A DNA stretch of 64,000 nt. Source: Pseudomonas sp. StFLB209. GTDB lineage: Bacteria > Pseudomonadota > Gammaproteobacteria > Pseudomonadales > Pseudomonadaceae. The notes below the pieces were generated by a model that was not told the origin of the DNA, made no database searches, and worked only from the letters and a program-made list of their open reading frames with translations. The stretch spans positions 2,368,001-2,432,000 of the forward strand of contig NZ_AP014637.1 in NCBI RefSeq assembly GCF_000829415.1, given 5' to 3'. Numbering within the stretch: position 1 is the first letter of the stretch; the number at the start of each line of letters is the position of its first letter. Below are positions 1 to 64,000 of this stretch, piece after piece. The position numbers and the translations under genes are program-made.

Positions 1-1
1 G

Positions 2-310
2 CTGACTGAGCTGGCTGCCCGGGAGAACCTGAACCTGGCGCAACTGGGGCGACGGATTGCCGGTGGCCGTGGGCATTACAGCCTGATCGGCACCCCTGAA
101 CAGATTGCCGATGAGTTGCAGCACTGGTTTGAAAACGGTGCGGCCGATGGCTTCAACGTGCTGGTGCCGCACCTGCCTGGCGGGCTGGAGGATGTTGCCC
201 GGCTGCTGGTGCCGGAGCTGCAACGCCGTGGCCTGTTCCGCACCGAATATGAAGGCACCACCCTGCGCGAAAATCTGGGGCTGCAACGGCCCGCCAACCG
301 ATTTGAATGA
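2..310 (+). CDS. LLM-class flavin-dependent monooxygenase, C-terminal fragment (NtaA/SnaA/DszA type)
   Basis: Only about the last 102 residues are in the window; the reading frame is open from base 2. They match the C-terminal end of the NtaA/SnaA/DszA group of FMNH2-dependent monooxygenases: a TPEQIADELQHWF helix, then GFNVLVPHLPGG, then a closing segment VPELQRRGLFR and ENLGL. This group oxidises sulfonates, sulfones, chelators or similar small molecules with reduced flavin from a partner reductase. A sulfonate-type periplasmic binding protein starts 12 bases downstream on the same strand, so an operon for an organosulfur compound is a reasonable inference. The substrate cannot be read from this fragment. 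Confidence is good for the family and low for the substrate. Confidence 0.8.
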   Translation: MTELAARENLNLAQLGRRIAGGRGHYSLIGTPEQIADELQHWFENGAADGFNVLVPHLPGGLEDVARLLVPELQRRGLFRTEYEGTTLRENLGLQRPANRFE

Positions 311-322
311 GGTCTATTACCG

Positions 323-1258
323 ATGAAACCACTGGCATTGCTCAGCGCCGCTCTGGCCTTTTGCGGCTTGATCAATACGGCCGTTGCCGCTGACCCGGAG
401 ACGTTGCGGATTGGCTTTCAGAAAGGCTCGATTCCGCTGGTTCTGGCCAAAGAGCATCAATTGCTGGAGAAGCGCTTTGCCAAGACGCAGATCAAGTGGG
501 TCGAGTTTCCGGCCGGGCCGCAGATGCTTGAAGCGTTGAATGTCGGCAGCCTGGACATCGCCTCGACGGGTGATATTCCGCCGATCTTCGCCCAGGTCGC
601 CGGGGCGGATCTGGTGTATGTCGGCGCCGAGCCGGCCAAGCCACAAGCCGAGGTGATTCTGGTGCGCAAGGACAGCGCCTTGCAGAAAATCGAGGACCTC
701 AAGGGCCGCAAGGTCGCCTTGCAGAAAGGCTCCAGCGCCAACAATCTGGTGCTGCGCGCCTTGCTCAAGGCCGGATTGACGTTCAAGGATATCCAGCCGA
801 TCTATCTGAGCCCGGCTGATGCCCGGGCGGCCTTTGAAAATGGCAGCGTCGATGCCTGGGCGATCTGGGACCCGTACTACTCCATCGCGCTGGTTGAAGG
901 GCATAGCCGGCTATTGGCCGACGGTACGGGGCTGGGCTTGTCCGGTCCGGTCTACACTGCCCGACGTGGGTTCGCACAGCAGCATCCGGCGTTTGTCCAG
1001 CAGGTGCTGGATGAGCTGACGGCTGCCGATGACCTGACCCGCAGCCAGCGCGAGCAGAGCATCGAGATCCTGACCCGCAGCATGGGCCTGCCGGCCGAGG
1101 TGATCGCTCTGTACATCGACCACCGTCCGGTCTCGCCGAGCCTGCCGATTACCCCTGAGATCATCAAGGCGCAGCAGGTGACTGCGGACCTGTTCTACGA
1201 TAACCGTCTGCTGCCCAGGAAAATCGATGTCAGCAAGGCGGTCTGGCACAGCCATTGA
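323..1258 (+). CDS. Aliphatic sulfonate-type ABC transporter substrate-binding protein (SsuA-like)
   Basis: 311 residues. An N-terminal signal peptide (charged start, hydrophobic stretch about residues 4-20, cleavage probably after AVAA) sends it to the periplasm. The mature part has the SsuA/NMT1-like two-lobe pattern: LRIGFQKGSIPLVLAKE near the start, GSLDIASTGDIPPIFAQ, DLKGRKVALQKGSSANN at the hinge, then GSVDAWAIWDPY. The W-x-x-WDP segment is typical of sulfonate-binding members. It follows the monooxygenase fragment by 12 bases, consistent with co-transcription. No permease or ATPase gene follows; the next gene is an aldo/keto reductase beyond a REP hairpin, so the rest of the transporter, if present, lies upstream of the window. 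Ligand identity (alkanesulfonate, taurine-like or sulfate ester) is inferred only at family level. Confidence 0.85.
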   Translation: MKPLALLSAALAFCGLINTAVAADPETLRIGFQKGSIPLVLAKEHQLLEKRFAKTQIKWVEFPAGPQMLEALNVGSLDIASTGDIPPIFAQVAGADLVYVGAEPAKPQAEVILVRKDSALQKIEDLKGRKVALQKGSSANNLVLRALLKAGLTFKDIQPIYLSPADARAAFENGSVDAWAIWDPYYSIALVEGHSRLLADGTGLGLSGPVYTARRGFAQQHPAFVQQVLDELTAADDLTRSQREQSIEILTRSMGLPAEVIALYIDHRPVSPSLPITPEIIKAQQVTADLFYDNRLLPRKIDVSKAVWHSH

Positions 1259-1260
1259 TC

Positions 1261-1328
1261 CCGTAGGAGCTGCTTTAGCAGCGAAGGCTTCCCGGCTAAA
1301 GCGGGCCACCGCCCGGCCGGGCTTACGG
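1261..1328. repeat. REP-type palindromic repeat
   Basis: The sequence opens CCGTAGGAGCTGCTTTAGCA and closes GGCTTACGG, with TGCTTTAGCA and CCGGCTAAAGCGGG as internal dyads. It is the single-unit form of the GTAGGAGC...GCTCCTAC family seen at several other sites in the window. It sits between the binding-protein stop and the aldo/keto reductase and probably marks the transcript end. Confidence 0.7.
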
Positions 1329-1362
1329 CGACGAAAACACCGAATTATTCAAGGAAATCCGC

Positions 1363-2400
1363 ATGACCTATATCGCTGCCGAAAACCGCTACAACGACAT
1401 GCTCTATCGTCGCACCGGGCGCAGTGGCTTGTTGCTGCCGGCGCTGTCGCTGGGGCTGTGGCACAACTTCGGTGACGCCACGCCGATCGATACCCAGCGC
1501 GCCATGCTACGCACTGCCTTCGACCTGGGCATTACCCACTTCGACCTGGCCAATAATTACGGCCCGCCCTATGGTAGCGCCGAGGTCAATTTCGGCCGTT
1601 TGCTGCGTGAAGACTTCAAGGCTTATCGCGACGAGCTGATCATCTCCACCAAGGCCGGTTGGGACATGTGGCCAGGTCCTTATGGTCAGGGCGGCGGGTC
1701 GCGCAAGTACGTGCTGGCCAGCCTCGATCAAAGTCTGCAACGGCTGGGTGTCGATTATGTCGACATCTTCTATTCGCACCGCTTCGACCCCGACACGCCG
1801 CTGGAAGAAACCGCTGGCGCACTGGCCACCGCCGTGCAGCAAGGCAAGGCGCTGTACATCGGCATCTCGTCTTACTCGGGCAGTAAAACCCGGGAAATCG
1901 CCGCGCTGCTCAAACAGTGGAATGTGCCGCTGCTGATTCATCAGCCGGCTTATAACCTGCTCAATCGCTGGGTGGAGAAAGACCTGCTTGATGCCACCGA
2001 TGAGCTGGGCGCGGGCGTGATTGTCTTTACTGCGCTGGCCCAGGGCCTGCTGTCGGACAAGTACCTCAATGGCGTGCCGCAAGATGCCCGGGTCAATCGT
2101 CCCGGCGGTGGTTCATTGAAGGCCGAGCATCTGTCGGAGCAGAACCTTGAGCATGTACGCAAACTCAACGCGATCGCCCGGCAGCGTGGTCAGAGCCTGG
2201 CACAGATGGCGCTGGCCTGGACCCTGCGTGACCCACGGGTGACCTCGGCGTTGATCGGCGCCAGCCGGCCCGAGCAGATCGTCGAAAACGTTGCCGCCTT
2301 GAACAACCTGGCGTTCAGTGCCGAGGAACTGGCCGAGATTGATCGCTTTGCCGTGGAGGGCGGTATCAATTTGTGGGCCAGGCCTTCTTTGGCGCAGTAA
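1363..2400 (+). CDS. Aldo/keto reductase of the YghZ/MgrA (L-glyceraldehyde-3-phosphate reductase) type
   Basis: 345 residues, full length for the family. NADPH-dependent aldo/keto reductase TIM barrel. Visible signatures: the start MLYRRTGRSGLLLPALSLGLW, DLANNYGPPYGSAE containing the catalytic Asp and Tyr, STKAGWDMWPGPYG containing the catalytic Lys, DIFYSHRFDPDTPLEE, and the C-terminal cofactor site ALIGASRPEQIVENV. The MWPGPYG and YSHRFDPDTP motifs are characteristic of the YghZ/KCNAB-like subgroup that reduces L-glyceraldehyde 3-phosphate and methylglyoxal. AAGGAAATCCGC before the ATG gives a good ribosome site. The last 35 bases overlap the 3' end of the convergent amidase-like gene. A detoxification role is inferred from the family. 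Confidence 0.85.
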   Translation: MTYIAAENRYNDMLYRRTGRSGLLLPALSLGLWHNFGDATPIDTQRAMLRTAFDLGITHFDLANNYGPPYGSAEVNFGRLLREDFKAYRDELIISTKAGWDMWPGPYGQGGGSRKYVLASLDQSLQRLGVDYVDIFYSHRFDPDTPLEETAGALATAVQQGKALYIGISSYSGSKTREIAALLKQWNVPLLIHQPAYNLLNRWVEKDLLDATDELGAGVIVFTALAQGLLSDKYLNGVPQDARVNRPGGGSLKAEHLSEQNLEHVRKLNAIARQRGQSLAQMALAWTLRDPRVTSALIGASRPEQIVENVAALNNLAFSAEELAEIDRFAVEGGINLWARPSLAQ

Positions 2401-3574
2401 CGTTGGCGAGCCTCAGTGAGCCGATCCGCAGCGGCGGGGCGCTGTCATGGTAGTGCGGATAGCACGCCTGAAAGTCCAGGGCCGCCTGGATAAGCCTGGC
2501 GTCCGACAGGTGCGGGCCGCAGAACGCTGCATTGATGCTGGCACCGCTGCTGCTCTGGCCGATGGGGAAAGTGACCATCGGCCAGCCCGGCACATGGGGT
2601 AGCCTGTCAGGCCCGGACGATGCTGAGGACATCACCAGCATGCAGTCCAGGCGTTGATCGCGCAGGTTGCTTTCCCAGCCTCGCGGCGGGCATGGCGGTG
2701 CATCGGGAAGTTCGATCAATCGCGCTCCCAGGCGCGCCAGTTGCTCGCGAAACCGCTCCAGGACCTGCCAGCTTTGCGGCGCGTCCGCTGCCCTCGGCGG
2801 CGTTACGCCAATGCGGGTACTGAGCAGCGGTCTGTAGCCTGACCGGGCTGTCACCGGCCATCGCACGGGCGCGGTTTGCGCTGCACCGGCTTCACTGAGC
2901 GCTGCCAGCACCAGCGCTGCATCGCGCACGCTGCGTGCGACAGTACCGGGCACGTCCCAGCCCATGGCCAGGCCCAGCGACGGTTTGATGCCGCTGGCCG
3001 CATGAGCGGCACTGGGCATCATGAAGGCGTCATCGGCGGTTTGCGCCAGCGCCGCAGCGCACAGCCTGGCGACCGGGGCGATGGCGCTCAACCCGCTCTG
3101 CGTGCCACCGGGGCATATCGAGCCGCGCAGCGGGCCGAGTAAAATCGCGCCCTGGTCATACAGCCGGGCAACCAGCGGCGAGTCTTCAAGTTTCCAGGGC
3201 CGGCCATTACGCGCCACGGCCACCAGTGACTCGCTGATGCCCAGCACGATGCCGCACAGCAGCGGCGCAGGGCCGCGAGGGTCATCGGCGTTGCTCAGCC
3301 ATTGATCGGCCAGGCGCGCGCGGGTCAGCGCCTGCTGCGCATCGATATGCACCGAAAGGCTGTTGTCGCCATAGCCTTTGAGCGATTCTTCGAACCGGTA
3401 AAGGCGTGCCAGGCTGGCAATGGTCAACTGTTCGGCAGTCAGTTCGCCGCTGCGCAGCAGCACCGCCATTTCAGCGAGCTGATAGTCGACGATGCGGTTA
3501 GGGCAGCCAATGGATGACCGTGACGGCAGGCCGCACAGCGGCGGGCGGTTGCCAGTAAGAGGGCGTGGGTCCAT
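2366..3574 (-). CDS. Amidase-signature-fold protein lacking the catalytic triad
   Basis: 402 residues. Order and spacing match the amidase signature (AS) fold: an N-terminal helix LLRSGELTAEQLTIASL (about 39-56), a GIVLGISESL segment (109-118) where AS enzymes have GxPxxxKDN, PGGTQSGLSA (155-164) where they have PGGSSGGSA, ADDAFMMPSAA (180-190) where they have DTGGSIRIPA, and then SGIKPSLG and GTVARSVRDAALVLAAL, which are well conserved. So Lys, cis-Ser and nucleophile Ser all appear replaced. It is also shorter than typical AS enzymes (about 450-500). AGGAG lies 9 bases before the ATG. A non-hydrolytic role (binding or regulation) or a decaying gene are both possible; the open frame and normal codon use argue against a recent pseudogene. 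Confidence 0.7.
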   Translation of the reverse strand: MDPRPLTGNRPPLCGLPSRSSIGCPNRIVDYQLAEMAVLLRSGELTAEQLTIASLARLYRFEESLKGYGDNSLSVHIDAQQALTRARLADQWLSNADDPRGPAPLLCGIVLGISESLVAVARNGRPWKLEDSPLVARLYDQGAILLGPLRGSICPGGTQSGLSAIAPVARLCAAALAQTADDAFMMPSAAHAASGIKPSLGLAMGWDVPGTVARSVRDAALVLAALSEAGAAQTAPVRWPVTARSGYRPLLSTRIGVTPPRAADAPQSWQVLERFREQLARLGARLIELPDAPPCPPRGWESNLRDQRLDCMLVMSSASSGPDRLPHVPGWPMVTFPIGQSSSGASINAAFCGPHLSDARLIQAALDFQACYPHYHDSAPPLRIGSLRLANVTAPKKAWPTN

Positions 3575-3703
3575 CGCGATAAGCTCCTTCTGGCCTTGCC
3601 ATGCAAGGCCGTTTTCCGGAGCTAATCAGCGAACGGCAGGGGCGTAAACTGATAGAAATGACAGCAGGCCGTGCAGCCCTTGGCGGGCGGGCCTGCCCTT
3701 TCG

Positions 3704-5140
3704 TCAGTTGTCTTCGGCCTCGTCTTCGTCGCCGCCATCAACCTTCATGCCCAGTTCCTTGATCTTGCGCGTCAGGGTATTGCGACCCCAACCGAGCAGC
3801 ACGGCGGCGTCACGACGGCGACCAGCGGTGTGCTTGAGGGCGGTTTCGATCATGATCCGTTCAAAGGATGGCACCGCGCTGTCGAGCAGGCTCGACTGGC
3901 CACGTGACAACGCCTGATCGGCCCACTGGCGCAGCGCCTGTTCCCAGTTGGTGATCGGGCCTGCATCCTGCGGCACGCTAAGCAGTTCAGGCGGCAGGTC
4001 GCTGATGTGCACCTCACGGCCAGACGCCATGACGGTGATCCAGCGGCAGGTATTCTCCAGTTGCCGCACGTTACCCTGCCACGGCAGATGCTTGAGGTAT
4101 TCCTCGGTCTCGGCCTTGAGCAGCTTGGGCTCGACGGCCAGTTCCTGGGCGGCGCGGCTGAGAAAGTGGCGGGCCAGGGTCGGGATGTCTTCGCGGCGGT
4201 CCGACAGCCGTGGAATATGAATGCGGATGACGTTCAGGCGGTGGAACAAGTCTTCGCGGAACTTGCCGGCATGCACCAGACCTTCAAGGTTCTGGTGGGT
4301 CGCGGCGATGATCCGTACATCGACCTTGACCGGGGTGTGGCCACCGACCCGGTAGAACTCGCCGTCGGCCAGTACGCGCAACAGGCGGGTCTGGGTGTCG
4401 GCCGGCATGTCGCCGATCTCGTCGAGAAACAAGGTACCGCCATCGGCTTGTTCGAAGCGTCCGCGGCGCAGGTTGGCGGCACCGGTGAAGGCGCCTTTTT
4501 CATGGCCGAACAGCTCCGATTCCATCAAGTCCTTGGGGATCGCCGCCATGTTCAGCGCAATGAACGGCGCGACGGCACGTGGGCTGTGACGATGCAGAGC
4601 ATGCGCGACCAGCTCTTTACCGGTACCGGACTCACCGTTGATCAACACGGTAATATTGGAGTGGCTCAGACGACCGATGGCGCGAAACACCTCTTGCATC
4701 GCCGGCGCTTCGCCGATGATTTCCGGGGTGCGGGCCATGACCGGCGGAGCTTCCAGGCCTTGCTGTTCCTGGGCGTGCTGGTTGGCACGCTTGACCAGTG
4801 ATACGGCTTCATCGACATCGAACGGCTTGGGCAGGTATTCGAACGCGCCGCCCTGATAGGACGCCACGGCACTGTCGAGGTCCGAATGCGCGGTCATGAT
4901 GATGACCGGCAGGCGCGGGTTCTGTTCACGAATCCGCGCCAACAGGTCCAGGCCACTGGTACCGGGCATGCGAATATCGGAAATGATCACGTCCGGCTGC
5001 TGGCGCGCCAGACGGCTGATCACCCCATCGGCGCTGTCGAAGCTCTGCGTGGTCATGCCTTCCTGTTGCAGGGCTTTTTCCAGTACCCAGCGGATGGAAC
5101 GATCGTCATCTACGATCCAGACAGTTTCGCTACGGCTCAC
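3704..5140 (-). CDS. ntrC: Nitrogen regulation response regulator NtrC
   Basis: 478 residues. Sigma-54-dependent activator that, when phosphorylated by NtrB, switches on glnA and other nitrogen-scavenging genes. Three domains are visible: receiver (1-120, acidic pocket D11-D13, phospho-acceptor D55 in IISDIRMPG, Lys in PKPFD); AAA+ core (about 140-370) with Walker A GESGTGKE, the sigma-54 contact loop GAFTGA, and Walker B GGTLFLDEIGDM; and a C-terminal Fis-type helix-turn-helix (AALKHTAGRRRDAAVLLGWGRNTLTRK, last 45 residues). Its ATG overlaps the ntrB stop by 4 bases, so the two are translationally coupled. NtrC-type boxes lie upstream of ntrB and of glnA in this window. The acidic tail DGGDEDEAED is unusual but short. 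Confidence 0.97.
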   Translation of the reverse strand: MSRSETVWIVDDDRSIRWVLEKALQQEGMTTQSFDSADGVISRLARQQPDVIISDIRMPGTSGLDLLARIREQNPRLPVIIMTAHSDLDSAVASYQGGAFEYLPKPFDVDEAVSLVKRANQHAQEQQGLEAPPVMARTPEIIGEAPAMQEVFRAIGRLSHSNITVLINGESGTGKELVAHALHRHSPRAVAPFIALNMAAIPKDLMESELFGHEKGAFTGAANLRRGRFEQADGGTLFLDEIGDMPADTQTRLLRVLADGEFYRVGGHTPVKVDVRIIAATHQNLEGLVHAGKFREDLFHRLNVIRIHIPRLSDRREDIPTLARHFLSRAAQELAVEPKLLKAETEEYLKHLPWQGNVRQLENTCRWITVMASGREVHISDLPPELLSVPQDAGPITNWEQALRQWADQALSRGQSSLLDSAVPSFERIMIETALKHTAGRRRDAAVLLGWGRNTLTRKIKELGMKVDGGDEDEAEDN

Positions 5141-6219
5141 GAGGCGGCTCCTTGTTCCAGCGGCAGAAAGATCGAGAAGGTGGTATGGCCGGGATGGCTT
5201 TCACACTCGATCAGGCCCTGGTGCTGGCTAATGATGGTCTGGGTAATGGCCAGGCCCAGCCCGGTACCGTCGGGGCGGCCACTGACCATTGGATAGAAAA
5301 TGGTTTCCTGGAGTTCGGCCGGAATGCCCGGACCGTTGTCGGTGATCTCGACCTTGCTCACCAGGCGGTGACGCACATGGCCGATGGTGAACTGGCGGAT
5401 GGTCCGGCTGCGCAAGGTGATACGCCCAAGGCGCAGCTCGTTCTGGCTGCCAATTGCCTGCATGGCGTTACGCACGATATTGAGCACTGCCTGGATCATC
5501 TGCTCGCGGTCGATCAGTACATCGGGAATGCTCGGGTCATAGTCACGCACCAAAGTGATGCGTCCCTGACTTTCGGCTTCGACCAGGCTGCAGACACGCT
5601 CCAGCACTTCATGGATATTGGTCGAGGCCAGCGCCGGCAACTTGTTGGAACCGAGCATGCGGTCGACCAGATTACGCAGCCGGTCGGCCTCTTCGATGAT
5701 GACGTTGGTGTAGTCCTTGAGGCTTTCTTCAGGCAGTTCACGGGCCAGCAACTGCGCCGCACCGCGGATACCGCCCAGCGGATTCTTGATCTCGTGGGCC
5801 AGGCCGCGCACCAGCATTTTGGTGGTTTCCTGCTTGGACAACTGGGCTTCTTCCTTGGTGATGCGCAGTAGCCGGTCGCGAGGGTGAACCTCCAGCAGCA
5901 GCAGGGTCTGGCCGTTGTTGAGGATCGGCGTCACGGCGTAGTCGACGGTCAGGGTCTGGCCGGTCAGTGCGGTGAGCATGGCTTCGCGTTTGGTGAACGG
6001 GTGCGCCTGTTCCACCGCCTGGCGCAGCGAGCTCAGGGCCTCGGCCGATTCGGTGAACAGCTCGCTGATGAACTGTCCATGGTTGCGCTGGCCGCTGATC
6101 GCCAACAGCATTTCTGCGGCGGGGTTCATGTACTCAAGGCGCAGTTCGGCGTTGAGCAGGATGGTCGCAGTGGTCAGATTGTCCAGTAACAATCGGTGCA
6201 GCGCGTCGCTGATAGTCAT
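5137..6219 (-). CDS. ntrB: Nitrogen regulation sensor histidine kinase NtrB
   Basis: 360 residues. Cytoplasmic PAS-containing histidine kinase/phosphatase that controls NtrC under the direction of PII. The N-terminal PAS-like part (about 1-110, LLDNLTTATILLNAELRLEY) is followed by the dimerisation H-box with the phosphorylated His (LVRGLAHEIKNPLGG, about residue 140) and an ATPase domain with N-box (AVLNIVRNAMQAI), G1 (TDNGPGIP) and G2 (SGRPDGTGLGL). There is no transmembrane segment, as expected. It lies downstream of glnA but is separated from it by two DUF4124 genes and a 290-base gap carrying a palindromic NtrC box, so it probably also has its own NtrC-controlled promoter. Confidence 0.97.
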   Translation of the reverse strand: MTISDALHRLLLDNLTTATILLNAELRLEYMNPAAEMLLAISGQRNHGQFISELFTESAEALSSLRQAVEQAHPFTKREAMLTALTGQTLTVDYAVTPILNNGQTLLLLEVHPRDRLLRITKEEAQLSKQETTKMLVRGLAHEIKNPLGGIRGAAQLLARELPEESLKDYTNVIIEEADRLRNLVDRMLGSNKLPALASTNIHEVLERVCSLVEAESQGRITLVRDYDPSIPDVLIDREQMIQAVLNIVRNAMQAIGSQNELRLGRITLRSRTIRQFTIGHVRHRLVSKVEITDNGPGIPAELQETIFYPMVSGRPDGTGLGLAITQTIISQHQGLIECESHPGHTTFSIFLPLEQGAAS

Positions 6220-6507
6220 GAATCCTGATGACCTCTTTTGCCACTTTGCATTCGCGGGCCATGGCGCCGGGATAATTGGCCAGTGCGTGCCCGACGATGG
6301 GACACGGCTGACCGTGTGCTATGCCGGCTAAGGTTGCAAGAACCAAACCAAGGCTCCGAAAAGAAGCGTCAGCCCCCTTAAAACCGGGCATTTATTGTGC
6401 TTTGGTTGTCGGGCAGCGACATGTCAGACGCAAAGTTGACCCGAATCGGGGCTTTAGGGCGCTGATGCAAGTCTTTACTGCACCAGTTTAGTGCATGGTG
6501 GGAGGTT
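6220..6507 (-). promoter_or_regulatory. Intergenic control region in front of ntrBC
   Basis: The 288 bases between the second DUF4124 gene and ntrB hold no gene I can support. The NtrC box at its upstream edge is the only clear element. I could not find a convincing -35/-10 pair or a -24/-12 pair. Confidence 0.5.
6479..6495. promoter_or_regulatory. Palindromic NtrC binding site upstream of ntrBC
   Basis: TGCACCAGTTTAGTGCA fits the NtrC consensus TGCACY-N5-RGTGCA in both half-sites; the arms TGCAC and GTGCA are exact inverted repeats. It lies 13 bases past the upstream DUF4124 gene and 260 bases before ntrB. In enteric bacteria an equivalent site gives NtrC autoregulation of glnL-glnG; the same role is inferred here. 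Confidence 0.7.
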
Positions 6508-7134
6508 TTAAAGGAAAGGAATCCAACTGGATTTTTGCTGAGGCTTGTCTTTGAGGGGGCACTCCGGGCGCACACCGTAATCGGCACTCTGGCAGGGCTT
6601 GGCCAGGCGTTTCTGGTTCAGGGAAATGCGCTGCACATGAAAGGGCTGGTTGGCGGTCTTTTCCACGAGCCGGCCCAATTCGTCATAGATTTCCACGGAC
6701 AGCTGATGAGTGCCGCGATCGATATTGCTCAAGGCAAATACCGGGCTGCGCCCTGGTGCTGCGACGGGCTGGTTGTCGAGCAACAGTACGTAGCGATGCC
6801 CCTCTTGCAGCGCCGGCTCGTTAGTCACCGTAACGATCAGATTGCCTTCCATGCTGCGCAGCGCTGCGTCGGGTTCTGGGGCGAGGATGCGCAGCAACTG
6901 GTAGCGGAACATCGCCTTGGGCTTGGGCTGGACAGGGCTGGCTTTGACGTCGCGGGTACGGGGTGTGCTGCTCATATTGTTGGTGGGGGTGATATCGACC
7001 CGCTTGGCGTTCTTGTGCGGCTGATCGGTGAACACCCGATTGCCTTCGGCATCGACATAGGTATAGATCTGCGCCTGGGCAAGCGTTGCCAGCCCGCACA
7101 GAACAGCGCACCACAGGATGCGCAACGCGCCCAT
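6508..7134 (-). CDS. DUF4124 domain-containing exported protein (second of a pair)
   Basis: 208 residues. A signal peptide (about 1-21, ending LATLAQAQ) is followed at once by a DUF4124 core: IYTYVDAEGNRVFTDQPH (about 22-39), the short aromatic hairpin that defines the family. A basic linker follows (RDVKASPVQPKPKA), then a beta-rich C-terminal domain (about 75-190) with GHRYVLLLDNQPVA and IDRGTHQLSVEIYDELG, which looks like an immunoglobulin-like or CARDB-like fold. The tail has two Cys (residues about 180 and 190). It is separated by 1 base from the first DUF4124 gene, and both share the layout signal / DUF4124 / linker / IDRGxHxxxVxxxD. The function is unknown. The conserved place between glnA and ntrBC may only reflect read-through from the glnA promoter. 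Confidence 0.8.
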   Translation of the reverse strand: MGALRILWCAVLCGLATLAQAQIYTYVDAEGNRVFTDQPHKNAKRVDITPTNNMSSTPRTRDVKASPVQPKPKAMFRYQLLRILAPEPDAALRSMEGNLIVTVTNEPALQEGHRYVLLLDNQPVAAPGRSPVFALSNIDRGTHQLSVEIYDELGRLVEKTANQPFHVQRISLNQKRLAKPCQSADYGVRPECPLKDKPQQKSSWIPFL

Positions 7135-7135
7135 C

Positions 7136-7657
7136 TCAGGGCCTGCCCGCAGCGGCGCGCAATACGGTGAGGGTCACTGTCGGGCTCTGCTGGATAATGC
7201 GCCGTGCATCATGCACCAGCACGGCAAAGCGATGTTCGCCACGATCGATATTGACGACCTGCAGGCGCGGTACGTTGGTGGGTTGACCGTACGGTTTGCC
7301 ATCGACCAGCAGTTGCAAGCGATGGTCCGGCTGCAGCCTGGGCTTGATCCGTACGCCAATGTAAAAGGTGCCGTCATTGGCACGCAGCGCGGCATCGTTG
7401 GGCAGGTCGGTCAGTTCCAGTTGCTCGTAGGCCACAGGGGCCGGCGCTGACTGAGTGCTGGCGGCGGGGCTGGCGGGCGCTGCCGCAGGACGCGGCTCGA
7501 TGCTGTTGAGCGGCTTGAGCTCGACCGGCTCGGCGCGTGCACCGTCAGGCGGCTGATTGCTGTAGGCCGTATTGCCATTGGCGTCGGTGTACTTGTAGAT
7601 CTGTGCCATGGCGGGCAGGCAGACCAACAACAGCAGGCAGACAAGACTGTGACGCAT
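7136..7657 (-). CDS. DUF4124 domain-containing exported protein (first of a pair)
   Basis: 173 residues. Signal peptide (about 1-18, cleavage after PAMAQ), then the DUF4124 core IYKYTDANGNTAYSNQPP (about 19-36), a Pro/Ala-rich linker (about 50-75, RPAAAPASPAAST), and a beta-rich C-terminal domain with FYIGVRIKPRLQPDHRLQLL and VNIDRGEHRFAVLVHD. It is a paralogue of the next gene: both have the same domain order and the IDRGxH motif. It lies 169 bases downstream of glnA behind a strong hairpin terminator, so expression from the glnA promoter would require read-through. The cellular role is not known; a periplasmic location is inferred from the signal peptide. Confidence 0.8.
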   Translation of the reverse strand: MRHSLVCLLLLVCLPAMAQIYKYTDANGNTAYSNQPPDGARAEPVELKPLNSIEPRPAAAPASPAASTQSAPAPVAYEQLELTDLPNDAALRANDGTFYIGVRIKPRLQPDHRLQLLVDGKPYGQPTNVPRLQVVNIDRGEHRFAVLVHDARRIIQQSPTVTLTVLRAAAGRP

Positions 7658-7768
7658 GGCATTCTCGACAGCAACGGGAGCGATGAGGGCTCAGCATAAT
7701 GCAGATTCGTGCGATGTGCGTGGCTGGCCAGCATTAGTCTTGCAAGCATGGCCGAGGCCTGCATAAAC

Positions 7769-7792
7769 AAAAAAGGCCACCCGAAGGTGGCC
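7769..7792 (-). terminator. Rho-independent terminator of glnA
   Basis: On the minus strand GGCCACC-TTCG-GGTGGCC is followed by six T. The 7-bp perfect stem with a UUCG tetraloop lies 35 bases after the glnA stop. Confidence 0.9.
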
Positions 7793-7798
7793 TCTCGA

Positions 7799-7819
7799 TA
7801 CGCCGGCGAGGCCGGCGTA
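7799..7819. repeat. GC-rich hairpin just after glnA
   Basis: TACGCCGGC-GAG-GCCGGCGTA is a perfect 9-bp stem with a 3-base loop, 8 bases from the glnA stop and directly before the terminator hairpin. It could block 3' exonucleases on the glnA message. Confidence 0.7.
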
Positions 7820-7826
7820 CAAGGAA

Positions 7827-9233
7827 TCAGCAGCTGTAGTACAGCTCGTATTCCAGAGGGTGTACGAAGGTGCGGACTTTGACTTCTTCAGCCGATTTCA
7901 GCTCGATGTAGGCATCGATGAAGTCGTCGGAGAACACGCCGCCTTTGGTCAGGAACGCACGGCCTTTGTCCAGTTCTTCCAGGGCCTCTTTCAGGCTGCC
8001 GCACACTTGCGGGATTTCCTTGGCTTCTTCTGGTGGCAGGTCGTACAGGTTCTTGTCGGCTGCATCGCCTGGGTGGATCTTGTTCTGGATACCGTCCAGA
8101 CCGGCCATCAGCAGGGCAGCGAAGGCCAGGTACGGGTTGGCAGCCGGATCCGGGAAGCGGGCTTCGATACGACGTGCGCGTGGGCTGGAAACGTAAGGAA
8201 TACGGATCGAAGCCGAACGGTTACGCGCCGAGTAGGCCAGCATTACCGGCGCTTCAAAGCCTGGGACCAGACGCTTGTAGGAGTTGGTCGACGGGTTGGT
8301 GAAGCCGTTCAGGGCCTTACCGTGCTTGATGATACCGCCGATGAAGTACAGAGCGGTGTCGGACAGACCGGCATAGCCTTCGCCGGCGAAGGTGTTCTTG
8401 CCGTCTTTGGCGATGGACATGTGGACGTGCATGCCCGAGCCGTTGTCGCCGTACAGCGGCTTCGGCATGAAGGTCGCGGTGCGGCCGTAGGCGTCGGCAA
8501 CGTTGTGCACAACGTACTTCAGGGTCTGAACTTCGTCAGCCTTCTTGACCAGGGTGTTGAACTGCACGCCGATTTCGTTCTGGCCGGCAGTTGCCACTTC
8601 GTGGTGGTGAACTTCAACGACCTGACCCATTTCTTCCAGTGCGTTGCACATGGCAGTACGGATTTCGTGGTCGTGGTCGACCGGTGGAACCGGGAAGTAG
8701 CCGCCTTTGATGCCTGGACGGTGGCCTTTGTTGCCGCCTTCGACGTCCTGGTCGGTCATCCACGAGCCTTGCTCGGAGAAGATCTTGAACATCGAGCCGG
8801 AGATGTCGGACTTGTATTTGACCGAGTCAAAGATGAAGAACTCAGGCTCTGGACCGACGAACACGGTGTCACCGATACCGGTGGATTTCAGGTATTCCTC
8901 GGCGCGGTGCGCGATGGCGCGCGGGTCGCGGTCGTAGCCTTGCATGGTCGACGGCTCGATGATGTCGCAGACCAGGATCAGGGTAGGCTCTTCGGTGAAC
9001 GGGTCCAGCACGGCGGAGTCGTCGTCCGGCAGCAGGATCATGTCGGAGGCTTCGATACCTTTCCAGCCTTCGATGGAGGAACCGTCGAACATCTTGCCGA
9101 CTTCGAAGAACTCTTCGTCCAGCGCGTCGCGTGCCGGCATGGTGACGTGTTGCTGCTTGCCTTTGGTGTCAGTGAAGCGCAGATCAATCCATTTAACGTC
9201 ATGATCTTTGATGAGTTGAACCGACTTCGACAT
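7827..9233 (-). CDS. glnA: Type I glutamine synthetase GlnA
   Basis: 468 residues. Condenses ammonia and glutamate to glutamine using ATP; a cytoplasmic dodecamer. The start is set at [15 protein letters not shown], behind a GGAGG box 5 bases upstream; the open frame continues upstream to 9428 but that part covers the promoter and operator. Family signatures: DGSSIEGW (about 50-57), [12 protein letters not shown], the ATP-site region [40 protein letters not shown] and [14 protein letters not shown]. The adenylylation site is in NLYDLPPEE near the C-terminus (Tyr about 397), so GlnE control is expected. Transcription is inferred from the sigma-54 promoter and two NtrC boxes upstream. Confidence 0.98.
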
Positions 9234-9335
9234 GGTGTCCTCCGGGTGGGTTGGGACCGTTGCTATTGTTTGGCCCCTGAATTTGGGTAGTGCCGGCGCA
9301 GAATACTCTGCCAAGGCAACCTGCCTCACAAGGGA

Positions 9336-9350
9336 GCAAATTGCATGCCA
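9336..9350 (-). promoter_or_regulatory. Sigma-54 (-24/-12) promoter of glnA
   Basis: On the minus strand TGGCATGCAATTTGC has GG and GC elements separated by exactly 10 bases, matching TGGCAC-N5-TTGC at all invariant positions. The start of transcription would be near 9324, giving a leader of about 90 bases before glnA. Confidence 0.85.
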
Positions 9351-9423
9351 GTGCCCCGAGTTGGGCGCGATGCCCGATTCTGCGCATGTTGCTGAGGTCA
9401 ATGTCGTTTTTTTGTACATTTCA

Positions 9424-9440
9424 TGCACTGTTATGTTGCC
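9424..9440. promoter_or_regulatory. NtrC binding site 1 of glnA (about -108)
   Basis: TGCACTGTTATGTTGCC: the left half-site is exact and the right half-site matches GGTGCA at four of six positions. Its centre is about 108 bases upstream of the predicted sigma-54 start, the same place as one of the two strong NtrC sites of enteric glnA. Confidence 0.65.
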
Positions 9441-9454
9441 GAACTGATCGATTG

Positions 9455-9471
9455 TGATCCTTTTTGGTGCG
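9455..9471. promoter_or_regulatory. NtrC binding site 2 of glnA (about -139)
   Basis: TGATCCTTTTTGGTGCG: the right half-site matches at five of six positions and the left at four of six. Its centre is 31 bases (three helical turns) from site 1, so two NtrC dimers would sit on the same face of the DNA. Confidence 0.6.
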
Positions 9472-9519
9472 TCGACATTCGGGTGTACGATAGTTGGTTA
9501 AACCTTGAGCAATTTCCGC

Positions 9520-9525
9520 TATAAT
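9520..9525 (+). promoter_or_regulatory. -10 element of the thiI promoter
   Basis: A perfect TATAAT lies 44 bases before the thiI ATG. The best upstream TTGGTT is 20 bases away, so the -35 is weak or a regulator helps. The promoter points away from glnA and shares its control region. Confidence 0.5.
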
Positions 9526-9568
9526 CCGCGCCCCTCTTTTTTCAGCCGGATCCTTACGTAGCGTTTTC

Positions 9569-11023
9569 ATGAAGCTCATCGTCAAAGTTTTCCCAGAAAT
9601 CACCATCAAAAGCCCACCGGTGCGCAAGAAGTTCATTCGCCAGCTGGGCAAGAACATCCGTACCGTGCTGCGCGAGCTGGACGAAAATATCGTCGTGGGT
9701 GGTGTATGGGACAACCTTGAGGTCGAGACCCGGCTGACCGATCCGAAGATCCTTCAGGGCATCACCGAGCGGCTGTGCTGCATGCCAGGTATCGCCAATT
9801 TCCTGCAGGTGGCTGAATACCCGCTGGGCGATATGGACGACATCGTCGCCAAGTGCAGAGAGCACTACGCCGATCTGTTGCCGGGCAAGGTCTTTGCGGT
9901 GCGTTGCAAGCGCGCCGGCAAGCATGCATTCAGCTCGATGGACGTCGAACGTTATGTCGGCAGCCAGTTGCGCCAGCAATGTGGCGCCGCCGGCATCGAC
10001 CTGAAAAACCCCGAACTGCTGGTGCGCATGGAGATTCGCGACGAACGGTTGTTCGTCATCCACAGCCAGCACCAGGGCCTTGGCGGTTATCCGCTGGGCG
10101 CACTGGAGCAGACCCTGGTGTTGATGTCCGGTGGTTTCGACTCGACCGTAGCCGCCTATCAGATGATGCGCCGCGGCCTGGTCACCCATTTCTGCTTCTT
10201 CAACCTGGGCGGGCGTGCCCACGAACTGGGCGTGATGGAAGTTGCGCACTACATCTGGAAGAAATTCGGCAGCTCGCAACGCGTACTGTTCATCAGCGTA
10301 CCGTTCGAGGAAGTGCTGGGCGAAATCCTGCAGAAAGTCGACGACGGTCATATGGGTGTAGTGTTGAAGCGTATGATGTTACGCGCAGCATCGGCCATGG
10401 CTGACCGCCTGGACATCGACGTGCTGGTAACCGGCGAGGCGATTTCCCAAGTGTCGAGCCAGACCTTGCCGAACCTGTCGATCATCGACTCGGCCACTGA
10501 CAAGCTGGTGTTGCGCCCGCTGGTGGCGACCGACAAACAGGACATCGTCAACCTGGCGACCAAAATCGGCACCGCCGAGTTCGCCCGGCACATGCCTGAA
10601 TATTGCGGGGTGATTTCGGTCAACCCGAAAACCAATGCCAAGCGTTATCGCGTCGAACACGAAGAAACCCGTTTCGACATGGCAGCCCTCGATCGCGCGC
10701 TTGAGCGTGCCCGGCTGGTGACCATCGATCAGGTGATCGATGACCTGGGCCAGGATGTCGAGGTAGAAGAAGTCAGCCAGGCCCTGGCCGGCCAGGTCAT
10801 TATCGACATCCGTCATCCGGATGCCCAGGAAGACCAGCCGCTGGAAGTGCCTGGCGTGGAAGTACAAGCCGTGCCGTTCTATGCATTGAACAGCCGCTTC
10901 AAGGAACTGGATTACACCCGCCAGTACCTGCTGTATTGCGACAAAGGCGTCATGAGCCGCCTGCATGCTCATCACCTGCTCAGTGAGGGGCATGCCAATG
11001 TGCGCGTATATCGACCGAGCTAA
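9569..11023 (+). CDS. thiI: tRNA 4-thiouridine sulfurtransferase ThiI with rhodanese domain
   Basis: 484 residues, the long gammaproteobacterial form. Transfers sulfur, relayed by a cysteine desulfurase, to U8 of tRNA and, through the rhodanese domain, to ThiS for thiazole synthesis. Domains: ferredoxin-like plus THUMP (about 1-165), PP-loop ATPase with [18 protein letters not shown] (about 185-200), and a C-terminal rhodanese domain (about 400-484) whose active Cys is in [19 protein letters not shown] second functional Cys of the AANH domain is in MPEYCGVIS. It is divergent from glnA. thiS and thiG are also in the window, 30 kb away, so both ends of the sulfur relay are present. Confidence 0.96.
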
Positions 11024-11159
11024 ACGCCCGGGGCTGTTTGCCTGTGGCTTGCGTCACCGGCCCCCCGACGCCTTTATGGCCTCGGCCGACGTCTAACGCT
11101 TCAAACGCTAATCGCTGCTCCAGTGGCAGCAAACCGAATCCTCTGATCGAGATACACAA

Positions 11160-12980
11160 GTGATCGAAAATCTACGTAACATCGCCATCATCGCGCACGT
11201 TGACCACGGTAAAACCACCCTGGTAGACAAACTGCTGCGTCAGTCCGGCACTCTGGAGCGCAATGAGCTCAACGACGAGCGCGTGATGGACTCCAACGAC
11301 CAGGAAAAAGAGCGCGGCATTACCATCCTGGCGAAGAACACCGCCATTCGCTGGAACGACTACCGCATCAACATCGTCGACACCCCGGGCCACGCCGACT
11401 TCGGTGGCGAAGTAGAGCGCGTGATGTCGATGGTTGACTCGGTACTGCTGCTGGTCGACGCCCAGGACGGCCCTATGCCGCAAACCCGCTTCGTGACCAA
11501 GAAGGCATTCGAAGCCGGTCTGAAGCCAATCGTGGTGATCAACAAGGTTGACCGTCCGGGCGCGCGTCCTGACTGGGTTCTGGACCAGATCTTCGACCTG
11601 TTCGACAACCTGGGCGCCACCGAAGACCAGCTGGACTTCCAGGTCGTCTACGCCTCGGCCCTGAACGGCATCGCCGGTCTGGACCACACTGCCATGGGCG
11701 AAGACATGACCGCGCTGTACCAGGCCATCGTCGACCACGTCCCGGCGCCAAGCGTTGACGTTGACGGTCCGTTCCAGATGCAAATCTCGGCGCTGGACTA
11801 CAACAGCTTCCTGGGCATCATCGGTGTGGGCCGTATCGCCCGTGGCCGCGTCAAGCCAAACACCCCGGTTGTCGCTATCGACACCGAAGGCAAGAAGCGT
11901 AACGGTCGTATCCTCAAGCTGATGGGTCACCACGGTCTGCACCGTGTAGACGTCGAAGAAGCCACCGCGGGCGACATCGTCTGCATCAGCGGCTTCGAAG
12001 AGCTGTTCATCTCCGACACCCTGTGCGACATGAACAACGTCGAGGCCATGAAGCCGCTGACCGTTGACGAGCCAACCGTTTCGATGACCTTCCAGGTCAA
12101 CGACTCGCCGTTCTGCGGTAAAGAAGGCAAGTTCGTCACCAGCCGTAACATCAAAGAGCGTCTGGACAAAGAGCTGCTGTACAACGTTGCCCTGCGCGTT
12201 GAAGAAGGCGACTCGGCTGACAAGTTCAAGGTTTCCGGCCGTGGTGAGCTGCACCTGTCGGTGCTGATCGAAACCATGCGTCGCGAAGGCTTCGAAATGG
12301 CCGTAGGCCGTCCGGAAGTCATCATCCGTGAAGTCGACGGCGTGAAGCAGGAACCGTTCGAAAACGTCACCATCGACATCCCTGAAGAATCCCAGGGCAA
12401 GGTGATGGAAGAGATGGGTCTGCGTAAGGGCGACCTGACCAACATGGTGCCGGATGGTAAAGGCCGTGTGCGTCTGGAATACAACGTCCCGGCGCGTGGT
12501 CTGATCGGTTTCCGTAACCAGTTCCTGACCCTGACCAACGGTGCAGGCATCCTGACCTCGATCTTCGATCGTTACGACACCATGAAGCCAGGCCAGATGT
12601 CCGGCCGCCTGAACGGCGTACTGGTTTCGGTCGAAACCGGCAAGGCACTGACCTACTCGCTGGAAACCCTGCAGGCTCGCGGCAAGCTGTTCATCGAGCA
12701 CGGCCAGGACATCTACAACGGTCAGATCATCGGTCTGAACAGCCGTGACAACGACCTGGGCGTTAACCCGACCAAAGGCAAGAAGCTCGACAACATGCGT
12801 GCTTCGGGCAAGGACGAAGTCATCGCCCTGGTTCCGCCGGTTCGCCACACGCTGGAACAGGCTCTGGAATTCATCCAGGACGACGAGCTGTGCGAAGTGA
12901 CGCCGAAGTCGATCCGTCTGCGCAAGAAGATCCTCGACGAAGGCGAGCGTACCCGCGCTGCCAAGAAAGCCAAGAACTGA
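11160..12980 (+). CDS. typA: Ribosome-associated GTPase TypA/BipA
   Basis: 606 residues, full length. Translational GTPase of the EF-G/LepA class that acts on 50S assembly and stress adaptation. It starts with GTG. G1 is in [19 protein letters not shown], the switch region is in [14 protein letters not shown]3 is [15 protein letters not shown], and G4 is [12 protein letters not shown]. The middle and C-terminal domains carry the BipA-specific [19 protein letters not shown] and the basic tail [11 protein letters not shown]. Codon use is strongly biased towards C-ending codons, consistent with high expression. A strong terminator follows 24 bases after the stop. The ribosome site before the GTG is weak. 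Confidence 0.97.
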
Positions 12981-13004
12981 GTAATCGGTTAACCGGCTGA
13001 AAAC

Positions 13005-13038
13005 AAAAAGCCCCCGGTCGCAAGACCGGGGGCTTTTT
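13005..13038 (+). terminator. Rho-independent terminator of typA
   Basis: AAAAAGCCCCCGGTC-GCAA-GACCGGGGGCTTTTT is a 15-bp perfect stem with a GCAA tetraloop and T-tail. It is symmetric, so it could also act on the opposite strand. Confidence 0.95.
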
Positions 13039-13078
13039 GTTTGCTTTGTGAAAGTTCGCCCGGCAAACCCTGAACTCT

Positions 13079-13236
13079 GGAGCCGCTTTAGCCACGAAGT
13101 ATTGCGGCTAAAGCCAATACTGTTCACTCAAGCACTGTATGCCCCGGTGGGAGCAACCTTGGTCGCGAAGAGGCCAGTAAAAACACTACATCTGTTGTGG
13201 ATGTGCCGCCGTCTTCGCGACCAAGGTCGCTCCTAC
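13079..13236 (-). repeat. Composite REP element, copy A
   Basis: Read on the minus strand: REP hairpin module 1 (GTAGGAGCGACCTTGGTCGC ... GCGACCAAGGTTGCTCCCAC) enclosing CAACAGATGTAGTGTTTTTA, a linker GGGGCATACAGTGCTTGAGT, and REP module 2 (GGCTTTAGCCGC ... GTGGCTAAAGCGGCTCC). The same order recurs at 40012 and 59489. It lies between the convergent ends of typA and the YkgJ-type gene. Confidence 0.8.
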
Positions 13237-13298
13237 AGTAGCTGGCGGCGCTTGAGTGAACGGGATTGCGGCTGACGCGGATTGCTGGGTCGGTTTGC

Positions 13299-13754
13299 TT
13301 AGAAGTCCAGCGAAAACCGTGTTGGCGGCTGAGGCGCCGTGCTGCGTGGCTGTTTCTCGGCAGGCTTGGGCTTGTAGGCGCAATAACCGGGGCGCGGGCC
13401 GACTTTCGGATGGTTGCGGCAGGTGTCCGGACGCTTGTCGTAGATCGTGCACAACCGGCTCTTGCGATCCAGATACAGGCAATCGTTATTGCTCATGCGC
13501 TGTATCGTGAAAATCCCCGATTTCTGGTTGAAGCGCTCGATGATGCCTTCCTTGAGCAGGCGCTTGGCAATGTTCTTCGGCGGCTCGCCCTGTTCGAAGG
13601 CATCCACCACACCGATGCGGATCAGGTCCTTGATCTTCACTTCCACCGGCAGCGTGCAGCAACTGGACATGCAGCCTCCGCACATGTGGCTCGAATATTT
13701 GGCCCAGGTCTCCAGTCGGTCGATTTCAGCGGCGGCAATCAGGGTGGGTTTCAT
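13299..13754 (-). CDS. YkgJ-family cysteine cluster protein
   Basis: 151 residues with eight or more Cys placed as in the YkgJ family (putative zinc- or iron-chelating domain): CGGCMSSCC (about 25-33), NNDCLYL, SRLCTIYDKRPDTCRNHP and PGYCAYKP. The CxxCxxxCC, C, C, C pattern suggests a bound metal cluster. There is no signal peptide or membrane segment, so it is probably cytoplasmic. The C-terminal 20 residues are Pro/Gln-rich and disordered. It is monocistronic, between a REP composite and a single REP. The biochemical role is not established for this family. Confidence 0.8.
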   Translation of the reverse strand: MKPTLIAAAEIDRLETWAKYSSHMCGGCMSSCCTLPVEVKIKDLIRIGVVDAFEQGEPPKNIAKRLLKEGIIERFNQKSGIFTIQRMSNNDCLYLDRKSRLCTIYDKRPDTCRNHPKVGPRPGYCAYKPKPAEKQPRSTAPQPPTRFSLDF

Positions 13755-13813
13755 TATATTTTCTGGTGGTGGTCATCACGGGCGCGCGATGATACCGGGC
13801 TGCCAGCCTTTGC

Positions 13814-13870
13814 GGTAGGAGCGCGTTTGCTCGCGAGCTGCTTGGCGACGAGAGGTGAGATAGCTTCGTC
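13814..13870. repeat. REP-like repeat before the YkgJ gene
   Basis: GTAGGAGCGCGTTTGCTCGCGA gives the usual REP head with a GCG...CGC dyad; a degenerate second arm (GCTTCGTCGCTGAAGCAGCT) runs into the end of the GTPase gene. Confidence 0.5.
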
Positions 13871-13880
13871 GCTGAAGCAG

Positions 13881-15260
13881 CTACACCGCCAGCAGCAGTT
13901 GCGCCAGTTCTTCGCGGGTATCCTGCCGCTCTGCCTGATTCAGCTTCGCGTGGGGGTTCAGTGCTGACCATTGCGGGTGTGCCCGCGCCTTGCGCAGCGG
14001 GGCGGGCAGTTTGCCTTCGCGCCATTGCGTGTCTTGCGGGGCGCTGAGTTCAATGCTTTGCATCGCTGCATGACCCCGGCTGCCGAGTGCTTGCAGCAGT
14101 TGCCGTTGTCGCAAGGCCAGCAGGCGCAGCACGGCATCGTCCACGGTCAGCTCGCGTTGGCCCTTGAGTTTGCCGAGCAGGCGATTGCCGTAACTGCGAG
14201 CAGTCAGCAGCGCGCCCCCGGCAATGGCGCCTGCCAGCGCCGCAGCACCCAGCGTGATGCCGCCGACCAGCAAATCTACACCGGCCCCGGCGGCGGCACC
14301 GGCCGCGACGCCGCCGCCGACTCGCACGCCCAGCAGGCGCAGGGTTTCCGGGTTGAACAGATCGTCACCCCAGCGGCCGTCGAGCAACGGCAGATCGGCG
14401 GCTGAAGCATCCTGAGGGCGGAACGCATAGAGCTTGAGCAAGGCTTCGACGCATTGCTGTTCGCGTTGCCGGATGGCCTGGTGCAAGGCTTCGATGGCCT
14501 CTCGCTCCGGATCGGCACTGGCCTGGACGCTGCGTCGGCAGGCAGCGCAGTCAATCAACAGCTCGGCAATCAGTAATGCGGCACTGTGACGGCGGGCAAC
14601 GCGCTGCGCCTCGATATCGTCAATCAGCCGCTCAAGGCGCGGTCGCGCGGTTTCCAGCAATAACGCCAGACTCTCGTACAGGCGCCGCTCACCGTCTTCA
14701 GGAGGGGCAACGCTGTCGAAGCGTACCAGCGCATGCAGGCCCAGCCGCGATAACGCTTCGCGCCAGTCGCCTTCACGGGCTTGCGCGCTGCTGACGAAAT
14801 TGAGCACCGGCAACAAGGGTTTGCCGCAACTGGCCAGTACCGCCAACTCGTCACGGTACTTGGCCAGTACCGGTTCGCGGGCATCAATCACGTACAAGCC
14901 GGCATCGCAGCTCAATAACTGGCGCAACACCTTGGCTTCCTGCTCGAAGCGCTGGCGGGCCTCGCTACCATCGAGAAACCGCGCCAGACGTGCCGGGCCA
15001 TCCAGGCGTTCGCCGCTGGCCAGCCGCTCCAGATAGTCGAGCAGGTCGATGGCATCTTCCAGGCCGGGCGTGTCGTACAGCTCCAGCAGCGGCTTGCCGT
15101 CTACCGAAAGCCGGGCACCTTCCACGTGCCGAGTGGTGCTGGGCCGATGCGAGACTTCACCGAAGCTGACATCGCGGGTCAGGGTGCGTAACAGCGAGGT
15201 CTTGCCAACATTGGTGTGGCCGACCACGGCCAGTTTCAATACATGAGTGGTTTCAGTCAT
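13881..15260 (-). CDS. GTPase with DUF3482 domain
   Basis: 459 residues. The N-terminal Era/Ras-like G domain (about 8-200) has Walker A GHTNVGKTSLL (about 14-24), a T in RPSTTRHVEG for G2, and DTPGLED for G3. The C-terminal DUF3482 half includes a Gly/Ala-rich hydrophobic stretch (about 315-350, GGGVAAGAAAGAG and GAAALAGAIAGGALL) that resembles a glycine zipper and could insert in or lie on the membrane. Its start overlaps the upstream DUF2868 gene by 8 bases, so the two are translationally coupled. Known from families: the pair co-occurs in many proteobacteria without a defined job. Inferred: a nucleotide-switch protein working on or with the DUF2868 membrane protein. Confidence 0.85.
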   Translation of the reverse strand: MTETTHVLKLAVVGHTNVGKTSLLRTLTRDVSFGEVSHRPSTTRHVEGARLSVDGKPLLELYDTPGLEDAIDLLDYLERLASGERLDGPARLARFLDGSEARQRFEQEAKVLRQLLSCDAGLYVIDAREPVLAKYRDELAVLASCGKPLLPVLNFVSSAQAREGDWREALSRLGLHALVRFDSVAPPEDGERRLYESLALLLETARPRLERLIDDIEAQRVARRHSAALLIAELLIDCAACRRSVQASADPEREAIEALHQAIRQREQQCVEALLKLYAFRPQDASAADLPLLDGRWGDDLFNPETLRLLGVRVGGGVAAGAAAGAGVDLLVGGITLGAAALAGAIAGGALLTARSYGNRLLGKLKGQRELTVDDAVLRLLALRQRQLLQALGSRGHAAMQSIELSAPQDTQWREGKLPAPLRKARAHPQWSALNPHAKLNQAERQDTREELAQLLLAV

Positions 15261-16632
15261 GGCCGGACTCCAGCCAGGTCATGGCGGGTTGCTCAGTGTA
15301 AGGCAGTTGCAGCGCATTCAGCGCCTCGTGCCAGTCGCCAAGTCGCTCGGGATCAAGGCTTTGCCCTGCGGGTGCCGGCAGCAGCCACAGGCGGGTCTGG
15401 CCGGCATTGCGCGCCAGCTCGGCGAGCAGCGCCAGGCTACCGCGATCCGGTGAGCGGCGTGGATCACAGGCAATCAGCAAGCGTGCCGGTGGCGTACCGG
15501 TCAGTTGCTCCAGCAGGCGATGGCGGGATTCGCGGCTGTCGAGAATGCCTGCGTCGAGTACGTGCGGTGCGTGCCGGGGCGGCCAGTCGTGCTGGTTGTC
15601 CAGTTCGAGGGCGACCAGCACCGCGCCGTCGCTACTGAGTGCAGCATCAGGTGTGCCCACCTCATGCAGCCGCTCGGGGGCTGCATCGTTGATGCCGAGC
15701 CGCTCGCTGCTTGGCATCAGTCGTTCGCGCAGCGGTTGCCAGGCCGGATCGTCGAGGTCCAGAGCCAGCGCGTCACGACCGCGCCGCCAGCGCCACAGGC
15801 ACAGCAGGGTCAACAGCAGGCGTGGCAGGATGCCGTAGATCAGCAACACCCCGATCAGCCAGGCCGCCCAGGTTTGCCTGGCCTGTTCCAGCCCGTTGAT
15901 GCTGTTGCCACTGGCGCGGATGGTCTCGGCATCCGGTACGCTGAAGCCGAGCAGGGCTGGCAGGCGGCCCAGCGCCTGGGTGAGGCTGACGAAGGTGTCG
16001 CTGCCCAGAATGGTGGTTTCCCAGACAAAACCGTAACGCCGGGTGGCGAGCATTGCCAGCAGAGTGATCAACGCACTCAACAGCGCCACCAGCCACAGCG
16101 CATTGCTTAACAAACCCAGCACCCAGCGCTCCAGGCGCTGGCGTTGCAGCATCACCAGCAAGGCGGGCGCCAGTTGCACGGCTTGCGCATCGCGGGCCAG
16201 CCGGTTGCTCAGCCACAGCCACAATTGGCCCAGGCCGGCGCCGGTGTGCCGGCTCAGCAGCATGCCCAGCGCCCAGCCCAGCAACAGTAGCAGGTTGAGC
16301 CCCAGCAAGCTGCCCAGTGCCCGGAACACGTTGATCGAGCCGGGTGTATCCCCGAGCGCGGCGAACGCCAGCCCGGCGCCGCTGATGACCGCGACCAGCA
16401 GCAACGCCAGTAATGCCAGGCGGGCGCCCTGCTTCCAGCGCCGCAATGCAGCCGTCATGCCGTCGCGTTCAGCCAGCCACAGGGCGCGCTGTTGAATACG
16501 GGCCTGCAGGTCGCCACCGACGCTGCGCGCCTGGCGGTTGGCCTGCTGGTCATCAAGCAGGCCGGCCTGGGCTTCGCGCAGGCGTACGGCTTCAGTCAGC
16601 CAGAGGGTGTCTAGAGGAGTCGGGGCAGTCAC
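15253..16632 (-). CDS. DUF2868 integral membrane protein, partner of the GTPase
   Basis: 459 residues. After a charged N-terminal region (1-85) there are transmembrane stretches at about 88-113 (LALLALLLVAVISGAGLAFA), 125-148 (LGSLLGLNLLLLLGWALGM), 185-210 (LLSNALWLVALLSALITLL) and 280-305 (WLIGVLLIYGILPRLLLTLL). The C-terminal 150 residues are soluble and include DNQHDWPP and LLIACDPRRSPDRG, the latter resembling a strand-loop of an alpha/beta domain. A CxxP-like DPRRSPDRG motif precedes a helix LALLAELARNAG. The protein is first in the two-gene unit. Function unknown; membrane topology is inferred from hydrophobicity only. Confidence 0.8.
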   Translation of the reverse strand: MTAPTPLDTLWLTEAVRLREAQAGLLDDQQANRQARSVGGDLQARIQQRALWLAERDGMTAALRRWKQGARLALLALLLVAVISGAGLAFAALGDTPGSINVFRALGSLLGLNLLLLLGWALGMLLSRHTGAGLGQLWLWLSNRLARDAQAVQLAPALLVMLQRQRLERWVLGLLSNALWLVALLSALITLLAMLATRRYGFVWETTILGSDTFVSLTQALGRLPALLGFSVPDAETIRASGNSINGLEQARQTWAAWLIGVLLIYGILPRLLLTLLCLWRWRRGRDALALDLDDPAWQPLRERLMPSSERLGINDAAPERLHEVGTPDAALSSDGAVLVALELDNQHDWPPRHAPHVLDAGILDSRESRHRLLEQLTGTPPARLLIACDPRRSPDRGSLALLAELARNAGQTRLWLLPAPAGQSLDPERLGDWHEALNALQLPYTEQPAMTWLESGHD

Positions 16633-16642
16633 ACAACATCTC

Positions 16643-16670
16643 TTGAAAGATTACAGATAGCGAGCATAAC
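16643..16670 (+). promoter_or_regulatory. Candidate sigma-70 promoter of folA
   Basis: TTGAAA and CATAAC are separated by 16 bases, 49 bases before the folA ATG. The -10 is weak (4 of 6). Confidence 0.4.
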
Positions 16671-16718
16671 CGCTGGGAGAGCTATTGAGGGCTAACAGTT
16701 CCCTGTATTCTTGGGCGT

Positions 16719-17237
16719 ATGAAAAAGCATCTTCCTCTCAGCCTGATCGCCGCCATGGCCGAAAACCGGGTGATCGGCATCGACAACTCCATGCCCTGGC
16801 ATCTGCCGGGGGACTTTAAATACTTCAAGGCCACGACCCTGGGCAAGCCAGTCATCATGGGGCGCAAGACCTGGGATTCGCTGGGGCGACCCTTGCCTGG
16901 CCGGTTGAACCTGGTGGTCAGCCGCCAGCGCGACCTGCACCTCGATGGTGCCGAGGTGTTCAGCTCGCTGGAGGCCGCAATGGAGCGTGCCGAGCAATGG
17001 GCGCAAGAGCAGGGCGTGACCGAGGTGATGCTCATCGGCGGCCAGCAGTTATATGCGCAGGGCTTGCCCCACGCAGATCGTCTGTACCTGACCCGCATTG
17101 AACTCAGCGTTGAGGGCGATGCCTGGTTCCCGGAGTTCGACACCGCACAATGGCAACGGGTATCGACCCAGCCCAATGCGGCAGAGGGCGACAAGCCGGC
17201 TTACCACTTCGATGTCTGGGAACGCCAGGGCACTTAA
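16719..17237 (+). CDS. folA: Dihydrofolate reductase
   Basis: 172 residues. NADPH-dependent reduction of dihydrofolate to tetrahydrofolate, the target of trimethoprim. Signatures: [24 protein letters not shown] (substrate and cofactor loop with the catalytic acid, here Asp within PGDFKYFK), [18 protein letters not shown] (NADPH site) and [13 protein letters not shown]. There is one base pattern of note: the stop codon overlaps the first of three Pho-box-like repeats that precede pchP. The next gene starts 154 bases downstream on the same strand. Confidence 0.96.
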
Positions 17238-17264
17238 GTCATCTTTGTGTCATAAAAGTGTCGC
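17236..17264 (+). promoter_or_regulatory. Candidate Pho box upstream of pchP
   Basis: Three direct repeats at 11-base spacing: AAGTCAT, GTGTCAT and GTGTCGC, with spacers CTTT and AAAA. The Pho box consensus is CTGTCAT-N4-CTGTCAT. It lies about 130 bases before the pchP ATG; no good -10 follows at the usual distance. Confidence 0.45.
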
Positions 17265-17391
17265 TTTCGTGGTCGGTTGTCGCGCATGGCAAAGAGTCTG
17301 GCGTGATCGGAATCGAAGCGGTCGCAGCGATGCGCTAGCTGCAATGCAATTTTGTTACGGTCGGCCTCATCTACCACGAAGGGGCACCACG

Positions 17392-18459
17392 ATGAACTTT
17401 GCACCACGACTGTTAGCGGCCGCACTTTGCATGGGGTTGGGCCTGGGGCTAAGCCTGCAGGCATCGGCCACGGAACTCAAACACTGGCCAGAACCCGCCG
17501 CCAAGGCGCTGGACGCGATGATTGCGGCCAACGCCAACAAAGGCAATTACGCGGTGTTCGACATGGACAACACCAGCTATCGCTTCGACCTCGAAGAGTC
17601 ACTGCTGCCGTACATGGAAAGCAAAGGCCTGATCACCCGTGACAAGCTCGACCCCTCGCTGAAACTCATCCCCTTCAAAGACACCGCCGAACATAAAGAA
17701 AGCCTGTTCAGTTACTACTACCGCCTGTGCGAACTGGACGATATGGTCTGCTACCCGTGGGTGGCCCAGGTGTTCTCAGGCTTTACCCTCAAGGAACTCA
17801 AAGGCTACGTCGATGAGCTGATGGCCCTCGACAAGCCGATCCCGGCCACTTATTACGATGGCGACACGGTCAAGACCCTTGAAGTCCAGCGGCCGAAGAT
17901 CTTTACCGGGCAGACCGAGCTGTACAACAAGCTGATGGAGAACGGCATCGAGGTCTATGTGATGACCGCCGCTTCCGAAGAACTGGTGCGCATGGTCGCC
18001 TCCGATCCGAAGTACGGCTACAACGTCAAACCGGAAAACGTCATCGGCGTGACCATGATGCTCAAGGATCGCAAAACCCAGCAACTGACCACCGCGCGCA
18101 AACAGATCACCGACAAGCAATATGACCCCAAAGCCAACCTGGATCTGGAATTGACCCCCTACCTGTGGACCCCGGCCACCTGGATGGCGGGCAAACAGGC
18201 GGCGATCCTGACCTATATCGACCAGTGGAAAAAACCGGTACTGGTGGCTGGCGATACACCGACCAGCGACGGCTACATGCTGTTTCACGGGGTAGACGTC
18301 AACAAGGGCGGCGTACACCTGTGGATCAACCGCAAGGACAAGTACATGACCCAGCTTAACGGCATGATCAAGGCCAATGCCGAAGCTCAGGCCAAAGAAG
18401 GGCTGCCGGTAACGGCGGACAAGAACTGGGTGATCGTCAAGCCGGAGGAGATTCAGTAA
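17392..18459 (+). CDS. pchP: Phosphorylcholine phosphatase (HAD superfamily), periplasmic
   Basis: 355 residues. Releases choline and phosphate from phosphorylcholine, the product of phospholipase C. A signal peptide (1-26, cleavage after ASA) is followed by HAD motif I DMDNT; counted from the mature end it falls at 31-35, as reported for Pseudomonas aeruginosa PchP. Motif II is in [11 protein letters not shown], and motif III/IV are the later Lys and [10 protein letters not shown], again as in PchP. The ATG is chosen because it follows AAGGGG and begins a clean signal peptide; the longer open frame upstream has neither. In P. aeruginosa this gene answers to choline through GbdR; here a Pho-box-like repeat lies upstream, suggesting a phosphate link. 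Confidence 0.85.
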
Positions 18460-18512
18460 AAGATTACCCGCTGCCTCGGCGCCGCGCTGCCGCACAGCAA
18501 ACGCGGAGCCTC

Positions 18513-18562
18513 GTAGGAGCCGCTTTAGCGGCGAAGATTTCGCGGCTGAAGCCGCTCCTACC
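18513..18562. repeat. REP palindrome (near perfect)
   Basis: GTAGGAGCCGCTTTAGCGGC opens and GCGGCTGAAGCCGCTCCTAC closes the element; the ends are inverted repeats and each half has its own dyad. It lies between the convergent pchP and ilvD. Confidence 0.85.
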
Positions 18563-18574
18563 CTCGGCAGCATA

Positions 18575-18603
18575 AAAAAACCGGCGCAATGCACCGGTTT
18601 TTT
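18575..18603. terminator. Bidirectional terminator between pchP and ilvD
   Basis: AAAAAACCGG-CGCAATGCA-CCGGTTTTTT forms a stem with A-run and T-run on both sides, so it can serve both convergent genes. It lies 16 bases from the ilvD stop. Confidence 0.85.
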
Positions 18604-18618
18604 ATTTACCGCACCAAC

Positions 18619-20460
18619 TCAGAGACCGTCGAGCAGCGCCTTGTTACGCACCGCACCCTTGTCGGCGCTGGTGGCCAGCAGGGCGTAGGCTTTCAGGGCG
18701 GTGGTCACCTTGCGTGGGCGGACTTCGACCGGCTTCCAGCCTTTCTTGTCTTGCTCGACGCGGCGGGCAGCCAGTTCTTCGTCGCTGACCAGCAGGTTGA
18801 TCGAGCGGTTGGGGATGTCGATCAGGACCTTGTCGCCGTCACGCACCAGGCCGATGGCACCGCCGGATGCTGCTTCAGGCGAAGCGTGGCCGATCGACAG
18901 GCCCGAAGTACCGCCCGAGAAGCGGCCGTCGGTGAGCAGGGCGCAGGCTTTGCCCAGACCCTTGGATTTCAGGTAGGAGGTCGGGTAGAGCATTTCTTGC
19001 ATGCCCGGGCCGCCTTTCGGACCTTCGTAGCGAATGATCACGATATCGCCGGCTTTCACTTCGTCAGCGAGGATGCCGCGCACCGCGCTGTCCTGGCTTT
19101 CGAAGATCTTGGCGTTGCCTTCGAAGACATGGATCGACTCGTCCACGCCGGCGGTTTTCACCACGCAGCCGTCCAGGGCGATGTTGCCGTACAGCACGGC
19201 CAGGCCGCCTTCTTTGGAGTAGGCGTGCTCGAAGCTGCGGATGCAGCCGTTCTCACGGTCGTCGTCCAGGCTTTCCCAGCGGGTCGACTGGCTGAACGCG
19301 GTCTGGGTCGGGATGCCGGCCGGGCCTGCCTTGAAGAAATGATGCACCGCTTCATCGGTGGTCTGGGTGATGTCCCACTTGGCGATGGCTTCTTCCATCG
19401 AGCGGCTGTGCACCGTCGGCAGGTCGGTGTGCAGCAGGCCGCCACGGGCCAGCGAACCGAGGATGCTGAAGATGCCGCCGGCGCGGTGCACGTCTTCCAT
19501 GTGGTACTTCTGGATGTTCGGTGCCACCTTGCACAGCTGCGGCACCACGCGCGACAGGCGATCAATGTCGCGCAGGTCGAAGGCGATCTCGGCTTCCTGA
19601 GCCGCTGCCAGCAGGTGCAGGATGGTGTTGGTCGAACCGCCCATGGCGATGTCGAGCATCATCGCGTTCTCGAACGCCTTGAAGTTGGCGATGTTGCGCG
19701 GCAATACCGACTCGTCGTTCTCGCCGTAGTAGCGCTTGCACAGCTCGACGATGGTGCGCCCGGCCTGCAGGAACAGCTGCTCGCGGTCGCTGTGGGTCGC
19801 CAGGGTCGAACCGTTGCCCGGCAGGGCCAGGCCCAGGGCTTCGGTCAGGCAGTTCATCGAGTTGGCGGTGAACATGCCGGAGCACGAACCGCAGGTCGGA
19901 CAGGCGCTGCGCTCGTACTCGGCGACTTTTTCGTCACTGGCGGTCGAGTCGGCGGCGATGACCATGGCATCGACCAGGTCCAGACCGTGGCTGGCCAGTT
20001 TGGTCTTGCCGGCTTCCATCGGACCGCCGGAAACGAAGATCACCGGGATGTTCAGGCGCAGGGCGGCCATCAGCATGCCGGGGGTGATCTTGTCGCAGTT
20101 GGAAATGCACACGATGGCATCGGCGCAGTGCGCGTTGACCATGTACTCGACGGCGTCGGCGATGATCTCGCGGCTCGGCAGCGAGTACAGCATGCCGTCG
20201 TGGCCCATGGCGATCCCGTCGTCCACGGCGATGGTGTTGAACTCTTTGGCCACGCCGCCGGCGCGTTCGATTTCACGGGCGACCAGTTGGCCCAGGTCCT
20301 TGAGGTGCACATGGCCCGGTACGAACTGGGTGAAGGAGTTGGCGATGGCGATGATCGGCTTTTTGAAGTCGTCATCTTTCATGCCGGTGGCACGCCACAG
20401 GGCACGGGCACCGGCCATGTTACGGCCATGGGTGGAAGTCTTGGAACGATAATCAGGCAT
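18619..20460 (-). CDS. ilvD: Dihydroxy-acid dehydratase
   Basis: 613 residues. Fe-S enzyme of valine, isoleucine and leucine synthesis; dehydrates 2,3-dihydroxy-3-methylvalerate or isovalerate. The start [17 protein letters not shown] is chosen behind CGGAG; a longer frame to 20523 has no support. Signatures: CFIVC-type ligand region with [10 protein letters not shown] (about 120-130), [18 protein letters not shown] (about 195), [12 protein letters not shown], and near the C-terminus [21 protein letters not shown]. These Cys bind the iron-sulfur cluster. A 133-bp inverted-repeat element starts 36 bases upstream of the ATG, between this gene and the divergent zinc-ribbon gene, and may influence its promoter. 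Confidence 0.97.
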
Positions 20461-20495
20461 TGGGGGACTCCGGCAAATCAGGCTAATCAGTCGGA

Positions 20496-20627
20496 CACCT
20501 CTAAAAACGGCCTGCGTTGTCATTGCTGCGTTGAAACCGGACTCGGAATGCTCATGTGCTTCAGCACACTGCGCTTCCTTGCCTGTTTCGCCTTGCGCTG
20601 ACTGCCTCGCCTGCGTTTTCAGAGGTG
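20496..20627 (-). repeat. 133-bp hairpin/TIR element, copy 1
   Basis: Ends are inverted repeats: CACCTCTAAAAACG and CGTTTTCAGAGGTG match at 13 of 14 positions. On the minus strand the centre is GCGCAGTGTGC-TGAA-GCACATGAGC, a short hairpin, followed by TTTCAACGCAGCAATGACAA. Related copies occur at 35580 and 52827. Confidence 0.75.
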
Positions 20628-20969
20628 CCCATCAAGGGGAGTGAGCTTCTAGTGATCCACATGCAAGACGGCATTGATCGCATGCAGGGAAATAACCGAA
20701 AGCTACGGGATCACCGTGCACTCGGCCTGAGCTCATAAACCCGCCGGGGGATGACTGGCGATGAATAGCGCCGATTCTACACCGCTCGGGCGTGCTTGGC
20801 ATGGCGTCTGATCGTCGTGCGGTAAATCATCCTGCGACAAAGCAGTTTTGTTTGTAGGGATTTTCTGAAGTTGCTGTCGAGGGTTTTTCCCTCGTTTATC
20901 GTCCCGATAGGATGCCCGCACTGAATGGATCTCGCTGGCGTCGGTCGGCTCAAGTGATGAGGTGAAGAG
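20628..20969. other. Intergenic stretch upstream of the zinc-ribbon gene
   Basis: No gene is supported. A small hairpin CGAGGG-TTTTT-CCCTCG is at 20878-20894. I see no clear promoter or regulatory box. Confidence 0.4.
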
Positions 20970-21425
20970 GTGGGCAGCAAGTTTGTCGCTGTGGTGGGGC
21001 TCAAGGTGACGTGTGGCGAATGTCAGAAGCAATTTGTACCTGGCTATAAACAGCAAATCAGGATTTTTGCTCTGGAGCCTATTGCGTGTCCTTCCTGCTG
21101 TGCTGAGCAGGTTGCCACTGAAGCGCAGTGCGATGCGATTCGTGCACTGGGAAATCCGATAAGTTCTTTCAGGCCTGTCTTGGCCATTATGGGTATTCTT
21201 GGTGGGGGCTTCTTCGCCATGGTGCTTTATCGCCTTTCTACGGACGATCCCATACCGGATGGCGTGGTGATGCTAGGGTTTGTCATTGCGTTGGGTGTTC
21301 AGCTGGCTGTCGGTGCGTCCTTCAGGAAAGCTACGGAGGGTTTGAGCATGGACCTGCAGGGCGTAGCGGCTATGGAGTCAAGCGGGGAGAATGCCCCGGA
21401 TCCTGAAAAAGACCCGGGTAACTGA
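20970..21425 (+). CDS. Small membrane protein with N-terminal zinc ribbon
   Basis: 151 residues, not recognised as a named family. Two CxxC pairs, CGEC (about 16-19) and CPSC (about 41-44), make a probable zinc ribbon. Two hydrophobic segments follow (about 68-90, VLAIMGILGGGFFAMVLY; and about 98-117, VVMLGFVIALGVQLAVG). The tail is acidic and polar (ENAPDPEKDPGN). The start is a GTG behind a GAGG-rich stretch; the precise start is uncertain. Base composition is clearly lower in GC than its neighbours and codon use is less biased, suggesting a recently gained or weakly expressed gene. It is monocistronic, convergent with rlmI. Confidence 0.6.
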   Translation: MGSKFVAVVGLKVTCGECQKQFVPGYKQQIRIFALEPIACPSCCAEQVATEAQCDAIRALGNPISSFRPVLAIMGILGGGFFAMVLYRLSTDDPIPDGVVMLGFVIALGVQLAVGASFRKATEGLSMDLQGVAAMESSGENAPDPEKDPGN

Positions 21426-21439
21426 AGCTGCGTTGTGTA

Positions 21440-22636
21440 TCAGCTGTTAGGCAGCAACCGGCAGGTGATGCTCTTAATGTAGCGCGTCTCGTGAATCGCC
21501 GGGTGCACCGGATGGTCCGGGCCCTGGCCGCCGCGCTCAAGGATTTGCATGTTGCGATCCAGATGGCGGGCGCTGGTCAGCAGGATGTTGTGCAGGTCAT
21601 CTTCAGGCAGGTGCATCGAGCACGAGGCGCTGACCAGGATGCCGTCCTTGCTGAGCAGGCGCATGGCCTGTTCATTCAGGCGACGGTAGGCGCCTTCGCC
21701 GTTCTTCAGGTCTTTCTTGCGCTTGATGAAGGCTGGCGGGTCGGCGACGATCACGTCGAAACGCTCTTCGGCGGCCTTGAGTTCTTTCAAGGCTTCGAAC
21801 ACGTCACCTTCGATGCAGGTGACCTTTTCCGCGAAGCCGTTCAGCGCCGCGTTACGCTCTACGCCGTCCAGGGCAAAGGCCGAGGCGTCGACGCAGAATA
21901 CTTCGCTGGCGCCGAACGCACCGGCCTGGATGCCCCAGCCACCGATGTAGCTGTACAGGTCCAGTACGCGCTTGCCTTTGACGTAGGGTGCCAGGCGCGC
22001 GCGGTTCATGCGGTGGTCGTAGAACCAGCCGGTCTTCTGGCCGTCAAGCACCGGTGCTTCGAACTTCACGCCGTTTTCTTCCAGCGCGACCCAGTCAGGT
22101 ACGGCGCCGTAGACGGTTTCGACGTAGCGGTTCAGCCCTTCGGCGTCGCGGGCGCTGGAATCGTTCTTGAACAGAATGCCGCTGGGCTTGAGCACCTGGA
22201 CCAGCGCGGCGATCACGTCGTCCTTGTGCTGTTCCATGGTGGCTGAGGCCAGTTGCACGACCAGAATGTGATCGAAGCGGTCTACCACCAGGCCTGGCAG
22301 CAAGTCTGAGTCGCCGTAGACCAGACGGTAGAAGGGTTTGTCGAACAGCCGTTCACGCAGCGACAGGGCAACGTTGAGGCGGTGCACCAGCAGCGACTTG
22401 TCCAGCGGCAGCTTGATGTCGCGCGACAACAGGCGGGCGCAGATCAGGTTGTTCGGGCTCATGGCCACGATGCCCAGCGGTTTGCCGCTGGCGGCTTCCA
22501 GGACGGCCTGGTCACCTGCCGAAAACCTGTTCAGGGGCGTGGCGGCAACGTCGATCTCGTTGCTGTAGACCCACAGGTGACCGGCCCGCAGGCGGCGGTC
22601 GGCGTTGGCTTTGAGGCGCAGGCTGGGCAGAGACAT
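21440..22636 (-). CDS. rlmI: 23S rRNA m5C1962 methyltransferase RlmI
   Basis: 398 residues. SAM-dependent methyltransferase acting on large-subunit rRNA. An N-terminal PUA domain (about 1-80, LRLKANADRRLRAGHLWVYSNEI) is followed by an EEHEE-like region and a Rossmann fold: GWFYDHRMNR, VLDLYSYIGGWGIQAGAFGA (motif I), CVDAS, VIVADPPAF (motif IV) and LVSASCSMHL. The latter two hold the cytosine-methyltransferase residues. The ATG at 22636 is preferred over the GTG three bases upstream because GGAG is 8 bases away. The closest alternative assignment is RlmK/other YccW-type proteins, but the single-domain length matches RlmI. Confidence 0.9.
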   Translation of the reverse strand: MSLPSLRLKANADRRLRAGHLWVYSNEIDVAATPLNRFSAGDQAVLEAASGKPLGIVAMSPNNLICARLLSRDIKLPLDKSLLVHRLNVALSLRERLFDKPFYRLVYGDSDLLPGLVVDRFDHILVVQLASATMEQHKDDVIAALVQVLKPSGILFKNDSSARDAEGLNRYVETVYGAVPDWVALEENGVKFEAPVLDGQKTGWFYDHRMNRARLAPYVKGKRVLDLYSYIGGWGIQAGAFGASEVFCVDASAFALDGVERNAALNGFAEKVTCIEGDVFEALKELKAAEERFDVIVADPPAFIKRKKDLKNGEGAYRRLNEQAMRLLSKDGILVSASCSMHLPEDDLHNILLTSARHLDRNMQILERGGQGPDHPVHPAIHETRYIKSITCRLLPNS

Positions 22637-22715
22637 CACGTCGCTCCGGAAAAAAGAGCGGGATTATAGCGCGTCACCCCGGTTACCGGCCGGGATGACG
22701 TGAATTAATCGACGA

Positions 22716-23252
22716 TCAGGACAAGGCTTTGAGCAACGCCTCGTTGAAGGCCGGGATGTCATTGGGGTCGCGGCTGCTGATCAGGTTGCCGTCGATGACC
22801 ACCGGTTCATCGACCCAGTCGGCACCGGCATTGTCCAGGTCATCCTTGAGTGTCTTGTAGCTGGTCAGCTTCTTGCCGCGCACCAGGTCAGCGCTGATCA
22901 GCAGCCAGCTACCGTGGCAGATCACGGCCAATGGCCTGTTCTGGCCGTTGATCAGGCGTACGATGTGCTGAGCGTCGGGGTCAATGCGGATGGTATCGGA
23001 GTTCTGTACTCCGCCCGGCAACACGACGGCGTCGTAGTTTTGTTCGGCGGCCTGTTTGAAGGTGCGGTCGACCTTGAAATCATCGGCCGGCTGGTCATGG
23101 TTCCAGCCTTTGACCTGGCCTGACTGGCTGGACAGAATCTCGGTGGCCGCGCCAGCGGCTTCCAGAGCCTGTTGCGGGCCGGTCAGCTCGACCTGTTCGA
23201 AACCATCGGTTACCAAAAATGCGACGCGTTTACCCTGCAGGGATGTGGACAT
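22716..23252 (-). CDS. DJ-1/PfpI family protein (YhbO/YraA-like)
   Basis: 178 residues. Type 1 glutamine-amidotransferase-like fold. Signatures: KRVAFLVTDGFEQVELTGP with the conserved Glu (about 20), YDAVVLPGGVQNSDTIR, and the nucleophile elbow AVICHGSWLLISA with Cys about 113 and the adjacent His. Bacterial homologues such as YhbO protect against oxidative and glycation stress; that role is inferred. AGGAG stands before the ATG. It lies 79 bases upstream of rlmI on the same strand. Confidence 0.85.
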   Translation of the reverse strand: MSTSLQGKRVAFLVTDGFEQVELTGPQQALEAAGAATEILSSQSGQVKGWNHDQPADDFKVDRTFKQAAEQNYDAVVLPGGVQNSDTIRIDPDAQHIVRLINGQNRPLAVICHGSWLLISADLVRGKKLTSYKTLKDDLDNAGADWVDEPVVIDGNLISSRDPNDIPAFNEALLKALS

Positions 23253-23446
23253 GAGGCTCTCCTGAATCGGTGTGCAGACTTGGGGCAGGCCTTGTCAGGC
23301 GGGCGGTCGAGACCGCTCGCTGGCTGCCGGTGTCTTTAGTTCCGAAGCATGGCTGGCGGCAAAGTTCAGAATAAATCACCCGTTTTGGTGATGGACCGTT
23401 ATTGATTAAGGGGGCAAAATCCGATCATGGCCTCGAGTACGTACCT

Positions 23447-24325
23447 ATGCCCCAAGAGCTGACCCCCGAACTGACCCCCGAGCAGATTCAGCAAGCCCTG
23501 CAAGGTATCAGCGTGCCTGCGCAGCCGCAGATCCTTGTCGATTTGCAGATGGAGCAGTACATGCCCGATCCTGATCTGGGCACCATCGCCAAACTGATTT
23601 CCCAAGACCCGGGGCTTTCCGGGGCTTTGCTTAAAATCGTCAATTCGGCGCATTTCGGGCTGACCAACAAAATTGCGTCCATCGACCGTGCGGTCAACCT
23701 GCTCGGCAGTCGTACGGTGATCAACCTCATCAACGCCCAGTCGATCAAGGGCGAGATGAGCGACGAGACCATCGTGACCCTCAACCGCTTCTGGGACACA
23801 GCCCAGGACGTGGCGATGACCAGCCTGACCCTGTCCAAGCGCATCGGCTCGCAGACGGTCGACGAGTCCTATGCCCTGGGGCTGTTTCACGATTGCGGCG
23901 TGCCGCTGATGCTCAAGCGTTTCCCCGACTACATGCAAGTGCTGGAAAACGCCTACGCCAACGCCAACGAGAGCCACCGGGTGGTGGACACCGAAAACGC
24001 CGCGTTCGATACCAACCATGCGGTGGTCGGTTACTACACGGCCAGATCATGGCGGTTGCCCGAACACCTGTGTGCGGCCATCGCCAACCACCACAATGCC
24101 CTGGCGATCTTCCAGGACGAATCGAGCCGCAATGCCCCGCTGAAAAACCTGCTGGGGCCGCTGAAGATGGCCGAGCACATCTGCCAGTCCTTCCAGGTGC
24201 TGGGCAATCAGGAGGCCGACCACGAGTGGGAAGTGGTCGGCCCGCTGGTCCTCGATTATGTCGGTTTGTCCGAATACGATTTCGAGTACCTCAAAGAAAG
24301 CATCCGCGAACTGAGCGGACACTGA
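23447..24325 (+). CDS. HDOD domain signalling protein
   Basis: About 292 residues, nearly all one HDOD domain (an HD-related domain without reliable catalytic residues). Visible: [46 protein letters not shown] (typical HDOD helix), [18 protein letters not shown], and later [20 protein letters not shown] and [16 protein letters not shown] motifs are partly kept (FHDCG, NHHN). The ATG used begins [16 protein letters not shown]; the frame is open 45 bases further up to a TTG close to an AAGGGGG box, so the start is uncertain. Its stop shares one base with the mutM ATG, so the two are coupled. Such proteins are often tied to c-di-GMP or stress signalling, which is inference here. Confidence 0.8.
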
Positions 24326-25137
24326 TGCCTGAATTGCCAGAGGTCGAAACCACCCGCCGCGGTATCGCGCCACATCTGCAAGGTCAGCGGGTCAGCCGGG
24401 TGATCGTGCGCGATCACCGCCTGCGCTGGCCGGTGCCGGAAGACCTGGATGTGCGCCTCTCGGGGCAACGCATTGTCGAGGTCGGGCGACGCGCCAAATA
24501 CTTGTTGATCCAGGCCGAAGTCGGTACGCTGATCAGCCATCTGGGCATGTCCGGTAACCTGCGCCTGGTCGAGGCGGGTCTGCCGGCGCTCAAGCACGAA
24601 CATGTGGATATCGAGCTGGAGTCGGGGCTGGCGCTGCGCTACACCGACCCAAGGCGCTTTGGCGCCATGCTCTGGAGTCAGGACCCGCACAATCACGAGT
24701 TACTGGTGCGCCTGGGGCCGGAGCCGCTGACCGATCTGTTCGATGGCCTGCGCCTGTACGAGAAGTCGCGGGGCAAGTCCATCGCGGTCAAGCCGTTCAT
24801 CATGGACAACGCGGTGGTGGTCGGGGTCGGCAATATCTACGCCACCGAGGCTTTGTTCGCTGCCGGTATCGACCCGCGCCGTGAGGCGGGCAGCATTTCC
24901 AGAGCGCGTTATGTAAAGCTGGCCGTCGAAATCAAGCGTATCCTGGCCTATGCCATCGAGCGTGGCGGCACCACCTTGCGTGATTTCATCGGTGGTGATG
25001 GCAAGCCCGGCTATTTCCAGCAGGAGCTGTTCGCCTATGGCCGGGGTGGGCTACCGTGCAAGGTGTGCGGCAGTCTGTTGCGGGAAATCAAACTGGGTCA
25101 GCGCGCCACGGTCTTTTGTCCGAAGTGTCAGCGCTGA
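24325..25137 (+). CDS. mutM: Formamidopyrimidine-DNA glycosylase MutM (Fpg)
   Basis: 270 residues, the usual length. Removes 8-oxoguanine and formamidopyrimidines from DNA and nicks the strand. It starts [14 protein letters not shown], giving the catalytic Pro and Glu after Met removal. The catalytic Lys is in GRRAKYLL, the helix-two-turn-helix in [17 protein letters not shown], and the C-terminal zinc finger in [20 protein letters not shown] followed by CPKC. All key residues are present. It starts within the stop of the HDOD gene (TGATG), so the two are probably co-transcribed. Confidence 0.97.
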
Positions 25138-25246
25138 GCCTGATCTGTTACCGGCCGGAGATTTGTTGCATGACCTTGGGCCTTGCGTAACCGCAGTCGC
25201 TGTTTATAGTTAGGCGCATTGCACTTACCCAGCCCAAGGATCCAGC

Positions 25247-25588
25247 ATGAGCCCGTTTCGCATTCTCGCTGCCACTCTGGCCTTGTCCATCGGCCTGCAG
25301 GCCATGCCGGCCATGGCCGCGTTTGATCGCCCGGATGCCAGTGGCGACCCGGTCTATGAAATCCAGAACCCGCCGGCTTTTGCCATGATCGGTGACCTGC
25401 TGATCGCCCGACCGCTACTGATTGCCGCCACCGTGGCCGGTGCCGGCCTGTTTGTCATCTCCCTGCCATTCACCGCCACCGGCGGCGGCATCGGTCGTGC
25501 AGGCAAGGCACTGGTGGTCGATCCGGGCAAGGCTGCCTTCGTGCGCTGTCTGGGCTGCACCGGAGATGGTTACAACAGGCAGGAATGA
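25247..25588 (+). CDS. Small exported or membrane protein of unknown function
   Basis: 113 residues. Signal peptide (about 1-24, cleavage after AMAA), then a short acidic part and a hydrophobic stretch (about 53-76, [22 protein letters not shown]) ending in [11 protein letters not shown]. Two Cys lie close together near the end (VRCLGCTGD), which could bind metal or form a disulfide. AAGGATCCAGC precedes the ATG. I do not recognise a family beyond small Pseudomonas proteins of this layout, sometimes labelled multidrug transporter without basis. It is convergent with the gamma-glutamyltransferase. Confidence 0.65.
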
Positions 25589-25602
25589 CGGCTGTCGAAA
25601 CC

Positions 25603-25643
25603 GGTAGGAGCGGCTTCAGCCGCGAAGGCGTCCCGGCTGCTCC
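25603..25643. repeat. REP-type repeat
   Basis: GTAGGAGCGGCTTCAGCCGC is followed by GAAGGCGTCCCGGCTGCTCC; an intact first dyad and a degenerate second arm. It lies between convergent genes. Confidence 0.65.
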
Positions 25644-25675
25644 ACAAGGCCCGTCTTTGCAAGACAGCGTGAAGA

Positions 25676-27370
25676 TCAATCAAAGACCCTCGCAGCCCCC
25701 ACGCCACGTGGGTCACTGGCCGCCTCAACGCTGCGTTTTTGCTTGTCCCACAACAGCACCTGCTGGTTGCCGAAGGTGTCGGCGGTCTGCTTGAGGCTGT
25801 AGCCGCGGCTCTTTAGCTGTGCCTGGATCTGCGCGCTCAGCGCTCCCGGTTCGAATTCCACCACGTCCGGCAGATATTGGTGGTGATAGCGGGGCTGTGC
25901 TGGCCAGGCCGGGACTGGCTGGCCGTCCAGGTACTGCAGCATGGCCAGCAGTACCATGCTCGGAATACGGCTGCCACCCGGTGTGCCGAACGCAGTGAAG
26001 GCCTGGGGGCTTTCGATGAAGCTGGGGCTCATGCTCGACAATGGTCGCTTGCCCGCCGCAATCGAATTGGCCTGGCTGCCCGCCAGCCCGTAAGCATTAC
26101 TGCCTTGCGGGTCGGCGGCAAAGTCATCCATCTCGTCGTTGAGCACCACACCGGTGCCGGGCACGCTAAAGGCTGCGCCGAATGGCAGATTGATCGACAG
26201 AGTCGCCGACACCGCATTGCCGGCGCGGTCGAGCACGGCGAAATGGGTGGTGTGATCGCCTTCGCGCCAGGCGGGCGAGGGCGGTAACTCGGCACTTGGG
26301 GTCGCATGCTGTGGATCGATGCTGGCGGCCAGGGTTTTCAGGTACTGACGGTCCAGCAACTGCGGGATCGGATTGCTGACGAAATCCGGGTCGCCCAACT
26401 GGCCATGGTCACGGTAGGCGCGGCGCAGCACCTCCAGCACGTAATGGATGCGCTGGCTGCCCTGGGCTTCACTCCATGGCAGGTGTTCAAGCATGGTCAG
26501 GCTCTGGGCCAGCGCCACGCCGCCGGCGGAGGGCGGCGGGGCGCTGATCAACTCGCGTTGTTGTGCCAGTGGCCAGCGCAGCGGCTGGCGAGTGGCGACC
26601 TGGTATTGCTGCAAGTCCTGATGGGTCCAGATACCGCCTGCAGCCTGGACACCGGCGATCAACTGGTGCGCGGTCTCACCGCCATAAAAACCTTCGCGGC
26701 CATCGCGGCCCAGGCGCTCCAGGGTCACGGCCAGTTCCGGTTGGCGGATCAGGGTGCCGATACTTGGGATATCACCGTTGTCGAGAAACAGCCGTGCGCT
26801 TTCCGGGTCGTCGCGCAAGGCTGACAGGCGCATGCGGGCGCGCTTCTGGTAGATGGGGTCTACTGCAAAACCGCTGTTGGCCAAGGCGATGGCCGGTGCC
26901 AATGAGGTCTTGAGCGGCAACTGGCCATAGTGCTCGGCCAGTTCCACCAGTGCAGCGGGCAAACCCGGAATCGCAGCGGCCAGTGCACCGTTGAGCGACA
27001 GCTGGGCCTGCACCTTGCCGTCGCGCTGATACAGATCGTAAGTGGCTTGGAGTGGCGCCTTTTCCCGTGCATCGATAAACCGATACTGCGGCTGATCACC
27101 CCCCTCGCGCAGCAGGAAGAAGCCGCCGCCGCCAAGACCGGAGCCATACGGCTCGACGACCGCCAGGGCGGCACTGACTGCCACGGCGGCATCGAAGGCA
27201 TTGCCGCCTGCCGCCAGAATTCGCTGACCGGCCTCGGTCGCTTGGGCGTGAGGGCTGGCGATGGCCGCCTGGTCTGGCAGCGGCGCGGCCTGAGCCAGTG
27301 GCGCAAGCAGAACGCAGAACGCGAACAGAGCGCCGAACAGGCCGGAACGTCTTCGATCAGGATTCAACAA
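25676..27370 (-). CDS. ggt: Gamma-glutamyltransferase (GGT), periplasmic
   Basis: About 564 residues. Cleaves or transfers the gamma-glutamyl group of glutathione and related compounds. A signal peptide (hydrophobic LFGALFAFCVLLAPLAQA) is followed by the GGT large subunit with ATEAGQRILAAGGNAFDAAVA and the oxyanion-type glycine run GSGLGGGGFFLL. The self-cleavage point and nucleophile are the first Thr of DHTTHFAVLD, followed by INLPFGAAFSVPGTGVVLNDEMDDF and GGSRIPSM. There is no ATG at the start; a TTG 6-8 bases after AAGGAA is the best start, and another TTG at 27391 is possible. The neighbour at 27398 is a ferredoxin gene on the same strand. Confidence 0.85.
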   Translation of the reverse strand: MLNPDRRRSGLFGALFAFCVLLAPLAQAAPLPDQAAIASPHAQATEAGQRILAAGGNAFDAAVAVSAALAVVEPYGSGLGGGGFFLLREGGDQPQYRFIDAREKAPLQATYDLYQRDGKVQAQLSLNGALAAAIPGLPAALVELAEHYGQLPLKTSLAPAIALANSGFAVDPIYQKRARMRLSALRDDPESARLFLDNGDIPSIGTLIRQPELAVTLERLGRDGREGFYGGETAHQLIAGVQAAGGIWTHQDLQQYQVATRQPLRWPLAQQRELISAPPPSAGGVALAQSLTMLEHLPWSEAQGSQRIHYVLEVLRRAYRDHGQLGDPDFVSNPIPQLLDRQYLKTLAASIDPQHATPSAELPPSPAWREGDHTTHFAVLDRAGNAVSATLSINLPFGAAFSVPGTGVVLNDEMDDFAADPQGSNAYGLAGSQANSIAAGKRPLSSMSPSFIESPQAFTAFGTPGGSRIPSMVLLAMLQYLDGQPVPAWPAQPRYHHQYLPDVVEFEPGALSAQIQAQLKSRGYSLKQTADTFGNQQVLLWDKQKRSVEAASDPRGVGAARVFD

Positions 27371-27397
27371 CAGGCATTCCTTGCCAAGCAATGATGG

Positions 27398-27714
<317 letters not shown>

Positions 27715-27781
27715 AGGCTCCAGGATGCACCTTGAGGTTTCTAGGGTTATTACCTGAAAGTGCTGCAGCAGGCTGTCGCTT

Positions 27782-28276
<495 letters not shown>

Positions 28277-28403
28277 TCAGGAGTCCGTTGAGGGACTGGG
28301 ATGGTATCGCAGCCGCGCCCATCGGGCCAAGCGGCAGCCTTGCGACATCAGTCGTAAAGGGCCGATTATCGGACATTGGCGCCGATCGGCCAACGTTGCG
28401 CTG

Positions 28404-29804
28404 TCAGCGAATAAACAGCCACTGGATCAGCCGCTGCAGGGTTTTGCCGTACGGCGGGTAAATGAGCCGTGTGGTGTTCAGGCGCGGCTTGATCAGCACG
28501 CTCTTGGCTTTGCTGAAGGTCAGAAAACCTTCGCGGCCATGGTAATGGCCCATCCCCGAAGGGCCGATGCCGCCGAACGGCAGGTCGTCCACCGCGACAT
28601 GTTGCAAGGTGTCGTTGATGCACACCCCGCCTGAGTGGGTGCGCTCCAGCACCTGTCGCTGCTCGTGTTTGTCGTAGCCAAAGAAATACAGGGCCAGTGG
28701 CCGTGGGCGCTGGTTGATCCAGCCCAGCGCCTGTTCCAGGGTGTCGTAAGGCAATACCGGCAACAGCGGCCCGAAGATCTCTTCCTGCATTACCTGCATG
28801 CTGTCGTCGACATCCAGCAGCAGTGTCAACGGCATTTGGCCGTCCTGACCCTGCGGTTGCAGGACGATTGCCTGGGCGCCTTTGCCGATGGCGTCATCCA
28901 CATAATGCTGCAGGCGACGGCGCTGGCGTTGATTGATGATGTGCGTGCTGTCGCGGTTGCGGGTCGGCTCCGGGTAGAAGCCTTGGACTGTGTGGCGCAA
29001 GGCTTCGACCAGGCCGTCGAGGCGTTCCCGGGGCACCAGCACGTAATCCGGGGCCACACAGGTTTGCCCGGCGTTGAGGGTCTTGCCGAAGGCCAGCCGT
29101 TGCGCGGCATCCGCTAGCGGCACGTCACGAGACACAATGGCCGGCGACTTGCCGCCCAGTTCCAGGGTCACCGGGGTCAGGTGCTCGGCAGCGGCCCGCA
29201 TCACCTGCTTGCCTATGCCGGTTGCGCCGGTGAATAGCAAGTGGTCGAACGGCAGTCGGGAAAACGCCATGCCGACCTCGACTTCACCCAGCACCACGCA
29301 CACCAGGTCTTGCGGGAAAATCTGCGCCAGCATCTGCTTGAGCAACTGACCGGTGGCGGGGGTCGACTCGCTGAGTTTGAGCATCACCCGGTTGCCGGCT
29401 GCCAGGGCTCCGGTCAGCGGGCCGATAGCCAGAAACAACGGGTAGTTCCACGGCACGATGATGCCAACCACCCCCAGCGGCTGGTACATGACCTTCGCCG
29501 ATGCCGGCTGGAAGGCCAGCCCGACGTGGCGTCGCGAGGGTTTCATCCAGCCCTTCAGGCGCCGCCTTGCATCGCGGATGCCCATCAGGCTGGGCAGCAG
29601 TTCGGCCAGCAGGGTTTCATCGGCACTGCGATGGCCGAAATCCGTACTGATTGCCGTCACCAGTGCCTGGCGCTGCGCCTTGAGCTGCTGCGCCAACTCA
29701 CGCAACCACGCCTGGCGCTGCGCAACTGATGGCATCGGGTTGGCCGCAAAGGCCTGGCGCTGGAGAGAAAAGGCGGCGTCCAGCCGTTGCTGCGTGTCGC
29801 TCAT
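28404..29804 (-). CDS. Aldehyde dehydrogenase, coniferyl-aldehyde-dehydrogenase type
   Basis: 466 residues. NAD(P)-dependent oxidation of an aldehyde. Signatures: GIIVPWNYPLFLAIGPLTGAL, LFTGATGIGKQVM (cofactor loop), VTLELGGKSPAIV with the general base Glu, and KTLNAGQTCVAPDYVLVP with the catalytic Cys. The C-terminal HVAVDDLPFGGIGPSGMGHYHG and FLTFSKAKSV are as in the CalB/ALDH3-like group. The name is by similarity; the natural substrate may be a fatty or aromatic aldehyde. No TetR-type regulator or oxidoreductase adjoins it here. It is convergent with nothing: the next gene upstream is divergent. Confidence 0.8.
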   Translation of the reverse strand: MSDTQQRLDAAFSLQRQAFAANPMPSVAQRQAWLRELAQQLKAQRQALVTAISTDFGHRSADETLLAELLPSLMGIRDARRRLKGWMKPSRRHVGLAFQPASAKVMYQPLGVVGIIVPWNYPLFLAIGPLTGALAAGNRVMLKLSESTPATGQLLKQMLAQIFPQDLVCVVLGEVEVGMAFSRLPFDHLLFTGATGIGKQVMRAAAEHLTPVTLELGGKSPAIVSRDVPLADAAQRLAFGKTLNAGQTCVAPDYVLVPRERLDGLVEALRHTVQGFYPEPTRNRDSTHIINQRQRRRLQHYVDDAIGKGAQAIVLQPQGQDGQMPLTLLLDVDDSMQVMQEEIFGPLLPVLPYDTLEQALGWINQRPRPLALYFFGYDKHEQRQVLERTHSGGVCINDTLQHVAVDDLPFGGIGPSGMGHYHGREGFLTFSKAKSVLIKPRLNTTRLIYPPYGKTLQRLIQWLFIR

Positions 29805-29971
29805 GGCAGATCCTTGGGGTATGAACCGGGGCCACTCTACAATGCCTGCCGATCAACTGCATAAGCGGCATGTCTACCAAAGGCCAGTCGACGGCGTGCC
29901 TGCTCACGGCCTATGCTCGACAAATAGATGTCGCCTGATTATTCGATTGTCTGTCTGCAGGAGTTCGTTTT

Positions 29972-30826
29972 ATGCCTCTCGCGCAACTGATCAGCCCCCG
30001 GGAACTGGCCGCCAGGCTGGAGGAGCCAGGGCTGGTGATTCTCGATTGCCGTTTTGCTCTGGAAGATGCCGACTACGGGCAGCGCAGCTATGCCCAGGGC
30101 CATATCGAGCGCTCTTGGTTCGCCGATCTGGAGCGCGACCTCAGTGGCCCGGTGAGCAAGGGCAAGACCGGCCGTCATCCACTGCCCGAGCCCCGCGCAC
30201 TGGTCGAGCGGTTGCGCAGTTGGGGCATCAACAACGACAGCACGGTGGTGCTTTACGATGACGGCCCCGGCGCTTTTGCCGCCAGAGCCTGGTGGCTGCT
30301 GGCCTGGCTGGGCAAGCGCGACGGCGTGTATTTGCTCGATGGTGGCCTCAAGACCTGGCATGCGGCAGGCCTGCCACTGAGCCTTGATCCGGCCGGTAAC
30401 GAGCCAGGTCATTTCAATGGCGAACCGGACAATTCACTGGTGTTGAGCGCCGAACGCCTGCAAAAGCGTCTCGGGCGGCCAACCCTGAGCCTGATCGATG
30501 CACGTGCTGAACCGCGCTTTCGTGGTGAAGTCGAGCCGATTGATCCGGTGGCAGGGCACATCCCCGGCGCGCAATGCCTGGCGTTTACCGAGAACCTTGG
30601 CGCCGATGGCTGCTTTTTGCCGGCCGAAAAGCTGCGCGAGCGCTTTGCCGCCGCCCTGCAGGACCGCCCTCCCAGCGAGCTGGTGGCCTACTGCGGCTCA
30701 GGCGTGACGGCCTGTCATAACCTGTTTGCCATGGCGCTGGCCGGTTACCCGTTGGGCGCCCTGTATGCCGGCTCGTGGAGTGAGTGGATTACCGACCCCA
30801 AGCGCGAAATCGCCACCGGCGGCTGA
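29972..30826 (+). CDS. Sulfurtransferase, 3-mercaptopyruvate type (SseA-like)
   Basis: 284 residues: two rhodanese domains. The N-terminal one (about 1-140) is inactive and carries DCRFALEDADYGQRSYAQGHI and LYDDGPGAFAARAWWLL; the C-terminal one (about 155-280) has the active loop AYCGSGVTACHN. The CGSGVTA loop is typical of 3-mercaptopyruvate sulfurtransferases, whereas thiosulfate sulfurtransferases have CRKGVTA. SIDARAEPRFRGEVEPIDP and VAGHIPGAQCL are also as in SseA. Cytoplasmic; no signal peptide. It is monocistronic and convergent with the YheT-type hydrolase gene, 18 bases away. Confidence 0.85.
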   Translation: MPLAQLISPRELAARLEEPGLVILDCRFALEDADYGQRSYAQGHIERSWFADLERDLSGPVSKGKTGRHPLPEPRALVERLRSWGINNDSTVVLYDDGPGAFAARAWWLLAWLGKRDGVYLLDGGLKTWHAAGLPLSLDPAGNEPGHFNGEPDNSLVLSAERLQKRLGRPTLSLIDARAEPRFRGEVEPIDPVAGHIPGAQCLAFTENLGADGCFLPAEKLRERFAAALQDRPPSELVAYCGSGVTACHNLFAMALAGYPLGALYAGSWSEWITDPKREIATGG

Positions 30827-30843
30827 GGCCGGGTCAGGCGTTG

Positions 30844-31893
30844 TCAGGTCGCGGGATAGGGATTGTCCCGCTCGTGGGCAATGCCCAGCCACAGTGGGAT
30901 ACGCCGCTCCAGGTAGTATTCGGGGCGGCGCAACGAACCCTCGACAAAGCCCACATGGCCGCCCTTGGCCTGTAGCTCGAATTCGATGCACGAGGCCAGT
31001 TCATCCGGCGCAGGCAGGCTGTGGGCGAACACGAACGGGTCATCGATGGACTGGATGATCAGCGTCGGGGTGCGCACCTGGCCAAGAAAATAGCGGCTTG
31101 AAGCCCGTCGGTAATAGTCCTCGGCGTCGGTAAAACCGTGCAGCGGCGCGGTGACCCGGCCGTCGAAATCCCAGAAGGTGCGCATGTTTTCCAGCGAGCC
31201 GAGCGCGGCCAGTTCGGCCAGCCCTTCGCTGAGCCCCTCGTGTTGAAAGCGGCGCTGTTTGTCACGGATGTAGCCGAGCATTTCGCGCATGAAGTGGCGT
31301 TGATAGATACGCGAAAACCCCTGGCCGATACGGTTGGCGCATTGATCCAGACGAAACGGCACCGAGACGGCCACCGCACCGAGCAACTGGCTGTGTTCGC
31401 CGGACTCGCCCAGGTACTTGAGCAGTACATTACCGCCCAGCGAGTAACCCACCGCATACAACGGTGCCAGTGGTCGCAAGGCGCGCAAGTGGGCGACCAC
31501 TGCGGCCAGGTCCTCACTGGCCCCGGAATGATAGCTGCGTGAGCGCAGGTTCGGCTCACCGGAGCAGCCGCGCCAGTTCAGCGCCACGCTGGCCCAGCCC
31601 TGCGCTTGCATGGCCCGTTGCAGGCCCACCACATAAGGCGAGTTCGACGAGCCGGTCAGGCCGTGCAGGACCAGCACCAGCGGTGCATCCGGGCAATGCG
31701 GGCCGTTCCAGTCCAGGTCGAGAAAATCACCGTCATCCAGCCACATGCGCTCGCGCCTTCGCTCAATCGGCAAGCCGCGCCGCAACAGCGGACCCCAGAG
31801 GGTTTGCAGATGCGGGTTACCCAGCCCGATGGCCGGGGCAAAGGGGCTGACATGGGCAGGATGAAACGAAGGTGCAGGCATGGCGGCAGTCAT
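30844..31893 (-). CDS. Alpha/beta hydrolase of the YheT family
   Basis: 349 residues. Signatures: PFAPAIGLGNPHLQTLWGPL (the N-terminal YheT mark), VLVLHGLTGSSNSPYVVGL (oxyanion loop), the nucleophile elbow YAVGYSLGGNVLLKYLGE with the Ser about 145, and the late IIQSIDDPFV and AKGGHVGFVEG, with Asp and His of the triad. Esterase activity is expected; the physiological substrate is unknown. Just upstream is rsmD on the same strand, about 100 bases away. Confidence 0.85.
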   Translation of the reverse strand: MTAAMPAPSFHPAHVSPFAPAIGLGNPHLQTLWGPLLRRGLPIERRRERMWLDDGDFLDLDWNGPHCPDAPLVLVLHGLTGSSNSPYVVGLQRAMQAQGWASVALNWRGCSGEPNLRSRSYHSGASEDLAAVVAHLRALRPLAPLYAVGYSLGGNVLLKYLGESGEHSQLLGAVAVSVPFRLDQCANRIGQGFSRIYQRHFMREMLGYIRDKQRRFQHEGLSEGLAELAALGSLENMRTFWDFDGRVTAPLHGFTDAEDYYRRASSRYFLGQVRTPTLIIQSIDDPFVFAHSLPAPDELASCIEFELQAKGGHVGFVEGSLRRPEYYLERRIPLWLGIAHERDNPYPAT

Positions 31894-31994
31894 CGTTAAG
31901 CTGGCGGGTCAGCGCCTACGTTGCCACTAAGTGGTGCGCGATGTAAGGGGGGCAGGGCCAGCGGCCCGCCCCGCGATACCGTCGTAGCAGCCTG

Positions 31995-32579
31995 TTAACC
32001 GCGTTGCCAGAGCGCGTAATAGACCTGACCGGCCTTTTTCTCACGGTGCAGACGCCAGTTGCCTGGCAGCCCGGTGGTCGAAGGTGGTGTCTCGCTTTCG
32101 GTGTAGATCCACGCCCGTTCGCTCAGCCAGGCGTTGTTTTCCAGCAGGGTGCAGGCGTTGGCCAGCAGCTCCTGATGAAACGGCGGGTCGAGAAACACCA
32201 CGTCGAAGGTTTCTGCGGGGCAGGTCTCCAGGTGGCGCAGGGCATCACTTTGCTGAACCTGGCCGTTCTCGCATTTGAGCAGCGCCAGGTTCTGCCGCAG
32301 GCTGGCGATGGCCGCCGGGTTGGTGTCCAGCGCCAGCCCTGCCTTGGCACCGCGCGATAGCGCCTCGAAGTACAGCGCGCCGCTGCCACTGAACAGGTCC
32401 AGCACCCGCGCGCCGATGATGTATGGCGCCAGCCAGTTGAACAGCGTTTCACGCACCCGGTCAGGGGTCGGGCGCAGGCCGGGACCGTCGGGGAAGCTCA
32501 GTTTGCGGCTGCCCCATTCGCCACCGATGATGCGCAGTTGACCCTGGCCGTTATGCGCTTTTGCTCGTGGATTGGCCAT
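31995..32579 (-). CDS. rsmD: 16S rRNA (guanine966-N2)-methyltransferase RsmD
   Basis: 194 residues. Methylates G966 in the small subunit. LRIIGGEWGSRKLSFPDGPG and RPTPDRVRETLFNWL form the N-terminal mark, VLDLFSGSGALYFEALSRGA is motif I, and VVFLDPPFH is motif IV (DPPF). The ATG is at 32579 and shares one base with the stop of the upstream M16 peptidase gene (TGATG), so translation is coupled; GGAG lies 5 bases upstream of it. An alternative TTG at 32582 is less likely. Confidence 0.95.
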   Translation of the reverse strand: MANPRAKAHNGQGQLRIIGGEWGSRKLSFPDGPGLRPTPDRVRETLFNWLAPYIIGARVLDLFSGSGALYFEALSRGAKAGLALDTNPAAIASLRQNLALLKCENGQVQQSDALRHLETCPAETFDVVFLDPPFHQELLANACTLLENNAWLSERAWIYTESETPPSTTGLPGNWRLHREKKAGQVYYALWQRG

Positions 32580-34066
32580 CAATGCTCCGGAACGCCGACA
32601 GGTTGCCGGGCAGGTTTGTCAGTGGGGGGTGGCAGCGGTTTTTGCTCCACGGTCGGGCCAACGGTAACGATGACCATCTGGTCGGCGCTGAGGTGTTTGT
32701 TCATCGCGGCCTTGACCTGCTCGACCGTCACCGCCTGGGCTTCGGTCAGGTAGTCTTCCAGGAAGGTCAGCGGCAAATCATAGAAGCCAATCGCGCCCAA
32801 CTGCGCGGCAATCGATGAGTTGCTGGCCGCCGACAGCGGGAAGCTGCCCGACAGTTCGCGTTTCACGTCGTCGATTTCTTTCTGGGTCGGGCCTTTGTCG
32901 AGGAACTCGCGCACCTGATCCTGGACCAGCTTGAGCGTGTTTTCGCTCAGTTCGGCGCGGGTTTGCAGGCCGATGGTGAACGGACCGGGCACGCGCATGC
33001 CGGTGAAGCCGGACGACACACCGTAAGTCAGGCCGCGCTTTTCGCGCACTTCGGTCATCAGGCGGCTGCCGAAGCCACCGCCGCCCAGTACCGAGTTGCC
33101 GACCATCAGTGCGGCGTAGTCCGGGTCGTTGCGGCTGATGCCCAGTTGCGCCAGCAGCAGGTGGGTCTGGTTGGACGGGAACTCGATATGCGTCACGCCG
33201 GCCTTGGGTTCGGCAGGCTCCGGCATTTTCGCCAGGGCCGGGCCTTTGGGCAGCGAGGCAGAGACTTGCGCGGCGATGGTCTGAGCCTCGTCGCGCGACA
33301 GGTCGCCAACCAGCGCGATGACCGCATTGCCGGAGGCATAGGCCTTGGCGTGGAAAGCCTTGAGCTGGGCCTGGGTCAGGGCGCCGATGCTTTTCGGGTT
33401 GCCGTCGCTGGGGTGGGCGTACGGATGGTTGCCGTAGAGTTTCTCGAACAGCGCCTTGCTGCCGATCACTCCGGGGTTCTGCTTCTGGTACTCGAAGCTG
33501 GCCAGCATCTGGTTCTTGATCCGCGCCAGCGAGTCGGCCGGGAAGGTAGGCTTGCCAATCACCTCGTTGAACAGCTTCAAGGCAGGTTCGCGTTTGTCCT
33601 GGCCACTGAGGCTACGCAGCGAGACCATGGCCATGTCGCGGTAGGAGCCGTTGCCAAAATCGGCGCCCAGGCCCTCGAAGCCTTGCGCGATGGCGGTGAC
33701 GTCCTTGCCTTTGACGCCTTCGTTGAGCATGGCGTTGGTCATCAGCGCCAGGCCTGGAGCGTTCTGCGGGTCCTGGCTGCTGCCGGCGGCAAAGATCAGG
33801 CGCAGGTCGAACATCGGCAGTTCGCGCGATTCGACGAACAGCACCTTGGCGCCTTCGGCGGTGGTCCAGCTCTGGATGTTCATTTCCCGGCGTGCCGGGG
33901 CTTTGCCGTCCAGCTCTTTGAGCGATTGCAGGTTTTGCCCCAGTGGCGCGTCGCCACGCGGCGCATCAGGGGCTACGGCATTATTGGCAGCAGCGGGCAG
34001 GGCGACCAGCGCACTGAGCGAGGCGGCCAGTAACAGGCCGGGCAGCGAATGTTTGCGCATGATCAT
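32579..34066 (-). CDS. M16 family peptidase-like protein, non-zinc partner subunit
   Basis: 495 residues. Signal peptide (about 1-28, LPGLLLAASLSALVALPAAA). The M16 fold is clear but the zinc-binding HxxEH is missing: at that place the sequence is GLALMTNAMLNEG. It instead keeps the Arg/Tyr pair in EKRGLTYGVSSGFTG that binds substrate in the second half of M16 enzymes. The N-terminal Pro-rich and acidic linker (APDAPRGDAPLG) is not in the catalytic partner. Gene order (catalytic first, this one second, 4-base overlap) and the split of HxxEH and R/Y between two proteins match the two-subunit M16B type. A periplasmic heterodimer is inferred. Confidence 0.85.
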   Translation of the reverse strand: MIMRKHSLPGLLLAASLSALVALPAAANNAVAPDAPRGDAPLGQNLQSLKELDGKAPARREMNIQSWTTAEGAKVLFVESRELPMFDLRLIFAAGSSQDPQNAPGLALMTNAMLNEGVKGKDVTAIAQGFEGLGADFGNGSYRDMAMVSLRSLSGQDKREPALKLFNEVIGKPTFPADSLARIKNQMLASFEYQKQNPGVIGSKALFEKLYGNHPYAHPSDGNPKSIGALTQAQLKAFHAKAYASGNAVIALVGDLSRDEAQTIAAQVSASLPKGPALAKMPEPAEPKAGVTHIEFPSNQTHLLLAQLGISRNDPDYAALMVGNSVLGGGGFGSRLMTEVREKRGLTYGVSSGFTGMRVPGPFTIGLQTRAELSENTLKLVQDQVREFLDKGPTQKEIDDVKRELSGSFPLSAASNSSIAAQLGAIGFYDLPLTFLEDYLTEAQAVTVEQVKAAMNKHLSADQMVIVTVGPTVEQKPLPPPTDKPARQPVGVPEH

Positions 34067-35418
34067 TTGGCCTTCTTCTCCTCAGGCAGCACGTGCGCAA
34101 CGCTGAGGCGCTCACGGGTGAAATAGGTCTTGGCGGCGTTCTGGATGTCGGCCGGGGTCACGCCTTGCAGCGCAGCCAGCTCTTCGTCGATCAACTTCCA
34201 GGACAGGCCGACGGTTTCCAGTTGGCCGATAGTTGTGGCCTGGCTGGTGATCGAGTCGCGCTCATAGACCAGGCCGGCGATGACCTGGGCCCGGACCCGC
34301 TCCAGTTCTTCGCTGGACGGCGCCTTGGTCTTGAGTTCGTCGAGCAGGCGCCAGATACCGGCTTCGGTGTCGGCCAGGGTTTTCTTCTTCTGCACGTTGG
34401 GCGTGGCGCTGATCAGGAACAGGCTGTCACCGCGGGCAAAGGCGTCGTATTGCGACGAAGCACCGGCTACCAGCTCTTCACCACGCTCCAGGCGGGTCGG
34501 AATACGCGCGCTGTAGCCGCCGTCGAGCAAGGCGGCGATCAGGCGCAGGGCATGCACCGAGCGCGGGTCTTCGGCGGTCGACAGGCTCGGCACATTGAAG
34601 CCGTAGATCAGGCTCGGCAACTGGGTCTTCACATGCAGGGTGATCTGCCGCTGGCCAGGCTCGGCCAGTTCCAGCGGTTTCTTGGCAGGCGGCACGTCGC
34701 GGCGCGGGATCGAGCCGAAGAAACGCTCGGCCAGGGCTTTCACTTCATCGGGCTTGACGTCGCCGACCACCACCAGCGTGGCGTTGTTAGGGGTGTACCA
34801 CTGTTGATACCAGTGGCGCAGGTCCTCGACCGTCATGCGATTGAGGTCGGCCATCCAGCCGATGGTCGGGGTGTGATAGCCGCTGGCCGGATAGGCCATG
34901 GCCTTGAAACGCTCATAGGCCTTGCTGACCGGTTTGTCATCGGTACGCAGGCGGCGTTCTTCCTTGATGACCTCTATCTCGCGGCTGAACTCGTCGGCCG
35001 GAATTTTCAGCGTCGCCATGCGATCGGCTTCCAGCTCCAGCGCTACGCTCAGGCGGTCGCGGGCCAGCACCTGGTAATAAGCGGTGTAGTCGTCGCTGGT
35101 GAAGGCGTTCTCTTCGGCCCCCAGATCGCGCAGGATCAGCGAAGCTTCGCCGGGACCGGTCTTGCTGCTGCCCTTGAACATCATGTGTTCAAGAGCGTGA
35201 GACAGCCCGGTGTGGCCGGGGGTCTCGTAGCTGGAGCCGACCTTGTACCAGACCTGGGAGACCACCACCGGTGCGCGGTGGTCTTCACGCACAATGACTT
35301 TCAGGCCGTTGTCGAGGGTGAATTCATGAGTTGGTTGCGGATCGGCTGCCAAGGCAGCCAGCGGCAGGCAGAGAGTGCTGAGCAACAGGCCTGCGGCGCG
35401 GCGGGCTAAAGCGTTCAT
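34063..35418 (-). CDS. M16 family zinc peptidase, catalytic subunit
   Basis: 451 residues. Signal peptide (about 1-24, cleavage after LAALAA). Zinc motif HALEH in GLSHALEHMMFKGSSKTG (about 77-81) with the downstream Glu in GAEENAFTSDDYTAYY (about 150). No complete R/Y pair of the active subunit type is evident in the C-terminal half, which is supplied by the partner gene that overlaps it by 4 bases. Together they would form one closed-chamber peptidase that degrades small peptides in the periplasm, inferred from known M16B heterodimers. It is divergent from ftsY; a 133-bp repeat lies between. Confidence 0.9.
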   Translation of the reverse strand: MNALARRAAGLLLSTLCLPLAALAADPQPTHEFTLDNGLKVIVREDHRAPVVVSQVWYKVGSSYETPGHTGLSHALEHMMFKGSSKTGPGEASLILRDLGAEENAFTSDDYTAYYQVLARDRLSVALELEADRMATLKIPADEFSREIEVIKEERRLRTDDKPVSKAYERFKAMAYPASGYHTPTIGWMADLNRMTVEDLRHWYQQWYTPNNATLVVVGDVKPDEVKALAERFFGSIPRRDVPPAKKPLELAEPGQRQITLHVKTQLPSLIYGFNVPSLSTAEDPRSVHALRLIAALLDGGYSARIPTRLERGEELVAGASSQYDAFARGDSLFLISATPNVQKKKTLADTEAGIWRLLDELKTKAPSSEELERVRAQVIAGLVYERDSITSQATTIGQLETVGLSWKLIDEELAALQGVTPADIQNAAKTYFTRERLSVAHVLPEEKKAK

Positions 35419-35807
35419 TGGTCATTTGAACCTGTAAGACGGGCCGCCAGGACTTAGCGTCTGCGGGCACGGGGGTGTTAGGATACTGATCCGTTTGCGG
35501 CGCGAACAACCCTCAAGGGCCCGCGGCCCATGAAACTTGTTTCAGGCAAGGGTGAATCGGGTGCCGCTTAACGAGGGGGTGTTTATAAAATAGGCGAGCG
35601 AAGGCAAGACAAGGCGAGATTGGCCGAAAAAGCGCAGTGTACATTTTGTACATGAGCTTTTTGAGGTCAATTTCAACGCAGTATTGCCGAGTGCAGCCAT
35701 TTTGTAGACGCACTCTGAACAAGCGGCCCTGATCGCAGTCTGTTGGCATGTCGCCTTTTTTCCGGAACGCCTGTGGGCGTTTCGCTACTTTGAGATAGCC
35801 GTCCTCC
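35419..35807. other. Divergent intergenic region between M16 peptidase and ftsY
   Basis: 389 bases, dominated by the 133-bp hairpin/TIR element. The remainder contains no gene I can support; a short A/T-rich stretch near 35640 belongs to the element's central hairpin. ftsY's own promoter is not evident. Confidence 0.5.
35580..35712 (+). repeat. 133-bp hairpin/TIR element, copy 2
   Basis: Same outline as copies at 20496 and 52827: terminal arms TTTATAAAATAGGCG and GCCATTTTGTAGACGC, then AAGGCAAGACAAGGCGAG, a central hairpin GTGTAC-ATTTT-GTACATGAGC, and TTTCAACGCAGTATTGCC. It lies 96 bases upstream of ftsY. Confidence 0.7.
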
Positions 35808-37244
35808 ATGTTTGGTTCCAACGACGACAAGAAGACCCCAGCCGAGGCTGGAGAAAAGAAAGGCCTGTTCGGATGGTTTCGCAAGAAAGCCCCGGAGCCT
35901 GCTCCGGCGCCCCAGGAAACACCCTCAGTCCAGCCTGACGCGCAACCCGAGCCTGCTCCGGCTGCTGAAGTGCAGCATGTGGCTGCGGCTGCCTTTGCCC
36001 CTGTTGAGCCTGTGGTTGTACCGCCAGCCGTCGAGCCTGCGGCCCCGGTTGTGCCGGTGCAAGCCGAGCCGACGCCTGCGCCTGTAGAGCCTGTGGTTGT
36101 CGCTCCTGTCAGTACGCCTGCGCCAGTTGTTGTCGCGCCTGAACCGGCTGCCTCTGCTCCTGCACCGGTCGTAGAGCCGGTTGTTGTGCCAGCCCCTGTT
36201 GTTGTCGCCCCGGAGCCAGTGATTCCTGCGCCTGCACCGGTGATTGAACCAGCACCGGTTGCCGAGACCGCCCTGGTGCCTGCTGCCCCCGCGCCTGCCG
36301 CAGAACCTGCGAAAACCGGCTTCTTTGCCCGTCTCAAGCAAGGCCTGTCAAAGACCAGCGCCAGCATTGGCGAAGGTATGGCCAGTCTGTTTCTGGGCCG
36401 CAAGGCGATTGACGATGACTTGCTCGAAGAGATCGAAACCCGTCTGCTGACCGCCGACGTGGGTGTCGAGGCAACCTCGGTGATCATCCAGAACCTGACC
36501 CAGAAGGTTGCCCGCAAACAACTGACCGACGCCGAAGCCCTGTACCAGTCGCTGCAGGCCGAGCTGGCTGCCATGCTCAAACCGGTCGAGCAGCCGCTGC
36601 TGATCGACACCATGCACAAGCCTTATGTGATTCTGGTGGTGGGCGTGAACGGTGCCGGCAAGACCACTACGATCGGCAAACTGGCCAAGAAGCTGCAGCT
36701 TGAAGGCAAGAAGGTCATGCTGGCCGCTGGCGACACTTTCCGTGCCGCTGCCGTGGAACAGCTGCAGGTCTGGGGCGAACGTAACCAGATCCCGGTGATC
36801 GCCCAGCACACTGGCGCCGACTCGGCGTCGGTGATCTTCGATGCCGTGCAGGCGGCCAAGGCCCGTGGTGTCGATGTGCTGATCGCCGATACGGCCGGGC
36901 GTCTGCACACCAAAGACAATCTGATGGAAGAACTCAAGAAGGTTCGCCGGGTGATCGGCAAGCTCGATGAGCACGCGCCTCATGAGGTCTTGCTGGTGCT
37001 CGACGCCGGTACTGGCCAGAACGCCATCAACCAGGCCAGGCAATTCAACCAGACCGTGTCGTTGACCGGCCTGGCCCTGACCAAACTCGACGGTACGGCC
37101 AAAGGCGGGGTGATTTTCGCCCTGGCCAAGCAGTTTGGCCTGCCGATTCGTTACATCGGCGTAGGCGAGGGCATCGACGACCTGCGCACTTTCGAGGCCG
37201 AACCTTTCGTTCAGGCCCTGTTCGCGGAGCGGGAGCGCACATGA
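35808..37244 (+). CDS. ftsY: Signal recognition particle receptor FtsY
   Basis: 478 residues. Docks the ribosome/SRP complex at the inner membrane. The N-terminal part (1-170) is a long acidic and Pro/Ala/Val-rich domain with repeated PAPVVVAPEP-type units, typical of a flexible tether. The NG domain (about 175-478) has the four-helix N domain and GTPase motifs G1 GVNGAGKTTT, G2 DTFRAAA, G3 DTAGRLHTKDNLMEEL, G4 TKLDGTAKGG. The start ATG is preceded by a weak Shine-Dalgarno; the frame begins FGSNDDKKTPAEAGEKKG. Its stop overlaps the ftsE start by 4 bases, so ftsY-ftsE-ftsX is one unit. Confidence 0.97.
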   Translation: MFGSNDDKKTPAEAGEKKGLFGWFRKKAPEPAPAPQETPSVQPDAQPEPAPAAEVQHVAAAAFAPVEPVVVPPAVEPAAPVVPVQAEPTPAPVEPVVVAPVSTPAPVVVAPEPAASAPAPVVEPVVVPAPVVVAPEPVIPAPAPVIEPAPVAETALVPAAPAPAAEPAKTGFFARLKQGLSKTSASIGEGMASLFLGRKAIDDDLLEEIETRLLTADVGVEATSVIIQNLTQKVARKQLTDAEALYQSLQAELAAMLKPVEQPLLIDTMHKPYVILVVGVNGAGKTTTIGKLAKKLQLEGKKVMLAAGDTFRAAAVEQLQVWGERNQIPVIAQHTGADSASVIFDAVQAAKARGVDVLIADTAGRLHTKDNLMEELKKVRRVIGKLDEHAPHEVLLVLDAGTGQNAINQARQFNQTVSLTGLALTKLDGTAKGGVIFALAKQFGLPIRYIGVGEGIDDLRTFEAEPFVQALFAERERT

Positions 37245-37912
37245 TTCGATTCGAGCAGGTCGGTAAGCGTTATCCGAACGGTCACGTCGGGTTGCATGAG
37301 CTGAGCTTTCGAGTGCGTCGCGGTGAGTTTCTGTTTGTCACCGGCCACTCCGGGGCCGGTAAAAGTACCCTGTTGCGCCTGTTGCTGGCCATGGAGCGCC
37401 CGACCTCGGGCAAGCTGCTGCTGGCCGGTCAGGACCTGGGGCAGATCAGTACGGCGCAGATTCCCTTCCTGCGCCGCCAGATCGGCGTAGTGTTCCAGAA
37501 CCACCAGTTGCTGTTCGACCGTACGGTGTTCAACAACGTCGCCCTGCCATTGCAGATTCTCGGGCTGTCCAAGCCCGAGATCGCCAAGCGTGTCGACTCG
37601 GCGCTGGAGCGTGTTGCGCTGGCCGACAAGGCCACGCTGTATCCGGGCGACCTGTCCACCGGCCAGCAGCAGCGGGTCGGTATCGCACGCGCCATTGTCC
37701 ATCGCCCGGCACTGTTGCTGGCCGATGAGCCGACCGGCAACCTCGATCCCCGGCTGGCGGCGGAAATCATGGGTGTATTTGAAGATATCAACCGGCTTGG
37801 CACCAGTGTGCTGATTGCCAGCCACGACCTGGCACTGATTGCGCGCATGCGCCATCGCATGTTGACCTTGCAGCGTGGGCGTCTGATCGGTGACGGGGAG
37901 GCCGGCGTATGA
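37241..37912 (+). CDS. ftsE: Cell division ATP-binding protein FtsE
   Basis: 223 residues. ATPase of the FtsEX complex that drives septal peptidoglycan hydrolysis. Signatures: Walker A GHSGAGKSTLLRLLLA (about 36-45), Q-loop in VVFQNHQLLFDRTVFNNVALPL, ABC signature LSTGQQQRVGIARA, Walker B ALLLADEPTGNLDPRLA, and the H-loop in VLIASHDLALIARM. Length and motifs are complete. It overlaps ftsY and ftsX by 4 bases each. Confidence 0.97.
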   Translation: MIRFEQVGKRYPNGHVGLHELSFRVRRGEFLFVTGHSGAGKSTLLRLLLAMERPTSGKLLLAGQDLGQISTAQIPFLRRQIGVVFQNHQLLFDRTVFNNVALPLQILGLSKPEIAKRVDSALERVALADKATLYPGDLSTGQQQRVGIARAIVHRPALLLADEPTGNLDPRLAAEIMGVFEDINRLGTSVLIASHDLALIARMRHRMLTLQRGRLIGDGEAGV

Positions 37913-38943
37913 GCAACTCGTCACGCAGCAATGCAAAAATTTCCGACCGCGCCGCGGCCCGTGCGGCAGACCAGGAGCCGCCCAAGAAAAAACGTGGCGC
38001 GCACGATGATGACGGGCCGGATTTTTCCACCTTGCTGGCCGCCTGGGTCGAGAGCCATCGCAGCAGCCTGCTCGACAGCCTGCGGCGGCTGGGCAAGCAG
38101 CCGATCGGCAGTTTTTTTACCTGTCTGGTGATGGCAGTGGCCTTGAGCCTGCCGATGGGCTTGTCGCTGTTGTTGAGTAACGTCGAGCGTCTGGGCGGGT
38201 CCTGGCAGCGTGCGGCGCAGATCTCGGTGTATCTGAATATCGACGCCGGTCAGGCTGACGGCAATCGCCTGCGCGAACAGATCAAGGCCATGCCCGGTGT
38301 GGCTGAGGCCGAATATGTCAGCAGCGAACAGGCACTCAAGGAGTTCCAGAAGGACTCCGGTCTGGGCGAGGCGCTCAAGGAGCTGCCCAGCAACCCGTTG
38401 CCGGGCGTCGTGGTGGTAACTCCCGAAGAGGTCGACAAACCGGCGCTGGAAGCCTTGCGCACCCGTTTGTCTGAATTGCCCAAGGTGCAACAGGCGCAAC
38501 TGGACCTGGTATGGGTTGAGCGGCTGGCGGCAATTCTCAAGCTCGGTGACCGCTTCGTCTTCGGCCTGACCGTGCTGCTGGTGGCGGCGCTGTTGCTGGT
38601 GATCGGCAACACCATTCGTCTGCATATCGAAAACCGGCGTACCGAGATTGAGGTCATCAAGCTGGTGGGCGGTACCGACAGCTATGTGCGCAGGCCGTTC
38701 CTGTACATGGGGGCGCTGTATGGCATTGGTGCCGGGCTGCTGTCATGGGGGGTGCTGGCATTTGGCCTGGACTGGCTGAACGAGTCGGTCATCGACCTTG
38801 CCGGGCTCTATGGCAGTGACTTTGCCTTGGCCGGTGTTCCTGTTGCAGATGGTTTCTCGCTCTTGCTTGGAGCAGTGTTCTTGGGTTATATCGGTGCATG
38901 GATCGCGGTGGCTCGTCATTTGAGTGAGCTCGCCCCCCGGTAA
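37909..38943 (+). CDS. ftsX: Cell division membrane protein FtsX
   Basis: 344 residues. Transmits the ATPase stroke of FtsE to periplasmic hydrolases. It has a long charged cytoplasmic N-terminus (1-70, including PPKKKRGAHDDDGPD), TM1 (about 78-98, FFTCLVMAVALSLPMGLSLLL), a periplasmic loop (about 100-215), and TM2-TM4 (about 220-242, 270-295 and 315-335). The RTEIEVIKLVGGTDSYVRRPFLY segment between TM2 and TM3 is the FtsX/MacB core that contacts FtsE. It ends the ftsYEX unit, 125 bases before rpoH. Confidence 0.95.
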   Translation: MSNSSRSNAKISDRAAARAADQEPPKKKRGAHDDDGPDFSTLLAAWVESHRSSLLDSLRRLGKQPIGSFFTCLVMAVALSLPMGLSLLLSNVERLGGSWQRAAQISVYLNIDAGQADGNRLREQIKAMPGVAEAEYVSSEQALKEFQKDSGLGEALKELPSNPLPGVVVVTPEEVDKPALEALRTRLSELPKVQQAQLDLVWVERLAAILKLGDRFVFGLTVLLVAALLLVIGNTIRLHIENRRTEIEVIKLVGGTDSYVRRPFLYMGALYGIGAGLLSWGVLAFGLDWLNESVIDLAGLYGSDFALAGVPVADGFSLLLGAVFLGYIGAWIAVARHLSELAPR

Positions 38944-38991
38944 ATCAGCATCGGGGTTGATCGTTTTTTAATCAATTGACTTCTTGTTCAG

Positions 38992-39019
38992 GGAACTTGT
39001 CTAGCGGTTCCCGGTCAAT
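38992..39019 (+). promoter_or_regulatory. Sigma-E/AlgU-type promoter of rpoH
   Basis: GGAACTT and TCAAT are separated by 16 bases, matching the extracytoplasmic sigma consensus GGAACTT-N16/17-TCnAA. The start would be about 42 bases before the rpoH ATG. AlgU-dependent transcription of rpoH is known in P. aeruginosa. Confidence 0.65.
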
Positions 39020-39068
39020 TTCGCAGTGCTGAACTGCACGAGTCATGTGAGTCGGAGGTTTCTTTCGT

Positions 39069-39923
<855 letters not shown>

Positions 39924-39937
39924 TCTGAGCACTGTGC

Positions 39938-39966
39938 AAAACGCCCCGACTTGTCGGGGCGTTTTT
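39938..39966 (+). terminator. Rho-independent terminator of rpoH
   Basis: AAAACGCCCCGAC-TT-GTCGGGGCGTTTTT, a perfect 13-bp stem with a T-run. Confidence 0.95.
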
Positions 39967-40011
39967 GTTTATGGCCAATGCCCATACCATGTGTTTGAAG
40001 GCCCGAATCCC

Positions 40012-40187
40012 GTTGGGAGCTTGCTTGCTGGCGAAAGCGTCGGCACATTTGCAACAGATGCTGTGACTTTACTGGCCTCTTCGTCGGAATGCCGCCCAGA
40101 CCAAGGTCGCTCCCACCGAGGGCATACAGTACCTAAGTGAATGTGGCTCTAGCCGCGAAAGGCTTCGCAGCTAAAGCCGCTCCTACG
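40012..40187 (+). repeat. Composite REP element, copy B
   Basis: Module 1 opens GTTGGGAGCTTGCTTGCTGG and closes AGACCAAGGTCGCTCCCACC, enclosing CAACAGATGCTGTGACTTTA. Linker GAGGGCATACAGTACCTAAG. Module 2 is GGCTCTAGCCGCGAAAGG ... GCTAAAGCCGCTCCTACGG. It lies between the convergent ends of rpoH and mtgA. Confidence 0.8.
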
Positions 40188-40212
40188 GCGCTCCGTGTTC
40201 GCCGCCCAGCCG

Positions 40213-40917
40213 TTATGGTTTTCCCTCCAGCGCTGTCAGGTAGCTGTCGCCGCCCAGCTGACGCATCTGCTGGCGGATCCAGCCGGCGCGGCGTGCAATG
40301 TAGCTGCCGGGGCTGCTGGCGCTCCAGCGGCGCGGGTTGGGCAGCACCGCGGCCAGGTAGCTGGCCTGCTGGGTGCTCAGGTTCGCGGCGCTGGTGTTGA
40401 AGTGATGCCGGGCAGCCGCTTGGGCGCCGAACACGCCATCGTCCCATTCCACGCTGTTGAGATACACCTCAAGAATGCGCTGTTTGGACCACAGCAACTC
40501 GATCAATGCGGTGAACCAGGCCTCCAGCCCTTTGCGCAGGTAGCTGCGACCCGACCACAGAAACAGGTTCTTGGCCACTTGCTGGGAGAGGGTACTGGCG
40601 CCGCGAAGCGAGCCGCCGCGTTCGTTATGGGCAATTGCCGCCTGGATGGCTGCCACGTCAAAGCCCCAGTGTTCAGCGAACTTCTGGTCTTCACCGGCGA
40701 CCACCGCGACTTTCAGGGGCGAGGCGATTTGCTCCCAGGTCACCCAATCGCGCTGCAGATCAATGGGCTGACCATCAATCCATGATTCAATCTTGCGCTC
40801 GACCATCAATGCCGTAGCCGGTGGCGGCACCCAGCGCAATACGAGTACCAGCACAAAGCTGCCTGCAGCAAACCACAGCAGCGCTTTTGCTAGACGACGG
40901 AAAAGGATACGCAGCAT
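40213..40917 (-). CDS. mtgA: Monofunctional peptidoglycan glycosyltransferase MtgA
   Basis: 234 residues. Polymerises lipid II glycan strands in the inner membrane. One N-terminal membrane anchor (about 8-27, LAKALLWFAAGSFVLVLVL). GT51 signatures: AGEDQKFAEHWGFD with the catalytic Glu, GASTLSQQVAKNLFLWSGR and RKGLEAWFT, then KQRILEVYLNSVEWDDGVFGAQAAA. There is no transpeptidase domain, as expected for MtgA. It is divergent from the DUF423 gene. Confidence 0.95.
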   Translation of the reverse strand: MLRILFRRLAKALLWFAAGSFVLVLVLRWVPPPATALMVERKIESWIDGQPIDLQRDWVTWEQIASPLKVAVVAGEDQKFAEHWGFDVAAIQAAIAHNERGGSLRGASTLSQQVAKNLFLWSGRSYLRKGLEAWFTALIELLWSKQRILEVYLNSVEWDDGVFGAQAAARHHFNTSAANLSTQQASYLAAVLPNPRRWSASSPGSYIARRAGWIRQQMRQLGGDSYLTALEGKP

Positions 40918-40997
40918 AGAGATCGCTTGGCCGAACCGATTGAGCGGGCCATTATACAGACCACAGATGATTGAACGATTTTTGCCTGGAGCTGCAG

Positions 40998-41375
40998 ATG
41001 TTTCGTGGTTTTTTAATGATGGCGGCGTTTTTCGGCTTCACCGGTGTAGCGCTTGGCGCTTTTGCCGCGCACGGCCTCAAGGGGCGTCTGAGTGCCGAGT
41101 ATCTGGCGATTTTCCAGACTGGGGTGCTGTATCAGTTGGTCCATGCCCTGGCGCTGTTCGGGGTCGCTCTGCTGGCGATGCATATGCCTGGCCGTCTGGT
41201 GAACTGGGCCGGTTACGCCTTCGCCGCCGGCATCGTGCTGTTCTCCGGCAGCCTGTATTTGTTGACCCTGAGCAGTATCGGCAAGCTGGGTATCATCACC
41301 CCCTTCGGCGGGCTGTGCTTCTTGTTCGGCTGGTCGATCCTCGGGGTGCTGGCCTGGCGGGTGGGCAGCGCCTGA
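40998..41375 (+). CDS. DUF423 (YgdD) membrane protein
   Basis: 125 residues with four predicted transmembrane helices, matching DUF423. Visible: GFTGVALGAFAAHGLKGRLS (TM1 and loop), FQTGVLYQLVHALALFGVALL (the conserved YQ-H motif), YAFAAGIVLFSGSLYLLTLS, and the late TPFGGLCFLFGWSILGVLAW. The ATG is 7 bases after TGGAG and gives the family length; a TTG 27 bases upstream is open but less likely. Function unknown. Confidence 0.85.
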   Translation: MFRGFLMMAAFFGFTGVALGAFAAHGLKGRLSAEYLAIFQTGVLYQLVHALALFGVALLAMHMPGRLVNWAGYAFAAGIVLFSGSLYLLTLSSIGKLGIITPFGGLCFLFGWSILGVLAWRVGSA

Positions 41376-41396
41376 GACGAATGGTGCGGCTGCAGC

Positions 41397-41425
41397 TTGG
41401 TCAGACCGGCTGGCCGGGCTAGAAT
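41397..41425 (+). promoter_or_regulatory. Candidate sigma-70 promoter of thiSG
   Basis: TTGGTC and TAGAAT are separated by exactly 17 bases, with the -10 ending 34 bases before thiS. Confidence 0.6.
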
Positions 41426-41459
41426 GCTGGCCCCCTAACAATGATGGCTGCTGTCGCGC

Positions 41460-41660
41460 ATGCACATTCAGTTGAACGGTGAAACCTTTGAATTGCCTGA
41501 CGGCGAGACCGTCGCCGCATTGCTGGCCCGTCTGGACCTTGCCGGGCGGCGCGTCGCTGTGGAATTGAACCTGGACATCGTGCCGCGTAGCCAGCATGAC
41601 ACCACTGCCCTGCGCGAAGGCGATCAGGTTGAAGTGGTTCATGCCATCGGCGGCGGCTGA
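41460..41660 (+). CDS. thiS: Sulfur carrier protein ThiS
   Basis: 66 residues, ubiquitin fold. It ends AIGGG; the C-terminal Gly-Gly is adenylated and becomes a thiocarboxylate that donates sulfur to the thiazole ring. MHIQLNGETFELPDGETVAA and VEVVHAIGGG are the usual ends. It is followed 66 bases later by thiG. Confidence 0.95.
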   Translation: MHIQLNGETFELPDGETVAALLARLDLAGRRVAVELNLDIVPRSQHDTTALREGDQVEVVHAIGGG

Positions 41661-41726
41661 GTCAGATGGCGTTACGTTCTCAACGCGTCTGAGTAAAGGT
41701 CAAAACGTATCTCTAGAGGAATCACG

Positions 41727-42521
41727 ATGAGCAATGTTCGCAGCGACAAGCCGTTCGTCCTGGCGGGTCGCACTTTCGAGTCGCGCCTGCTGGTCGGCAC
41801 CGGCAAGTACGTGGATATGAACCAGACCCGCGAGGCCATCGAGGCTTCGGGTGCCGAGATCGTCACGGTTGCCGTGCGCCGCACCAATCTGGGCCAGAAC
41901 CCAGGTGAGCCAAACCTGCTCGACGTGCTGCCGCCGGATCGCTACACCATTTTGCCCAATACCGCTGGCTGCTTCGATGCCGCCGAAGCGGTGCGCACTT
42001 GCCGCCTGGCCCGTGAGCTGCTCGACGGGCGCAATCTGGTCAAGCTCGAAGTGCTGGCCGACCAGAAGACCTTGTTTCCCAATGTCATCGAGACCCTCAA
42101 GGCCGCCGAAGTGCTGGTCAAGGATGGTTTTGACGTCATGGTCTACACCAGCGATGACCCTATCGTCGCCCGTCAACTGGCGGAAATCGGCTGTATTGCG
42201 ATCATGCCGCTGGCCGGGCTGATCGGCAGTGGCCTGGGGATCTGCAACCCGTACAACCTGCAGATCATCCTGGAAGAAACCAAAGTACCGGTGCTGGTCG
42301 ATGCCGGTGTCGGTACGGCTTCGGATGCCACCATCGCCATGGAGCTGGGGTGCGAAGCGGTACTGATGAACTCGGCTATCGCCCATGCCCAGCATCCGGT
42401 ACAGATGGCTGAAGCCATGAAACACGCGGTGATCGCTGGCCGCCTGGCCTATCTGGCCGGCCGCATGCCCCGCAAACTCTACGCCAGCGCGTCTTCGCCG
42501 CTGGATGGCCTGATCAAGTAA
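41727..42521 (+). CDS. thiG: Thiazole synthase ThiG
   Basis: 264 residues. Makes the thiazole of thiamine from deoxyxylulose 5-phosphate, dehydroglycine and ThiS-thiocarboxylate. TIM-barrel signatures: [44 protein letters not shown] with the Schiff-base Lys, and [19 protein letters not shown] near the C-terminus. Full length. It ends 10 bases before trmB and the three genes thiS, thiG and trmB lie in one unit. Confidence 0.96.
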
Positions 42522-42531
42522 GAGCCCGTTG

Positions 42532-43266
42532 ATGACTGATCCACACGTTCCACATCCAGAGTCACCTGCTGACGAAGCCGCTGATGCGCGTCCGCACCGC
42601 CGTATCAAAAGCTTCGTGATGCGCGCCGGGCGCATGACTGAAGGCCAGCAGCGCGGCCTGGACCAGGGCTTGCCTCAATTCGGTCTGCAACTGAGCGATG
42701 CGCCGGTGGACTTCGACCAGGTGTTCGGTCGCGCTGCGCCGCGCACGCTGGAGATCGGTTTTGGCATGGGTCATTCGCTGCTGGAGATGGCCGCTGCTGC
42801 GCCAGAGCATGACTTCATTGGTGTCGAGGTGCATTCACCGGGTGTGGGTGCGCTGCTCAACGGTGTGCTGACTCAGGGGTTGAGTAACGTGCGGGTCTAC
42901 GATTGCGATGCGATCGAAGTGCTCAACCGCTGCGTGGCCGATAATAGCCTTGATCGGCTGATGCTGTTTTTCCCGGACCCCTGGCACAAGAGCCGCCATC
43001 ACAAGCGGCGTATCGTGCAGCCCGAGTTTGCTGAACTGGTGCGCAGCAAGCTCAAGCCAGGTGGTGTGTTCCATATGGCCACCGACTGGGAACCGTATGC
43101 CGAGTACATGCTTGAGGTGATGAGTGTGGCGCCGGGTTATCGTAACCAGGCTGCCGATGGCCAGTATGTACCGCGCCCTGAAGAGCGCCCGATCACCAAG
43201 TTCGAGCGTCGCGGTGAGCGCCTTGGCCACGGTGTGTGGGATCTGAAGTTCGAAAAGATCGCCTGA
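42532..43266 (+). CDS. trmB: tRNA (guanine46-N7)-methyltransferase TrmB
   Basis: 244 residues. Makes m7G46 in the tRNA variable loop. Signatures: [20 protein letters not shown] (SAM motif I), [13 protein letters not shown], and [20 protein letters not shown], which contains the PDPW motif. The N-terminal 60 residues are charged and less conserved, including [17 protein letters not shown]. The ATG is preferred; a TTG 3 bases earlier is open. The ribosome site is weak, which fits translational coupling to thiG. Confidence 0.93.
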
Positions 43267-43282
43267 AGCTGCTCGATCCGCC

Positions 43283-43858
43283 TTACTGGTTGCGGGCGGC
43301 CTTCAGGTCCGCCTCGCGCCAGATCAGTCGGCTGGTGTCGTAGCCTTGTTGGCGAGCCTTGCTGAGCATTTCCTGTTTGACCCATTCCGGTACGCTGGGC
43401 GTGCGAGACAGCAACCACAGGTACTTGCGATTGGGGTTACCGACCACTGCGGTCTTGTAGTGGTCGTCGACGTACAGGACCCAGTAATCGCCCTTGCCAA
43501 CCCATGGCAGCAGGCGCGAGAACCAATTATCGAATACCACCCACAGCTTGTCGGTCTTGCCCTCAACCTGCGGCGAAGCCGTGCCTTTGGCTTCTTGCCA
43601 TTCGCCGTCATGGTTCTGGCAGCGATTGGTGACCGCTACGTTGCCATCATCCTTGAGCAGATAGCGTGCCTCTGAGCGGGCGCAGTCGCGCTGGAAGTGC
43701 ATGGGCAGGCGCGCCAGTTCATACCAGGTGCCCTGGTAGCGTTTAAGGTCGATATTGCCGGCCGTTTTAGGGTCCAGGTTCTCTGCCGAGTGGGCAAAGC
43801 CAATGGCCAGAAACCCGGCCAGAACGACGAGGGCAAAGCGCAGCAGTCGGATCGCCAT
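43283..43858 (-). CDS. Bacterial lipocalin (Blc-like)
   Basis: 191 residues. Signal peptide (about 1-23, cleavage near AHSA); unlike enteric Blc there is no lipobox Cys, so a soluble periplasmic protein is expected. Lipocalin marks: YQGTWYELARLPMHFQRDC (motif I), VTNRCQNHDGEW, and YWVLYVDDHYKTAVVGNPN (motif II), then the C-terminal WLLSRTP. Binds small hydrophobic ligands such as fatty acids or lysophospholipids; the ligand is not shown. It shares a strand with the following lipoprotein gene, which starts upstream and ends 3 bases from it. Confidence 0.85.
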   Translation of the reverse strand: MAIRLLRFALVVLAGFLAIGFAHSAENLDPKTAGNIDLKRYQGTWYELARLPMHFQRDCARSEARYLLKDDGNVAVTNRCQNHDGEWQEAKGTASPQVEGKTDKLWVVFDNWFSRLLPWVGKGDYWVLYVDDHYKTAVVGNPNRKYLWLLSRTPSVPEWVKQEMLSKARQQGYDTSRLIWREADLKAARNQ

Positions 43859-43861
43859 AAC

Positions 43862-44116
43862 TCAATTCAGGCCCTGGCCAGAGAACATCAGCACCTTGTC
43901 ACCGGCGTACTGCACGCTGATAAAGGTTTTCTCGTTACCCCAGGTGCAACTGGACATGCCCAGTGCGCCAGAGCATTCGGTCGGCTTGCCAAGCAGGTCT
44001 TCGACCTGGGCTTTTTGCATGCCTGACGACAGTTTCGAGTAGTTTTCCTGATTGATCTTGTTGCACGCGCCAAGAAAGACCAGCGATGCCAGCAAGGCAA
44101 TGTAACGCAGAGGCAT
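43862..44116 (-). CDS. Small outer-membrane-type lipoprotein
   Basis: 84 residues. Lipobox LGAC with the acylated Cys at 18, followed by Asn at +2 and hence probably not inner-membrane retained. The mature part is MSSCTWGNEKTFISVQYAGD-like: SKLSSGMQKAQVEDLLGKPTEC is the typical SmpA/OmlA (BamE-like) repeat helix, then a Cys in GMSSCTW. It resembles the DUF3862/SmpA-type fold. A role in outer-membrane assembly is inference only. It lies 3 bases upstream of the lipocalin gene, so the two are likely co-transcribed. Confidence 0.8.
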   Translation of the reverse strand: MPLRYIALLASLVFLGACNKINQENYSKLSSGMQKAQVEDLLGKPTECSGALGMSSCTWGNEKTFISVQYAGDKVLMFSGQGLN

Positions 44117-44235
44117 GAACGAGAGCTCCTGAAAGATGTGGGCCGGTATTCGAGCGATACCGTGCCACGAACTTTGATGAGCGAAATGCTCTCAGGTTCC
44201 CGACCATTGAAACGATTTGTGACGCAGGTTTACAT

Positions 44236-44838
44236 TTAGAAACTTGAACCCGATGTCTTCAGGAAGGCGATTTCCTCAGCGGTGCTGGTCCGGCCAAGCA
44301 CGGCATTGCGATGCGGGAAGCGACCAAAGCGCTCAACGATCCGCTGATGGCGCTCGGCGTAGTCCAGGCTCTGGCGCAAATAGGCGCGGTCGGCATCGGA
44401 TGCCGTCTGCAACAGGCTGGTAAAGCAAGCTACCGCCTGATTCTGGTCGTCAAGGTTTTCGCTGTGCTCCAACACCAGGTAGGCGAAGCTGCGGTGCACG
44501 GGGGACAGCTTAAGGTCATGGCCTTGCCTGAGACCTTCATGCAAAAGTGCCTGGGCGCGGGCATCGCCGCTCCAGGCACGAGGGGTGTCGCGGTAGATCA
44601 TGCGCGGCAACTGGTCGAGCAGCAGGATCGTGCCCAGCCAACCCTGCGGGTCATTGAGCCAGTGTTCCTGGCCACCCTCGAGGGCCTGTTGCACCAGATC
44701 ACCGAAGCGCTCGTGCGCCTCGGTGTCGTTAGCCTTGCGTTTACCGAACCACAGCGTGTTCCTGGCGCTGGCGGTCTCGCCGGCCGATTCGAAATCGCCG
44801 AACCACCAGTCCAGCAACGCCTGCCAAGGAGCTGGCAT
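44236..44838 (-). CDS. DUF924 family protein
   Basis: 200 residues, all-helical TPR-like fold of the DUF924 family. Recognisable: WQALLDWWFGDFES, LWFGKRKANDTEAHERFGDLV, GWLGTILLLDQLPRMIYRDTPRAW, and SFAYLVLEHSENLDDQNQAV. The conserved LLDQLPRxIYRxTP motif defines the family. It ends the fbp unit: its start is 3 bases downstream of the fbp stop. Function not known. Confidence 0.85.
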   Translation of the reverse strand: MPAPWQALLDWWFGDFESAGETASARNTLWFGKRKANDTEAHERFGDLVQQALEGGQEHWLNDPQGWLGTILLLDQLPRMIYRDTPRAWSGDARAQALLHEGLRQGHDLKLSPVHRSFAYLVLEHSENLDDQNQAVACFTSLLQTASDADRAYLRQSLDYAERHQRIVERFGRFPHRNAVLGRTSTAEEIAFLKTSGSSF

Positions 44839-44841
44839 GGC

Positions 44842-45852
44842 TTATTGCTGGTGGTAACCGGTAACGCGCGCCACTTCCTCTTTGGAACCGAGGAATACCG
44901 CAACGCGCTCGTGCAGGCCTTCAGGCTGAATGTCGAGGATCCGTTGCTTGCCGTTGGTCGAAGCGCCGCCGGCCTGTTCGATGAGGAACGACATCGGGTT
45001 GGCTTCGTACATCAGGCGCAATTTGCCGGGCTTGGATGGCTCGCGCGAATCACGCGGGTACATGAACAGGCCGCCACGGGTCAGAATGCGGTGTACATCG
45101 GCGACCATCGCCGCGACCCAGCGCATGTTGTAGTTCTTTTGCAGCGGGCCTTCTTCGCCAGCCAGCAGCTCGTCCACGTAGCGTTTTACCGGGGCTTCCC
45201 AGTGGCGCTGGTTGGACATGTTGATGGCAAATTCCTGGGTGGACTCAGGAATGCTGATGTCTTCGTGGGTCAGCACGAAGCTGCCCATCTCGCGGTCCAG
45301 CGTGAAGCCCTTGACGCCGTCGCCCAAGGTCAGGACCAGCATGGTCTGTGGGCCGTAGATCGCGTAACCGGCGGCAACCTGCTGCGAACCTGGCTGCAGG
45401 AAAGCTTTTTCGTTCAGTGCTTCGTTCTGGCTCAGGTATTCGTTAGGGCAGCGCAGAACCGAGAAAATGGTGCCGACCGGGGCATTGATGTCAATGTTCG
45501 ACGAGCCGTCCAGCGGGTCGAAAACCAGCAGGTAGGCGCCTTTGGGGTATTTGCCGGGGATCTGGTAGGCGTTGTCCATTTCTTCGGAGGCCATGCCGGC
45601 CAGGTGACCGCCCCATTCGTTGGCTTCAAGCAGGATCTCGTTGGAGATCACGTCGAGCTTCTTCTGGACCTCGCCTTGCACGTTTTCGGTGCCTTCACTG
45701 CCCAGCACGCCGCCCAGGGCGCCTTTGGACACCGCGTGGCTGATCTCTTTGCACGCACGCGCCACCACTTCGATCAGGAAACGCAGATCGGCAGGAGTGT
45801 TGTTGCTGCGGGTCTGCTCAATCAGATAGCGACTCAGGGTAACGCGGGACAT
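44842..45852 (-). CDS. fbp: Fructose-1,6-bisphosphatase, class I
   Basis: 336 residues. Gluconeogenic hydrolysis of fructose 1,6-bisphosphate. Start [13 protein letters not shown], 5 bases after GGAGC; the frame continues upstream but reaches into the terminator of the previous unit. Signatures: [20 protein letters not shown] (metal-binding Glu), [21 protein letters not shown] (the DPxDG metal site), and [20 protein letters not shown] with the substrate-binding Lys. The full family length is present. glgP in the same region suggests shared carbon-store metabolism, although the two are in separate units. Confidence 0.96.
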
Positions 45853-45877
45853 GGATAGCTCCGAAACAGGGGGGAGT

Positions 45878-45904
45878 AAAAAACCCGCGCAGTTTAGCGC
45901 GAGT
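45878..45904 (-). terminator. Terminator of the DUF2339/DUF3999 unit
   Basis: On the minus strand ACTCGCGC-TAAACT-GCGCGGGT is followed by a run of T. One mismatch in an 8-bp stem. It lies about 100 bases after the DUF3999 stop and directly before fbp. Confidence 0.8.
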
Positions 45905-46001
45905 CGCAAGGTAATACTGCCCTGTCAGACCGGATCTGCAGGGGCTGGTTCATGTGTGGGCAAAGCGTAGCCGCAAAAACGGCTGCCAGAGGCGCCGCAT
46001 A

Positions 46002-47375
46002 TCAGGGTCTGGAGCGCATGGCGCGCAGCGTGCTCCAGGCCATCCAGGCGAGGATGAGTGCACCGAGCAGCAGAACGCCCCACAGGCCCAGACGTTTGTA
46101 GTCAGGGCCGGGCGCCGCTACAGGCAGTGGCGCGCTCAGGTCGGGCACCTTGGCGGCTACCGGCGCGGCCTTGCCCAGAGTGGCCAGGGTCTGCGGGTTG
46201 AGTTCAGGAATCAGTGTGGTCAGCGGCAGGTTGGCCGCGGTGGCGGTCGGGTTGCCGATGGCCAGGGTGAACGGGCCTTTGTCGCGGGCCAGAAACACCA
46301 CTTGGGTCGCCTGCATTGCAAAGCGCAGTTTCGGCACCTGGTCGCCCAGGCCACCGCCGCGTTCGTCCACGTCCAGTTTCAATTGCCGCACCGTCTGGCC
46401 GTCGAGCTGGATTTCGTTTTGCACGACGTCCTGGCCGTTCTGGGTCAGGCGATACAGCAGGCTGCTGCCGAGCAGTTGCCAAGGCTGGCTGGCATCCAGG
46501 CGGCCATACAAGGTGCCCGGCGCCAGGCTGTTGGGCTGCTCGATGTCGATGCTGACCCGCTGCAACGGCAGGCTGACCGGTAATTGCCAGAGGTATTGGC
46601 CCGGCTGGGCCAGGCTGCCGCCAACCGGTGGCGACCAGCTCAGCGGCAGTGCCGGGCTTTCCGGGCGGGCGCTGACCACATGGGCGGCGGTCAGGGTCGG
46701 GGCGTTCTGGGCCGATGACCAGAGCAGGCGCAAATAGCGGGCGTTCAGGCCGGGCAAGCCGACCTCGCGTTGCTCGACCACCTCATCTGCGAACGACAGG
46801 CGCGCCACCCGGCCTTCGCCCCACGGCTGCCAGCTTTGCAGGTCGTCACTGGCCTCAATGCTGAATTGCTGAAAACCTTCGCGCTCGGTGCTCCAGTCAA
46901 TGATCAACTGCTCCAGCGGTGCCTGGACGGTGCTGGTATCGAGCAACCAGCCACGCAGCACCTCTTCGCCCGCTTCAATGGCACCCAGCGGCTGGACTTC
47001 GATCAGGGCGCCGGTGCTGGAGCGTTCGATACGAATCCCCGGTGCGCTGTCGCTGGCTTCTGCGGTGCTGTACAGCGGAAACCATTTCACTGCAATCGGC
47101 TCTGCTTCAGTTTCGATCACCGCAGCGTCGCGAGTGAAGGCATAGGCCATGGCCTGACCTTGCGCATTGAATACCCGCAGATCGCCCAGATTGGCCTGGC
47201 GGGCATTGAGCTGTACGGCCAGTGGCAATTGCAGCTTGTACCACGGGCCTTCGCCGCTCACGGTCAGCGGCGTCTGGCTGGCGAAATCGGCCAGTTTGTC
47301 CTGGGCGTGGGCGTTGATCGCCGCGCACCAGACCATGCCCAGTGCGGCGATTTTCATCATCAGCGGACGGCTCAA
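46002..47375 (-). CDS. DUF3999 exported protein, partner of the DUF2339 membrane protein
   Basis: 457 residues. Signal peptide (about 1-25, cleavage near AHAQ), beta-rich periplasmic part (about 30-415) and one C-terminal membrane helix (about 425-447, LGLWGVLLLGALILAWMAW) followed by a basic cytoplasmic end, so type I topology. Conserved features seen: QLPLAVQLNARQANLGDLRVF and VRQLKLDVDERGGGLGDQVP, the latter typical of the family. The ending LNPQTLATLGKAAPVAAKVPDL is a Pro/Ala linker. Its start is 10 bases after the DUF2339 stop. Function unknown; the pair is likely one complex. Confidence 0.85.
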   Translation of the reverse strand: MSRPLMMKIAALGMVWCAAINAHAQDKLADFASQTPLTVSGEGPWYKLQLPLAVQLNARQANLGDLRVFNAQGQAMAYAFTRDAAVIETEAEPIAVKWFPLYSTAEASDSAPGIRIERSSTGALIEVQPLGAIEAGEEVLRGWLLDTSTVQAPLEQLIIDWSTEREGFQQFSIEASDDLQSWQPWGEGRVARLSFADEVVEQREVGLPGLNARYLRLLWSSAQNAPTLTAAHVVSARPESPALPLSWSPPVGGSLAQPGQYLWQLPVSLPLQRVSIDIEQPNSLAPGTLYGRLDASQPWQLLGSSLLYRLTQNGQDVVQNEIQLDGQTVRQLKLDVDERGGGLGDQVPKLRFAMQATQVVFLARDKGPFTLAIGNPTATAANLPLTTLIPELNPQTLATLGKAAPVAAKVPDLSAPLPVAAPGPDYKRLGLWGVLLLGALILAWMAWSTLRAMRSRP

Positions 47376-47385
47376 GCAGTGTTCC

Positions 47386-50202
47386 TCACGGTTTTGCCGG
47401 GTCTTGCAGGGGGTGATGACCGGGCTCGTCGCCGATTTTTATGACAGAAGATTTCGGCGGTAGTGGTGCGAAATATCCCACTACCAATAGCAATATGCCA
47501 ACACCTATGAACGAAACAATCCGCTCCAGCGAGCCGCGATCGCTCAGTTCGACAAAGAATAGCTTGATCACCACCAGGCCAATCAACGCTGCGCCGGCCA
47601 GCCATACCTCGCGGCGTGCCTTAAGGTGTCCGCCGATCATCAAGGCCAGGGCCATCAGGGTCCAGACGATCGACAGGCCTGCCTGCACACGCATGGAATC
47701 CAGCAAGGCAGCGGTATCCCAGGCCACATCGCTCCAGTGGTGGCCGGTGCGCATCACCATCGCCGTGAGCAGGGCGAATAACGAGCTGCCAGCGACCAGT
47801 GCTGCCAATTGGCTCGACCTGGCCGGGGCGATGCCAAACGCCGGCAGGTGTCTGTGCAGCCACAGCACGATGCCGCCGCAGGCCAGTAACAGACCGATCT
47901 CCAGCGGGTTGAGTAGCGGAATGTATGGCAGGGGCGCGGCGCTGCCATCACTGAGCGCATTGGCCAGCCAGAACCACAGCAGCATCAGCGCTGCCAATGG
48001 CGCGCCAGCCCATTGACGGTAGGCGCGCGGCCGCTCGGCCACAGGCCACGGCCAGTTGCGCTGCGCCGCCATGGCCCAGAGATACAGGCTCGGCAACAGC
48101 GCCCAGCCCAGCCAGCGCCAGGCATTGCGTTGCTCGGCCAGTTGCAGCAGCAGGTAGCGCAGTTCCATGGCCAATACGCCCAATATCACCCAACAGCCCA
48201 AGGCATGGGCGCCATCCTGTACCCAGTCGGGCAACTGATCGGCCAGACGACGCAGGCTCAGCAGGTGCACGGCAATGACCGCGAGCCAGGCGAACCAGCC
48301 ACCATGGTCGGCCGGATGGTAGTCATTGGCCAACGCGCCGAGCAGCAGCAGGGCGCTGACCGGCATCAAGGCGCAGCACAGCAAGGCCAGCCCCGGCCAG
48401 CGCAGGCGGGCAGACACTAGCGTCCAGAGCAGCACGCTGACGGCTGCGGCCAGCAGCAGCCAGGTCAGTTGCCAGGTTTGGGGGGCAAAACGCAGCACCG
48501 CCGTGCCCAGTGAACACGCCCACCAAGCGCCGCTCCAGGTCAGCAATACAATGCCCAGGGTCAGCGGGTCGATCCGCAACGCAGTGCGCAGATGCCAGGC
48601 GCACCAGGCACTGCTCAAGCCGGCCAGGGCGAGCAGCATCGGGGTCCAGAAATCCAGGCTGGCCGCCGCTTGCAGCAGGTAGCTGTCACTGAGTTGGGCG
48701 CTGAACACCAGGCCGGCGGCCAGTTGCAGCAACAAACCAAAGCCGCGGGCCAGCAACCGCTGCTGGCGCAGGCCCAGCCAGAATACTGCCGCGCCTTCGA
48801 TTGCCCAGGCGGCGGTCGTCCATTGCGCATCCAGGCCCAGCGGGATCGCCAGCGTGGCAAACACCACGCCCAGGGCCAGGCAGGCTTCCAGCAACAACCG
48901 GGTTTGCCCGGTGGCGCGACTGGCCAGCAGGCGGGCGATGCCCATGTACACCAGACCCAGCACCAGCGCGCTGAAGGCTGCGCCGAACTGCAGGTGTTCA
49001 ACGATTGCGTATTGCAGGCCAAAGCCGACCAGCGGTGTGCCGAACAGCAGGCTGCCATCGACGTAGTCACTTTGCCGGGCAGCCCAGCGCAGCTGTGCTG
49101 CGGGGCTGTCATGCGCAGTTGGCTGCGGCGCTTGTAACGGTTTGCGTCGGGCAAATAGCAAGCCGATGGCCAGGTACATCAAGAAGAACAGCACCAGGAA
49201 CGGCTCGGTGCTCCAGAACAGGGCAGGGGTGTATGTGTTGAGCCCCCAGGCAAATCCGATGCCGAAGGTGCCGATGAAGCCGATCAGGTTCAGCAGTCGC
49301 CAGGCCTTGAACCAGGCAATGGCAAAAATACCGGTATTGAGCAGGGCAAAGTAACTGAACAGCGCCACATGGCTGCCTTGCCCGGTTGATGCCAGCAAGG
49401 GCGCGGCAAAACCGCCGAGGGTTGCGGCGCAGGCCAGCGCCAGCGAGTCCTGGGCCACCGCCAGAATCGCCGAGCAGGCCATGATGATTACCAGCAGGGC
49501 GAACCCCAGGGTCGGGTCCAGCAGCGGATGCAGTTTCATTGCTGCGAACACCGTCAGGTACAACACGGCGACCCCGGTGCCTTGCAGCATCAGGGCAAAT
49601 CCCGGATTACGGCCGCGCAGCCACCAGCCCAGGCCCAGCAAGGCCAGGGCGCTGGCCGCGACCCCGGCATAGCGCGCCTCGATCGGCACCACCATGCCTT
49701 CGGTGGCATAGCGCAACAGAAAGGCCAGGCCAAGAAACAACAGCACCACCCCGACCCGCAACACGGTATTGCCGCCAAGCAGCCAGTCGCGCGCTGCGCC
49801 CAAAGCCCGTTCGAACAGGTTTGGAGCATGCTGGCCAGGCTGCCAGGCATCGGCTTGCGGGGTGTTTTGCGCCGCCATGGGCGGCAGCTCCCAGACCAGT
49901 TCGGGTTCTGGATGGAGTTCGGCTTGTGGCGGCGGGCTCGGAACAGAGGCGGCAGCAGCCTGGCCGCTAAGGCCGGCAGGCGCGGTCTGCTCCAGCCGCT
50001 GCTGCAGCGTTTGCAGGTCCTTTTGCACCGTATTGAGCAGCTGGGCCTGGGCATCGGTCTGCCGGCCCAGTTCACGCAAGCGCAAACCTTGCCAGACCAG
50101 CCAGCCAAGCAGTGCACCGAAGGCCGTGCCGGCTTCAGAGTCTGGATAACTGAGGAAGTAGCCCAGCGCCGCTGCGCCGAAGACCAGAACGAACCATGGC
50201 AC
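47386..50202 (-). CDS. DUF2339 polytopic membrane protein
   Basis: 938 residues, with more than 20 hydrophobic segments. The N-terminus has a single helix (about 2-18), then a coiled-coil-like stretch (LRELGRQTDAQAQLLNTVQK) and a Pro/Ala/Gln-rich linker (about 70-120). From about 135 onward transmembrane helices follow at regular spacing, for example LRVGVVLLFLGLAFLLRYA, RYAGVAASALALLGLGWWLR and LTWSGAWWACSLGTAVL. The family is found with DUF3999 in many Pseudomonas. Its function is unknown; length and helix number suggest an integral membrane enzyme or transporter, which is speculative. It is upstream of DUF3999 with a 10-base gap. Confidence 0.85.
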   Translation of the reverse strand: MPWFVLVFGAAALGYFLSYPDSEAGTAFGALLGWLVWQGLRLRELGRQTDAQAQLLNTVQKDLQTLQQRLEQTAPAGLSGQAAAASVPSPPPQAELHPEPELVWELPPMAAQNTPQADAWQPGQHAPNLFERALGAARDWLLGGNTVLRVGVVLLFLGLAFLLRYATEGMVVPIEARYAGVAASALALLGLGWWLRGRNPGFALMLQGTGVAVLYLTVFAAMKLHPLLDPTLGFALLVIIMACSAILAVAQDSLALACAATLGGFAAPLLASTGQGSHVALFSYFALLNTGIFAIAWFKAWRLLNLIGFIGTFGIGFAWGLNTYTPALFWSTEPFLVLFFLMYLAIGLLFARRKPLQAPQPTAHDSPAAQLRWAARQSDYVDGSLLFGTPLVGFGLQYAIVEHLQFGAAFSALVLGLVYMGIARLLASRATGQTRLLLEACLALGVVFATLAIPLGLDAQWTTAAWAIEGAAVFWLGLRQQRLLARGFGLLLQLAAGLVFSAQLSDSYLLQAAASLDFWTPMLLALAGLSSAWCAWHLRTALRIDPLTLGIVLLTWSGAWWACSLGTAVLRFAPQTWQLTWLLLAAAVSVLLWTLVSARLRWPGLALLCCALMPVSALLLLGALANDYHPADHGGWFAWLAVIAVHLLSLRRLADQLPDWVQDGAHALGCWVILGVLAMELRYLLLQLAEQRNAWRWLGWALLPSLYLWAMAAQRNWPWPVAERPRAYRQWAGAPLAALMLLWFWLANALSDGSAAPLPYIPLLNPLEIGLLLACGGIVLWLHRHLPAFGIAPARSSQLAALVAGSSLFALLTAMVMRTGHHWSDVAWDTAALLDSMRVQAGLSIVWTLMALALMIGGHLKARREVWLAGAALIGLVVIKLFFVELSDRGSLERIVSFIGVGILLLVVGYFAPLPPKSSVIKIGDEPGHHPLQDPAKP

Positions 50203-50302
50203 GTGATGACATCCTTTTCGGCCGGTTTAACAGCAACAAGGGTAAGTATATTGGCCGGTTGGACACATCAAGAAAGGAAAAATTTCGGGGGCGCTGCAAG
50301 TG

Positions 50303-50328
50303 GCCGTGGGGGCGGGCGCCCCCACGGC
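50303..50328 (-). terminator. Hairpin after glgP
   Basis: GCCGTGGGGGCG-CC-CGCCCCCACGGC, a perfect 12-bp stem 7 bases past the glgP stop on the minus strand, followed after about 20 bases by AAATTTTTC. It may end glgP or protect the message. Confidence 0.75.
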
Positions 50329-50334
50329 AAACGG

Positions 50335-52785
50335 TCAGTCCAGTGCCTTCCAGATCTCGGTGGCGTATTCACGAATGGTCCGGTCCGAAGAGAACCAGCC
50401 CATGCGTGCGGTGTTGAGCACCGCCGAGCGCCACCACTTCTTCGAGTCGTGCCAGGTTTCTTCGACCTTGAGCTGGGCATTCCAGTAAGAGTCGAAGTCG
50501 GCGCAGACCAGGAAGCGGTCATAGGCCAGCAGTTGATCGACCAGGCCGACGTAGCGGTTCGGGTCATCGGGTGAGAAGACTCCGCCGCGAATCGCTTGCA
50601 GCACATCACCCAGGCGTGGCGAGGCTGTCACGTCAGGATGGGCACTGAAGTCGCCGCTGCGCTTGCGTGATTCAACCTGCTGCGAACTCATGCCGAAAAT
50701 GAACATGTGCTCCAGGCCGACCTGTTCGCTCATCTCCACGTTGGCGCCGTCCAGGGTGCCGATGGTCAGTGCGCCGTTGAGGCCGAATTTCATGTTGCTG
50801 GTGCCCGAAGCTTCCAGGCCGGCGGTGGAGATTTGCTCCGACAGGTCGGCCGCCGGGATGATGCTTTCGGCCAGGCTGACGTTGTAGTTGGGCAGGAACA
50901 CCACCTTGAGCAGACCGCGCACGGTCGGGTCGTTGTTCACAGTACGGGCGATGTCGTTGGTCAGCTTGATGATCAGCTTGGCCGAGTGATAGCTGGCCGC
51001 TGCCTTGCCGGCGAAGATCTTTACCCGCGGTACCCAGTCAGTACCGGGTTCGGCACGGATTGCCTGGTACAGCGCCACGGTGTGGAACAGGTTGAGCAAT
51101 TGGCGCTTGTACTCGTGGATCCGTTTGACCTGAACGTCGAACATCGCCGCCGGGTTGACGGCAATGCCCAGGCGATCCTGGATGATCGCCGCCAGGGCGC
51201 GTTTGTTATGCAGGCGCTGGTCAGCGAACTGCTTGCGCAGCGAGCTTTTCTCGGCAAACGGCTCAAGGTCGATCAGCCGGGTTTCAGCGTTGTCCAGCAC
51301 GTCCTCGCCCAGGGTCTCGACCAGAATCCGGGTCAGGCGTGGGTTGGACTGGAACAGCCAGCGGCGGAAGGTGATGCCGTTGGTTTTGTTGTTGATGCGC
51401 TCGGGGTACAGCTTGTGCAAGTCGGCGAACACGGTTTTGCGCATCAATTGGGTGTGCAACGCCGAAACGCCGTTGATGCTGTGCGAGCCGAGGAACGCCA
51501 GGTTGCCCATGCGTACCCGGCGGCCATTGTCTTCTTCGATCAACGAGACGGCGCGCAGCACGTCGAAATCATGGATGCCCTTGGCGCGCAGGTCGTCGAT
51601 GTGCTGGGCGTTGATCAGGTAGATGATCTGCATGTGGCGCGGCAGCATGCGCTCCATCAGGCCTACTGACCAGGTTTCCAGTGCTTCAGGCAGCAAGGTG
51701 TGGTTGGTGTAGGACAGGGTGTTGACGGTGATCTTCCAGGCCTGGTCCCAGGCGATGCCGTGGGTGTCGATCAACTGGCGCATCAGCTCGGCCACCGCGA
51801 TGGACGGGTGGGTGTCGTTCATCTGGATCGACGCATGATCGGCCAGGTCGGTCAGCGTGGCGTGCATGTTCAGGTGGCGGCGCAGCAGGTCTTGCAGCGA
51901 CGCCGAAACGAAGAAGTACTCCTGACGCAGGCGCAATTCCTGGCCCGCTTCAGTGGCATCGTTCGGGTACAGCACGCGGGAAATACTCTCGGCACGCACC
52001 ACCTCGGCTACCGCGCCAAAGTGATCGCCGGCATTGAAACGCTCCAGGTGCAGGTCTTCCATGGCCCGGGCGCGCCACAGGCGCAAGGTGTTGACGCTGG
52101 CGCCGCGCCAGCCGACCACCGGGGTGTCGTAGGCAATCGCGCGCACGGTTTCGCCGGGCCGCCAGACCTGATGGGTTTCACCATCCTCGCCCGGTACGGT
52201 TTCGACGTAGCCGCCGAAGCCGACAGGGTAGACCACTTCAGGGCGCTCGAACTCCCAGGGGTTACCGAAGTCCAGCCAGTTTTCGGTCTGCTCCTGTTGC
52301 CAGCCATCGACCACGGCCTGACGGAACAGGCCGTGTTCGTAGCGGATGCCGTAGCCATGCCCGGCAATGCCGAGGGTCGACATGCTCTCCATGAAGCAGG
52401 CGGCCAGACGGCCCAGGCCGCCATTGCCCAGCGCGGCATCCGGTTCGAGCAGACGAATACGCTCGATGTCCACACCCAGTTCGGTCAGCGCCTCGCGGGC
52501 CACTTCCAGCAGACCCAGATTGCTCAGGCTGTCGTAAAGCAGGCGGCCGATCAGGAACTCCAGCGACAGGTAATACACCCGTTTCTGAACCTTGCGGTAG
52601 ATCTGCCGGGTATGGTCCATCCAGTGTTCGACCATATGGTCGCGGGCAGCCAGGGCTACCGCTTCGAACCAGTCATGCTCAAACGCATGGTCAGGGTCCT
52701 TGCCCACTGCATAGGTGAGTTTGGCGAGAACAGCGGCGCGGAATGCGGCCACTTCAGCGTCGCGAACAAGTGGTTCCTGAGACAT
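50335..52785 (-). CDS. glgP: Alpha-glucan (glycogen) phosphorylase
   Basis: 816 residues. Releases glucose 1-phosphate from glycogen or maltodextrin with pyridoxal phosphate. Signatures: YLSLEFLIGRLLYDSLSNLG, DAALGNGGLGRLAACFMESM, TVNTLSYTNHTLLPEALETW, MFDVQVKRIHEYKRQLLN, and the PLP-binding Lys in EASGTSNMKFGLNGALTIGT. All conserved active-site blocks are present. The phosphorylase unit is monocistronic and divergent from pip. A 133-bp repeat element begins about 42 bases upstream of the ATG and may lie within the promoter. Confidence 0.97.
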   Translation of the reverse strand: MSQEPLVRDAEVAAFRAAVLAKLTYAVGKDPDHAFEHDWFEAVALAARDHMVEHWMDHTRQIYRKVQKRVYYLSLEFLIGRLLYDSLSNLGLLEVAREALTELGVDIERIRLLEPDAALGNGGLGRLAACFMESMSTLGIAGHGYGIRYEHGLFRQAVVDGWQQEQTENWLDFGNPWEFERPEVVYPVGFGGYVETVPGEDGETHQVWRPGETVRAIAYDTPVVGWRGASVNTLRLWRARAMEDLHLERFNAGDHFGAVAEVVRAESISRVLYPNDATEAGQELRLRQEYFFVSASLQDLLRRHLNMHATLTDLADHASIQMNDTHPSIAVAELMRQLIDTHGIAWDQAWKITVNTLSYTNHTLLPEALETWSVGLMERMLPRHMQIIYLINAQHIDDLRAKGIHDFDVLRAVSLIEEDNGRRVRMGNLAFLGSHSINGVSALHTQLMRKTVFADLHKLYPERINNKTNGITFRRWLFQSNPRLTRILVETLGEDVLDNAETRLIDLEPFAEKSSLRKQFADQRLHNKRALAAIIQDRLGIAVNPAAMFDVQVKRIHEYKRQLLNLFHTVALYQAIRAEPGTDWVPRVKIFAGKAAASYHSAKLIIKLTNDIARTVNNDPTVRGLLKVVFLPNYNVSLAESIIPAADLSEQISTAGLEASGTSNMKFGLNGALTIGTLDGANVEMSEQVGLEHMFIFGMSSQQVESRKRSGDFSAHPDVTASPRLGDVLQAIRGGVFSPDDPNRYVGLVDQLLAYDRFLVCADFDSYWNAQLKVEETWHDSKKWWRSAVLNTARMGWFSSDRTIREYATEIWKALD

Positions 52786-53185
52786 CTTTACGACCTCAAG
52801 CTATCAGACGAGTGAAGGTTCAACGGCCCCGCTAAGAACGGCCTGCGTTGCCATCGCTGCGTTAAAAACAGGCTCACACTGCTCATTTACACCCCGTAAA
52901 CTCCGCTTGCTCGCCTGTTTTTGCCTTGCGCTGGCTGTCTCGCTCACGTTTTTAGAGGCGCCCTCAAGTTATTTGACTGTAGGCGTGTCGCCGGTTATTT
53001 CCTGAAAAAATCGCAATCAATAAAAAACCGCATGGGGTCTCTGACCGGAGCTGCGCGCTCTGGTTCGCACGCTTGGCGTTCAGAAACGGACGATCATCAA
53101 CGTGCAGCATGCTGATGACTCGTTTCGGGTTTATGATGACCTCGGCAGTATTGATGACGCCCTCGAACCGGAACATGGAGCCGCT
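52786..53185. other. Divergent region between glgP and pip
   Basis: 400 bases. The left third is the 133-bp hairpin/TIR element. The rest holds an A/T-rich stretch (CAATCAATAAAAAACC) and an upstream open extension of the pip frame (from 53102) without a ribosome site. I see no other gene. Confidence 0.5.
52827..52960 (-). repeat. 133-bp hairpin/TIR element, copy 3
   Basis: Minus-strand order: CGCCTCTAAAAACGTGAGCG, CAGCGCAAGGCAAAAACAGG, central hairpin GTTTAC-GGGG-TGTAAATGAGC, then TTTTTAACGCAGCGATGGCA and AACGCAGGCCGTTCTTAGCG. The outer arms pair imperfectly. Related to copies at 20496 and 35580. Confidence 0.75.
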
Positions 53186-54157
53186 ATGCAGACTTTGTAC
53201 CCACAGATCAAACCTTACGCCCGGCATGATCTGGCCGTGGAAGATCCGCATGTGCTCTATGTCGATGAAAGTGGTTCGCCCGAGGGGCTGCCGGTGGTGT
53301 TCATTCATGGCGGGCCGGGGGCTGGCTGCGATGCGGCAAGCCGCTGTTATTTCGACCCGACCCTGTACCGCATTATCACCTTTGACCAGCGCGGCTGTGG
53401 CCGCTCGACGCCGCACGCGAGCCTGGAAAACAACACCACCGCGCATCTGATCGAAGACCTGGAGCGCATTCGCCTGCATTTGGGTATCGAAAAATGGGTG
53501 CTGTTCGGCGGCTCATGGGGCTCGACCCTGGCCCTGGCCTATGCCCAGGCGCACCCCGAAAGCGTGCACGCGTTGATCCTGCGTGGCATATTTTTGTGCC
53601 GCCCGCAGGAGATTCAGTGGTTTTACCAGTCCGGTGCCAGCCGGCTGTTCCCCGACTACTGGCAGGATTACCTGGCCCCGATCCCGGTCGAAGAGCGGCA
53701 TGACCTGTTGGGCGCCTATTACAAACGCCTGACCGGCAGCGACCAGATCGCCCAGATGCACGCGGCCAAGGCCTGGTCTGGCTGGGAAGGACGCACCGCC
53801 ACCTTGCGGCCCAATCCGCAGGTGGTCGAGCGCTTCAGCGAGCCGCAGCGGGCGCTGTCGATTGCCCGCATCGAGTCGCACTATTTCGTTAACAATGCGT
53901 TTCTGGAAGACAACCAGTTGCTGCGCGACATGCACAAGATTGCCCATCTGCCGGGGATCATCATTCATGGCCGCTACGATGTGATTTGTCCGCTGGACAA
54001 CGCCTGGGACCTGCATCAGGCCTGGCCGGGCAGTGAACTGCAAATCATCCGCGAGGCCGGCCACGCCGCCGCCGAGCCGGGTATCACTGATGCACTGGTA
54101 CGGGCCGCGGCGCAGATCGCCCGCCAGTTGCTGGATCTGGCGCCTGAAGAGGCCTGA
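53186..54157 (+). CDS. pip: Proline iminopeptidase
   Basis: 323 residues. Cytoplasmic alpha/beta hydrolase that removes N-terminal proline. Start MQTLYPQIKPYARHDLAV, 8 bases after GGAGCC; the frame is open 84 bases upstream but without a ribosome site. Signatures: VFIHGGPGAGCDAAS (oxyanion), DQRGCGRSTPHA, nucleophile elbow LFGGSWGSTLALAYAQAHP with Ser about 110, and the late HGRYDVICPLDNAW and EAGHAAAEP for Asp and His. Full length. It is followed 61 bases later by dtd. Confidence 0.95.
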   Translation: MQTLYPQIKPYARHDLAVEDPHVLYVDESGSPEGLPVVFIHGGPGAGCDAASRCYFDPTLYRIITFDQRGCGRSTPHASLENNTTAHLIEDLERIRLHLGIEKWVLFGGSWGSTLALAYAQAHPESVHALILRGIFLCRPQEIQWFYQSGASRLFPDYWQDYLAPIPVEERHDLLGAYYKRLTGSDQIAQMHAAKAWSGWEGRTATLRPNPQVVERFSEPQRALSIARIESHYFVNNAFLEDNQLLRDMHKIAHLPGIIIHGRYDVICPLDNAWDLHQAWPGSELQIIREAGHAAAEPGITDALVRAAAQIARQLLDLAPEEA

Positions 54158-54218
54158 TCTGTCTGGCCGGCCCGGTGTCTGCGGCTCGGCCATCCTCTCT
54201 CTGTGTTAAGGATGCTTG

Positions 54219-54656
54219 ATGAAAGGCTTGCTACAGCGCGTGCGTGGCGCGCGTGTTGAAGTAGAGGGTGAAGTGGTCGGGGCTATCGACCAGGGCCTGC
54301 TGGTTCTGGTGGGGGTAGAGCCGCAAGACACGCCGGCCAGTGCCGACAAGATGCTCCACAAGCTGCTGAACTACCGGGTATTCAGCGATGCCGACGGCAA
54401 GATGAACCTGTCTCTGCGCGACGTGCAGGGCGGTCTGTTGCTGGTTTCCCAGTTCACTCTGGCGGCTGATACCCGCAGCGGTTTGCGTCCGGGTTTCTCC
54501 AAAGCAGCGCCGCCGGCTCTCGGGGCCGAACTTTTCGACTATCTTCTGCAACAGGCAAAAACGGTTCATCCAAGAGTCGAGTCCGGGCGTTTCGGAGCTG
54601 ACATGCAAGTTCACCTGACCAACGACGGTCCTGTGACTTTCCTGTTCGAGACCTGA
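54219..54656 (+). CDS. dtd: D-aminoacyl-tRNA deacylase Dtd
   Basis: 145 residues. Hydrolyses D-aminoacyl-tRNA, keeping D-amino acids out of protein. Signatures: [16 protein letters not shown] (start), [20 protein letters not shown] with the SQFTL motif, and the C-terminal cis-Pro motif TNDGPVTF. The ATG is 7 bases after AAGGA; a TTG three bases before is less likely. It is probably co-transcribed with pip. Confidence 0.96.
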
Positions 54657-54921
54657 AAAAAGCGCTCAAACGCTGCGTCCTGTATCGATTGGGTAACCAA
54701 GCAATAAAAACTTTGTCACACCTGATGCGTTGTGGCGCGCGCTACAGGATAATCGCGCGCTAAATGGCCATCATTGGTGGCCTGTCGGACGGTCGGGCAA
54801 ATAAACCTTCGGCAGCGATTTGGGGAATCATTGGCCCCTTTCGCAGTCGGAACAATGCTCGCCAACCGGCACTGGATAGCTGGCCGTTGGTTTTTTCATC
54901 TGTTTTCGGCGAGGGTTGCTC

Positions 54922-56832
54922 GTGATCGTTAGTCCCTGTAATGCTCCAAAAAAACCTGTAACGCGGCTGCGTGGCGCGTTGATGGCTGGCACTGCCATGC
55001 TTTGCCTGCTTGGCTCAGGCCAGCTATGGGCATTCAATCTTGATGATGTGGCGGTAAAGGCCAAGGAATTGGCCGGGCAGAAGTTTGAAGCTCCGAAGAG
55101 CAACCTGCCGGGCGAGTTCCGTGAGATGAAATTCGCGGACTACCAGAAAATCCGTTTCCGCGAAGACAAGGCCGAGTGGGCGGGCGAAAAGATTCCGTTC
55201 AAGCTGTCGTTCTATCATCAGGGCATGCATTTCGACACGCCGGTGAAGATCAACGAAGTCACCGCTACCACGGTCGAGGAGATCAAGTACGATCCTTCGC
55301 GGTTCGATTTCGGCGAACTGAAGTTCGACCCCAAGGCGACCGAGAAACTCGGCTACGCCGGTTTTCGCGTGCTGTATCCGATCAACAAGGATGACAAGCT
55401 CGACGAAATCATGACCATGCTGGGCGCCAGCTACTTCCGCGTGATCGGCAAGGACCAGGTCTATGGCCTGTCGGCCCGTGGTCTGGCCATCGATACTGCC
55501 GTATCGTCCGGCGAAGAATTCCCTCGCTTCAAGGAATACTGGATCGAAAAGCCGGGTGCAGACGACAACCACCTGGTGATCTACGCGCTGCTCGACTCGC
55601 CGCGTGCCACCGGTGCCTATCAGTTCATCCTGCGTCCTGGCAGCGGCAGCCGCGTCGACGTCCGCTCGCGGGTGTTCCTGCGCGACAAGGTCACCAAGCT
55701 TGGTGTGGCGCCGTTGACCAGCATGTTCCTGTTCGGCACCCATCAGCCGCCGCGCATGTCCAACTACCGTCGAGAGCTGCACGACTCCAGCGGTCTGTCG
55801 ATCCAGGCAGCCAATGGTGAGTGGGTATGGCGTCCGTTGAATAACCCCAAACACCTCGCTGTGAGCAGTTTCTCGGTGGAAAACCCGCGTGGTTTCGGCC
55901 TGCTGCAACGCGGTCGTGACTTCAGCCAGTACGAAGACCTCGACGATCGCTACGACAAGCGTCCAAGTGCCTGGATCGAACCGCGTGGCGACTGGGGCAA
56001 GGGCGTGGTCGAGCTGATCGAGATCCCGACTGCCGACGAGACCAACGACAACATTGTGGCGTTCTGGAAGCCTGACACTTTGCCGGCTCCGGGTGAGCCG
56101 ATGGAGTTCAACTACCGGATCCACTGGACCAAGGATGAAAACGCCATCCACTCGCCAGATCTGGGCTGGGTCAAGCAGACCCTGCGTTCTCTGGGTGATG
56201 TGCGTCAGGCCAACCTGATTCGCCAGCCTGACGGCAGCATTGCCTTCCAGGTCGACTTTGTCGGTCCTGTATTGGCTGCGCAGCCAGAAGACAAGACCAT
56301 TCGCAGCCAAGTGACCACCGATGAAAACACCGAGCTGGTCGAAAACACCCTGCGTTACAACCCGGTCACCAAAGGCTACCGCCTGAGCCTGAGGATCAAG
56401 GTCAAGGACGCCAGCCGTCCGGTCGAGATGCGTGCCTACCTGCTGCGTGAAGTTCCAGCAGAGCCAGGCAAGGAGCCAGCGGTGCTGGTGGCCAATGAAG
56501 AGAAGAAGGCTGCTGCCAAGTCGCCTGCCAAAGACGCGGTCAAAGACGACAAAGCGGTGGTCAAGGCTGAAGCGGTCAAAGCGGCCGAAGTCGCCAAGGC
56601 CGATGCAGGCAAACCTGAAGCGGCCAAGCCTGAAGCAGGCAAGGCCGAGGCCGCCAAGCCTGAGGCTGGCAAGCCTGAAGTGGCCAAGGCTGAAGCAGGT
56701 AAAGATGCCGATGCCACCAACAAAGACGCCCAGCAGCCTGCTGCCGAGGCTGCGCCCACCCTTCCAGAACCGGCCAAGACTCTGCAAGTCCTGACCGAGA
56801 CCTGGAGCTACCAGTTGCCTAGCGATGAGTAA
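54922..56832 (+). CDS. opgG: Glucans biosynthesis protein G (OpgG/MdoG)
   Basis: 636 residues. Periplasmic protein that branches osmoregulated periplasmic glucan backbones made by OpgH. Signal peptide (about 12-37, [18 protein letters not shown]). The core (about 38-510) is a normal Opg[61 protein letters not shown] and [19 protein letters not shown]. The tail (about 520-625) is Lys/Ala/Glu-rich and unusual: three 10-residue repeats of the type [10 protein letters not shown], encoded at 56608-56697, with flanking [13 protein letters not shown]. The GTG start has GAGGG 6 bases upstream. Its stop overlaps opgH. Confidence 0.93.
56608..56697 (+). repeat. Three 30-base in-frame tandem repeats in opgG
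   Basis: Three units of 30 bases code for [20 protein letters not shown] and [10 protein letters not shown]. Synonymous and single-residue differences show some divergence between units. Confidence 0.8.
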
Positions 56833-59407
56833 TTCCGTTCCAGTGCCAGAGTCGCTCAACGAGTACCTGGCACACCTGCCAATGAGTGACGAGCAGCGCG
56901 CCGAACTGGCCGGCTGCACGTCTTTCTCCGAACTGCACCGGCGCCTGTCGGCGCAGCCTGGCAGTGCATCCGACGAGGCCGCCCAGGCCTCGGTGGGCAC
57001 CCGCCTGGCGTTGTCGACTGCTGACGAACTGCGCGAAGCCGAACTGCTCGATGTCGATGCCAACGGCCGGATCCGCCTCAAGGTGGCGCCGCCGATCAAG
57101 CGTACCCGGGTCGTGCCGGAGCCATGGCGCACCAATATTCTGGTGCGTGGCTGGCGGCGGCTGACTGGCAAGACCAATCCGCCCAAGCCGGACTACAGCG
57201 ATCTGCCGCGGGACTTGCCCAAGTCGCGCTGGCGTACCGTAGGCTCGATTCGTCGCTATATCCTGCTGCTGCTGATGCTCGGCCAGACCGCCGTGGCGGG
57301 CTGGTACATGAAGGGCATCCTGCCGTACCAGGGCTGGTCACTGGTGTCGCTGGACGAGATCACCCGCCAGACCTTCGTGCAGACCGCCATGCAGGTGCTG
57401 CCGTATGCCTTGCAGACCACCATCCTGCTGATGTTCGGCATTCTGTTCTGCTGGGTGTCGGCCGGTTTCTGGACCGCTCTGATGGGCTTTCTGGAACTGC
57501 TGACCGGGCGCGACAAGTACCGGATCTCCGGAGCCAGTGCGGGTAACGAGCCGATTGAACCCGGTGCCCGCACCGCGCTGGTGATGCCGATCTGTAACGA
57601 AGACGTACCACGGGTGTTTGCCGGCCTGCGTGCGACCTTCGAGTCGGTGGCTGCCACCGGCGACCTGGATCGCTTCGATTTCTTCGTCCTCAGCGATACC
57701 AACGACACCGACATCGCCGTGGCCGAGCAACAGGCCTGGCTTGACGTGTGCCGCGAAACCAATGGCTTCGGCAAGATCTTCTATCGCCGTCGCCGTCGCC
57801 GCGTGAAACGCAAGAGCGGTAACCTGGACGACTTCTGCCGCCGTTGGGGCAGCGACTACCGCTACATGGTAGTGCTCGACGCCGACAGCGTGATGAGTGG
57901 CGAGTGTCTGACCAGCCTGGTGCGCCTGATGGAAGCCACGCCGGACGCCGGGATTATCCAGACCGCGCCGAAGGCGTCGGGCATGGACACGCTGTACGCG
58001 CGTCTGCAACAGTTCGCCACCCGCGTCTACGGCCCGCTGTTCACCGCCGGCCTGCACTTCTGGCAACTGGGTGAATCCCATTACTGGGGACACAATGCGA
58101 TCATTCGCATGAAGCCGTTCATCGAGCACTGCGCCCTGGCGCCATTGCCCGGTAAAGGTGCGTTCGCCGGTGCGATTCTGTCCCATGACTTCGTTGAAGC
58201 AGCGCTGATGCGCCGTGCCGGCTGGGGCGTGTGGATTGCCTATGACCTGCCGGGCAGCTACGAAGAATTGCCGCCCAACCTGCTCGACGAGCTCAAGCGT
58301 GATCGACGCTGGTGTCACGGCAACCTGATGAACTTCCGCCTGTTTCTGGTCAAGGGGATGCACCCGGTCCACCGTGCGGTGTTCCTCACCGGGGTGATGT
58401 CGTACCTGTCAGCGCCGTTGTGGTTTCTGTTTCTGGTGCTGTCCACCGCGCTGCTGGCGGTCAACACCCTGATGGAACCGACCTACTTCCTGGAGCCGCG
58501 CCAGCTGTACCCGTTGTGGCCACAGTGGCACCCGGAAAAAGCCATCGCCCTGTTCTCGACGACCATCGTGCTGCTGTTCCTGCCCAAGCTGCTCAGTGTG
58601 ATCCTGATCTGGGCTCAGGGCGCCAAGTCGTTCGGTGGCAAGTTCAAGGTCACGGTGTCGATGTTCGTCGAGATGCTGTTCTCGATGCTGCTGGCACCGG
58701 TGCGCATGCTGTTTCATACCCGCTTCGTACTGGCCGCGTTCCTCGGCTGGGCAGCGACCTGGAACTCACCGCAGCGTGACGACGACTCCACACCATGGTC
58801 CGAGGCCATCAAGCGTCACGGTCCGCAGACCCTGTTGGGGGTGTTGTGGACCGCTCTGGTGGCCTGGCTGAACCCGAGCTTTCTGTGGTGGCTGGCGCCT
58901 ATCGTGGTGTCGCTGATGCTGTCGATTCCCGTCTCGGTGATTTCCAGCCGTACCGGCCTGGGCCTGAAGGCGCGTGACGAGAAGCTGTTCCTGATTCCTG
59001 AGGAGTACGACACGCCACAGGAACTGATCTCCACTGATCAGTACACCCACGAGAACCGCTGGCATGCCCTTAATGACGGCTTCGTTCGGGCCGTGGTCGA
59101 TCCGCAGCAGAACGCCCTGGCCTGTGCCATGGCCACCTCACGACACCGTGAGGCTGCGCCTATCGAGGCCTTGCGCGTCGAGCGGGTGGAGCAGGCGTTG
59201 CAGGCCGGGCCAGAGAAGCTTGGTAATCATGAGCGGTTGATGCTGCTCAGTGACCCGGTCGCTCTGTCGCGCCTGCACGAGCAAGTGTGGAGCCAGCGGC
59301 ATCCTGAGTGGCTGGCGGCCTGGCACGCGTCCATCGACGCCGACCCGCATGCGCCGTTGTTGCCGTTGCAACCGGTCAGGCCTGAACCGGTACCGGTGCC
59401 GGCCTGA
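56825..59407 (+). CDS. opgH: Glucans biosynthesis glucosyltransferase H (OpgH/MdoH)
   Basis: 860 residues. Inner-membrane GT2 enzyme that links glucose from UDP-glucose into beta-1,2 glucan. Several transmembrane segments are seen, for example [20 protein letters not shown] (about 145-165) and [20 protein letters not shown] (about 190-210), then the catalytic loop (about 250-510) with [27 protein letters not shown] (DxD), [20 protein letters not shown] and [13 protein letters not shown]. Later helices include [20 protein letters not shown]. It overlaps the opgG stop by 8 bases (ATGAGTAA), so the pair is coupled. A composite REP element follows. Confidence 0.95.
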
Positions 59408-59724
59408 TGCGCGAGGCAGCACATTTGCTGTGAATGTAATGCCGCCTTCACGAGCAAGCTCGTTCCCACTGTATTTCAGATCAGGATTGGGTGGGAGCGA
59501 CCTTGGTCGCGAAGACGGCGGCAAAGTCGCAGCAGATACTGTGACTTTACCGGCTTCTTCGCGGGCAGAGTCCCCCTCCCACTGGGTCCGCAGTGCTTAT
59601 CTGAACAGTAAGCGGCTAAAGCGGATCGTCGTTCGGCCGCTCCTACCGGGTATCCCTTCCCGATCAATGGTTTGTGATCTTGTTTGATAAGGACGTCAGT
59701 CGCCTGCCGGCCAGCCTCGCATAA
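59408..59724. other. Intergenic stretch after opgH
   Basis: 317 bases between convergent opgH and the chemoreceptor gene. It is taken up by a short REP-like dyad CACGAGCAAGCTCGTTCCCA (59450-59469) and composite REP copy C. No gene is seen. Confidence 0.7.
59489..59650 (+). repeat. Composite REP element, copy C
   Basis: Module 1 opens GGTGGGAGCGACCTTGGTCG, encloses GCAGCAGATACTGTGACTTT and closes CCCCCTCCCACTGGG. Linker CCGCAGTGCTTATCTGAACA. Module 2 is AGCGGCTAAAGCGG ... CGGCCGCTCCTACCGGG. The second half is more degenerate than copies A and B. Confidence 0.75.
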
Positions 59725-61665
59725 TCAAACCTTGAAACGGCTCACCAGTTCCTTGAGCCGGGTGCCCAGCCGCGCCAGTTCAATGCTCGAGGAGGCCGTC
59801 TGTTCGCTGGCCGTGGCGGTCTGCTCCGAGATCTCGCGCACATTAACCACGCTGCGGTTGATCTGTTCGGCCACTGCACTCTGCTGCTCACTGGCGGTGG
59901 CGATCTGGCGGTTCATGTCCTGGATGCCGGTGACGGTGCGGGTGATTTGCTCAAGCGCAGCGCCCGCCCGGCGGCTCAGTTCGACGCTTTGCTCGGTCAG
60001 GCTGCGGCTGTTGTCCAGGGTGCTGACCACCTGCTGCGTGCCGCTTTGCAGGGCGGCGATCAACTCTTCGATTTCTTCGGTGGACTGTTGGGTGCGTTGC
60101 GCCAGGCTTCGAACTTCGTCGGCCACCACAGCAAACCCGCGTCCTGCTTCGCCGGCACGAGCGGCCTCGATAGCGGCGTTGAGGGCGAGCAGGTTGGTCT
60201 GCTGTGACACCGACTTGATCACATCCAGAACGCCAGCAATCTTGTCACTCTCCTGGCGCAGGCGATTCATTGCCTGGGTGGAGTTGAGCATTTCCTGGGA
60301 CAGCTGCTCTATCTGGCCGATGGCTTCGCCCACCACCCGATCGCCATCGCGGGCTTGCTGGTCAGCCTGAACCGCCGCGTTCGAGGCCTGTTGGGCGCTG
60401 CTGGCCACTTCCAGTACGGTGGCGGCCATCTGGTTGATGGCGGTGGCGACCTGGTCGGTTTCGGTCTTCTGGCTGTTGACCCCGGCGCTGGTCTGCTCAG
60501 TGACTGCCGACAGTTGCTCGGCGGCGCTGGACAGTTGGTTGACGCCATCGCCGATGCCGCTGAGCAGCCCGCGCAGGTTCTCGGTCATGTCTTGCATGCT
60601 GCGTTGCAACTGGCCCAGCTCATCATTGCGCTCAACGATCAGATTGCGGCTCAGGTCACCCTGGGCGATACGCCCGGCGGCCGCCAGGGTCTGGCGCAAC
60701 GGCACGATGATCTGCCGGGTCATCACCCAGGCTGCCAGCAATCCCATACCCATTGCCAGCACGGCGACCCCGGTAAGCGCGGTGCGCGAGCGGCTGGCCT
60801 GATCATCGCGCTGTGCGCCTTGCTGGCTGATGAGCTCGGCCACCGATTCGAGCATCTGGTCGCCGAGGCTTTCCATGGCCTCCTGACTTTGCTCGACCCC
60901 CGCCTGCGCATCGCGAAAACGCCCCAGTTGTTCCTTGTACTGTTGCAGCGCTTCTGCAGCTGGCTTGAGCGCTTGCAGATTGTCTTCGGCTTGCTCGCGG
61001 GCAATCTCCTGAACCTCCTTGAGCGCTTCGTCGATCGCCGTTACGGCGGCGTGTTCATCTTCCTGTTTGGCGCTGAAGGTGTAGGCCTGGACCTGAAAGC
61101 GGGCCAGCTGGATCTGCTGCTTGAGCTGCGCCAGATTGGTGAACTCTTCCAGACGCTCGGCGTTGTCCTGTTCCTGGCTCAGTGACTTGAGCACCTCGGT
61201 TTCCACCTGGCCAACAGCGGCGACGGCCTGCGCCGACTGCTGCACCAGCTTCTGGCTGGTCTGGTCGCGCATCTGACGTTGCAGGCTCAGCTCGGCGAAG
61301 GTCTTCTCCAGGCTGGCGATGATCCGGCTTTGTGTCGTCAGCAGGTCAAGGCTCTGCGGGCTTTCGACCTCCTTGCGCAGCACACCCAGATGGCTTTCCA
61401 GTTCGTTGAGGCGTTTTTCAACGCGAGCAGCGCTCTGCGGGGTGCTTTCTTCACGGAAGATGATCCGCTCGGCACGCAGGTCCTTGGTCAGGTTGCTGAG
61501 CTGGCCGATGGACGAGATCGCCTCGGACCGTTCGATCATGTTGTCCAGGCCGTGCCAGCCGGTGAGGGTGATGGCCAGGGTCAAGGCCAGGACCAGGCCG
61601 AAACCCAGGGTGAGTTTGACTCTGACGCTCAGGTTGTCGAGCGTGCGGTTGATCAATGCAAACAT
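59725..61665 (-). CDS. Methyl-accepting chemotaxis protein with a large helical sensor domain
   Basis: 646 residues. Membrane chemoreceptor. TM1 (about 17-38, [19 protein letters not shown]), a periplasmic ligand-binding domain of about 255 residues that is nearly all helical (size and helix content fit a helical bimodular, HBM, sensor), TM2 (about 297-318, [19 protein letters not shown]), HAMP (about 319-375), and the signalling domain whose hairpin tip is [20 protein letters not shown]. It keeps methylation-region Glu/Gln. It lies downstream of a closely similar receptor on the same strand, 153 bases away. The ligand is not shown; HBM receptors known in Pseudomonas bind TCA acids or polyamines, so this is only a guide. 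Confidence 0.93.
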
Positions 61666-61700
61666 CGGGAAGCTCCTGCGCTATTGAATGCGTCATGAGC

Positions 61701-61727
61701 GCATCGGCAGGAGTCGGGGAGAGTCGA
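61701..61727 (-). promoter_or_regulatory. Candidate FliA (sigma-28) promoter of the first chemoreceptor gene
   Basis: The -10-type GCCGATGC (minus strand) matches GCCGATAA at six of eight positions. The upstream TCGA lies 15 bases away. The -35 is weak. The same GCCGATGC occurs before the paralogue. Confidence 0.4.
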
Positions 61728-61818
61728 CCTGAACCGGTCGTAGGACATTTCTGAACGGTTGCAGAGGGTGATGCAGTTAACACAAGCGCGGCCTGCCGCG
61801 CTTGTGATACGGGGCACG

Positions 61819-63735
61819 TCAGACGATAAAGCGGCTGACCAGAGTCTGCAGATGGTTGCCCAGACGGGCCAGTTCGACGCTGGAAGCGGCGGTTTCTTCG
61901 CTGGCGGCCGAGGTCTGCTGGGAAATATCGCTGACGTTGATCACGCTGCGATTGATCTCATCGGCGGTGGCGCTCTGCTGTTCTGCGGCGGCGGCGATCT
62001 GCTGGTTCATCGACTGGATGGCCGAGACCGTACGGGTGATGCTTTCCAGCGAAACCCCTGCGCGGCGGGTCAGCTCCACGCTGCTGCCGGTCAGGCTCAG
62101 ACCGCTGTCGATGATGCTCGACACCTGCGCAGTACCGTTTTGCAGGCTGGCAATCAGCGCTTCAATTTCTTCGGTGGACTTCTGGGTGCGTTGCGCCAGG
62201 CTGCGCACCTCATCGGCCACCACGGCAAAGCCGCGCCCGGCCTCGCCCGCCCGCGCCGCTTCAATGGCGGCGTTGAGGGCCAGCAGGTTGGTTTGTTCGG
62301 CCACCGACTTGATCACGTCCAGCACGCTGCCGATCTTGTCGCTTTCCTGCTTGAGGTCACTCATCGCCTGAGTCGAGTTGCCCATGGCCGAGGCCAGGCG
62401 TTCGATTTGTTGAATCGCCTCGTTGACCACCTTGTCGCCTTCGCGTGCCTGCAGGTCAGCCGCCTTGGCCGCTTCGGAGGCTTCTTCGGCGTTGCGCGCC
62501 ACTTCTTGTACCGTCGCGGTCATCTCGTGCATGGCCGTCGCCACCTGGTCGGTTTCGACCTTCTGGCTGTTGACCCCGGCGCTGGTCTGCTCGGTCACCG
62601 CTGACAGCTCTTCGGCGGCGCTGGCAATCTGGGTCACACCGTCACGGATACCGCCGACCAGATCACGCAGGTTGAGGGTCATGCGCTGGATGCTGGCTTG
62701 CAGTTTGCCGAGTTCGTCGCCACGATCGATTTTCAGGTCATGGCTCAGATCGCCGGAGGCGACACGCTCGACCACCTTGAGAGTGTCCTCAAGTGGTTTG
62801 GTGATTTGCCGGGTGATGATCCAGGCGGCCAGAATGCTGAGCAGCACCGCCACCAGAGTTGCCAGGCTGATCGTCACCAGCGCCTTTTGACTTTCCGCAT
62901 CGCGGCTGGCTTTCTGGTTCTGAATCAGTTCATCACTGGTTTTGACCAGCGTCTCGCCCAGTGGCGTCATCCGCTCAAGCGCTGCGTTGGCTGCGCCATG
63001 TGCATCGCGGTACTGACCGACAGCGGCGCGGTAGCCTTTGAGGCCTTCCTGTGCCGCTTGCAGGGTGGGCAGGAACGATGCAGGAATGTCGCCAGCCAGG
63101 CTGTTGATGCCGACCATGGCCTCATCAATGGCCGCGTTGGCGTTCTTTTCGAATTCGGCCCTGCCGCTATAGGTATAACCACGTACCTGAAAACGCGCCT
63201 GCTGCAGCAGCTTGCTGACCCCGACAATATTGTTGAAGGCCAGAATATCGTCGCCCTTGAGCAACTCAGCTTCGAGTTTGCCAATTTCGGCCACGGCTTT
63301 ATCGGCACTGTCGCCCATCAAACTACGCGTACCTTCACGGGTCGTAATGGCACGGCTCATGTCTGTGAACGCCTGGCGATAATCACTGGCGGCCTTGATC
63401 TGGGTCTCCAGGCGGCGGTGATTTTCTGGCGTCCTGATCATGCTCTTGGCGACCAGCAATCCTGCATCGAGTCGGTCCAGGGCATCGCTGACATTTTTCG
63501 CCGCTTCAGGGCTGACCCTGGCTTCATATTGCTGACGCAGGATGCGCAGTTCGAGGGTCTGCTGGTTGACGTCATTGATTGCGGCAACCCGATCGCTGCG
63601 GGCGATCAGGGACTGGATGCTGCTCCAGCCGACGCTGCTGATTGCCAGTGCCATCAATACAACCAGACTAAACCCTATAGTCAGCTTCAGGCGAACACTG
63701 GCGTTAGCGAGACTTTCAGTAAACCAGCGAGGCAT
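61819..63735 (-). CDS. Methyl-accepting chemotaxis protein, paralogue of the next gene
   Basis: 638 residues. Same layout: TM1 (about 17-40, [21 protein letters not shown]), a periplasmic helical domain of about 250 residues, TM2 (about 285-308, [19 protein letters not shown]), HAMP and a signalling domain with the tip [20 protein letters not shown]. The signalling half is close to that of the downstream gene, whereas the sensor halves are much less alike, which points to duplication followed by ligand divergence. AAGGAG lies before the ATG. The pair is not next to other chemotaxis genes in this window. Ligand unknown. Confidence 0.93.
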
Positions 63736-63776
63736 GGCGGCTCCTTGTAGGATGTATCAACGCGAAACGTCCTACT

Positions 63777-63803
63777 GCATCGGCCTGTGTTGTTAAAACT
63801 GAA
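63777..63803 (-). promoter_or_regulatory. Candidate FliA (sigma-28) promoter of the second chemoreceptor gene
   Basis: GCCGATGC on the minus strand, preceded by TTCA at 15 bases. The -10 fits sigma-28 at six of eight positions; the -35 only partly. Confidence 0.45.
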
Positions 63804-63837
63804 GCGTTCAGTCAGCAAAATGACAGTTGGCAGCGTC

Positions 63838-64000
63838 TTAAAACAGGCGCGCCAGCAAAGCCGTCACGGCGGTCTCGACGCGCAGGATGCGCTCGCCCAG
63901 TTGCACCGGTTGCAGGCCGGCCTTGCCCAGCAGTTCGACTTCGTAGGGGATCCAGCCGCCTTCGGGGCCGATAGCCAGTGTGACCGGTCCGCTCACAGCC
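63838..64000 (-). CDS. rsmE: RsmE-type 16S rRNA (uracil1498-N3)-methyltransferase, C-terminal fragment
   Basis: The last 54 codons are in the window and end with TAA at 63838. They encode the SPOUT-knot signatures of Rsm[20 protein letters not shown] and [20 protein letters not shown]. The GPEGG and LGxRILRxETA motifs bind SAM and define the family. The start lies beyond the right edge. It is upstream of the chemoreceptor gene on the same strand, about 100 bases away. Confidence 0.85.

Follow-up and report, generated by a model that had tools for sequence, protein, structure and literature searches.

A probable ERIC-like MITE that combines a conserved folded core with exchangeable ends in Pseudomonas sp. 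StFLB209 and distant bacteria

The window analyzed here, a stretch of 64,000 nucleotides from Pseudomonas sp. StFLB209 (contig NZ_AP014637.1), contains three copies of an element of about 140 bp that is probably a non-autonomous, ERIC-like MITE, in which a folded core is conserved and the ends are exchangeable. The stems of the core covary, target duplications flank many copies, relatives lack a copy at the same site, and the family is present in genomes of different phyla. An earlier, sequence-only reading of the window had proposed either a non-autonomous MITE-type element or a structured RNA; the target duplications and the empty site support the MITE-like option, and the fold does covary. 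That reading did not mention that several end types share one core, that the family extends over several phyla or that it resembles ERIC.

All three copies described earlier are present in the window (Table 1), with their true ends lying 3-5 bp further out than had been reported. The 13 of 14 matching positions given for the inverted arms of copy 1 are correct, and over the outermost 17 bases 15 match; the three central stems are likewise as described. Copies 1 and 3 run in one orientation and copy 2 in the other, which had been missed. No target duplication is visible by eye at copies 1 and 2. The neighboring genes of all three copies were named by family search, the matches of the M16-peptidase-like neighbor of copy 2 falling below curated cut-offs.

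Table 1. Features of the three copies in the window
Feature	Position	Strand	Description
Copy 1	20493..20630	+	138 bp long with type A ends (GGACACCTCTAAAAAC...GTTTTCAGAGGTGCCC); 32 bp upstream of the start codon of ilvD
Core of copy 1	20527..20596	+	Stem TGTGC/GCACA; conserved
Copy 2	35575..35715	-	141 bp long with type B ends; flanked by ftsY (plus) and an M16-peptidase-like gene (minus)
Core of copy 2	35609..35680	-	Stem TGTAC/GTACA; position hand-counted from the aligned copy
Copy 3	52824..52963	+	Degenerate type A ends, 140 bp, in the interval between glycogen phosphorylase (minus) and prolyl aminopeptidase (plus)
Core of copy 3	52858..52929	+	Stem TTTAC/GTAAA; position hand-counted from the aligned copy
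Target duplication of copy 3, left half	52820..52823		TCAA (4 bp), from the sequence
Target duplication of copy 3, right half	52964..52967		TCAA (4 bp), from the sequence

The sequence-only reading had allowed that a genome search might return only these three sites. DNA searches of the whole 6.33-Mb genome gave 41 matches with copy 1 and 25 with copy 2, the sites being partly identical. We extracted 44 copies and aligned 38, excluding six (L016, L029, L038, L041, L042 and L043) because they carry insertions or are degenerate. A covariance model built on the 38 aligned copies found 84 matches in the genome among the best 150 of 1962 candidates, three of which represent the same site on the other strand, leaving about 81 sites. 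The element is short, multicopy, free of a transposase inside and bounded by terminal inverted repeats, as is usual of MITEs. What is conserved in it is a 72-nt core that forms an imperfect hairpin, and what varies is the terminal inverted repeats. In Gammaproteobacteria the core comprises, in order, NGCGTTRAAANNNNNNCTCAAAATGCTCA, a 5-bp stem, a short loop, the stem partner, CTSCGCTTTTTCG, a variable arm and TTTYGCCTTG.

RNAalifold applied to the 38 copies predicted 32 pairs; for 17 of these, one or more copies have both partners changed. We then examined covariation in two wider sets. For the class, 55 loci were chosen, one antisense match was set aside, and 56 of 57 distinct cores were used, the one dropped having a 15-nt insertion. 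Over 23 pairs, 95.6% of the cells were paired and both-side changes occurred in 18 pairs; the 185 both-side cells compare with 43±8 in 500 shuffles and with at most 39 in slid controls. Because the structure for this set was drawn from the earlier fold plus the very sequences tested, more weight falls on the Bacteroidota set, whose 27 cores (26 distinct) had no part in defining the structure. Here 14 pairs were tested, the outer arm pairs being omitted because the alignment is uncertain there; 98.1% of cells were paired, 10 pairs showed both-side changes, and there were 38 both-side cells against 9.3±2.5 in shuffles and at most 16 in slid controls. Four of the five measures were equalled by none of 500 shuffles, and the fifth, further pair types (13), by 16. 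The stem changes are thus compensatory in a larger alignment, as the sequence-only reading had supposed. Copies were gathered by models or by an exact core pattern, which favors well-paired copies, and the claim of covariation stands despite this bias. Given the family-wide matches and the compensatory changes above both kinds of control, the three window copies are not a chance resemblance.

The mobility of the element was assessed through target duplications, which were scored with preset end patterns on copies with distinct flanks, the expectation being obtained from re-paired flanks. Of 89 copies with type A ends (GGGNNCCTCTAAAA; GGGCACCTCTAAAAA), 32 are flanked by a 4-bp duplication, where 1.4 would be expected. 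Type C ends (CAGNCNGTTGAAAA; CAGGCTGTTGAAAA) also have a 4-bp duplication, mostly YTAR, in 48 of 89 copies (11.7 expected), 38 of these 48 being CTAG, CTAA, TTAA or TTAG. The duplications are 5 bp long for type B ends (AGGGTGTNTACAAAA; AGGGTGTTTACAAAA), where CTNAG is duplicated in 5 of 20 copies (1.1 expected), and for type D ends (GAGACCTTTGCACG), with 4 of 7 (0.6 expected). No clear duplication was seen for types H, N and C2 and two Alistipes types (6, 4, 8, 7 and 13 copies, respectively). A search for empty orthologous sites, which the sequence-only reading had also proposed, was partly successful. The flanks of the StFLB209 copy at 3594411-3594550 (duplication ATGT) were recovered in 18 same-genus loci at roughly 82-90% identity, and none of the 18 contains the core at E 0.001. 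When six of these loci were compared with the StFLB209 flanks joined together, they matched across the intergenic region except for a gap of several bases where the flanks meet, such that the empty site is not base-precise. By eye, one of the 18 (L327) holds a different, disrupted element. The duplications, well above those of re-paired flanks, and the absence from the same site in relatives support the mobility of the copies.

Comparison of 200 typed copies reveals that in types A and C the ends and the core vary separately. Mean core identity is 0.85 within type A, 0.87 within type C and 0.85 between A and C; the corresponding values for the 16-bp ends are 0.86, 0.91 and 0.49. Two StFLB209 copies, L011 of type A and L028 of type C, illustrate the point, their cores being 98.6% alike and their ends 50%. 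Thus, end types A and C sit on the same core, with different duplication rules. Type B is not freely exchanged in the StFLB209 genome, where its ends go with their own core lineage, since core identity there is 0.89 within B as against 0.71 for A-B and 0.69 for B-C; over all copies the values are 0.76, 0.75 and 0.77. The maximum A-B core identity is an artefact because one copy (L033) fits both patterns. The ends of three copies from Bacteroidales, L422 (GGGACTTCTAAAAAT), L425 and L427, resemble the type A ends of Pseudomonas; therefore, judging by this resemblance, an end type may also be common to different phyla.

The StFLB209 copies also vary in structure. Pairs of type A ends lie 39-209 bp apart, and the range includes forms of 39-54 bp with nearly no interior. 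Three such minimal elements, L062 (4268931-4268969), L059 and L064, consist of scarcely more than two type A ends, and the latter two retain a 4-bp duplication. Elsewhere, a type B copy (3708768-3708926) and a type A copy (3708985-3709124) are 58 bp apart. GC-rich REP-like hairpins (GGGCGCCTGCGGCGCTACGCGCG or nearly so) are spliced into the arms of L061, L063 and L065-L067, with GTCGAGCGCGACTCCGAC, or nearly so, also found within the arms of L061, L063 and L067; this would fit a second repeat family inserting into the copies or rebuilding them.

Searches for an autonomous partner were made in several sets. In the StFLB209 genome the lists for types A and B contain no transposase-size pair of matching ends. 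For type C ends, no partner was found among the matches listed, which cover genomes G082 and G118 and part of G123. Eleven end patterns run on the loci of at least 3 kb (of 412) yielded two candidate pairs, in L289 and L255, and no confirmed partner. The L289 pair was rejected, as by eye it encloses a RecD-like helicase gene. The L255 pair (1673-3935, on a Desulfobacterales contig) consists of two type C-like ends 2.26 kb apart.

The mismatches in the core bear on which of its two strands folds. In 240 distinct cores read on the sense strand, A.C mismatches outnumber G.T mismatches by 128 to 41, excluding a constant T.G pair; counted per cluster at 90, 85 and 80% identity and omitting the 19-53 pair, the ratios are 52:23, 29:12 and 19:6. 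Pyrimidine and purine mismatches on the sense strand stand at 29:12 in the 85% clusters, which carry no tree correction. On the opposite strand the same positions read as G.U and purine mismatches, and both of the fixed internal loops turn G.A-rich. This pattern of mismatches lends moderate support to the proposal that the functional fold forms on the strand opposite to sense, as RNA or single-stranded DNA, in which case the folding strand would read 5'-CAAGGC RAAA N5 CGAAAAAGCGSAG (stem) loop (stem) UGAGCAUUUUGAG N5 UUUY AACGC-3'. The same asymmetry bears on the idea that the compensatory changes reflect template-switch correction in a quasi-palindrome, with one arm copied onto the other, rather than selection for folding. 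In its favor, the element is nearly a palindrome, and between end types A and C both arms differ in concert over their outer 10-12 bp, a pattern well explained by copying from arm to arm. Such copying would, however, also erase internal mismatches, whereas the class set, and for the most part Bacteroidota too, retains the mismatched loops TC/TC and TCA/CTSC, and the mismatches are strand-asymmetric. We therefore regard template switching as an improbable source of the covariation.

A fold of this kind could alternatively belong to a structured RNA that mainly benefits the host, for instance as a processed or stabilizing segment of messages, and that has been dispersed by happenstance. The strong covariation and the conserved internal loops would suit such an RNA, as would the fact that every window copy has one or more genes downstream of it, with two of the three lying between divergent genes. 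With gene calls from a simple in-house finder, the folding strand is oriented with tandem genes at 29:11 in the StFLB209 genome; the bias is absent from the other sets examined (23:20), because of which a general role as a 5'-leader is unsupported and was dropped. The target duplications are transposon-like, and Rfam gave no match for the whole window at the gathering threshold, for copy 1 up to E 5, or for L114, L151 and L205 at gathering. On balance a primarily host-serving RNA appears unlikely. A translation start on the folding strand (GGAG...AUG) was also considered and rejected: among 46 cluster representatives the base on which GGAG depends varies on the sense strand between C (0.59) and G (0.41), so the ribosome site is not conserved.

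The family has a wide host range. At E 0.001 a match was found in 127 of 149 genomes of the genus (best 21 candidates at most per genome), in 111 of 274 genomes and 94 of 222 genera of the class (best 11 at most), and in 34 of 149 genomes of the order of an Alistipes genome (best 33 at most), the center genome being included in each count. Six genomes chosen for holding a match have from 52 to at least 150 matches each. A pattern scan of named genomes returned at least 120 stretches. Those listed include Pseudomonas, Halomonas and relatives, Marinobacter, Thiotrichales, Chromatiales, Methylococcaceae and Nitrosomonadales, as well as Desulfobacterales, Alistipes, Rikenellaceae and Bacteroidaceae; these hosts we take to represent Pseudomonadota, Bacteroidota and Desulfobacterota. 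Since numerous independent Alistipes assemblies carry the element with ends and stems of their own, contamination is an unlikely source there, although these assemblies, like the other named Bacteroidota and Desulfobacterota records, derive from metagenomes. Matches outside chromosomes are few: a type C copy matched 16 of 72,556 plasmid records, an Alistipes copy matched none of the plasmid records, and the exact core pattern occurs in 4 stretches of viral contigs; hence vectors are not evident.

In organization the element resembles the enterobacterial ERIC. The two have the same block order (GCGTT, GCTCA, TCA-stem-loop-stem-CTCC, GCCTT), and both are intergenic, imperfect palindromes with a central 5-bp stem that covaries between TCA and CTCC (here CTSC). 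The ERIC consensus used to compare them is sound, with matches in 5376 of 5426 E. coli genomes. Within an ERIC locus of E. coli the best hit of the core models is exactly the ERIC center, with weak scores (8.7 bits, E 0.18; 13 bits, E 0.034), and a core profile ranks that copy above each of 150 shuffles and each of 80 E. coli windows. Over eight ERIC copies the profile gives z from 0.5 to 3.2 (mean 2.2), with three of the eight above all 60 shuffles and one tie. The ERIC stem itself varies in step (CTTAC/GTAAG, CATAG/CTATG, CCTAC/GTAGG, CATAC/GTATG) between TCA and CTCC that are invariant in the eight copies, one of which (L418) breaks a pair. Together these sequence comparisons suggest, with moderate support, that our element is probably a distant relative of ERIC.

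A simpler view would be that the family is ERIC itself, already described and now extended to other hosts. The common block order, the placement of the best model hit and the stem varying in step in ERIC all favor it; the weakness of those hits and the modest profile scores count against it, as does a BLAST search with the core that returned nothing from 20,395 E. coli records at E up to 10. Furthermore, the terminal repeats and the hosts differ, the length is 140 bp as opposed to about 127 bp for ERIC/IRU/RU-1, and the duplications are of 4-5 bp instead of the TA given for ERIC in a 2007 paper, which describes the mechanism of ERIC transfer as not elucidated (PMC2759123). Identity with ERIC is accordingly rather doubtful, and we call the family ERIC-like without filing it as ERIC. 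One copy may be placed between the two: L413, from a plasmid of Candidatus Fukatsuia symbiotica, an enterobacterial aphid symbiont, has a core of the Pseudomonas kind and not of the ERIC kind, and is a possible link between them. As a separate observation, copy 1 adjoins ilvD across the gap 20461-20492, and the ERIC copy L418, from a plasmid of Citrobacter, has ilvD on one side and a transaminase gene on the other; this common adjacency is probably a coincidence.

Several other systems were considered, likenesses to integron attC sites and to k-turns among them. Tn3-derived TIME elements have Tn3-type ends and a 5-bp duplication; the first bases of type A ends presumably resemble Tn3 ends, but such an origin is not supported, as type A duplicates 4 bp and not 5. 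REP and REPIN sequences are defined by a GTAG- or CGTC-tagged palindrome of 20-40 bp with a RAYT. These are intergenic palindromes of Pseudomonas (PMC3116915), and hairpins that we named REP-like by eye lie within some of our copies; unlike them, our element is longer and has terminal repeats and target duplications. MITEs such as MITEAba12 are similarly short and non-coding, with terminal inverted repeats and target duplications. MITEAba12 has ends in common with the co-resident ISAba12 (PMC6382973), whereas the partner searches described above found no such IS and it is the interior, not the ends, that is conserved here. Within Pseudomonas, Silby et al. 2009 describe the P. fluorescens repeat R178, named alongside the intergenic repeat R30, as 101 bp long with an internal 11-bp inverted repeat and 18, 28 and 9 copies in three strains (PMC2718517), and compared by this description R178 could be the core of our element. 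The stem-loop family Ppu-9 of P. putida is entered at 124 bp with 57(31) elements in a table of its source (PMC2267715). By their descriptions, R178 and Ppu-9 may both be parts of this family. A literature search, with subscription papers and supplements outside its scope, returned no account of such a family.

In light of the above observations, we propose that different transposases supplied in trans would act on the different end types, while something widely conserved would recognize the fold as RNA or single-stranded DNA; this putative recognition might let the element multiply or be tolerated. In its broadest and more tentative form, which we put forward as quite possible while leaning somewhat against it, the proposal would be that of an ancient non-coding mobile cassette, with ERIC as one branch, present in at least Pseudomonadota, Bacteroidota and Desulfobacterota, its core conserved through a conserved cell factor and its ends swapped between transposases. 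Ordinary MITEs match an insertion sequence at their ends, and their interior can vary freely. The family described here is the reverse, with an inside that is conserved through compensatory changes across phyla and with ends and duplication rules that vary. The same folded core with different ends in distant bacteria hints at one parasite moved by several transposition enzymes, and if ERIC belongs to the same family, the puzzle of its movement would gain many informative relatives with clear ends and targets.
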